Shown piece by piece: positions 1-33,560 of a stretch of 33,560 nt of DNA. A model generated the notes under the pieces. That model had not been told where the DNA came from. It saw nothing but the letters and a program-made list of their open reading frames with translations, and did no database searches. Source of the stretch: an uncultured Solirubrobacteraceae bacterium (GTDB lineage Bacteria; Actinomycetota; Thermoleophilia; Solirubrobacterales; Solirubrobacteraceae). Position 1 is the stretch's first letter. Every line of letters begins with the position of its first letter. The stretch is from assembly GCA_902806205.1 (NCBI GenBank), contig CADCVR010000028.1, positions 1 to 33,560 on the forward strand, written 5' to 3'. The translations under genes were made by a program, and so were the position numbers.

Positions 1-122
1 GGCTGGCACCAGACGCCACCCGATCCCTTGCCGATCCGTACAGGATCGGCTGCGGAAATCGTGCGGCGTCAGCCATCCACCCGAACCGCCGATCGACGGG
101 ACCACCTCGTGGAATCAATCAT
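1..122. repeat. Fold-back intergenic repeat, copy A (left end outside window)
   Basis: This is an imperfect palindrome centred near position 40. GCCGATCC (30-37) pairs with GGATCGGC (43-50) around the loop GTACA, and outer pairing continues (ACGCC at 13-17 against GGCGT at 65-69). It is homologous to copy B at 20555-20718: GACGCCACCCGA is identical (12-23 and 20606-20617), the centres match 12/15, and CATCCAC recurs at the same distance from the centre. Its right end (97-127) matches 26 of 31 bases with the right end of copy D (32728-32758), including the terminal repeat CGTGGAATCAATCAT at 108-122. If it is as symmetric as copy B, the full element is about 164 nt and begins some 40 nt before the window. 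The open frame through it, ending with TAG at 124-126, is probably incidental. Confidence 0.65.
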
Positions 123-197
123 CTAGCCCTCCCCGGGCCGCGTCAGGCGGCCGCGCGCTCGGCGGGGGGCGCCTCGGCCGCCGCTGCGGCCACGCGG

Positions 198-407
198 CTA
201 TTCATCAGCAGGATCCTTGGCCGCTGCGCGCTCGTTCGCGATGTCGCGCAGCTCGGTCTGCAGGTGCTCCCACTCCGCGCGCTCGGCGTGGTCGTAGGCG
301 AGGCCGTCGAGGTCGACCAGGTTCTCGTGGTAGGAACCCCACGCCCTGCGGGTGCGCTCCTCGAGCGCGAAGAGCTTGGAGGATTCGTGGGCGGCGAACG
401 TCGTCAT
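198..407 (-). CDS. Small conserved-looking hypothetical protein, 69 aa
   Basis: I do not recognise this family. It is a charged, largely helical 69-residue protein (MTTFAAHESSKLFALEERTR at the start) rich in Glu, Arg and Ala, with no signal peptide or membrane segment, so it is probably cytosolic. The start at 407 is decided by a full Shine-Dalgarno sequence, AGGAGG, seven bases before the ATG. An in-frame extension upstream to 533 lacks such a site and has a low-complexity Arg/Pro/Ser composition. It is transcribed divergently from the exonuclease fusion at 539. A small hairpin (GGCCGC/GCGGCC, 136-152) lies downstream and could terminate it. The strong ribosome site and typical codon use make a real gene likely; function unknown. 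Confidence 0.7.
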   Translation of the reverse strand: MTTFAAHESSKLFALEERTRRAWGSYHENLVDLDGLAYDHAERAEWEHLQTELRDIANERAAAKDPADE

Positions 408-538
408 GGCGGTGCCTCCTGTCTTGAAAGCGGGAGTGTCAACCGCGCACGGTAGGGAAGGGCTCGGTCGGCATCGCCGTGTGCTGGGTGCAAGCTCCGC
501 TGCATGCCGTCGGGACGACGGTGTAGAACACACGTTCG

Positions 539-2308
539 ATGCCGTCCACGACCCTCTTGCGCACCGCCGAGTATCTCGTCGTCGACACGGAGACCAACGG
601 CCGGTCGGGGGCGGAGTGCGAGGTGACGGAGATCGGGGCGGTGCTCGTCGGCGGTGGGGAGCTGCACGAGCGCTGGGAGACGCTCCTCGCGGTGCGGGCC
701 CCGCTCGGGCGCGGGATCCAGCGCTTCACGGGCATCTCGCAGGCGATGGCCGACGAGGCGCCGCCGGCCGAGGCGATGCTGCCGCGGCTTGCCGAGCTCC
801 TGGGTGGGCGCGTCCTGGTCGCGCATTCCGCGCAGTTCGACGTCCGGGTGCTCCGTCAGGCCTTCGCGCGTGAGGGCCTGACGTGGCCGGACCCGCCCGC
901 GCTGTGCACCGTGGCGCTCGCGCGGCGCCTGGCACCCCTGGCCCGCCAGCGCAAGCTCGGTCCGCTGGCCGAGCACCTGGGCGTGGAGGTGGGGGTGACC
1001 CATCGCGCCCTGGCCGACGCGGAGACCTGCGCGCGGGTGTTCTGCGCGCTGCTGCCGCGGCTGTGCGCCCACGCGCTGACGCTCGAGGCGGCGTGGGAGC
1101 TGCTCGAACCGGCGCGGCCCCGTCGGGCACGCGCGGGCGCGACCGACGGCGGGCGCAGCCTGCGCGGCGTGCGCCGGCGCGCGCTGGACACGTCGCACCT
1201 GCCGCGCGAGCCGGGGATCTACATCTTCCGCAACGCTGCTGGGCAGCCGCTCTACGTCGGCAAGTCGATCGACGTGCGCGCGCGGGCCCGCGCGCACTTC
1301 ACCCCGAGCTCCGCCGACTCGGGCTGGGTGGCCCAGGCGGAGATCGTCGAGTACGAGACGACGGCGTCCGAGCTGGGAGCGCTGCTGCTCGAGCACCGCC
1401 GGGTGACCGAGCTCAAGCCTCCGGGCAACGCTCGCCTGAAGCACGTCGACGCCCACGTCTGGCTGCGCTGCCGGATCGACATCGCGTTCCCGATCCTCGA
1501 GGTCGCCGCCGAGCCTGCCGCGGGGCGCGCGGTGAACATCGGCCCCTTGCGCGGCAGGCACGCGGCGCTGGAGCTCGTCGAGCAGCTCAACTCGCTCTTC
1601 GGCCTGCGCCACTGCGGGCGGACCCTGCCCCGCCGCGACTGGCCGAGCGCCTACGGGCAGATGGGGCGCTGCCTCTCGCCCTGCCTGCGCGACCTCGATC
1701 CCAACGCCTACCGCGGGCGCCTGGACCAGGCGCTCGCGCTCGCCGGCGGCGGTGACGCCGGCCGGCCGCTGCTCGCGCATGTCGAGCGCCAGATGCGTGA
1801 AGCCGCCGCAGCGCAGGCCTTCGAGCGCGCGACGTGGCTGCGGCGCCGCGGCGAGCGGCTGAGAGAGCTGCTCGAGCGCCTCGGCACGGCCGTCGAGGCC
1901 ACCCACGCGCGCCCGCGGCTCGTCCTGGCCGAGCATCCGGACGGCGGCCGCGCCGACGCGGTCTTCCTCGTCGGCGGGCGCGTCGTCGACTGGGGCGAGG
2001 CGCGCGGCCCCGAGGAGCTGGCCGCCCGGGCGCAGCGCGCGCTCGGCTTCACCCCGCGGCCGACGGAGGTCCCGTCGCTGACCGCGGAGGAGGTCGACGC
2101 CACGCGGATCGCCACGAGCTGGATCCTGCGCGAGGAGCCACGCGAGCTCGTGCTCCGCCCGGCGCCCGATCCCGCGCGGGTGACGCGCTTCCACGAGCGG
2201 GTGCTGGGAGACCGGGCGCCCGGAGCGGCCCACGGTGGACGCGAGGCGCTGCGGAAGAGAGCGGACGTGCCGCGCATCTCTGCCCTCACAACGCGGAGGA
2301 GCGCGTGA
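539..2308 (+). CDS. DEDDh 3'-5' exonuclease fused to GIY-YIG (UvrC/Cho-like) endonuclease
   Basis: A two-nuclease fusion of 589 residues. Residues 10-175 are a DnaQ/epsilon-type DEDDh exonuclease: D16 and E18 in VDTETN, D101 in HSAQFDVRVL, H155 and D160 in THRALADAE. Residues 222-300 are a GIY-YIG nuclease domain (PGIYIF at 225-230, LYVGKS at 238-243, with a downstream catalytic Glu probably in the ELGALLLEH stretch). After it comes a UvrC-like Cys region (CGRTLPRR then GRCLSPC) and a UvrBC-type coiled stretch. The same architecture is known in actinobacteria as a DnaQ/UvrC-like fusion; a role in DNA repair or degradation is inferred from UvrC and Cho. The ATG at 539 places the first beta-strand at residue 11, as expected. 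A TAGAAC box lies 9 nt upstream. It converges on the YgfZ gene with an 11-nt gap. Confidence 0.85.
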   Translation: MPSTTLLRTAEYLVVDTETNGRSGAECEVTEIGAVLVGGGELHERWETLLAVRAPLGRGIQRFTGISQAMADEAPPAEAMLPRLAELLGGRVLVAHSAQFDVRVLRQAFAREGLTWPDPPALCTVALARRLAPLARQRKLGPLAEHLGVEVGVTHRALADAETCARVFCALLPRLCAHALTLEAAWELLEPARPRRARAGATDGGRSLRGVRRRALDTSHLPREPGIYIFRNAAGQPLYVGKSIDVRARARAHFTPSSADSGWVAQAEIVEYETTASELGALLLEHRRVTELKPPGNARLKHVDAHVWLRCRIDIAFPILEVAAEPAAGRAVNIGPLRGRHAALELVEQLNSLFGLRHCGRTLPRRDWPSAYGQMGRCLSPCLRDLDPNAYRGRLDQALALAGGGDAGRPLLAHVERQMREAAAAQAFERATWLRRRGERLRELLERLGTAVEATHARPRLVLAEHPDGGRADAVFLVGGRVVDWGEARGPEELAARAQRALGFTPRPTEVPSLTAEEVDATRIATSWILREEPRELVLRPAPDPARVTRFHERVLGDRAPGAAHGGREALRKRADVPRISALTTRRSA

Positions 2309-2319
2309 CCCCTGAGAAA

Positions 2320-3273
2320 CTACGTGAAGGGCAGCTCGACGACGGTGGCGGTGCCCGCGCCGTCGACGGTGACCTCGGCGCCCGGCTCGACCTCGCGGCG
2401 GACGAGGGCAAGCGCGACCCAGCCGAGCTCGGGGTGCTCGACCACCGAGGACACGGCGCCGACGGCCTTGCCCGCGGCGGAGGTCAGGGCGGCTCCGTCG
2501 GTCGCGGGCCCGGACAGGTGCAGCCCGCGGAGGTGGCGGTTCGGCTTGCCCCGCCAGTGCAGCCGGGCGACGGTCTCCTGGCCGACGTAGCAGCCCTTCG
2601 TGAAGCTCACCGCCCGGGCGTTCAGGCCGGCCTCCTGCGGGATGACGCCATCGTCGAGGTCGATGCCGTAGCGCGGGCGTCCCGTCGCGACGCGCAGTGG
2701 CTCCGCAGCCTCCTCGGCGACGGCCTGAGCGCCGGCGTCGAGCAGGGCGGCGCGGACCCGCTCGGCGTCCTCGGCGCGGCAGAGCACGTCGACGCCGAGG
2801 TCGGTGGCGATCGCTCGCGCCGTTGCGCCGCCCACGGTCACGGCGGCGTGGCGATGCTCCTCGGACGGGAGCTCGGGAACGCCCGCGACAGCCCGCGCCG
2901 TCGGCCCGATCAACGCGAAGAGCCCCTCCTGCAGCGTCCGCTTGTGCAGCTCGGCCTGCCAGCCGATGGCCGCCCGGCGCAACTGGTCGAAGAGCGCCTG
3001 AAGCGCGGTGCGCTCGCAGTCGAGGTGCAGCTCGGGCGCCTCTCCGCCGACGCACAGCACCCGCAGATCGCCGAGCATCTTGCCCTTGTTCGTCAGCAGC
3101 GCGGCGTAGCAGCCGTGGCCCTCCTCGAGCGCCTCGACCTCGTTGGTGACCTGGCCCGAGAGCAGGCCGGCCGCCTCGGGCCCGACGAGCGCGAGCTTGC
3201 CGCGCTCGGAGCGGTCGACGAGGCCGCAGGCTGTCGTCAGGACGGTGTGAGGCGTCTGCGTTCCGGAGACCAT
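2320..3273 (-). CDS. ygfZ: YgfZ/GcvT-family folate-binding protein
   Basis: 317 residues, typical for the YgfZ family, a GcvT-fold tetrahydrofolate-binding protein that supports repair or assembly of certain iron-sulfur enzymes. The family signature K-G-C-[FY]-x-G-Q-E is present as KGCYVGQET near residue 224, with its conserved Cys. The N-terminal part (ALLTNKGKMLGDLRV) matches the family's folate-binding fold. I prefer the ATG at 3273 to the GTG at 3282: a -10 box TACCGT (3286-3281) ends exactly 7 nt before that ATG, giving a leaderless mRNA, and the GTG would lie inside the promoter. It is divergent from the metal importer and convergent with the nuclease fusion. The function is assigned from family knowledge; a link to the CO dehydrogenase in this window is only speculation. 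Confidence 0.85.
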   Translation of the reverse strand: MVSGTQTPHTVLTTACGLVDRSERGKLALVGPEAAGLLSGQVTNEVEALEEGHGCYAALLTNKGKMLGDLRVLCVGGEAPELHLDCERTALQALFDQLRRAAIGWQAELHKRTLQEGLFALIGPTARAVAGVPELPSEEHRHAAVTVGGATARAIATDLGVDVLCRAEDAERVRAALLDAGAQAVAEEAAEPLRVATGRPRYGIDLDDGVIPQEAGLNARAVSFTKGCYVGQETVARLHWRGKPNRHLRGLHLSGPATDGAALTSAAGKAVGAVSSVVEHPELGWVALALVRREVEPGAEVTVDGAGTATVVELPFT

Positions 3274-3280
3274 GGCCGGC

Positions 3281-3286
3281 ACGGTA
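3281..3286 (-). promoter_or_regulatory. -10 box TACCGT of ygfZ (leaderless type)
   Basis: TACCGT on the minus strand ends 7 nt before the ATG at 3273, with no Shine-Dalgarno sequence between. This matches the TANNNT-N7 pattern of actinobacterial leaderless genes and decides the start codon. Confidence 0.5.
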
Positions 3287-3342
3287 GCGAGGCGCGAGGG
3301 GCCCCATTGTCCACCCCGGCTGGAGAACTTTTGAGGAACGGC

Positions 3343-3348
3343 TAAACT
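3343..3348 (+). promoter_or_regulatory. -10 box TAAACT of the metal ABC operon (leaderless type)
   Basis: TAAACT ends 7 nt before the GTG at 3356, so transcription would begin at or next to the start codon. No usable Shine-Dalgarno sequence lies before the GTG. I see no inverted repeat that would qualify as a Zur or MntR/DtxR operator in the 82-nt divergent region (3274-3355). Confidence 0.5.
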
Positions 3349-3355
3349 CGGGATC

Positions 3356-4318
3356 GTGTGGTTCGTGTCTCAGCGCTGGCGCGTGCGCAGGTTCTTGCCC
3401 TCGGGACTGCTGCTCGTCGTCGTCATCGTGCTCACCGGCTGCGCGCAGGGCGCCATCCGGGTCCCGGACGTCAGCGGCCGCAAGGCGCGCATCGTCACCA
3501 CGACGAACTTCATCACCGACCTCGCGCGGCAGGTGGGCGGCCCGAGCGTGGCGGTGCAGGGGCTCATGGGGCCCGGCGTCGACCCGCATCTCTTCAAGGC
3601 CTCCGCGCGCGACGTGCGAACGCTTCGCCAGGCCGACCTCGTGCTCTACGGCGGCCTCGAGCTCGAGGGCAAGATGGGCGATCTGTTCGACGAGCTCTCC
3701 GCCCGTCAGCCCGCCAAGGCGGTCACCGCCGGGCTCTCGCGCTCCGAGTTGCGGACGGAGGCGCCCGTCCGGCCCGACGTCGTCGATCCGCACGTCTGGT
3801 TCGACGTCTCCAAGTGGCAGTCGGCGACCCGGATCGTCGTCGCGCAGCTCACCAAGCTCGATCCCGCCCACGCCGACGAGTACCGTGCCCGCGGCGCCGC
3901 CTACGTCGCGGAGCTCGCCGCGCTGGACTCCTACGCCAGGCGGCGCGTCCAGGAGATCCCCGCCGACAAGCGGGTGCTCGTGACCTCCCACGACGCGTTC
4001 CACTACTTCGGCGAGCGCTACGGCATGGAGGTCGTGGCGATCCAGGGCATCTCGACGGCCACGGAGGCGACCACCGCCGACGTCGAGCGCGTCGCGCAGG
4101 TCGTCGCCGACCGCGGGCTGCGGTCGGTCTTCGTCGAGTCCAGCGTGCCCCAGCAGACGATCGACGCGGTGCTCGCGTCGGCCGCCCGGAAGGGGCAGCG
4201 CGCCCGCGTGGGCGGCGAGCTCTACGCCGACTCGGCCGGCAGTGCAGGAACACCCGAGGGCACGTACGTCGGGATGGTCAAGGCAAACGTGGATCTGATC
4301 GTGGAAGGCCTCAAGTGA
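3356..4318 (+). CDS. Metal (Mn/Zn-type) ABC transporter substrate-binding lipoprotein
   Basis: A 320-residue TroA/ZnuA-family receptor. A cationic N-terminus and hydrophobic segment lead to a lipobox LTGC with the lipid-modified Cys at 29, so it is anchored outside the cytoplasmic membrane. The metal ligands expected for the TroA cluster are visible: H78 (DPHLF), H146 (DPHVW), H212 (TSHDAF) and D292 (ELYADS). The His-rich loop of zinc-specific ZnuA is absent, and the third ligand is His as in TroA rather than Glu as in PsaA/MntC. The metal therefore cannot be fixed from sequence; Mn or Zn is likely. The start is a GTG placed 7 nt after a -10 box. Its stop overlaps the ATPase start (GTGA), making it the first gene of a four-gene importer operon. 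Confidence 0.88.
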   Translation: MWFVSQRWRVRRFLPSGLLLVVVIVLTGCAQGAIRVPDVSGRKARIVTTTNFITDLARQVGGPSVAVQGLMGPGVDPHLFKASARDVRTLRQADLVLYGGLELEGKMGDLFDELSARQPAKAVTAGLSRSELRTEAPVRPDVVDPHVWFDVSKWQSATRIVVAQLTKLDPAHADEYRARGAAYVAELAALDSYARRRVQEIPADKRVLVTSHDAFHYFGERYGMEVVAIQGISTATEATTADVERVAQVVADRGLRSVFVESSVPQQTIDAVLASAARKGQRARVGGELYADSAGSAGTPEGTYVGMVKANVDLIVEGLK

Positions 4319-5085
4319 ACCAGCCGGTCCCCGCCCTGGAGATCAAGCGCCTCACGGCGTCCTACTCCGCCAAGCCCGTCCTCTGGGACGTCGACGCGAC
4401 GTTCCCCGCCGGGAGGATGAGCGCGATCGTCGGCCCCAACGGTGCGGGCAAGTCGACGCTGCTGAAGGCGTGCCTGGGCCTGGTGCCCGTCGACGCCGGG
4501 CAGGTGACCATCGACGGGCGGCCCGCGAAGTCGGCGCTGGACCGGGTGGCCTACGTGCCGCAGCGCGACGCCGTCGACTGGGACTTCCCGATCACCGTGG
4601 GGGAGGTCGTCGAGATGGGCCGCTACCCCTCGGTGGGCTGGCTGCGGCGGGTGCGCAAGGAGGACCGGCGCATCGTGGCGGAGTGCCTGGAGCGCGTGGG
4701 GATGTCGGCCTTCGCCGGCCGTCAGATCGGCGCGCTCTCCGGGGGCCAGCGCCAGCGGGTGTTCATCGCGCGCGCCCTGGCCCAGCAGGCGCCGCTGCTG
4801 CTGATGGACGAGCCGTTCGCCGGGGTCGACGCGCGCACCGAGGTGGCGCTGCTCGAGCTGCTCGGCGGCCTGCGCGACGAGGGGCGCTCGATCGTCGTGG
4901 TCCACCACGATCTCGGGACGGTGCGCTCCTTCTTCGACTGGGCGCTGCTGCTCAACGTCCGCACGATCGCCCAAGGACCTGTCGGGGAGACGATCGTCGC
5001 GGAGCAGCTGCGCCGCGCCTACGGCGCCACGGCCGCCGCCAAGACCTCCGACGACGGGCTCGAGGAGCTCGCGTGGGCTCGCTGA
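4315..5085 (+). CDS. Metal ABC transporter ATP-binding protein
   Basis: A 256-residue ABC ATPase of the Mn/Zn/Fe chelate uptake family (ZnuC/MntB/TroB type) that powers the importer at the inner face of the membrane. It has Walker A GPNGAGKST (residues 40-48), a Q-loop region (YVPQRDAVDWDFP, a characteristic sequence of this family), the signature LSGGQRQR (141-148), Walker B LLLMDEPF and an H-loop VVHHD. The start is the GTG at 4315 that overlaps the receptor's stop codon; longer reading frames upstream are in the receptor gene. It overlaps the following permease by 13 nt, so all four subunits should be co-translated. Which metal is moved is not visible in the ATPase. Confidence 0.92.
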   Translation: MNQPVPALEIKRLTASYSAKPVLWDVDATFPAGRMSAIVGPNGAGKSTLLKACLGLVPVDAGQVTIDGRPAKSALDRVAYVPQRDAVDWDFPITVGEVVEMGRYPSVGWLRRVRKEDRRIVAECLERVGMSAFAGRQIGALSGGQRQRVFIARALAQQAPLLLMDEPFAGVDARTEVALLELLGGLRDEGRSIVVVHHDLGTVRSFFDWALLLNVRTIAQGPVGETIVAEQLRRAYGATAAAKTSDDGLEELAWAR

Positions 5086-6317
5086 TCGACCTCTGGCCCC
5101 TGAACTACACCGACTCGGTCGTCGCGACGGGAGCGCTGCTGCTCGGGGTCGCCGCCGGCGTGCTCGGGACCTTCGCGGTGCTGCGCGGCCGCTCGCTCGT
5201 CGGGGACGCCCTCGCCCACGCCGCGCTGCCGGGGGTGTGCGTGGCGTTCCTCGTGACGGGCGCGAAGGACCCCGCGACGCTCGTGGCCGGCGCGGCCTGC
5301 GCGGGAATCGTCGGCGCCTTCGCGATGGTGGGGATCGAGCGCTCGACCCGGATCAAGCCCGACACGGCGATCGGCGTCGTGCTCTCCGTCTTCTTCTCGC
5401 TCGGGATCGTGCTGCTCACCGCGATCGCCGCCGGCGACAACGCCAACCAGGCCGGCCTCGAGCGCTACCTCTTCGGCCAGGCGGCGGGACTCGTCGAGGC
5501 CGACGTCAACCTGATGGCCTTCCTCGCCGCCGGCTCCCTCGGGCTCGTCGTCGCGGGGTTCCGTCCGCTCAAGACGACGCTCTTCGACCCGGCCTACGCC
5601 GGGGCGACCGGCCTGCCGGTCCGCGCGCTCGAGCTCGCGATGACGGGCTTCCTGGTGGTCGCGGTGGTCATCGGGTTGCGAACCGTCGGCGCGATCCTCA
5701 TGGTCGCGATGCTCGTCACGCCCGCGGTCGCGGCGCGGCAGTTCGTCGCGCGCCTGGCGCTTCTGCTGCCCCTTGCGGGCGCGGTCGGCGCGTTCGTCGG
5801 GGTGACGGGGGCTCTGCTGTCCTCGCGCGCCGAGGTGCCCACGGGCCCGGTCATCGTGCTCGTCGGCTTCACCGTCGTGGGGTTGAGCATTCTGCTGGCG
5901 CCGGGTCGCGGTGTCGCCTGGCGCGCCGGCCTGCTGCGGCGCGAGCGCCGTCGCGCGCTCGTCGACGGCGTCCTGCTGGACCTCGAGATCGCCTCGCACG
6001 GCGGGCCGCCGCCGACGCAGGCGGAGCTCGCGCTGGGCAGCGGCCGCCCCGAGCGGGCGCTGCGCCGCGGTGTCCGTGTGCTGCACGCCCGGGGATGGGT
6101 CAAGGACGAGGGAGGCCGTCTCGTGCTCACCGCGCCCGGCGCGGACGCCGCGCACGACCTCGTCGCCCGGCGCGACGAGTGGTCGGCGTGGCTCGAGCAC
6201 GGCTGGCGGCTCCGTCTGCCCGACGCGCGCGAGCCCGACCCGCGTGACGTGCGCGGCTCGCTGGGCTCAGAAGCCGCCGACCGGCTCGCGGCCTTCCGCG
6301 CGGAGGCGGCGGCATGA
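5073..6317 (+). CDS. Metal ABC permease with C-terminal DtxR-like winged-helix extension
   Basis: 414 residues. Residues 1-285 are an ABC-3 family permease with about eight or nine membrane segments (RGRSLVGDALAHAALPG and TVGAILMVAMLVTPAVAARQ are family-typical). Residues about 288-414 are a cytosolic extension rich in Arg, Glu and Leu. It reads like a winged helix (ALVDGVLLDLEIA, then LRRGVRVLHARGWVKDEGG, then LVLTAPGADAAHDL) followed by RRDEWSAWLEHG, resembling the HRLWExYL segment of DtxR/MntR regulators. The ordinary permease length is about 280-300, so this is a fusion. Permeases with DtxR-like tails are known in other bacteria; a metal-sensing or gating role here is inference. The GTG start at 5073 lies inside the ATPase gene; the stop overlaps the next permease (ATGA). 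Confidence 0.87.
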   Translation: MGSLIDLWPLNYTDSVVATGALLLGVAAGVLGTFAVLRGRSLVGDALAHAALPGVCVAFLVTGAKDPATLVAGAACAGIVGAFAMVGIERSTRIKPDTAIGVVLSVFFSLGIVLLTAIAAGDNANQAGLERYLFGQAAGLVEADVNLMAFLAAGSLGLVVAGFRPLKTTLFDPAYAGATGLPVRALELAMTGFLVVAVVIGLRTVGAILMVAMLVTPAVAARQFVARLALLLPLAGAVGAFVGVTGALLSSRAEVPTGPVIVLVGFTVVGLSILLAPGRGVAWRAGLLRRERRRALVDGVLLDLEIASHGGPPPTQAELALGSGRPERALRRGVRVLHARGWVKDEGGRLVLTAPGADAAHDLVARRDEWSAWLEHGWRLRLPDAREPDPRDVRGSLGSEAADRLAAFRAEAAA

Positions 6318-7216
6318 CCGCCGACGACCTCACCGTCATCGTCACGGCGGGCCTCGTGGCCACCGCCTGCGGCCTGCTCGGCCCGTTTCTCGTGTTGCGC
6401 CGCCAGGCGCTGATGGGCGATGCGGTCTCCCACGCGGTGCTCCCGGGCATCGTCGCCACCTACCTGCTCCTCGACACGCGCGCGCCGCTGCCCGTGATCC
6501 TCGGCGCCGGGTGCTTCGCCGTGGTCTGCGTGCTCGGCATAGACGCGCTGCGCGCCACGAAGCTCGTGGCCGCCGACGCGGCGATCGGGCTCGTCTTTCC
6601 CGCGCTCTTCGCGCTCGGGGTGCTCGGGATCCAGCGCTACGCGGCCGGAGTCCACCTCGACCTCGACTCCACGATCTACGGCGAGATCGCGTTCGCGCCG
6701 TTCCGGACGTGGATCTTCGGGCCGGTGGAGGTCGCGCAGTCGATCGTGGTCAACGGCCTGGTCGCCCTGGCGAACCTCGCGTTCGTGTACTTCGTCTGGA
6801 AGGAGCTCAAGGCCTCGAGCTTCGACCCGGAGTTCTCGCGGACGGTCCGCATCTCGCCCGCGCTGCTCGGGCGACTTCTCCTCGGAATGGTCGCGGTCAC
6901 CGCGGTCACCGCCTTCGAGTCCGTCGGCGCGATCCTCGTCGTGACGCTGCTGATCGTCCCGGCCGCCACCGCGCACCTGCTCACCGACCGCCTGGTGACC
7001 CTCGTCGGCCTCACGGTCGCGATCGGGTGGATCTGCGCGGGGGCGGGCTACGGCGGCGCGCTGGCCGCTGACGCCTCGATCGCGGGGACGATGGGCCTGG
7101 TGGCCGGCGTGTTGTTCGGCGGCGCGCTCTTCGCGGCGCCGAAGCATGGCGTCCTGGCCCGTGCGCGGCGCCGGCGGGTGGCGCAGCGTACGGTCGCGGC
7201 GCCCGCGCCGGGCTGA
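6314..7216 (+). CDS. Metal ABC transporter permease, second subunit
   Basis: A 300-residue ABC-3 family inner-membrane permease, the normal length for the family. The conserved cytoplasmic coupling region is visible (RRQALMGDAVSHAVLPG near residues 30-47), as is the late segment SVGAILVVTLLIVPAATAHLL. It is paralogous to the preceding permease but lacks the winged-helix tail; the C-terminus ends in a short basic stretch (ARARRRRVAQR). The pair would form a hetero-dimeric channel, as in TroCD or MntCD-type importers. The ATG overlaps the stop of the previous gene by four bases. It is the last gene of the importer operon: the next gene has its own -10 box. Confidence 0.9.
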   Translation: MTADDLTVIVTAGLVATACGLLGPFLVLRRQALMGDAVSHAVLPGIVATYLLLDTRAPLPVILGAGCFAVVCVLGIDALRATKLVAADAAIGLVFPALFALGVLGIQRYAAGVHLDLDSTIYGEIAFAPFRTWIFGPVEVAQSIVVNGLVALANLAFVYFVWKELKASSFDPEFSRTVRISPALLGRLLLGMVAVTAVTAFESVGAILVVTLLIVPAATAHLLTDRLVTLVGLTVAIGWICAGAGYGGALAADASIAGTMGLVAGVLFGGALFAAPKHGVLARARRRRVAQRTVAAPAPG

Positions 7217-7233
7217 CGCGGGCGCGCGGCGGG

Positions 7234-7239
7234 TACGCT
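7234..7239 (+). promoter_or_regulatory. -10 box TACGCT (leaderless type)
   Basis: TACGCT ends 7 nt before the ATG at 7247, with no Shine-Dalgarno sequence between. It suggests that the following gene is transcribed independently of the metal importer. Confidence 0.45.
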
Positions 7240-7246
7240 CCGCGCC

Positions 7247-7609
7247 ATGGCCCTCGCCGACACCTACGCCGCGATCGTCGAGTCGCTTCCGGATGACTGG
7301 ACCGACCTCGAACTCGATCTGCGCATCCTCGACGAGGAGCGCTACATCGACGCCGCGACGTTCCTGACGCAGGTCAACGCGCAGCCCTACTCCAAGCACG
7401 ACTGGCATTGGCGCATCCTCATCGCCCACCGCTTCGGGCACGCCGCCAGCTCTCCCGCCACCCACGGGACGTTCAAGCTGCTCGACGACGCCGGCATCGA
7501 CGCCGAGGTCGCCGTGCGCCAGGTGCGCGTCGGGCGCTTCGAGACGCTCTACATGCCAAACCGCCCCGAGTCGGTGCGCCGGGAGTACCTGCGCCTCCGC
7601 AGCCAGTAG
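7247..7609 (+). CDS. Conserved hypothetical protein, 120 aa
   Basis: I do not recognise the family. It is a 120-residue soluble protein with alternating acidic and aromatic motifs (LPDDWTDLELDLRILDEERY, HDWHWRILIAHRFGHAAS) and a basic C-terminal end (PESVRREYLRLRSQ). The pattern of conserved-looking Trp, His and Asp residues and the alternating strands suggest an alpha/beta fold, with no membrane segment or signal peptide. It starts 30 nt after the metal permease but has its own leaderless-type -10 box. The next gene follows after a 47-nt gap that holds an 11-codon open frame. Coding is well supported by codon bias and protein-like composition; function cannot be stated. Confidence 0.75.
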   Translation: MALADTYAAIVESLPDDWTDLELDLRILDEERYIDAATFLTQVNAQPYSKHDWHWRILIAHRFGHAASSPATHGTFKLLDDAGIDAEVAVRQVRVGRFETLYMPNRPESVRREYLRLRSQ

Positions 7610-7620
7610 GAGAGGCCTCC

Positions 7621-7656
7621 ATGGATCGCCCGGCGAAGCGTTCAGCAGGCTCGTAG
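7621..7656 (+). CDS. Possible 11-codon leader ORF before the receiver-like gene
   Basis: An ATG at 7621, six bases after a GGAGAGG ribosome-binding sequence that overlaps the stop of the previous gene, opens an 11-residue frame (MDRPAKRSAGS). It ends with TAG directly abutting the ATG of the next gene in the same frame. The next gene has no clear Shine-Dalgarno sequence of its own, so its translation may depend on termination and restart from this leader. The peptide has no regulatory codon run that I can see. The arrangement could also be chance. Confidence 0.3.
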   Translation: MDRPAKRSAGS

Positions 7657-7986
7657 ATGGCGCGCGTGACGGCGCTCGTGCCGGACCTCCTGTTCGGCTC
7701 CAACGTGCAGGGCGCGCTGCGCGCGGCCGGCCACGAGGTCGAGCTCGTGGGAACCGCGGACGCGATCGATCCCGGCGCCACCGACGTCCTCGTCGTCGAC
7801 CTCACGGCCGATGGTGTCGATCCCGCGGCGCTGGCCCGGCTCGGCCCGCGGACACTCGGCTTCTTCGCCCACGTCGAACCGGAGGTGCGGGCGCGAGCGG
7901 TGGCCGCGGGCTTCGACCTCGTGGTCCCGCGGTCGCGCATGCACCGCGAGGGCGCGACGCTCGTGACCAAGCTCGTGGCGGGCTGA
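7657..7986 (+). CDS. Receiver-like (CheY-fold) small protein, function unknown
   Basis: 109 residues with the rhythm of a response-regulator receiver: a first strand (VTALVPDLLFG), a central strand ending in Asp (VLVVDLTADG, near residue 48), a fourth strand (TLGFFAHVEP), and a last helix and strand (ARAVAAGFDLVVPRSRM). The acidic pair normally following the first strand is not obvious, and the Lys of the fifth strand is replaced by Arg, so it may be a degenerate receiver that is not phosphorylated. No kinase or DNA-binding domain is attached or nearby. It directly follows an 11-codon leader frame. A hairpin at 8013-8034 separates it from the convergent lipoprotein gene. The fold assignment is inference from pattern only. 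Confidence 0.6.
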   Translation: MARVTALVPDLLFGSNVQGALRAAGHEVELVGTADAIDPGATDVLVVDLTADGVDPAALARLGPRTLGFFAHVEPEVRARAVAAGFDLVVPRSRMHREGATLVTKLVAG

Positions 7987-8012
7987 CGGCATCGGCGCGT
8001 AGGCCGGTGCTT

Positions 8013-8034
8013 AGTGCTTCGGAATCGGAGCACT
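8013..8034. terminator. Hairpin between convergent genes, probable bidirectional terminator
   Basis: AGTGCTTCG (8013-8021) pairs with CGGAGCACT (8026-8034) around a GAAT loop: nine pairs, including one G-U. It starts 27 nt after the receiver-like gene and touches the stop codon of the opposing gene. No long U tract follows on either strand. Confidence 0.5.
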
Positions 8035-9023
8035 TAGCCTCGGATGACGCCCTGCCGGGCGAAGCGGGGCTCGAACAGCCGTGCGACGTCCGGGCGCTTG
8101 CGGGTCGCCCGGAAGCGTTTGGCCCATTCCGCCCACCGCTCCAGCACAGGCAGGTTCAGCGCGCCGAACGCGTTGCCGCCGGCGGTGAAGGCGGGCAGGA
8201 CGGCGTCGAGCTGGTCCTTGACGACCCGCCGCTCGAGCCCGTCGGCGCGGTCGACGAGCACGCCCACCGCCTCCTCGGGGCCCAGGATGACCTCGCGGTA
8301 GCCGCGCCGCAGCGCGGTGACCGTGGCCTGCACGAGCGCGGGGGAGTCCTGGAGGGTCGTCCGCCTGGCGACCAGCACGAGCCCCGGGTACGGCGGGGCC
8401 CCGAACTCGTCGACCCGGAACTCCCTGATCTGCGGCCGTTCTGCCTTCAGCGCGACACCCGCGACGTTCCAGGCCGCGGTCACGGCGTCGACGGTGCCCG
8501 AGCGGAGCGCACGCACCGCGCCGGAGCCGATCGTCGTCCGGCGGATCTCCTGCGGGTCGCCGTCGGCTCCCGAGACGATCGAGTCGAGCACCGCGTCGTC
8601 GGCGGGTCGTCCGGTCACGCCGACGCGCCGGCCGGCAAGGTCGCGCGGAGAACGCACCGACGGGTCGGCCAGGACCGCGGTCAGCGGGCGTTGCGCGAGC
8701 GCCATGACCGCCACGAGGTCGCGCTCCTCCTCCTGGGCGCGGGCGAGGTCGTGGAGGTCGAGGACCGCAAACTGCACGCGGCTGGAGACCAGGAGGTCCA
8801 CGGCGTCGGTCACGGCGCCGGGGACCTCGATCCGGAGGTCCACTCCCTCGGCGTCGGTGAAGCCGCGGGCCGTGGCGACGTAGATGCCCGCGTGGGTGGC
8901 GTTGGGCGGGGAGTCGAGCAGGAGCCGTGCCTCCTCGCCGGGGCGGTCGCTCGCGGCGGTCCCGCAGGCGGCCAGCCCGACCGACGCGAGGGCCGCGACC
9001 AGCACGGCGGAGCGCTTCTTCAT
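8034..9023 (-). CDS. NMT1/THI5-like ABC substrate-binding lipoprotein
   Basis: A 329-residue periplasmic-type binding protein with an N-terminal lipoprotein signal (MKKRSAVLVAALASVG, lipobox LAAC with Cys20). The mature part begins with the NMT1/THI5/SsuA-like signature (LLLDSPPNATHAGIYVATARGF, then GVDLRIEVPG) and continues with family features such as DLAGRRVGVTG. Such proteins bind thiamine precursors, pyrimidines, sulfonates or similar small molecules; the ligand cannot be chosen from sequence. No permease or ATPase of this system lies in the window, so it is an orphan here. The ATG at 9023 follows a -10 box TAGGCT by 8 nt, consistent with a leaderless mRNA. Confidence 0.82.
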   Translation of the reverse strand: MKKRSAVLVAALASVGLAACGTAASDRPGEEARLLLDSPPNATHAGIYVATARGFTDAEGVDLRIEVPGAVTDAVDLLVSSRVQFAVLDLHDLARAQEEERDLVAVMALAQRPLTAVLADPSVRSPRDLAGRRVGVTGRPADDAVLDSIVSGADGDPQEIRRTTIGSGAVRALRSGTVDAVTAAWNVAGVALKAERPQIREFRVDEFGAPPYPGLVLVARRTTLQDSPALVQATVTALRRGYREVILGPEEAVGVLVDRADGLERRVVKDQLDAVLPAFTAGGNAFGALNLPVLERWAEWAKRFRATRKRPDVARLFEPRFARQGVIRG

Positions 9024-9031
9024 GGGCCTGC

Positions 9032-9037
9032 AGCCTA
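9032..9037 (-). promoter_or_regulatory. -10 box TAGGCT of the NMT1-like gene
   Basis: TAGGCT on the minus strand ends 8 nt before the ATG at 9023, with no Shine-Dalgarno sequence between, matching the leaderless pattern seen elsewhere in the window. Confidence 0.45.
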
Positions 9038-9112
9038 GGCGCCGCCTACCCCGAGTTGACGGGCTGGTCGCGTCACGACGCGCCGGGCGGCGGCCGCCTC
9101 CCGCCGCCGCCC

Positions 9113-9142
9113 GCCGCCGGCCGCCCGGGTCGCGCCGGCGGC
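9113..9142. terminator. GC-rich hairpin downstream of the DoxX gene
   Basis: GCCGCCGGC (9113-9121) and GCCGGCGGC (9134-9142) form a perfect 9-bp stem with a 12-nt loop, beginning 8 nt past the stop codon of the minus-strand DoxX gene. There is no U tract, as is common for high-GC actinobacterial terminators. The surrounding 9083-9112 is also strongly GC-rich and self-complementary. Confidence 0.4.
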
Positions 9143-9149
9143 CCCGGGG

Positions 9150-9707
9150 TCAGTTCGGCGCCGCGCCCTGCGTCGCCGGATCCCCGGCGACGTCGCCCTC
9201 ACCCTCGCTGGGTGCGGGGCCGGGCGGGTTGAGCTTGGGGTGGGTGGCCAGGTACGAGCTCGCGACGCCGCCGGCGACCGCGAGCGCGGCGAGGGCCGGG
9301 CCGTGGAAGTCCGGGAAGCGCTTGGCGTCGATCGACAACGGGCCGGGGCCGGCGTCGGCGAGGCCTGCCACGGCGGCGATGACCACGGCCTGGAACTCCC
9401 AGCCGCCGTTGGTCACCCACGGCCCGGCCTTGAGGTGCACCTTGCGGATGGCGGTGGCCATGGTGCCGGAGATCATGGCCGCAGCCACGGGAGTGGCCAG
9501 GCCGAGGGTGAGCATCGCCCCTCCGGCGGTCTCGGCGACCCCGGCGGCGGTGGCGTGCTTACGGCCCGGGCGCAGGCCGATGCTCTCGAAGAAACCGGCC
9601 GTCCCTTCGAGCCCGGGGCCGCCGAACCAGCCGAAGAGCTTCTGGCCGCCGTGGCCGATGAACAGCGGGCCGACCAGCCCGCGGATGAGCAGGGATCCGA
9701 GCTTCAT
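9150..9707 (-). CDS. DoxX family membrane protein
   Basis: 185 residues with about four membrane segments. The N-terminal sequence (LLIRGLVGPLFIGHGGQKLF, then GWFGGPG) and the ETAGGAMLTLGLATPVAA segment are typical of the DoxX/YphA family of small integral membrane proteins, whose members are linked to redox or thiol stress in some actinobacteria. The C-terminal 30 residues are Pro, Gly and Glu rich (PKLNPPGPAPSEGEGD) and probably disordered. The start at 9707 has a clear AAGGAGA ribosome-binding sequence with suitable spacing. It is divergent from fbiC with a 110-nt intergenic region. No neighbour suggests a specific role. Confidence 0.85.
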   Translation of the reverse strand: MKLGSLLIRGLVGPLFIGHGGQKLFGWFGGPGLEGTAGFFESIGLRPGRKHATAAGVAETAGGAMLTLGLATPVAAAMISGTMATAIRKVHLKAGPWVTNGGWEFQAVVIAAVAGLADAGPGPLSIDAKRFPDFHGPALAALAVAGGVASSYLATHPKLNPPGPAPSEGEGDVAGDPATQGAAPN

Positions 9708-9804
9708 GATGCGTCTCCTTCGAAGGGGTGAAGTTCCGAGCCTCCCCGCACACGCAGATCTCGAACGTCGCCGGGCAGCGCGCCGGTCCGCTTCGGCCCG
9801 TCCG

Positions 9805-9810
9805 TAGGAT
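9805..9810 (+). promoter_or_regulatory. -10 box TAGGAT of fbiC (decides start)
   Basis: TAGGAT ends 7 nt before the ATG at 9818. This supports 9818 rather than the in-frame ATG at 9809, which overlaps the box, or the longer frame opening at 9728. Confidence 0.5.
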
Positions 9811-9817
9811 GCATCGG

Positions 9818-12040
9818 ATGCGCCGCCGCATCACCTTCTCGCGCAACCACACGCTGTCGCTTTCGCGCACCTGCCGGTGCTTCTGCAAGTACTGCGCGTT
9901 CAAGACGCACACGGCGCACCTCTACGCGCCCGACGAGGTCGATGCGTTCATCGAGCAGGCCGTGCGGCGCAACGCGAAGGAGCTGCTCGTGCTCACGGGC
10001 GAGCGGCCGGAGGTCAACGCGGGAGTGCGCCAGCGGCTCGCGGAGTACGGCCACGCGGACTTCACGAGCTACGTCGTCTGGGCGTGCGGGCGGGCACTCG
10101 AGCGTGGACTGCTGCCGCACACGAACCTCGGCGTCCTGTCCCGGGAGGACCTCGGGCGCCTCCGGGAGGTGACGGCCTCCCAGGGCCTGATGCTCGAGTC
10201 GACCCGCGCCGACCTCGTCGCGCACCGGGGGTCCCCGACGAAGGACCCCGCCCGCCGCCTGGAGACGATCCGCTGGGCCGGCGAGCTCAAGATCCCCTTC
10301 ACGAGCGGGATCCTCGTGGGCATCGGGGAGACGCCCGCCGACCGCGTGCACGCCCTCGAGGCGCTCGCGCATCTTCATGCGCAGTTCGGCCACCTGCAGG
10401 AGATCATCATTCAGAACTTCGTCCCGCACGACTCCTACTACGGCGAGGAGCCCGCGGAGATCGCCGACGCCGCGGCGCGCAGGGCCTGGTCCTCGGGGCT
10501 CTGGCGGGAGGAGCAGCGGCCGCGGCTCGCCCTGCCGGCTTGGGCGACGCCGGTGTCGCTCGGGGAGCTGCGTGACCTCGTGGCGGTCACCCGCGAGCTG
10601 CTGCCGGGCGTCGGCATCCAGATCCCGCCGAATCTCGCCGACTGGTGGCCGGAGCTCGTCGCCGCCGGCGCCACCGACCTCGGCGGGCTGTCCGCAAACG
10701 GCGACCACATCTCCCCGGAGCACCCGTTCCCCGGGCCGCATCAGGTGCGCAAGGTCCTCGCCCCGCTGGGCTACGCGCTGACCGAGCGCCTGTGCGTCTA
10801 CCCGCAGTACCTCGAGCCGGAGTGGGTCGCCCAGGGGGTGCTGGACTGCGTCCGGTCCAAGTACTGGAGCTTCATCCCGCGGCGCGGCTCGGGTCGCCGC
10901 GACGAGCGTGCCGTCCGCGCCGACCTCGTGCCGCGGGCGATCGCCAAGGGCCGTGACGGGCTGCCCCTGAGCGAGGACGAGCTCACCGCGCTCTTCGCCG
11001 AGCGCCGCCCGGAGGCGATCGAGGACCTGCGCCAGGCCGCCGACGAGCTGCGTGCGGAGCTCGCGGGCGACGCGGTGACGTTCGTCGTCAACCGGAACCT
11101 CAACGTCTCGAACGTCTGCATCGTCGGCTGCGCGTTCTGCGGCTTCGGGCAGGGCAAGCGCTCTCCCGACGCCTACGAGCACGACAAGGCGGAGTTCGAG
11201 GCGAGGATCGTCGACGCGCTGGCCTACGGCGCCACGGAGCTGTGCCTTCAGTCGGGCATCCATCCCGACTGGACGCTCGAGGACTACGAGGGCTGGCTGC
11301 GGCTGGCCAGGCAGACGGCGCCCGAGCTCCACCTCCACGCGTACTCGCCGATGGAGATCGACCACATGACCACGATCTCCGGCCTGCCGCTGGAGGAGGT
11401 CTTCGCCCGGCTGGCCGACGCCGGGCTCGGCTCGACGCCGGGAACCGCCGCCGAGGTCCTCCACGACGGCGTCCGCGAGCGCATCTCACCGAACAAGCTC
11501 CCGGCGGGCCGATGGGTCGAGGTGATCGAGGCCTCACACGCCGCGGGCCTGCGCTCGACCTCGACGGTGATGTTCGGGCACGTCGAGGAGCCGTGGGAGC
11601 TCGCGGAGCACATGCGCGTCGTGCGCGAGCTGCAGGAGCGCACGGGCGGCATCACCGAATTCGTGCCGCTGAGCTTCGTCCCGTTCCACACGCTGCTGGG
11701 CCGCACGCACGGCCTGGAGGAGCTCGGGCGCGAGGAGAACCTCAAGCACACGGCGGTGTTTCGTCTCGCGCTGGGGCGATCGATCCGCAACCTGCAGGCC
11801 TCATGGGTCAAGATGGGGCTCGACGCGGCGACGGAGAGCTTGCGCTGGGGGGTCAACGACCTCGGCGGCACGCTCATGGAGGAGAGCATCTCGCGCATGG
11901 CGGGCTCGGCTCACGGCACCCGCCTGGACCCCGAGGACCTGATCGCCGCCGCCCACCGGGCCGGCCGGCCTGCCGCGGAGCGCACGACGCTCTACGGCAT
12001 CCGCAAGCGGCATGACCTCAGGGAGGCAGTCAAGGCATGA
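9818..12040 (+). CDS. fbiC: FbiC, bifunctional Fo synthase (CofG-CofH fusion)
   Basis: A 740-residue fusion of two radical-SAM enzymes that builds the 5-deazaflavin Fo (7,8-didemethyl-8-hydroxy-5-deazariboflavin), the chromophore of F420, from tyrosine and a flavin-pathway precursor. The N-terminal CofG-like half carries the SAM-cluster motif CxxxCxxC at C19, C23 and C26 (CRCFCKYC). The C-terminal CofH-like half carries a second one at C434, C438 and C441 (CIVGCAFC). Other family segments are visible (TSGILVGIGET in the first half; STVMFGHVE and FVPLSFVPFHT in the second). It is shorter than mycobacterial FbiC because the N-terminal extension is missing. It overlaps the greA-like gene by ATGA. 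The other F420 genes lie 3.3 kb away on the opposite strand. Confidence 0.95.
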   Translation: MRRRITFSRNHTLSLSRTCRCFCKYCAFKTHTAHLYAPDEVDAFIEQAVRRNAKELLVLTGERPEVNAGVRQRLAEYGHADFTSYVVWACGRALERGLLPHTNLGVLSREDLGRLREVTASQGLMLESTRADLVAHRGSPTKDPARRLETIRWAGELKIPFTSGILVGIGETPADRVHALEALAHLHAQFGHLQEIIIQNFVPHDSYYGEEPAEIADAAARRAWSSGLWREEQRPRLALPAWATPVSLGELRDLVAVTRELLPGVGIQIPPNLADWWPELVAAGATDLGGLSANGDHISPEHPFPGPHQVRKVLAPLGYALTERLCVYPQYLEPEWVAQGVLDCVRSKYWSFIPRRGSGRRDERAVRADLVPRAIAKGRDGLPLSEDELTALFAERRPEAIEDLRQAADELRAELAGDAVTFVVNRNLNVSNVCIVGCAFCGFGQGKRSPDAYEHDKAEFEARIVDALAYGATELCLQSGIHPDWTLEDYEGWLRLARQTAPELHLHAYSPMEIDHMTTISGLPLEEVFARLADAGLGSTPGTAAEVLHDGVRERISPNKLPAGRWVEVIEASHAAGLRSTSTVMFGHVEEPWELAEHMRVVRELQERTGGITEFVPLSFVPFHTLLGRTHGLEELGREENLKHTAVFRLALGRSIRNLQASWVKMGLDAATESLRWGVNDLGGTLMEESISRMAGSAHGTRLDPEDLIAAAHRAGRPAAERTTLYGIRKRHDLREAVKA

Positions 12041-12516
12041 GCTCACAGGACAGCATCGGCGAAGCCATCACCGCAGAGGGCCTGAAATCCCTGCGCGCAG
12101 AGCTCCACGAGCTCGAGACGACCGCCCGTGCCGACATCGCCAAGCGCATCAACGTGGCCCGGGAGATGGGGGACCTCAAGGAGAACGCGGAGTACCACAT
12201 CGCCAAGGAGGACCAGGGCCATCTGGAGACGAAGATCCTCCGCCTCCAGGCCCGACTCCGCGCAGCGGTCGTCGTCGAGGCGGCGCACGGCGGCGACGCG
12301 GTCGCCTTCGGCTCGACCGTCGAGCTCGTCGACGAGGACGGCGGGGTGGGCATGACGTGGACGATCGTCGGCCCGACGGAGGCCGACATCAAGCAGAAGA
12401 AGCTCTCCGCGGAATCCCCGATCGCCCGCGCGGTCGTGGGGCTGTCGGTCGGCGACGTCGCCGAGGTGCAGACGCCCAAGGGCGTGCGCCGCCTGAGGGT
12501 CGTGTCGATCTGGTAG
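12037..12516 (+). CDS. greA: GreA/GreB-family transcription elongation factor
   Basis: 159 residues, the usual length of GreA. Residues 10-80 form the N-terminal coiled coil with the tip motif GDLKENAEYHIAKE, whose acidic residues enter the RNA polymerase secondary channel to stimulate cleavage of backtracked RNA. Residues 85-159 form the FKBP-like C-terminal domain (FGSTVELVDEDGG, SPIARAVVGLSVGDVAEV). It begins inside the last codons of fbiC (ATGA), so the two are translationally coupled, an unusual pairing for an elongation factor. Only 3 nt separate its stop from that of the convergent nuclease gene, leaving no room for a separate terminator. Whether this is the sole GreA of the organism cannot be told from the window. 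Confidence 0.93.
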   Translation: MSSQDSIGEAITAEGLKSLRAELHELETTARADIAKRINVAREMGDLKENAEYHIAKEDQGHLETKILRLQARLRAAVVVEAAHGGDAVAFGSTVELVDEDGGVGMTWTIVGPTEADIKQKKLSAESPIARAVVGLSVGDVAEVQTPKGVRRLRVVSIW

Positions 12517-12519
12517 TTG

Positions 12520-15241
12520 CTATCCGGCCGGCTCGCCGGTCACCCGCAGACGCGCGAGCTGCGGGTCGTGGTCGGAGACCTGGTCGGCGAACTCCGCGTT
12601 GGTGTGCACGGAGTCGTACTCGGCCCGCGGGGCGAGCAGGGAGCGGGAGACCAGGATCTGGTCGAGCACCTGTGAGTTGCCCTCGAACACGTAGGAGTAG
12701 CGCTCGGGCTCCGGGAGCGTCTCAGCAAGGTTGAAGAGCTCCTCGCCCTCGAGGATCTCCAGGGTGCGGGAGAACTCGAAGTCGTTGAGGTCGCCGAACA
12801 CGACGACCCTCGCGTTCTTGTCGGCCGCGAGCAGCTCACCCACGAACCGGTTGACGATCGCCGCCTGCTGATGGCGCTGGGTCTCGCTGGAGCGCTGCGG
12901 CGGCTGCACCCGGCCGAACAGCGGATCGTCCCCGCCCTTGGAGTTGAAGTGGTTGACGATCGCGATCACCGTGCGCCCGCGGAAGAGGAACTCACCGGCC
13001 AGCGGCTTGCGCGACCGCTCGAAGGCGGGCTCGGCCGGATCGATCCGGCCCGGGCTGAGCGTGAGCTGGGCCCCTGGCTGGTCGGGATCCTCTTCGGTGG
13101 AGTTGACCGCCGTGCCGCCCGGCCGGTCGACGAACGACACGCGGTCGGGGCGGTACAGGAAGCCGACGCGGATGTTCCCGTTGGGCTCCCCGCCGTCCCG
13201 GTTGGACGCCGGGTTGATCTGCCGGTACTCGTACCGCGGGCCGCCGGCAGCCTCGATCGCCGCGATCAGCTTCCCGTAGGTCAGGTCGGCGTCCGTCGGC
13301 GCGGCGGAGCGCGGGCCGTCGTTGTCCTGGACCTCCTCGACGCCGACGATGTCCGGCGAGCGCAGGTTGGTCACCAGCGTCAGGGCGAGCCGCCGGAACT
13401 TCTCCTCCGGGTCGCCCGGGTCGAGGTTCTCGACGTTGAAGGACGCGATCGAGAGCTGGTCGCTCCGCGGCTCGTCGGTGACCTCGCGCTCCAGGCCTCC
13501 GTCGACCGCCTCGGGGGTCTTCAGGGCGAGGAACTTGAAGTTGCCGAACGAGTAGTCGACGACCGCGTCGACCGGGCCGGCGAACGAGTCGCGGACGTCC
13601 ACGGAGGGCAGCGGCGCGATCGCGTCGTCGAAGACGATCCGCTCCGGGTTGAAGTCGGTCGGCCGGATCACGATCCCGCCGCGCGCGGTCCGGACCGAGG
13701 CGCCCGCGCCGCCGGCGGCGAGCGTCGGGACCTCGCCGAAGCGACTGGTCGGGCCGACGGCCACCGGGTCGTGCACCCGCGTGAGCATGCCCTCGAGGCT
13801 CTCGTAGAAGTCGATGCCGTCCTGCGCCGGGTCGAACGTGAGCGTGGCCTCGACGTCGCCGGGCGAGTCGTCGTCGATGACCTCGGTCGGCGGCATCCGC
13901 CCGTCCGGACCCACCACCGTCGGCGTGATCTGGCCCGTGCCCGCCGGCGTGGTCACCGGCGAGGCGATCTCGGTGGTCGTGAGGTTGTCCGAGCTCGCGC
14001 CCCCGGGGCGGAACTCCACCACGCGGCCGCTGACGAGCACGGCGCTGCCGACCGCAGCGCTCGCGGGCGGCTTCGATCCCGTGAACACGAAGATGCCCTC
14101 GGAGGTCCGCTCGTCGCCGTCCGGCTGCGGATCCTGCATGAAGAAGCCGTTGGAGCGGACCGCGATGACCACGCCGGGCACCCGGGAGACCGCCTCGCCC
14201 TCGAACGGCGAGCGGTGTCGGGCGCCCTGGATCTCGGGGATGCGCAGGGCCAGTCCGACGGTGGTGAAGGTGGCGGAGAAGTCGCCGCTCATCGCGTCGG
14301 GCGGATCGTCGCCGTCGGCGTCGGACACCGAGGCGGTCCGGACCGTGAGGGTGCAGCGCTCGCCCGCCGCGAGATCGCGCGCGGGGTCGAGGGTGAACGT
14401 GCGCCGGCCGCCCGTCACCGTGACCGCCACGTCGCCGCTGCGGCTGCAGCGCAGCGCGAAGGCGCCGGGGCCGGCCGTGACCTCCTCGGAGAAGGTGACG
14501 TCGACGTTCGTGTCCGTCGGCACCTCGGTGGCCGCGTCGTCCGGGGTGGTGCCGGTCACCGTCGGCGCCGCGTCGCCGGGCGGCGCGGCGCAGGGGCTCC
14601 GCGGGCTCGCGCTGTTCTGCGGCGCGGGCGCGCCGGCCGTGAAGTCGGCGCCGTTCTGGTCGGTGTCATGGCAGCCGCCCGCTGCGCGGGAGTCCGACGT
14701 GGTGTTCGACAGACCGGGTGCGGGGGCGGTGCCCTCGAAGAAGTTCGCGCTTCCGTAGCCCACGACGTCGATGATGCGGGCGCGCTGCTCGGTCGAGCAG
14801 GCGACCGAACCGCCGTTGCAGCCCAGCGAGGTGACGCCCTCGGCGAGGGCGAGCTTGCCCGCACTGCCACTGAGGTTGATCGGCGTCGGGTCGTTGACGT
14901 CCGGGTCCGGGAGACCCGCGCCCGTCGTGCCGGTGGCCTCCTTGACCAGGAGGTGCTCGCCGGGGGCCAGCGTGCGGTCGGGCAGCTCGGTGAGCTGCCC
15001 GGGGTTGGCGCCGAAGGTGCCCGTCCCAGTGGCGCTCGCGTACTGCAAACGACCGCCCGGCGACCGGGACCGGGGCGCTGCCGCGGTTGAACAGCTCGAC
15101 GAAGTCGGCGTTGAACGGGGCGCCGGAGTTCCCGCCGCCCCCGTAGACCTCGCTGATCACGACGTCGGGGGAAGCGGCGCTCGCGGGGGCGGCGAGCGTC
15201 AGGGCGGTGAGCACCGCGGGCAGCGGGAGGAGTCGGCGCAT
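12520..15241 (-). CDS. Secreted ExeM/NucH-type nuclease with lamin-tail domain, one frameshift
   Basis: A large secreted nuclease read in two frames. The N-terminus (start 15241) has a signal peptide (MRRLLPLPAVLTALTLAAPA, cleavage near ASA-A) and the start of a lamin-tail domain (VVISEVYGGGGN, FVELFNRGSAPVPV). The frame then breaks at 15047-15049. Removing one T from the minus-strand TTT there restores ...GRSLQYASATGTG..., the expected lamin-tail continuation. The remaining ~840 residues hold a Big_5-like Ig domain (VTGTTPDDAATEVPTDTNVD), an OB-fold-like region (IPEIQGARHRSPFEGE) and an exonuclease/endonuclease/phosphatase domain (IASFNVENLD, GVEEVQD, IVNHFNSKGGDD, GDLNDFE, SDHDP). Known relatives degrade extracellular DNA. 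A sequencing error or a recent mutation would explain the shift. A -10 box lies 8 nt before the ATG. Confidence 0.85.
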
Positions 15242-15249
15242 GAGGCGGC

Positions 15250-15255
15250 ACGGTA
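15250..15255 (-). promoter_or_regulatory. -10 box TACCGT of the secreted nuclease gene
   Basis: TACCGT on the minus strand ends 8 nt before the ATG at 15241, with no Shine-Dalgarno sequence. This supports that ATG as the true start of the nuclease and so supports treating the downstream frame break as a defect in a single gene. Confidence 0.45.
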
Positions 15256-15298
15256 GGTCCGACTCCGTGACCGCCCGTTAGGAATCTGTGACCCGACC

Positions 15299-15343
15299 GG
15301 CGTGTGCCCTGATCCACCTCAGGGGTGGATCCGGGCACACGCC
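15299..15343. repeat. 45-nt stem-loop repeat, copy 1
   Basis: GGCGTGTGCCCTGATCCAC (15299-15317) pairs with 15325-15343 with a single mismatch (18 of 19), around the loop CTCAGGG. It recurs at 20404-20448 with 43 of 45 bases conserved, and the flanks GACC and GCCTCGG are also shared. It lies 27-71 nt past the cofE stop on the minus strand, so it may terminate the F420 operon. It also lies upstream of the nuclease promoter. No U tract. Confidence 0.75.
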
Positions 15344-15369
15344 GCCTCGGCCAGGGCGGCCCGGACGCC

Positions 15370-16104
15370 TCAGACGAACAGGTCCTCGCCCGGCGGGCGC
15401 AGGAGTGCCACCGCGCCCGGGCCGTCACCCGCGGTGACGTGGCGGCTCAGGCCGCGGACGATCGCCGCGGGGACCCCGCCGTCCTTCGAGCGCACGAGAT
15501 CCGCGGCGGCCGCGGCCGCGTCGGCGACCGCCATCCGGGAGGCGCGCATGGTCCGCCCGCCGGCGTCCGGGCGGCCGCGCCAGTCCTCCAGCGGGGCGAG
15601 GCCGGCGACGCCGATCGCGACGTCGACCTGCCCGTGACGCCAGGGGCGGCCGAACGAGTCGGTGATCACCACGGCGGGGCGGTTCGGCAGGGCGGCGCGC
15701 AGGCGGCGGGCGCTGCCGTCGGGGTCGAGCGGCAGCAGCACGAGCGTTCCGGGTGCCCCGGCGTTGGAGGCATCGACCCCCGCGTTGGCGCACACGAAGC
15801 CGTGACGGGTTCGGCAGATCAGGACGCCGCGCTCCGCGCGCAGCAGCTCGGCGCTCTCGCGCAGCACGACCTCGACCTGCCGGGGATCCTTCCCCCACGG
15901 CTCGGCCAGGGCGACCGCGCGCGGCGACGGCTCCACCTCGGTGAGCGCGACCACACGGCCCTCCGCCTTGGAGACGACCTTGTGGGCGAGCACGAGCACG
16001 TCGCCGGCGGCGAAGGTGGCTCTCGCCGCGAGCAGCGCGGCGAGGGGGTCGCCCGGGCGGACCTCGGGCAGACCCTCGACGGCGACGACCTCGACGCGGG
16101 CCAC
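15370..16104 (-). CDS. cofE: CofE, coenzyme F420:L-glutamate ligase
   Basis: 244 residues, the size of stand-alone CofE enzymes. It adds glutamates to F420-0 using GTP, the last biosynthetic step. Visible family segments are VLVLAHKVVSKAEGRVV near residues 36-52, ICRTRHGFVCANAGVDASNA near 96-115, and VITDSFGRPWRHGQVDVAIG near 145-164, with the metal-binding Asp and nucleotide-binding residues expected in these stretches. Unlike mycobacterial FbiB it lacks the C-terminal nitroreductase/FMN domain, which in FbiB reduces dehydro-F420-0; that step would need another protein here. The start is a GTG at 16104, 8 nt after cofC. It is the last gene of the fno-cofD-cofC-cofE operon and is followed by a stem-loop repeat. 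Confidence 0.93.
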   Translation of the reverse strand: MARVEVVAVEGLPEVRPGDPLAALLAARATFAAGDVLVLAHKVVSKAEGRVVALTEVEPSPRAVALAEPWGKDPRQVEVVLRESAELLRAERGVLICRTRHGFVCANAGVDASNAGAPGTLVLLPLDPDGSARRLRAALPNRPAVVITDSFGRPWRHGQVDVAIGVAGLAPLEDWRGRPDAGGRTMRASRMAVADAAAAAADLVRSKDGGVPAAIVRGLSRHVTAGDGPGAVALLRPPGEDLFV

Positions 16105-16112
16105 GGCGGGCG

Positions 16113-16787
16113 CTACAGCCGACCGAGGCGGCTGAGCATCCCGCGCGTGTGTGCCGCGTTGCCGTGCACGCCGCCCAGGGCCAGACGCAGCGCCTCGAGG
16201 TCGTCCGCCGTGTCCACGTCGATCACGAGCGAGGGAACCTCGTCGACGGCCACACGCGCTCCCGCCGCCTGGGCGGCGGTGACGTGGCGCTGCCGCGAGC
16301 CGTCGCCGAACGTGGGGCTGATCGCGTCCGGCGGTGTGAGCACGAGCGCGTTGGTCCCGTTGCCGTGGCGGTCGGGCACGACGACGACCGTCGGCTCCCG
16401 CCCGGTCGCGGCGCGCTGCAGGAGCGCGTCGAGCTGCAGAGGGTCCAGCGCCGGCGTGTCGCCCGGCACGAGGAGGACGCGCCGCGCGCCGCGCGCGACG
16501 GCTTCACGCACGCCGAGCACCGCGGCGTCGGACTGCGAGCGTTCCTCCGGGTCGGCGACCGTGTCGGCGTCGTAGCCGTGGGCGAGCGCCTCGACCGCGA
16601 GATCACGCGTGACGACGAGTACCTGGTCGACTTCGGTCGAGCGCCGCAGCCCGACGAGGACGTCGATGATCATCGCCTCGACGAGCGCGCGGCGGGTGCC
16701 GGCGGAGAAGTCCTCGGCCAGGCGCTGCTTGGCCGCGGCGAAGCGCTTGACCGGCACGACGGCGACCGTCCGCAGCGCCGCGCTCAC
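16113..16787 (-). CDS. cofC: CofC/FbiD, phospho-acid guanylyltransferase of F420 synthesis
   Basis: 224 residues, typical for CofC/FbiD. It activates 2-phospholactate or, as shown for actinobacterial FbiD, phosphoenolpyruvate with GTP; CofD then transfers the product to Fo. It has a nucleotidyltransferase fold: VVPVKRFAAAKQRLAEDFS at residues 9-27 is the GTP-binding loop, LLVPGDTPAL is the metal-binding strand, and DRHGNGTNALVLTPPDAI and FGDGSRQRH are family-specific. The start is a GTG at 16787 overlapping the cofD stop (GTGA). A longer frame upstream is antisense-type readthrough of the cofD region in another frame. Which acid is used cannot be read from the sequence; phosphoenolpyruvate is more likely in an actinobacterium. 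Confidence 0.92.
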   Translation of the reverse strand: MSAALRTVAVVPVKRFAAAKQRLAEDFSAGTRRALVEAMIIDVLVGLRRSTEVDQVLVVTRDLAVEALAHGYDADTVADPEERSQSDAAVLGVREAVARGARRVLLVPGDTPALDPLQLDALLQRAATGREPTVVVVPDRHGNGTNALVLTPPDAISPTFGDGSRQRHVTAAQAAGARVAVDEVPSLVIDVDTADDLEALRLALGGVHGNAAHTRGMLSRLGRL

Positions 16788-17695
16788 GTCAGCGCCAGGG
16801 CGAAGTCGAGCGTCTCGCGCGCCACACGCGCGCGGGCGGGCGCGTCGGACATGAGCGTGTCGGTCCGCAGGGCCGGGAGCGCCAGTCCGCCTGCGGTCTC
16901 GTCGGTGACGATCCCGTCGAGCACGTCGCCGTAGTAGCCCGCGGTTCCGGCGGCGTCGAGGCCGAAGCCCGCCCACGCCATGAACGCCTCCGTCGGTCCC
17001 TTGACGACCTTCCCGCCGACCACCGGCGAGACGGCGACGACAGGCGCCGGGGAGGCGCACAGTGCCTCGGTGAAGCCGGGGACATCGAGGATGGGGCGGA
17101 CGGAGACCACGGGGTTGGACGGGCCGATGACGATGGCACGGGCCCGGGCGACCGCGTCGAGCGCTTCGGACGGTGCGACGGCCCCGTCGATGCCGTCGAA
17201 GGCGACGCCCTCGACCGGGCCCTGCCCTCGGTGGCAGATCATGAACTCCTGAAAGGGCCACCAGCGCCCGCCGGCGTGCACGCGGGTGCGGACCACGTCG
17301 TCGGTCATCGGCAGCACCCTTGCCCGGACGCCGAGCGCGGTGGTGAGCGCCGCGAGCGCTTCGGTCAGCCGCTCGCCGTCGGCCAGCCGCCGGGAGCGCT
17401 CCAGGCCGATCGCCAGGTCGCGGTCACCGAGGTTGAACCACACGTCGACGCCGAGCTCACGCAGCGCATCCATGACGTGGAAGGTGTCGCCGTCCAGGCC
17501 CCAGCCGCGCGCGTCTATGCGGTCGGCCAGCCAGAAGACGCAGAGATCGGGGTCGGGGGAGACATGCGCGCCGTAGAGCTCGACGTCGTCGGCGGTGTTC
17601 GCGACGACGACGAGGTCGGAGCCGGCGACGTCGAGCATCCCGCGCGCGAGCTTTGCCCCGCCGCTCCCGCCGGCCAGCACCACCACCGTGCTCAT
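16784..17695 (-). CDS. cofD: CofD/FbiA, 2-phospho-L-lactate transferase family
   Basis: 303 residues, normal for CofD. It transfers the phospho-acid moiety from the CofC product to Fo, giving (dehydro-)F420-0. The N-terminal VVVLAGGSGGAKLARGML is the nucleotide-binding loop of the family. Further markers are VVVANTADDVELYGAHVSPDPD near residues 30-52, a metal- and Fo-binding region; WFNLGDRDLAIGLERS; and VIGPSNPVVSVRPIL near 185-199. The ATG at 17695 overlaps the fno stop (ATGA), so translation is coupled. An in-frame extension upstream has an Arg/Pro-rich, non-conserved look and is not adopted. It sits between fno and cofC in the operon, an arrangement that couples cofactor synthesis with cofactor reduction. 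Confidence 0.94.
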   Translation of the reverse strand: MSTVVVLAGGSGGAKLARGMLDVAGSDLVVVANTADDVELYGAHVSPDPDLCVFWLADRIDARGWGLDGDTFHVMDALRELGVDVWFNLGDRDLAIGLERSRRLADGERLTEALAALTTALGVRARVLPMTDDVVRTRVHAGGRWWPFQEFMICHRGQGPVEGVAFDGIDGAVAPSEALDAVARARAIVIGPSNPVVSVRPILDVPGFTEALCASPAPVVAVSPVVGGKVVKGPTEAFMAWAGFGLDAAGTAGYYGDVLDGIVTDETAGGLALPALRTDTLMSDAPARARVARETLDFALALT

Positions 17696-18369
17696 GCGCG
17701 CTCGGGCAGTCCCGTGATGCGGATGCCGGCGTGGGTCTTGTAGCGGATGTTCACCCCGATCAGCAGGGGGGTGAGCTGCTCGGTCAGGCGGGCCATCTCG
17801 AGCTTGCCGCAGTCCACGCATCGCAGGCCGTCGATCCGCTCGACGAGCGCCGTCACGCGGTCCTTGTCGGCTCGCTTGTCCCCGCAGAGGAGCACGTCCT
17901 CGTCCAGCGCGTGGTCGAGGTCACCGAGCAGCGCCGCGCTCACCGTGTGGAGCGCCGAGACGACCCCGACGCCCTCGGGGACCATCTCGGCGACCTGCTG
18001 GGCGGCGGATCCCTGCCAGATCCCGATCGTCCGGGTGGCCTTGCCGGAGATCGCCGCGGCCAGCGGGACCGACGCGTCCACGACGAGCTGCCCCGGGCGC
18101 AGGTGCGCCCTGAGGTTCGTGAGCGTCTCGGACTGCGAGCGGAACGGAACCGACAGCACCAGCAGCTCCGCGCGCCCGGCCGCCGACGCGTTGTCGAAGC
18201 CCTCGAAACTCCCGTCCGGGACCGCGGCAGCCGCGCGCGCCGCGGCCTCCTCCGCGCGACCGGCGTCGCGCGAGCCGATGACCACGGGCACGCCGGCCCG
18301 GCCCAGGCGCACCGCCAAGCCGAAGCCCAGGGCACCCGAGCCGCCGATGATCGAGACGCGGTCTGGCAC
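17692..18369 (-). CDS. fno: Fno, NADPH-dependent F420 reductase
   Basis: 225 residues, matching F420:NADP oxidoreductases, which transfer hydride between NADPH and F420 and so supply F420H2. A Rossmann motif starts at residue 5 (VSIIGGSGALGFGLAVRL), with VVIGSRDAGRAEE following the second strand, where Ser and Arg favour NADP over NAD. Later segments are ELLVLSVPFRSQ, VDASVPL and VDCGKLEMARLTEQLTPLLIGVN, the family C-terminus. The start is a GTG at 18369, placed 8 nt after a TATACT box that overlaps the promoter of the divergent acetoacetyl-CoA synthetase. It is the first gene of the fno-cofD-cofC-cofE operon. Confidence 0.93.
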   Translation of the reverse strand: MPDRVSIIGGSGALGFGLAVRLGRAGVPVVIGSRDAGRAEEAAARAAAAVPDGSFEGFDNASAAGRAELLVLSVPFRSQSETLTNLRAHLRPGQLVVDASVPLAAAISGKATRTIGIWQGSAAQQVAEMVPEGVGVVSALHTVSAALLGDLDHALDEDVLLCGDKRADKDRVTALVERIDGLRCVDCGKLEMARLTEQLTPLLIGVNIRYKTHAGIRITGLPERA

Positions 18370-18377
18370 AGCGGCCG

Positions 18378-18387
18378 AGTATATGGT
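18378..18387. promoter_or_regulatory. Symmetric divergent promoter: overlapping -10 boxes for fno and aacS
   Basis: In a 26-nt divergent intergenic region, TATACT on the minus strand (18383-18378) ends 8 nt before the fno GTG, and TATGGT on the plus strand (18382-18387) ends 8 nt before the aacS ATG. The boxes share 18382-18383. Both genes would be leaderless, and RNA polymerase could hardly open both at once. Confidence 0.55.
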
Positions 18388-18395
18388 CGCTTCCC

Positions 18396-20384
18396 ATGAG
18401 CGCCGCGGCCCCGCCAGTCCTCTGGGAGCCCTCGCCAGAGCGCATCGAGCAGACGATGTTGTGGCGCTTCCTGCAGGGGCACGGCTTCTCGAGCTACGAC
18501 GCGGCGTGGCGCTGGTCGGTCGCCGAGCCCGAGGCCTTCTGGACCGCGGTGAGCGACTTCTTCGCCGTCGGCTGGGACGTGAGGCCGGACCGCTTCCTCG
18601 CCGACGCCCGGATGCCCGGTGCGGTGTGGTGTCCCGGCGGACGCGTCTCCTACGCCGAGCACGTCTTCCGCGACCGCGACCCGGATGCCGTCGCGCTCCA
18701 CCACGCCTCCGAGCTGCGCGAGCTCGGCGTCATGAGCTGGGCGCAGCTCGCGGCGCTCAGCGCGCGGATCGCCGCGGCGCTGCGCCGCGAGGGGGTCGTC
18801 CCGGGTGACCGGGTCGTCGCGTACCTGCCGAACATCCCCGAAGCCGTCGCGGCGCTGCTGGCCTGCGCCTCGATCGGCGCGATCTGGTCGAGCTGCTCGC
18901 CGGACTTCGGCGTGAGCTCGGTCGTGGACCGCTTCGCGCAGATCGAGCCGACGGTGCTCCTGGCCGTCGACGGCTATCGCTACGGCGGCGAGGACTTCGA
19001 CCGGCGCGACGTCGTGACCGAGCTCCAGGACGCGATGCCCACGCTCAGGCGCAGCGTGCTCCTGGCCTACCTCGACGCGGACGCCACGCTCGCGGGCACC
19101 GTGGGGTGGGACGCGTGGCTCGCGGACGGCGAGTCCCCGACGCTCAGCTTCACGCCGCTGGCCTTCGACCACCCGCTCTGGGTGCTCTACTCGAGCGGCA
19201 CCACCGGGCTGCCCAAGGCGATCGTCCACGGGCAGGGCGGCATCCTGCTCGAGCAGCTCAAGCAGCTCGGCCTGCACGCCGACGCGCGGCCGGGCGACCG
19301 GATGCTCTGGTTCACCACCACGGGCTGGATGATGTGGAACTTCCTGATCGGCGCCATGCTCACCGGCGCGGAGATCGTGCTCTACGACGGGAGCCCGGGA
19401 ACACCCGACCTGAACGTGCTGTGGGAGCTCGCGGCGCGTACGCGCGCGACGACCTTCGGCACGAGCGCGGCGTTCCTGGGCTCGTGCCGGAAGGCCGGCC
19501 TGACCCCCGCCGCCGACCATGATCTCACCGCGCTGCGCGCGGTCGGCTCGACGGGGTCACCGCTCTCCCCCGAGAGCTTCGAGTGGGTCTATGACGAGGT
19601 CGGCTCGGACCTCTGGCTCTACTCGACCAGCGGCGGCACCGACGTCTGCACCGCGTTCGTCGGCGGGGTCCCGATCCTGCCCGTCCACCGCGGGGAGCTC
19701 CAGGCCCGCGCGCTGGGCTGCGCGGTGGCGGCCTGGGACGAGGACGGGCGTGAGCTCGTCGGCGGAGTCGGCGAGCTCGTGATCACGCAGCCGATGCCCT
19801 CGATGCCCGTCTTCTTCTGGAACGACCCGTCGGGACGGCGGCTGCGCGAGTCGTACTTCGAGATGTATCCCGGCGTCTGGCGTCATGGCGACTGGATCGA
19901 GATCACCCCGCGCGGTTCCGCGGTGATCCACGGCCGCTCGGACGCGACGATCAACCGCGGGGGCATCCGCATGGGGACCGCGGAGATCTATCGTGCGGTG
20001 CTCGCCGTGGATGCGGTCGTCGACGCGCTCGTCGTCGACGTCCCGCGTGAAGGGACCGAGGCGTGGATGCCGCTCTTCGTCGTGCTGCGGCCGGGTGTCG
20101 CGCTGGACGACGGGCTCGTGGAGCAGCTGCGTGCGGCGATCCGCTCGGCGTGCTCGCCGCGCCACGTACCCGACCAGGTCATCGCCGTGGCCGAGGTGCC
20201 GCGGACCCTGAGCGGCAAGGTGCTCGAGGTGCCGGTGAAGAGGATCCTCATGGGCGTCGCACCCGAGCAGGCCGCGGCGCGCGACGCGCTCGCCAATCCG
20301 GCCGCCCTCGAGCCCTTCGTGGCGCTCGCGCGCGCAGGCCGGGCATCGCGACGATCGAGAAGCGGCTCGCGCGGGCCGTCGTGA
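18396..20384 (+). CDS. aacS: Acetoacetyl-CoA synthetase
   Basis: 662 residues, the normal length for acetoacetate-CoA ligase. It activates acetoacetate with ATP and CoA, feeding ketone bodies into acetyl-CoA or polyhydroxyalkanoate and lipid metabolism. It belongs to the ANL adenylating family: the P-loop-like motif YSSGTTGLPKAIVH lies near residue 265, TTTGWMMWNFLIG follows, and the A10 motif is SGKVLEVPVKRIL with K608 as catalytic (and acetylatable) Lys. The N-terminal ACAS-type domain (FWTAVSDFFAVGWD, CPGGRVSYAEHVF) and GAIWSSCSPDFG separate it from acetyl-CoA synthetase. The start is placed by a -10 box 8 nt upstream. A stem-loop repeat begins 20 nt after its stop. It is cytosolic and not obviously linked to F420. 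Confidence 0.94.
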   Translation: MSAAAPPVLWEPSPERIEQTMLWRFLQGHGFSSYDAAWRWSVAEPEAFWTAVSDFFAVGWDVRPDRFLADARMPGAVWCPGGRVSYAEHVFRDRDPDAVALHHASELRELGVMSWAQLAALSARIAAALRREGVVPGDRVVAYLPNIPEAVAALLACASIGAIWSSCSPDFGVSSVVDRFAQIEPTVLLAVDGYRYGGEDFDRRDVVTELQDAMPTLRRSVLLAYLDADATLAGTVGWDAWLADGESPTLSFTPLAFDHPLWVLYSSGTTGLPKAIVHGQGGILLEQLKQLGLHADARPGDRMLWFTTTGWMMWNFLIGAMLTGAEIVLYDGSPGTPDLNVLWELAARTRATTFGTSAAFLGSCRKAGLTPAADHDLTALRAVGSTGSPLSPESFEWVYDEVGSDLWLYSTSGGTDVCTAFVGGVPILPVHRGELQARALGCAVAAWDEDGRELVGGVGELVITQPMPSMPVFFWNDPSGRRLRESYFEMYPGVWRHGDWIEITPRGSAVIHGRSDATINRGGIRMGTAEIYRAVLAVDAVVDALVVDVPREGTEAWMPLFVVLRPGVALDDGLVEQLRAAIRSACSPRHVPDQVIAVAEVPRTLSGKVLEVPVKRILMGVAPEQAAARDALANPAALEPFVALARAGRASRRSRSGSRGPS

Positions 20385-20716
20385 AGGGACGCTTGCACAG
20401 ACCGGCGTGTGCCCTGATCCACCTCAGAGGTTGATCCGGGCACACGCCGCCTCGGGCAGAGCCACCTCGACGCCGCCGGAACCGCGGGGTACCACGGCGA
20501 CGAGAACGTCACCCGCGTCCGCCGGCGCGGCCAAGGGGTTTTCGGACACTCCTGAGAACCTGTTTCGAAAAGGCGCGGCCGTGAGGAAACCGTCTCGCGG
20601 CAACCGACGCCACCCGACGCCGTCATCAATCCGAACAGGATTGATCACGGCATCGCGCGACGCCGGTCATCCACGATCCGGCTCCCTCACGACGGCGCCT
20701 GATTCCGAAACAGGTT
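20385..20716. other. Repeat-filled intergenic region between convergent genes
   Basis: This 332-nt gap between aacS and the RDD gene holds the second copy of the 45-nt stem-loop (20404-20448) and fold-back repeat copy B (20555-20718). Between them, 20449-20554 shows no convincing gene. A minus-strand frame there reads in a protein-like way, but it has no start codon of its own and runs into both repeats, so I do not call it. Confidence 0.6.
20404..20448. repeat. 45-nt stem-loop repeat, copy 2
   Basis: Same element as 15299-15343, differing at only two of 45 positions, with the same flanking bases. The arms 20404-20422 and 20430-20448 pair at 17 of 19 positions. It begins 20 nt after the aacS stop, a position suited to a terminator, though there is no U tract. 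Confidence 0.75.
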
Positions 20717-20718
20717 CT
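20555..20718. repeat. Fold-back intergenic repeat, copy B (complete, 164 nt)
   Basis: An imperfect palindrome over its full length. The ends AGAACCTGTTTCG (20555-20567) and CGAAACAGGTTCT (20706-20718) are perfect 13-bp inverted repeats, extended to 15 of 16. The centre is ATCAATCC/GGATTGAT (20625-20632, 20638-20645) around a GAACA loop, and intermediate stretches (AGGCGC, GTGAGG, GCCGT) also pair. No target-site duplication and no open frame are seen. It is homologous to copy A at the window start. The outer two bases complete the TAG stop codon of the RDD gene. This is a MITE-like or structured-RNA element, not an insertion sequence. Confidence 0.8.
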
Positions 20719-21460
20719 AAGACGGCTCGGAGGTGCTCGGGCCGAACGGGCCGCGGATCTCCTCGTCGTCGTCGCGGTCGCGGTCGCGGGGAGGGGCGGG
20801 CGGCGCGGGCGGGCCGGCGGGTGGCGCGAAGCCCTCGCCGAAGCTCGGCTCGTCGGCGGGCGCCCGGGGCGGCGCGGGCCGGGTCCAGTCCGCGGACGAG
20901 GGAGGTGGCTCGCGAACGGGGGCCGGCGCGGGAGTCGCCGGCGGCGCCCAGCCCGACGGGACGGCCGCAGGCTGCGGCTTCCACGCGTCAGGCACGGAGC
21001 GGTCGTCGAGGTCGGGCACCGCGTCGGCGCGTACCACGAACGTGCTCGCGAGCTTGTCGTGGATCGCCTGGCGGCGCGGGTCGCCGAGCGGGAAGAGGTA
21101 GTCGACGATGGTGAACAAGGGGATCAGCCCGAGCACGCCCTTGCCGACGAACTCGCGCAGCAGCGCCGGTGAGGCCGTCATGGGCTGGGCGTCCTGCCGG
21201 ACGACGCGGATCGAGAGGGCCTGCTTGCCGAGCGTCTGCCCGTTGTGCGACCCCGAGCGGCACATGAGGACCGGTGCGTACAAGAGGTATGAGAGCCCGA
21301 TGGCGCCGAAGACGACGTAGCCCGAAACCGAGGCCGGGGCGCCCGAGGCGATCGCGACGGAAGCTGCCGCGGACGCGGCCACGATGACGAGCAAGGTGTC
21401 GAGGAGCGTCGCACCGACGCGCGGTCCGTAACCCGCGAGATCCCCGCTTCCGCCGCTCAT
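20717..21460 (-). CDS. RDD-family membrane protein with Pro-rich C-terminal tail
   Basis: 247 residues. Residues 10-150 form an RDD domain with about three membrane segments: the family Arg and Asp in GPRVGATLLDTLLV (R14, D21), then GQTLGKQALSIRVVRQD near 74-90 and DPRRQAIHDKLASTFVV near 127-143. Residues 155-247 are a cytosolic or external low-complexity tail rich in Pro and Ala, ending in an acidic/basic cluster (RDRDRDDDEE). RDD proteins are of mostly unknown or ion-transport function. The ATG at 21460 overlaps the stop of a 34-residue upstream gene. The TAG stop is formed by one host base plus the first two bases of fold-back repeat B, so the original C-terminus may have been different. 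Confidence 0.85.
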   Translation of the reverse strand: MSGGSGDLAGYGPRVGATLLDTLLVIVAASAAASVAIASGAPASVSGYVVFGAIGLSYLLYAPVLMCRSGSHNGQTLGKQALSIRVVRQDAQPMTASPALLREFVGKGVLGLIPLFTIVDYLFPLGDPRRQAIHDKLASTFVVRADAVPDLDDRSVPDAWKPQPAAVPSGWAPPATPAPAPVREPPPSSADWTRPAPPRAPADEPSFGEGFAPPAGPPAPPAPPRDRDRDDDEEIRGPFGPSTSEPS

Positions 21461-21561
21461 CTCGCATCCCGCCCGCGCGGACGGTCTCCGAGGGCGTTCA
21501 GCGACGGACGGCTGCGCAGCGCGATGAACTGGGCCTCGGGGGCGACGGGGTATGCGGACAC
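21457..21561 (-). CDS. 34-residue small protein coupled to the RDD gene
   Basis: A short frame starting with GTG at 21561, preceded by a good AAGGAG ribosome-binding sequence six bases away, and ending with TGA overlapping the RDD ATG (ATGA). The peptide (MSAYPVAPEAQFIALRSRPS, then a basic tail with RPRGRDAR) has no signal or membrane segment and I do not recognise it. The RDD gene has no clear Shine-Dalgarno sequence of its own, so this frame may mainly serve to deliver ribosomes to it. The ribosome site, the overlap and a -10 box at 21601-21606 make translation likely. Confidence 0.5.
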   Translation of the reverse strand: MSAYPVAPEAQFIALRSRPSLNALGDRPRGRDAR

Positions 21562-21600
21562 GGCGGGCTCCTTCGGTCGCCCGGGGTTTCCGGGCCCGCA

Positions 21601-21606
21601 AGCATA
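21601..21606 (-). promoter_or_regulatory. -10 box TATGCT for the small-protein/RDD operon
   Basis: TATGCT on the minus strand lies 39 nt before the GTG at 21561, giving a leader of roughly 30 nt that contains the AAGGAG site. No convincing -35 box is visible at 16-18 nt spacing. Confidence 0.4.
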
Positions 21607-21677
21607 CGGTCGCCCGCGGCGGGCGCGCGACGTCACAGCGCCCGTCCCGGAGCCGATGGCGGCGGCGGGGCCTGTCG

Positions 21678-21683
21678 TAGGGT
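21678..21683 (+). promoter_or_regulatory. -10 box TAGGGT of the amidase-remnant/IMPase operon
   Basis: TAGGGT ends 7 nt before the GTG at 21691, which selects that GTG over the one at 21682 lying inside the box. Leaderless type. Confidence 0.45.
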
Positions 21684-21690
21684 GAGAGCC

Positions 21691-22014
21691 GTGAGCACCA
21701 CCACCCTCGGCGCCGCAGAACCCGCCCTCGCCGGAGCCGCCCGCCACGCACCGCTCGCCACGAGCGGGGAGCTCTCGGCCCGCGAGCTGACGGCGACCCA
21801 CGTCGAGCGCATCGTCCGGCTCACCCCGCAGCTCAACGCCTTCAGGGTCGCGGGCCAGCCGGGCGCGAGCATCCCCGCCGGCTTCGACGCCGACGGCCTC
21901 CCGCTCGCGGTGCAGATCGCCGGCGGCGCCGACGACGAGGCGACCCGCTTCGAGCTCGCCGCCCAGCTCGAGCAGGCGCGACCCTGGGCGCACCATCGCC
22001 CGACGATCTCGTGA
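21691..22014 (+). CDS. Internally deleted amidase-signature protein (107 aa remnant)
   Basis: The two ends of an amidase joined in frame. Residues about 20-52 (ATSGELSARELTATHVERIV, then LTPQLNAF) match the N-terminal helix region of amidase-signature enzymes. Residues about 55-107 (AGQPGASIPAGFDADGLPLA, EATRFELAAQLEQARPWAHH) match their extreme C-terminus. Full enzymes have about 450-500 residues, so the whole catalytic core with the Ser-Ser-Lys triad is missing and hydrolase activity is not expected. The frame remains open and has its own -10 box. It overlaps the next gene by GTGA, so it may persist because it drives translation of the inositol monophosphatase. It could equally be a small protein with a kept binding role. 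Confidence 0.65.
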   Translation: MSTTTLGAAEPALAGAARHAPLATSGELSARELTATHVERIVRLTPQLNAFRVAGQPGASIPAGFDADGLPLAVQIAGGADDEATRFELAAQLEQARPWAHHRPTIS

Positions 22015-22784
22015 GCGCGCCGGACAACGCCGAACTGCTCGCGGTGGCGGTGGCCGCGGCGCGTGCCGCGGCGCCGGAGCTCGTCGAGCGCTTCGCGCGT
22101 GGCGCGGTCAACGTGACGTCGAAGTCGACCGACACCGACCTCGTCTCCGACGCCGACCTGGCCGCCGAGCGCACGATCCGCGCGCTGCTCGAGCGCGAGC
22201 GGCCCGACGACGCGATCATGGGCGAGGAGGGCGACGACACGCCCGGGACGACCGGGCTGCGCTGGGTCGTCGACCCGCTCGACGGGACGATCGACTACCT
22301 CTACGGCCACCCGCAGTGGTGTGTGTCCGTGGCCTGCGAGGGGCGCGCGGGCGTCGTCCTCGACCCGATCCGCGACGAGCTGTTCGCGGTGGCGGTGGGG
22401 CAAGCGCCGACGCTCAACGGCGCCCCGCTGCCTCCGGCGAGCACCGTGGAGGAGCTCGGCTCGGCGCTTGTCGCGACGGGCTTCGGCTACGCCGCCGACG
22501 TCCGCGCCGCACAGGCGGCGATCGTCGCGCGGGTGCTTCCGGCCGTGCGTGACATCCGCCGCGCCGGCAGTGCCGCGCTCGACCTCGCGTGGATCGCCGC
22601 CGGGCGTCTGGACGCCTACTACGAGCACGGCGTCAAGCCGTGGGACATCGCTGCGGGCGTGCTGCTCTGCGAGAGCGCGGGCCTTCACGTCGAGCCGCTC
22701 GCGGGGGGCGACGGCCTGCCGCAGGGCATCCTCGCCGCCCCCGCCGGCCTGGCCGACGAGCTCTTGACGCTCATCGGCTCCTAG
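22011..22784 (+). CDS. Inositol monophosphatase family protein
   Basis: 257 residues, the family length. It is a Mg-dependent, Li-sensitive-type sugar or inositol phosphatase. Metal and catalytic motifs are all present: GEEGDD at 71-76, VDPLDGTIDYL at 87-97 (D88, D91, T93), and KPWDIAAGVLLCESAG near 209 (W-D-x-A-[GA]). The substrate could be inositol-1-phosphate, histidinol phosphate or PAP; actinobacteria carry several such paralogues and the sequence does not decide. The start is a GTG overlapping the stop of the amidase remnant, so the two are translated as a unit. It converges with the PPOX gene with a 31-nt gap. Confidence 0.92.
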   Translation: MSAPDNAELLAVAVAAARAAAPELVERFARGAVNVTSKSTDTDLVSDADLAAERTIRALLERERPDDAIMGEEGDDTPGTTGLRWVVDPLDGTIDYLYGHPQWCVSVACEGRAGVVLDPIRDELFAVAVGQAPTLNGAPLPPASTVEELGSALVATGFGYAADVRAAQAAIVARVLPAVRDIRRAGSAALDLAWIAAGRLDAYYEHGVKPWDIAAGVLLCESAGLHVEPLAGGDGLPQGILAAPAGLADELLTLIGS

Positions 22785-22815
22785 TCGGGCCGCCGGCGCG
22801 ATTCGCAGCTGCCGC

Positions 22816-23223
22816 TCAGCCCGGGGAGTGCCGGTGCACCCGGTCGGGGGCGATGCGGAAGATGACGCGCACGTCGCCGTCCTGATGGAACGGGTAGCTG
22901 TCCTGGCCGAGGTACTTCCTGGCCATCGCGTCGATGTGCTCCATCGCGCCGTCCTGCGTCTCCTGGGCAACGTGCCCCGTGATCGTGAGGTACTCGTACG
23001 GGTTCTCCATGTTGAGCACCGTCAGCGTCGCGCCGCCCGTGCGCCGTAGGTTCTTCGGCCAGGCGCGGCGGGTCTCGGTGTTCAAGACGACGTGGTCTGA
23101 ATCCACGTCCACCCAGATCGGAACGGCATGGATCGTCCCGTCCTCCCGTAGGGTCGAGACGTGGCAGAAGTTCGGCGCGGACAGCAACTCGCGGTCGCGG
23201 TCGTCGAGCGTCGTGCGGGACAT
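22816..23223 (-). CDS. PPOX-class (F420-dependent type) oxidoreductase
   Basis: 135 residues forming a split beta-barrel of the pyridoxamine 5'-phosphate oxidase superfamily. NFCHVSTLREDGTIHAVPIWVD near residues 18-39 and HVVLNTETRRAWPKNLRRTG near 44-63 fit the actinobacterial PPOX-class F420-dependent group, in which Arg and Lys of the latter stretch contact the cofactor phosphate. The substrate is unknown. The start at 23223 is fixed by GAGGAG a few bases upstream; a longer frame to 23355 has no ribosome site. A TATGTT box at 23261-23266 could be its -10. With the full F420 pathway nearby, F420 rather than FMN use is plausible, but sequence alone cannot prove it. Confidence 0.85.
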   Translation of the reverse strand: MSRTTLDDRDRELLSAPNFCHVSTLREDGTIHAVPIWVDVDSDHVVLNTETRRAWPKNLRRTGGATLTVLNMENPYEYLTITGHVAQETQDGAMEHIDAMARKYLGQDSYPFHQDGDVRVIFRIAPDRVHRHSPG

Positions 23224-23627
23224 GGTGACTCCTCGGGTGGGGGGCGACTGCACTGGCCCGCAACATACGAATCCCAGCGCCTCGGAAGTCCGCGCGGCAG
23301 AAATATCTCCCGCCGACTCTCCAGATTGCGTAGCGTCACCTGCGATGAGAGTCACAGCACGTCCGAGGCGGGAAGTCAGCGCGGCGACGTTGCTACTCCT
23401 CCGCGTGGCGTTTCGGTATTCCTCCGCACGGGACGCCTACGTGCTGCGTGGCATCGGGAACCAGTACGGACCAGTACTGAGGTCGAAGCGCCTCCAGCCG
23501 GCGGGAAGGGCTTGGCCGGCTGAGCACGAACGAACTCCGAGACCGACCCGCTGACGGGCGCCGATCGGGCCGCGACAGCTGGTGAGAGCCCGGTGGTGGA
23601 GCGTCCGTACCGCCGATCGGCACGCGA
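23224..23627. other. About 400 nt without a recognisable gene
   Basis: Between the PPOX start and the 3' end of tRNA-Leu(CAA). Base composition is visibly less GC-rich than the surroundings and no frame has a ribosome site or family resemblance. It holds a direct repeat ACCAGTAC at 23460-23467 and 23470-23477 (period 10) and a pair of T-A-[CT]-TCCTCCGC blocks about 24 nt apart near 23391-23425. I recognise no SRP RNA, tmRNA or RNase P motif. A decayed gene or an old integration footprint next to the tRNA is possible. Confidence 0.4.
23261..23266 (-). promoter_or_regulatory. -10 box TATGTT of the PPOX gene
   Basis: TATGTT on the minus strand lies 37 nt before the ATG at 23223, placing a transcription start about 30 nt upstream of the gene and ahead of its GAGGAG site. 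No clear -35 box. Confidence 0.35.
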
Positions 23628-23712
23628 TACCCGGGGCGGGACTCGAACCCGCATGACCGTGAGGCCGGCGGCTTTTGAGGCCGCTGCGTCTACCAGATTC
23701 CGCCACCCGGGC
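23628..23712 (-). tRNA. tRNA-Leu (anticodon CAA)
   Basis: 85 nt without encoded CCA. The acceptor GCCCGGG pairs with CCCGGGT (one G-U), with discriminator A. The anticodon stem GCGGC/GCCGC encloses the loop CTCAAAA, giving CAA, which reads UUG. A long variable arm is present as expected for class II Leu tRNAs, and the T arm is GCGGG-TTCGAGT-CCCGC. It lies downstream of and in the same direction as the small membrane-protein gene. Confidence 0.95.
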
Positions 23713-23733
23713 GTGCAGGCGAACCGTCCTCCT

Positions 23734-23763
23734 CCGCCGGCGACGGAAGAATACCGTCGGCGG
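23734..23763. terminator. Hairpin between membrane-protein gene and tRNA-Leu(CAA)
   Basis: CCGCCG..ACGG (23734-23746) pairs with CCGTCGGCGG (23754-23763) around an AAGAATA loop, with a 3-nt bulge. It sits 10 nt past the stop of the minus-strand gene ending at 23773. Modest support as a terminator. Confidence 0.35.
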
Positions 23764-23772
23764 TGCCCGCGG

Positions 23773-24249
23773 CTAGGTTCTCGGCGCTTTCCTGGTCGTG
23801 CCGTCCGTCAGGCGCTCGACCTCGATGTTCCAGCCCTGTGTGAAGCCCGCCATCGCGAAGGCGATCAGCAACGCCTGCACCGGGACGAGGAGCAGGGTGA
23901 TCGTTCCGAGGAGATTCGCGTCGAGATCCGGGTCGGTGAACCCCTCCTGGGCGCGATCGAACCACCCTGGGGCGGAGACCGCTGCGAAGATCAGCATGAT
24001 GATCGCGAGCGCCGCCGCGACGGGCAGCACCCCCCGGTTCCAGCGCGCGACGAAGATCGCCATCACCAGGTACAGCAGGATGTAGGAGATCTGCAAGGCC
24101 CGTGCGCCGGCGAGGACCTCCCAGCCGCCGACCGTCACGATCGCCACGAGCACGGCGGAGGCGATCAGGAAGGCGACCACGATGAGCTTGACGAGCCTGC
24201 TCGAAGGCTTCTCGCGGTTCGGGTGTGCGATCACGAAGTCTTCGGCCAT
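23773..24249 (-). CDS. Small integral membrane protein, four predicted TM segments
   Basis: I do not recognise the family. From the ATG at 24249 it is 158 residues with four hydrophobic segments: LVKLIVVAFLIASAVLVAIV, ISYILLYLVMAIFVARW, LPVAAALAIIMLIFAAV and LGTITLLLVPVQALLIAFAM. The N-terminal 20 residues are polar, and the C-terminal tail (WNIEVERLTDGTTRKAPRT) is probably cytosolic. The third and fourth segments are joined by an acidic loop (DRAQEGFTDPDLDANL). In-frame ATGs at 24309 and 24315 would extend it but abut the divergent tRNA-Leu(UAG) gene and lack ribosome sites; a TATGTT box (24265-24260) 10 nt before 24249 favours the shorter form. It lies between two tRNA-Leu genes. Confidence 0.7.
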   Translation of the reverse strand: MAEDFVIAHPNREKPSSRLVKLIVVAFLIASAVLVAIVTVGGWEVLAGARALQISYILLYLVMAIFVARWNRGVLPVAAALAIIMLIFAAVSAPGWFDRAQEGFTDPDLDANLLGTITLLLVPVQALLIAFAMAGFTQGWNIEVERLTDGTTRKAPRT

Positions 24250-24321
24250 GCCGCGAGCGAACATATCGCGGTCCGCCGGACGCTGACGCAGGCGACTGTG
24301 CGCCATCATGGGCACCGCCGC

Positions 24322-24403
24322 GCGGGCGTGGTGGAACTGGCAGACACGTCAGGTTTAGGTCCTGGTGGCGCAAGCCGTGGGGGTTCGAGTCCCTCCGCCC
24401 GCA
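24322..24403 (+). tRNA. tRNA-Leu (anticodon UAG)
   Basis: 82 nt. The acceptor GCGGGCG pairs with CGCCCGC, with discriminator A. The anticodon stem TCAGG/CCTGG encloses the loop TTTAGGT, giving UAG, which reads CUA and, by wobble, other CUN codons. A class II variable arm is present and the T arm is GGGGG-TTCGAGT-CCCTC. No encoded CCA. Confidence 0.95.
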
Positions 24404-24510
24404 TCCGTCCGTCCGTCAGTCCGATCCGATCGCGATCTCACGGCCAGTCACGCCTCGGCCGAGCCGGGGCGACGGGCGCCTTCGGCGATCCGGACACCGC
24501 TGCAAACGCC

Positions 24511-24516
24511 TATCAT
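24511..24516 (+). promoter_or_regulatory. -10 box TATCAT of tRNA-Trp
   Basis: TATCAT lies 10 nt before the first base of tRNA-Trp, an ordinary distance for a stable-RNA promoter with a short 5' leader. No good -35 hexamer at 16-18 nt. Confidence 0.5.
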
Positions 24517-24526
24517 CCGCACCTTC

Positions 24527-24598
24527 GGGGGAATGAGTTAATGGCTATGCGCGCGGTCTCCAAAACCGTGAATCCGGGTTCGAGTCCCGGTTCCCCCG
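24527..24598 (+). tRNA. tRNA-Trp (anticodon CCA)
   Basis: 72 nt. The acceptor GGGGGAA pairs with TTCCCCC, with discriminator G. The anticodon stem GCGGT/ACCGT encloses the loop CTCCAAA, giving CCA. The T arm CCGGG-TTCGAGT-CCCGG is perfect. The D arm is the weak point: the best fit (GAGT with ATGC around TAATGGCT) has an A-G mismatch and a G-U pair, although the loop GG is present. The gene has its own -10 box, so it is likely functional, but the D arm deserves checking. No encoded CCA. Confidence 0.85.
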
Positions 24599-24613
24599 CC
24601 TGGACGTCCGCTC

Positions 24614-24671
24614 AGAACGGCTCCAAGGAGACGCGGCCGTGACGAGATCGTCTCGCGGCGGCTCGTTGGAG
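24614..24671. repeat. Fragment C related to the fold-back repeat, 3' of tRNA-Trp
   Basis: Positions 24614-24659 resemble the left arm of copy B (20555-20601): both begin AGAAC and share GCGGCCGTGA-GA-A-CGTCTCGCGGC. It folds on itself with CTCCAA (24621-24626) pairing TTGGAG (24666-24671), and inside that GAGACG (24628-24633) pairing CGTCTC (24649-24654). It starts 15 nt after tRNA-Trp and could terminate it. Confidence 0.5.
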
Positions 24672-24711
24672 AGAGGGGGGCGAACTCGGGGTCCGCAGGA
24701 CTAGTACGGGC

Positions 24712-25035
24712 ATGACCTACGCCCGCTTGGAGACCCACGCCGATCCCGTCCACGCCTTCGTCGTGGAGGTGCTCCGGACGGGGCTGATGCTCACCGACCT
24801 CATGGCGGATCTCATCGAGATCACGCCGCAGGATGCGTTCCCCGGGGAGGACACGGAAGGCGTGCTGATCGAGATGCTCACGGGCACGGTGCGTCCGGCC
24901 GTTGCCGCGGCGGGGCCCGCGACCGTCGAGGCGTGCACCGCGTTGCTCGGCGCTCTCGGCGACCGCACTGTGCGCGACCTCGAGCAGGCGGTCGCGCCGG
25001 TCGAGCGTCCCCGGACGCAGAGGCGGCGCCCATAG
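24712..25035 (+). CDS. Hypothetical protein, 107 aa
   Basis: I do not recognise this protein. It is 107 residues, predicted mostly helical, with an acidic middle (MLTDLMADLIEITPQDAFPG, EDTEGVLIEML) and a strongly basic end (VERPRTQRRRP). There is no signal peptide, and the hydrophobic stretches are amphipathic rather than membrane-spanning. The ATG at 24712 is the first in frame after repeat fragment C. No Shine-Dalgarno sequence is visible, and TAGTAC sits only 4 nt upstream, closer than the usual leaderless spacing. It is followed by a strong palindrome (25101-25120), then the upstream region of the cox operon. Codon bias supports coding. Confidence 0.65.
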   Translation: MTYARLETHADPVHAFVVEVLRTGLMLTDLMADLIEITPQDAFPGEDTEGVLIEMLTGTVRPAVAAAGPATVEACTALLGALGDRTVRDLEQAVAPVERPRTQRRRP

Positions 25036-25100
25036 GGCCGGCCGTGTCGATGAACAGCCGCGTGGTCGCGGGGAGCCCGCACGGGCAGTGCGCGCCCAGA

Positions 25101-25120
25101 GGCCTGCGCCGGCGCAGGCC
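25101..25120. terminator. Perfect 20-nt palindrome, probable terminator
   Basis: GGCCTGCGCC followed directly by its complement GGCGCAGGCC, 66 nt past the stop at 25035. As RNA it gives an 8-bp GC stem with a CCGG loop. It separates the hypothetical gene from the cox operon. The rest of 25036-25299 shows no gene; TTGACG at 25203-25208 resembles a -35 box but no -10 fits it. Confidence 0.45.
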
Positions 25121-25299
25121 GGCGAGCGGGGCGCTTGTCTTCCGACTCGAGCTTGCTCGGCCGCTCCCGCCGACCCGGCTTGGGCCACCACGTCGGACAC
25201 GCTTGACGTGACCATCCCGCGCCTGAGAGGTTGGCTACGACCCACCGTCCCGAGACGCGCTGCCGGTCAACCGAAGTCGACCCCGGAGGTCCCGTCCCC

Positions 25300-26175
25300 A
25301 TGCAGATCCCGGCATCTTTCGAGTACGAGCGCGCGACCAGCGTCAGTCACGCTCTGGAGCTGCTCCGCGACAAGGGACCGGAAGCCCGCCTGCTGGCCGG
25401 CGGGCACTCGCTGCTGCCGATGATGAAGCTGCGCCTCGCCGCGCCCGAGCACATCATCGACATCGACGGCCTGGCCGGCGAGCTGGGATACATCCGCGAG
25501 GAAGACGGCGAGCTGCGCATCGGCGCGATGACCCGTCACCGCGAGCTGCTCGAGAGCGATCTTCTCGCGCGGCGCGTCACGATCATCACCGATGCCGAGC
25601 GCGTCATCGCCGACCCGGTCGTCCGCAACCGTGGGACGATCGGCGGCGGACTCTGCCAGGCCGACCCGGCCGAGGACCTCTCGGCGGTGTGCGCCGCGCT
25701 CGGCGCCAGCGTCGTCATCCGCGGCCAGGACGGCGAGCGGATCGTGAACATGCTGGAGTTCCACCGGGGCCCATACCAGACGGCCGTCGGTGACGCGGAG
25801 ATGCTCGTCGAGGTGCGCATCCCGCTGCACACCGGCGTCGGCAGCGCCTACGAGAAGGTCGAGCGTCGCTACGGCGACTGGGCCGTGGCGGCCGCTGGCG
25901 CCGTGGTGCGCCTCGAGGGCGGCGCCATCGCGCAGGCCGGCATCGCGCTGACCGCGGTCGGCCCGGACGTGACGTCGATCGCCGCGCAGGACGCGCTCGT
26001 GGGCCAGCCCCCCTCCGAGGAGTCCTTCGCCGTTGCCGCCGACCTCGCCGCCCGCGACTGCTCGCCGTCCACCGACCAGCGCGGAACGGCCGAGTACAAG
26101 CGCCATCTCGCCCGCGAGCTCACCCTGCGGGTCCTCCGAACCGCCACCGCCCGTGCCCTGAGGGGGGATGCCTGA
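25300..26175 (+). CDS. coxM: CoxM, FAD subunit of aerobic CO dehydrogenase
   Basis: 291 residues, the medium flavoprotein subunit of the molybdenum hydroxylase complex, which carries electrons from the iron-sulfur subunit to FAD and onward. The two FAD-binding motifs of the family are present: AGGHSLLP at residues 33-40 and TIGGGLCQADPAEDL at 113-127. The start at 25300 has a GGAGGT site 9 nt upstream; the longer frame from 25231 lacks one and is Arg/Pro rich. Gene order M-S-L is the order seen in form I CO dehydrogenase operons. The stop overlaps the coxS ATG by one base. It is the first gene of an eight-gene run in one direction. Confidence 0.94.
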   Translation: MQIPASFEYERATSVSHALELLRDKGPEARLLAGGHSLLPMMKLRLAAPEHIIDIDGLAGELGYIREEDGELRIGAMTRHRELLESDLLARRVTIITDAERVIADPVVRNRGTIGGGLCQADPAEDLSAVCAALGASVVIRGQDGERIVNMLEFHRGPYQTAVGDAEMLVEVRIPLHTGVGSAYEKVERRYGDWAVAAAGAVVRLEGGAIAQAGIALTAVGPDVTSIAAQDALVGQPPSEESFAVAADLAARDCSPSTDQRGTAEYKRHLARELTLRVLRTATARALRGDA

Positions 26176-26657
26176 TGCAGGTCACCGTGACCATCAACGG
26201 CGAGGAGCGCAGCGCCGAGGTCGAGCCGCGCACGCTGCTCGTCCACTTCATCCGCGACGACCTCGACCTGACCGGGACCCATTGGGGCTGCGACACGTCG
26301 AACTGCGGCGCCTGCGTCGTCCTCGTCGACGGCGAGCCGGTGAAGTCGTGCACGATGCTCGCCGCAACCGCGGCCGGCCACGAGATCTCGACCGTGGAGG
26401 GCATGGCCGACGGGGCCGAGCTCGATCCCGTGCAGCAGGGCTTCATCGAGTGCCACGGGCTGCAGTGCGGGTTCTGCACGCCGGGCATGATGCTGGCCGC
26501 CCGGGCGCTGCTGAACCGCAACCCCGACCCGTCGGAAGTCGAGATCCGCGAAGCGATCGCCGGCCAGATCTGCCGCTGCACCGGTTACAGCAACATCATC
26601 AGGGCGGTCCGCTGGGCCGCCGCGCACGAGGCCACGACCACAACCCAGGGAGCTTGA
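26175..26657 (+). CDS. coxS: CoxS, 2x[2Fe-2S] subunit of aerobic CO dehydrogenase
   Basis: 160 residues, the normal small subunit. The N-terminal plant-ferredoxin-like domain binds a [2Fe-2S] cluster through C39, C44, C47 and C59 (CDTSNCGAC...C). The helical C-terminal domain binds the second through C98, C101, C133 and C135 (CGFC...CRC). All eight ligands are intact. It passes electrons from the Mo site in CoxL to FAD in CoxM. Its ATG shares a base with the coxM stop, and coxL begins 2 nt after it, so stoichiometric synthesis is likely. The last 10 residues are Thr/Ala rich and variable. Confidence 0.96.
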   Translation: MQVTVTINGEERSAEVEPRTLLVHFIRDDLDLTGTHWGCDTSNCGACVVLVDGEPVKSCTMLAATAAGHEISTVEGMADGAELDPVQQGFIECHGLQCGFCTPGMMLAARALLNRNPDPSEVEIREAIAGQICRCTGYSNIIRAVRWAAAHEATTTTQGA

Positions 26658-26659
26658 GC

Positions 26660-29019
<2,360 letters not shown>

Positions 29020-29023
<4 letters not shown>

Positions 29024-29859
29024 TCACCGCCACGCTGGCCCAGCGGGCTCAGGAGCTGCGCGACGCTCGTTCGGCGTTCGCCTACGCGACCGTGGTGCGC
29101 GTGGAGCGCCCGACGAGCGTGCGCCCCGGAGACACCGCGATCGTGCTCGGTGACGGCACCGTCGAGGGGTTCGTGGGCGGCGTGTGCGCGGAGGGCTCCG
29201 TGCGACTTCACGGGCTGCGCGTGCTGGAGACCGGTGAGCCGCTGCTGCTCAAGCTGCTGCCCGACGCCGGCGCGTCCGCCCGCCACGACGAGCAGGCGGA
29301 GGAAGGGGCCGTGGTGTCGCACAACCCGTGCCTGAGCGGCGGGGCGCTGGAGATCTTCCTCGAGCCCTGCCTGCCGGCGCCGCGGCTCGTCGTCGTCGGG
29401 GACGCGCCGGTGGCGCGGGCGCTGTGCGACCTCGGCCCGCGGGTCGGCTTCGAGGTGGTCCCGGGTCCGGTCCCGCCCACCCCGGGCGCGATCGGCGCCG
29501 GCGCCGCGGCGCTCGTCGTCGCCTCCCACGGGCGCGACGAGGAGGCGACGCTCTCGGCCGCCCTGACCGAGGGCGTCCCGTACGTGGGCCTTGTCGCCAG
29601 CCGGACGCGCGGGGAGCACGTGCGATCGGTCCTCGCGGTGCCGGACGCGCTGCGCGGCGGCCTGCGCACCCCGGTCGGGCTGGACATCGGCGCGCGGACG
29701 CCCGCGGAGATCGCCCTGTCGATCCTCGCCGAGATCATCCAGGAACGCACGCGGGAGCGCGGGACCCCCGCGACGGCCGCGGCGTCCGCGCCCGTGCCGG
29801 TGCCGGTCACGGAGGACTCGGCCTCCGGCGGTGGGTGCTGTGGCCATGGGTCCGGCTGA
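29020..29859 (+). CDS. XdhC/CoxF-CoxI-family Mo-cofactor insertion protein
   Basis: 279 residues. Members of the XdhC family bind the molybdenum cofactor, assist its sulfuration and insert it into Mo hydroxylases; CoxF and CoxI of known cox clusters belong here. The N-terminal XdhC/CoxI domain shows AYATVVRVERPTSVRPGDTA and GFVGGVCAEGSVR near residues 20-60, followed by the HNPCLSGG segment with a conserved Cys. The C-terminal Rossmann-like domain starts at PRLVVVGDAPVARAL near residue 125. The last ten residues, GGGCCGHGSG, are a Gly/Cys/His tail that could bind metal, possibly copper or iron; this is speculation. The ATG overlaps coxL and the gene overlaps the next by 14 nt. Confidence 0.88.
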
Positions 29860-30478
29860 CCGCGGCGGCGCGCCGTTCGTGACGGGCCTCGTGCTCGCCG
29901 CGGGCGGGTCGCGGCGGCTCGGCCGGCCCAAGCAGCTGCTCGCCTACGGGGAGGGAACGCTGCTGGGCCACACCCTGGCCACCGCGCGGGCGTGCGGCTT
30001 CGATCAGCTGCTGTGCGCGGTCGGGGGCAGCGCCGAAGCGGTCCGGGCCGGGGTCGACCTGCGCGGCGCCGAGGTCGTCGAGAACCCGCACTTCGGGGCG
30101 GGCTGCTCCTCGTCGGTCGCGGCGGCCGTCGCGGCGGTCGACCCGCGCAGCGAGGTGCTCGTCCTGCTGCTCGGCGATCAGCCGGGCGTGGGAGTCGCGA
30201 CGGTCCGCGCGCTGCTGGACGGCCGCGGCGACGCCGCGCTGGCGGTCTGCCGCTACGACGACGGGCGCGGGCACCCGTTCGCGTTCGGCGCGACGGCCTT
30301 CGCGGAGCTGGCGGCGCTCCGGGGCGACAAGGCGGTCTGGAAGCTGCTCGACCGTCACGCCGGCGAGGTGATCGAGGTCGCCGTCCCGGGACGGGTGCCG
30401 CTGGACGTCGACACCTGGGAGGACTACGCCGCGGTGCTGGCGACGGCCGGGATGCCCGCGCCGGAGCCGGTCTCGTGA
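29846..30478 (+). CDS. MobA/MocA-like molybdopterin nucleotidyltransferase
   Basis: 210 residues with the nucleotidyltransferase fold of the NTP_transf_3 family. LVLAAGGSRRLGRPKQLL at residues 11-28 is the nucleotide-binding loop with the LAAG.S..MG.PK pattern. LLLGDQPGVG near 110 holds the metal-binding Asp, and GRGHPFAFG near 140 matches the G-[RN]-[GR]-HP motif of cytidylyltransferases. CO dehydrogenase needs the cytosine dinucleotide form of the cofactor, so a MocA-type activity fits the operon; MobA-type guanylyl transfer or a non-Mo substrate is less likely. The ATG at 29846 lies within the previous gene; a GTG at 29840 is an alternative. It overlaps coxD by GTGA. Confidence 0.88.
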   Translation: MGPADRGGAPFVTGLVLAAGGSRRLGRPKQLLAYGEGTLLGHTLATARACGFDQLLCAVGGSAEAVRAGVDLRGAEVVENPHFGAGCSSSVAAAVAAVDPRSEVLVLLLGDQPGVGVATVRALLDGRGDAALAVCRYDDGRGHPFAFGATAFAELAALRGDKAVWKLLDRHAGEVIEVAVPGRVPLDVDTWEDYAAVLATAGMPAPEPVS

Positions 30479-31398
30479 GCTCCGGCGCGCGGCCCGGCGC
30501 GGAGGCCGCGGTCCGCGAACGGATCCCCGACGTCGAGACGCTCACCCGTCGCCTGGGCGAGGCCGACTACCTGGCCGACGAGGGCCTGGCGACCGCGCTG
30601 TTCTTCGCGATCGGGCTGCCGCAGCCGCTGCTGCTGGAAGGCGAGGCGGGCGTCGGCAAGACCGAAGCCGCCAAGGCGCTTGCCACCCTGCTGGACACCC
30701 CGCTGATCCGCGTGCAGTGCTACGAGGGGATCGACGCCTCCGAGGTGCTCTACGAGTGGAACTACCCGCGCCAGCTCCTGCGGATCCGCCTGGCCGAGAC
30801 CGATCGCGGAGGGCTGGCCGAAGAGCAGCTGTTCGGCGACGACTACCTGATCCGCCGGCCGCTGCTGCGCGCGATCGAGCACCCGGGACCGCGTCCGGCG
30901 GTGCTGCTCATCGACGAGCTCGACCGGGCCGACGACGACTTCGAGGCCTTCCTCCTGGAGCTGCTGGCCGAGGCCAGCCTGACGATCCCCGAGCTCGGGA
31001 CGATCACCGCCTCGCACCCGCCGATCGTCATCCTCACCTCCAACCGCACCCGCGACCTGCACGATGCGCTCAAGCGCCGGTGCCTGTACCACTGGATCGA
31101 CTATCCGAGCGCGGAGCGCGAGGCGGAGATCGTGCGCCGGCGCGTGCCCGGCGCGCCCGCGGAGCTGGCGGCCGACGTCGCGGCCGCGGTGCGGAACCTG
31201 CGCCGCGAGGAGATCCAGAAGGCGCCCGGCATCGCCGAGGCGATCGACTGGGTCGCCGCGCTGAGGCTTCTCGGCGTGCAGCGCCTCGACGCCGACGCGG
31301 CGGGGCGCACGCTCGGCGCCGTGCTCAAGTACCGCGAGGACCAGGACCTCGTCCGCGAGCGTGGCCTCGAGTACCTGGCGGTCGGCGATGGCGACTGA
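30475..31398 (+). CDS. coxD: CoxD, MoxR-family AAA+ ATPase
   Basis: 307 residues. A MoxR-type AAA+ chaperone required in known systems, with CoxE, to build the sulfur-copper part of the CO dehydrogenase active site. It has Walker A GEAGVGKT near residues 56-63, Walker B VLLIDELDRAD near 143-153, sensor 1 in VILTSNRTRD near 184, and the arginine-finger region LKRRCLYHWIDYP. The start is the GTG at 30475 that overlaps the stop of the mobA-like gene. It overlaps coxE by 11 nt. MoxR ATPases and VWA proteins typically act as pairs, and that pair is intact here. Confidence 0.93.
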   Translation: MSSGARPGAEAAVRERIPDVETLTRRLGEADYLADEGLATALFFAIGLPQPLLLEGEAGVGKTEAAKALATLLDTPLIRVQCYEGIDASEVLYEWNYPRQLLRIRLAETDRGGLAEEQLFGDDYLIRRPLLRAIEHPGPRPAVLLIDELDRADDDFEAFLLELLAEASLTIPELGTITASHPPIVILTSNRTRDLHDALKRRCLYHWIDYPSAEREAEIVRRRVPGAPAELAADVAAAVRNLRREEIQKAPGIAEAIDWVAALRLLGVQRLDADAAGRTLGAVLKYREDQDLVRERGLEYLAVGDGD

Positions 31399-32599
31399 GC
31401 CGCGCGGCCGACTCGCGCCCGCCGAGGTTCCCGCGCTCGCGGCCGCCTTCGGACGCGCGGTGCACGACGCCGGTCTGCCGTGCTCCCCGGAGCGCTCGGT
31501 GCGCTTCGCCCAGGCGCTCTGCCTCGCGCAGCCGAGAACGCGGGACCGTCTCTACTGGACCGCACGCACGGTGTTCGTCTCCTCGCGCGAGCACCTCACC
31601 GAGTTCGATCGGGTGTTCGCGATGGTCTTCGACGGTCTCGTCGATCCCTCCGGGCCGCGGGGCGACCGCACCGCACAGGCGTCCGCGGACGCCGAGCGCC
31701 GCCAGAGGGCGTCGCAGACCGGGGCGCCGGCGCTGGACGGCTCCCAGCCGGAGCCCGACCGCCCGAGCCGGGGCGTGTCGAGCGGCGGTGGAGTCCCGGA
31801 CCCCGACGCACCCGAGCGCGAGACCGCCGTGCCGGTCGCAGGCTGGGACGAGCGGCTGGCCGACAACGACTTCGGCGCCCTGAGTCCCGAGGAGCTGGAG
31901 GAGCTCGCCCGCCTGATGCGGACGCTCGAGGTCGCGACCCCGCTGCGCCGCACCCGGCGCGCCCGGCGCCATCGTCACGGCGAGCGTCTCGACGTGCGAG
32001 CGACGCTTCGCCACAGCCGCCGTACCGGCGGAGACCCGGTGCGCCGCGTGCGCCGCCGCCGCCGCCTCGAGCGCCGCTCGCTCGTGGTGCTGTGCGACAT
32101 CTCCGGGTCGATGGAACCCTACGCGCGGGCGTTCCTGCAGTTCCTGCACGGCGCGGTCGTCGCCGCCGACGCCGAGGCGTTCGTGTTCGCCACCCGCTTG
32201 ACGCGGCTGACGCTCGCCCTGCGCGGCGCCCAGCCGCAGGTCGCGATCAGCCGGGCCGCCGACGCGACGCCCGACTGGTCCGGCGGCACCCGTATCGGCC
32301 TCGCCCTGCAGCACTTCAACGACCGCTACGGCCGGCGCGGCATGGCGCGCGGCGCGGTCGTGGTGATCGTCTCCGACGGCTGGGAGCGCGGCGACCCGGA
32401 GCTCGTCCGGCGCGAGATGGAGCGGCTGCGCCGTCTCGCCTACCGCGTCGTGTGGGTCAACCCGCGCAAGGCCGCCCGCGACTTCGTCCCGCGCGCGGGC
32501 GGGATGGTCGCCGCGCTCCCGTCCTGCGACGCTTTCGTCGGAGGCAACACCCTCTCCGCCCTGGCCGAGGTCATCGACGAGATCGGGGCCCGGCGATGA
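31388..32599 (+). CDS. coxE: CoxE, VWA-domain partner of the MoxR ATPase
   Basis: 403 residues. The N-terminal 95 residues are helical. Residues about 95-165 are low complexity, rich in Pro, Ser, Asp and Glu (DGSQPEPDRPSRG). A very basic stretch follows (RRTRRARRHRHG, RRVRRRRRLERRS), and then a von Willebrand A domain from about residue 230. The VWA metal site (MIDAS) is intact: CDISGSM near 236-242, SGGTRIG, and IVSDGWERGD. CoxE works with CoxD in maturing the Mo-Cu site. The chosen ATG at 31388 overlaps coxD; an in-frame ATG at 31361 lies further inside coxD. Downstream, 170 nt with fold-back repeat D separates it from coxG. Confidence 0.93.
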   Translation: MATEPRGRLAPAEVPALAAAFGRAVHDAGLPCSPERSVRFAQALCLAQPRTRDRLYWTARTVFVSSREHLTEFDRVFAMVFDGLVDPSGPRGDRTAQASADAERRQRASQTGAPALDGSQPEPDRPSRGVSSGGGVPDPDAPERETAVPVAGWDERLADNDFGALSPEELEELARLMRTLEVATPLRRTRRARRHRHGERLDVRATLRHSRRTGGDPVRRVRRRRRLERRSLVVLCDISGSMEPYARAFLQFLHGAVVAADAEAFVFATRLTRLTLALRGAQPQVAISRAADATPDWSGGTRIGLALQHFNDRYGRRGMARGAVVVIVSDGWERGDPELVRREMERLRRLAYRVVWVNPRKAARDFVPRAGGMVAALPSCDAFVGGNTLSALAEVIDEIGARR

Positions 32600-32619
32600 C
32601 CGCCCGGCGTCCCGACCGG

Positions 32620-32753
32620 ATGGGTTGTTTCACGGATTCGCCGGTGGCGATCGACGTCCCGGCCGGCACCCTGAAGCCCCCGATCCCCCGACGATCCACC
32701 AGAACTGCCTTCGGGACCGCTCATCGCCGGGACCGCCTCGTGGAACGACCCAT
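32620..32753. repeat. Fold-back intergenic repeat, copy D (inside the cox operon)
   Basis: Ends are inverted repeats ATGGGTTGTTTCACG (32620-32634) and CGTGGAACGACCCAT (32739-32753), 13 of 15 complementary. Interior segments also pair (GGCGATCG-ACG-TCCCG on the left against CGGGACCGCTCATCGCC on the right). The right end matches copy A at the window start at 26 of 31 positions. It fills the coxE-coxG gap. A 53-codon frame (32596-32757), coupled to coxE by ATGA, runs through it but is probably a by-product of the repeat. Confidence 0.65.
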
Positions 32754-32769
32754 CTAGCGAAGGAGCCCC

Positions 32770-33560
32770 ATGGAGTTCGAGAACACGTTCCTGGTGCAGG
32801 CCCCGGTCGAGGAGGTCTGGAGGCTGCTGCTCGACGTCGAGCGGATCGCCCCGTGCATGCCGGGTGCGCAGATCCTCGAGCAGACCGCCGAGGACGCCTA
32901 CAAGATCGCGGTCAAGGTCAAGATCGGCCCGATGACCCTGAACTACAAGGGGGACATCGAGATCGTCGAGAAGGACGGGGAGGCACACCGGGCGACGATG
33001 CAGGCCAGGGCGAAGGAGGCGCGCGGGCAGGGAACGGCGAGCGCGGAGATCGTGATGTCGCTCAGCGAGGAGCCTGGGGGGACGCAGGCCTCGATCGTCA
33101 CCAGCATGAAGATGAGCGGTAAGGCGGCCGCGATGGGCCAGGGCGTCATCAAGGACGTGGCGGGCGCGCTCACCGCCACGTTCGCCCACAACGTCGCGGG
33201 CTTGATGGACGCGGGGGGCGCCCCGGCCGATCAGCTCGACGCCGCGCCCGTCGGCGAAGTGACAGATGCGCCGTCGAGCCTTCCGGCCGGCGCGGAGGCG
33301 GCTGCCCTGGACGACCCGGCGCGATCGCAGGGGAACGCGATCCCGCCGACGGAAGCGCCGGTGGCCCAGGAGGCTGGCGCCTCGCCGCCGCCGGAGCCGT
33401 CGTTTCCGCCGGAGCCGTCGTTTCCGCCGGAGCCGTCGTTTCCGCCGGAGGCGTCGTTTCCGCCGGAGGCGTCGTTTCCGCCGGAGGCGTCGTTTCCGCC
33501 GGAGGCGTCGTTTCCGCCGGAGGCGTCGTTTCCGCCGGAGGCGTCGTTTCCGCCGGAGGC
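32770..33560 (+). CDS. coxG: CoxG, SRPBCC-family CO dehydrogenase partner, 3' end outside window
   Basis: At least 263 residues; the gene runs off the window. Residues 1-150 are a CoxG/SRPBCC lipid-binding-type domain (FENTFLVQAPVEEVWRLLLD, CMPGAQ, KVKIGPMTLNYKGDIEIVE, SMKMSGKAAAMGQGVIKDVAG). CoxG proteins tie CO dehydrogenase to the membrane and are implicated in delivering its electrons to quinone. Residues 150-205 are a Pro/Ala/Glu-rich linker. From about residue 207 an 18-nt tandem repeat encodes a hexapeptide PPE[PA]SF, continuing past the end. A membrane-binding C-terminal helix, common in long CoxG forms, would lie beyond. A strong AAGGAG five bases before the ATG shows independent translation after the repeat-filled gap. 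Confidence 0.92.
   Translation, partial: MEFENTFLVQAPVEEVWRLLLDVERIAPCMPGAQILEQTAEDAYKIAVKVKIGPMTLNYKGDIEIVEKDGEAHRATMQARAKEARGQGTASAEIVMSLSEEPGGTQASIVTSMKMSGKAAAMGQGVIKDVAGALTATFAHNVAGLMDAGGAPADQLDAAPVGEVTDAPSSLPAGAEAAALDDPARSQGNAIPPTEAPVAQEAGASPPPEPSFPPEPSFPPEPSFPPEASFPPEASFPPEASFPPEASFPPEASFPPEASFPPE
33388..33560 (+). repeat. 18-bp tandem repeat in coxG (PPEPSF x3, then PPEASF)
   Basis: Nine complete 18-nt units (33388-33549) plus a partial tenth, cut by the window end. Units 1-3 have CCG (Pro) at codon 4 and units 4 onward have GCG (Ala); otherwise the visible units are identical at the nucleotide level. This near-identity points to recent expansion by slippage or unequal exchange. Copy number is likely variable between strains and prone to assembly error. 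Confidence 0.95.

What the first reader, a model, noticed from the sequence alone, without database searches (positions are those of the whole stretch)
32600..32769. Fold-back repeat sits inside the CO dehydrogenase operon between coxE and coxG
All genes from coxM to coxE overlap or nearly touch, but coxE and coxG are separated by 170 nt filled by repeat D, after which coxG has a strong own ribosome site. The hairpin could end or slow transcription, be an RNase processing site, or stabilise the upstream mRNA, so that coxG, the membrane partner, is made at a different level from the enzyme.
Basis: partly seen in the sequence, partly recalled or inferred. Interest (0 to 1): 0.55.

Follow-up and report, generated by a model that had tools for sequence, protein, structure and literature searches.

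The report
Old transposon relic between CO-oxidation genes
The hairpin between two genes of a carbon-monoxide-oxidation operon is an old, decayed copy of a small hitch-hiking transposon that is scattered through this bacterium's genome, so it is most likely an accident of insertion rather than a purpose-built gene switch.

Summary
The fold-back repeat is real: 32616-32757, 142 of the 170 nt between coxE (stop 32597-32599) and coxG (ATG 32770). It is not peculiar to this operon. It is a decayed member of a dispersed family with ends like CTAG-ATGAGTYGTTCCACG: a young ~172-bp subfamily (28 places at 94% identity or more) and older copies (11 examined, this one included). Elements of 1006 or about 1026 bp with such ends in a same-genus genome encode IS982-type DDE transposases, so this is an IS982-type MITE (miniature transposon). 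No such transposase was found in the window's own draft genome. In the 6 sister loci where coxG directly follows coxE (of 59 examined) the gap is -4, -4, -4, -4, 11 or 31 nt, without the element; removing it here leaves 32 nt. No U-tract follows the hairpin, so intrinsic termination is unlikely. Effects on coxG (lost translational coupling, mRNA processing) are possible but untested. Side result: the CTAG target is often a TAG stop codon; 15 of 20 full elements and 17 of 25 testable young copies abut a gene whose stop lies in the end CTAG.

The parts
31388..32599 (+). coxE (VWA CoxE-like protein; alternative upstream start 31361)
   Evidence: Pfam VWA_CoxE E 1.7e-57; ORF
32600..32615 (+). remnant of the original spacer, left of the insertion (16 nt)
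   Evidence: sequence; comparison with sister junctions; inference
32616..32757 (+). MITE copy, old subfamily, 142 nt including both target copies
   Evidence: 73-81% identical to 8 other old copies and 70% to a young copy over 54-142 aligned columns; fold z -2.81
32616..32619 (.). CCGG, inferred decayed left copy of the CTAG target
   Evidence: many other copies have CTAG here; inference
32620..32634 (+). left terminal inverted repeat (ATGGGTTGTTTCACG)
32739..32753 (+). right terminal inverted repeat (CGTGGAACGACCCAT)
32754..32757 (.). CTAG, right copy of the target site
   Evidence: target role inferred
32759..32765 (+). Shine-Dalgarno-like GAAGGAG of coxG, outside the element
32770..33560 (+). 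coxG, runs off the contig end within an 18-nt tandem repeat
   Evidence: Pfam COXG E 1.2e-19
1..126 (+). second MITE copy in the window, young subfamily, cut by the contig end
   Evidence: 99% identical to the 172-nt copy on contig 51; end at 108-126

Best explanation
[quoted passage not shown] It inserted into a CTAG site in a spacer of about 32 nt between coxE and coxG and duplicated the 4-bp target (the left copy has since decayed to CCGG). Shown: family membership, ends shared with transposase-bearing elements, absence from sister junctions. Inferred: transposition by that transposase, the 4-bp duplication at this copy, and the consequence, namely that coxG is no longer overlapped by or next to coxE and relies on its own ribosome site behind a long mRNA hairpin. 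I expect little or modest effect on transcription.
For: Dispersed family in the own genome: 51 places match the 19-nt end at up to 3 mismatches against 2 for the reversed-pattern control; 36 matches to the young 172-bp copy at E <= 1e-5 (40 of 70 candidates scored, so a lower bound). Homology in the interior and not only at the ends: 73-81% to 8 old copies, 70% to a young one, over 54-142 aligned columns. Similar ends on 1006- and about 1026-bp elements in G007 that carry a DDE transposase; the 1026-bp element repeats the T/G difference between the two ends that the 172-bp MITE shows, with one A-to-G difference in its left end. Transposases match the IS982 model NF033520 at 170.3 and 145.7 bits for two of three, cut-off 130; best plasmid relatives, 43-44% identical, are in part annotated 'IS982 family transposase'. 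Sister coxE-coxG gaps -4, -4, -4, -4, 11, 31 nt in the 6 loci with adjacent coxG and no element there, although one of them (G035) has ends of this family elsewhere. 170 - 142 + 4 = 32 nt for the inferred empty site. CTAG as target: 35 of 72 tested element ends are the in-phase TAG stop of a flanking gene against 4 and 0 of 72 in the two wrong phases; at the pcrA copy the stop in the end CTAG lies at the conserved C-terminal position.
Against: No IS982-type transposase was found in the window's own draft genome (one search gives 22 matches in G007 as positive control), so the mover is lost, lost in assembly, or another one. The 1026-bp element's transposase scores 122 bits, below the cut-off of 130. 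The left CTAG is CCGG, so the target duplication cannot be read at this copy. None of the 10 pcrA relatives read has CTAG itself at the stop (TGA or TAG after another base; one pcrA match stopped short), so no true empty site with CTAG was seen. The six sister junctions come from other genera of the family (CoxE 57-66% identical); no same-genus genome with this gene pair was found.
Confidence: 0.9

Rival explanations
1. A control element of the operon: the hairpin ends or slows transcription, or is an RNase-processing or mRNA-stabilising site, so that coxG is made at a different level from the enzyme. It could also be a by-product of the insertion.
For: Real 18-pair outer stem and z -2.81; the other junctions are tight; coxG has its own GAAGGAG site; one weak terminator-like match, none expected in shuffles.
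Against: Absent from the 6 sister junctions with adjacent coxG; same element at many unrelated loci; no U-tract after the right arm; predicted openness of the ribosome site with and without the element depends on the folding window.
Confidence: 0.15
2. A REP/BIME-type repeat moved by a REP-associated tyrosine transposase, not by a DDE transposase.
For: Short dispersed palindromes, many at gene ends.
Against: The ends are terminal inverted repeats also found on elements that carry an IS982-type DDE transposase; the two ends pair with each other in the predicted folds.
Confidence: 0.03
3. A chance inverted repeat in GC-rich spacer DNA.
For: Fold of the wider 191 nt does not stand out (z -0.81).
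Against: Arms: 2 found against 0.02 expected; 51 end matches genome-wide against 2 in the control.
Confidence: 0.01

Closest known systems
MITECca01 of Cardinium (IS982-derived MITE; PMC9769881, passages seen)
   Same: short transposase-less repeat (about 240 bp) with inverted repeats very similar to those of an IS982-family element, many copies, mostly intergenic
   Different: other phylum and sequence; there intact parent copies are in the same genome, here transposase-bearing elements are seen only in relatives; the phrase 'target site' does not occur in that paper's main text
IS5 of E. coli (PMC11677980, passages seen)
   Same: 4-bp target duplication, sites such as CTAG and CTAA, bias to intergenic sites
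   Different: another transposase family: the IS5 models score far below their cut-offs here
Correia/NEMIS and ERIC repeats (recalled; no paper on them was seen, one search listed nothing useful)
   Same: short dispersed palindromes that can be co-transcribed inside operons and can alter mRNA processing or stability
   Different: different sequences and hosts; any RNase III cleavage here is untested

Membership tests
MITE | short, no transposase gene, terminal inverted repeats | tested here: met
   142 nt, ends 32620-32634 / 32739-32753
MITE | many dispersed copies with homologous interior | tested here: met
MITE | ends shared with a transposase-bearing element | tested here: met
   1006- and about 1026-bp elements in G007; none found in the own genome
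MITE | target-site duplication at this copy | tested here: inconclusive
   right CTAG, left CCGG; other copies have CTAG at both ends with no consistent further direct repeat
MITE | mobilised in trans by the transposase | not testable with these tools
   needs a transposition assay
IS982 family (of the putative parent) | transposase matches the family model above its cut-off | tested here: met
   NF033520: 170.3 and 145.7 bits against 130 for two of three; the third, of the 1026-bp element, 122, below it, and 55-56% identical to the other two
Intrinsic terminator | compact GC stem-loop followed by a U-tract | tested here: not met
   no T-run after the right arm; only a weak 5-pair site overlapping the left end
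REP/BIME | mobilised by a RAYT transposase, hairpin within each unit | not tested
   RAYT genes not searched; the ends pair with each other in the predicted folds

The most novel reading that the evidence does not exclude
In these GC-rich genomes CTAG is rare inside genes and often is a TAG stop codon. An IS982-type element with a CTAG target, and its MITEs, therefore land on stop codons, leave a stop at both ends and seed long mRNA hairpins at gene ends across the genome. In the cox operon such a hairpin, landed in a spacer CTAG, has uncoupled coxG from coxE and reset the ratio of membrane partner to enzyme.
Probability: 0.2. Interest if true: 0.55.

Novelty: new member of a known kind. Interest (0 to 1): 0.3.

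Why it matters
It removes a would-be regulatory element from the cox operon and names what is there. The family is still of use: a transposon whose 4-bp target is in practice often a stop codon can insert without breaking genes, and that would explain why hairpins pile up at gene ends in this lineage. In Oligotropha, coxG mutants still grow on CO but more slowly (PMC4240915, abstract and passages), so a changed CoxG level could in principle be tolerated.

Tried and rejected
The whole-window repeat list (25 of 151 inverted pairs shown) did not show the coxE-coxG hairpin; pattern searches did. Reading-frame tests for the target duplication in 20 elements of G007 were ambiguous because long open frames are common in GC-rich DNA, and the codon-score version gave mixed answers (0, 4 and 8 bp); they did show genes ending exactly at the element. 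BLAST hits of the element in the 29 other family cox loci (best 82% over 39 nt in L105, E 8e-5, then L103 and L095 at 0.042) were looked at: no terminal repeats of this family at either side, and by eye the stretches look like coding sequence; taken as chance similarity. The one genome-contig scan gave only distant CoxE relatives (30 loci, 36-51% identical), none with coxG directly after coxE. Rfam gave only three tRNAs in the window. Ribosome-site accessibility gave no clear answer. RNA covariation among the 10 aligned copies: 2 of 15 pairs with changes on both sides, covariation term +0.65; not taken as evidence for an RNA function, since transposition alone keeps the two ends matched. A plasmid search with the transposase (845 records, all below 60% identity) added only the family name. 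Literature searches turned up an IS982-derived MITE in Cardinium; among the titles and abstract starts listed I saw no paper on this family or on an IS982 element with a CTAG or stop-codon target. I opened three papers, passages only.

Full report
WHAT IS THERE. The spacing is as described: coxE ends with TGA at 32597-32599, coxG starts with ATG at 32770, 170 nt apart, while the junctions from coxM to coxE overlap or are 2 nt apart (some starts chosen by my script). CoxE and CoxG are confirmed by Pfam (VWA_CoxE E 1.7e-57; COXG E 1.2e-19). The fold-back repeat runs from 32616 to 32757. Its 17-nt left arm (32619-32635) returns inverted at 32738-32754; two matches at up to three mismatches against 0.02 expected. 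The 142-nt element folds better than 198 of 200 shuffles (z -2.81); the minus strand gives z -1.85; the wider 191-nt region does not stand out (z -0.81).

A DISPERSED FAMILY. BLAST of the spacer against the own genome (G000, 3.38 Mb, 108 contigs; the window is all of contig 28) gave other copies at E 4e-15 and weaker. The 19-nt end CTAGATGRGTYGTTCCACG at up to 3 mismatches gave 51 places (25 forward, 26 reverse) against 2 for the reversed-pattern control. Two subfamilies appear. The young one is 171-173 bp in intact copies, near identical, with ends CTAGATGATTGATTCCACG and CTAGATGAGTGATTCCACG; a search with one copy gave 36 matches at E <= 1e-5, of which 28 places are at least 94% identical over 103 nt or more (40 of 70 candidates scored, so lower bounds). 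I put 28 young copies through the gene-context script: 27 of those 28 places plus a shortened 70-bp copy on contig 105; left out were C58:4502-4673 and the 72-nt piece C24:77447. Nine of these 28 are cut by a contig end, one of them at the start of this window (1-126). The old subfamily (11 copies put through, this one included; some single-ended matches were left aside) has diverged copies of about 54-193 nt. The coxE-coxG copy is 73-81% identical to 8 other old copies and 70% to a young one in aligned columns. In 60 relatives plus the own genome, 26 of 61 genomes have an end (CTAGATGANTSRTTCCACG, at most one mismatch), the control pattern none.

THE PUTATIVE PARENT. The same-genus genome G007 (one contig) has elements of 1006 bp (17 with both ends seen, all 17 fetched) and about 1026 bp (3 copies) bounded by such ends. 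They encode DDE transposases (Pfam DDE_Tnp_1). Against the IS982 model NF033520 (cut-off 130) the 1006-bp element's protein scores 170.3, a copy in G029 145.7, the 1026-bp element's protein 122. The 1026-bp element has the same T/G difference between its two ends as the 172-bp MITE, but CCGCG for CCACG in one end. A profile of the three proteins matched in 10 of 61 genomes (22 matches in G007, one a fragment) but not in G000, nor did the single protein. So the mover is not visible in this draft genome. G057 likewise has 52 end matches, many in pairs 168 bp apart (interiors not read), and no transposase match.

THE EMPTY SITE. One search found CoxE-like matches in 134 of 146 genomes of the family; loci were given for the best 30, the own included. 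With the 30 more distant loci, 59 non-own loci were examined for coxG after coxE: 6 have coxG directly next, 15 have a CoxG homologue 1.0-2.7 kb away, 38 none in the stretch held. In the 6 adjacent cases (L087-L092) the gap is -4, 11, -4, -4, -4 and 31 nt and no element is there. One of them, G035, whose CoxG is the nearest of the six (75.5% identical), has ends of the family elsewhere in its genome. In the window, taking out the element and one target copy leaves 16 + 4 + 12 = 32 nt. The sisters are other genera of the family (CoxE 57-66% identical), so the time of insertion is not resolved.

THE TARGET. Intact copies carry CTAG at each end and no consistent further direct repeat. Two results say that CTAG is host sequence. 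First, with a simple codon-score test, 35 of 72 element ends tested are the in-phase TAG stop of a flanking gene, against 4 of 72 and 0 of 72 in the two wrong phases. Second, at pcrA on contig 24 the stop TAG lies inside the element's end CTAG and at the conserved end of the protein: the five same-genus relatives read (L206-L209, L211) stop at the same position, after ITKR or ITKK (11 of the 20 loci were read, and in L214 the match stops short). Against this, none of the 10 relatives read has CTAG at its own stop; they have TGA, or TAG after another base. A 4-bp CTAG duplication is thus likely but was not seen in an empty site. IS5 has a 4-bp target of the same kind (PMC11677980, passages).

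GENE ENDS. Counted by copy, 17 of 25 testable young MITE copies and 15 of 20 elements in G007 have a gene whose TAG stop is an end CTAG (15 of 20 also, with another gene-finder, shows 16 of 28 young copies). Of 15 other CTAG sites in own-genome DNA 5 are stops (Fisher P 0.05 against the MITEs), and of only 2 in G007 flanks 1. In the listing, 1 of 16 sites lies inside a gene (one of the 16, L029:118, is itself an element end). So much of the preference may simply follow from where CTAG occurs. The coxE-coxG copy itself is not at a stop codon: coxE ends 16 nt before it.

FUNCTION. As an intrinsic terminator it fails: no T-run follows the right arm and the outer stem encloses about 100 nt; the scan's only hit is a weak 5-pair stem overlapping the left end, and there is no sigma-70-like promoter. 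The gap has C 69, G 50, A 27, T 24, C-rich but not diagnostic for Rho. Folding with and without the element gave no consistent change at the ribosome site. The firm statement is structural: in 4 of 6 sisters coxE and coxG overlap by 4 nt, which allows translational coupling, and here they cannot be coupled that way. CoxG in Oligotropha is proposed to bring the enzyme to the membrane, and mutants still grow on CO but slowly (PMC4240915, abstract and passages), so a modest change could be tolerated. This is inference.

VERDICT. A known kind of thing, an IS982-type MITE (compare MITECca01, PMC9769881, passages), in a new place and lineage. Interest for the finding as posed is low to moderate; the CTAG/stop-codon landing is the part worth keeping.

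Noticed in passing
window 15295-15369 and 20400-20474: A second dispersed palindrome family (core 47-nt palindrome CGGCGTGTGCCC...GGGCACACGCCG), the two copies 89% identical; 24 matches counting both strands in the own genome, on this contig and 11 others. Different from the MITE family.
   Followed up: partly
window 33391-33560: coxG C-terminus is an 18-nt tandem repeat (PPEPSF/PPEASF) and the contig ends inside it.
   Followed up: no
L058:1501-1644 (G000 contig 24, 77447 onward): A young MITE copy that stops after 72 nt, exactly where a group II intron end begins (Rfam RF00029, 40.8 bits, gathering 40), with a reverse-transcriptase-like ORF beside it; about 50 nt left of this copy also occur left of the pcrA copy (L057), after a transposase-like ORF that looks IS30-type by eye.
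   Followed up: partly
G007 elements L172, L184; G000 L053: Elements sitting between two convergent genes, each with its TAG stop in one end CTAG: CTAG is a palindrome, so one site can be the stop of both genes before insertion.
   Followed up: partly
G007, G057, G000: Many MITE ends in draft genomes without a detectable transposase (G057, G000), and many transposase-bearing elements but no 172-bp pairs at one mismatch in G007.
   Followed up: no
window 26660-29023: coxL carries AYRCSFR, the form I CO dehydrogenase signature (motif recalled), so the operon looks like a genuine aerobic CO dehydrogenase.
   Followed up: no
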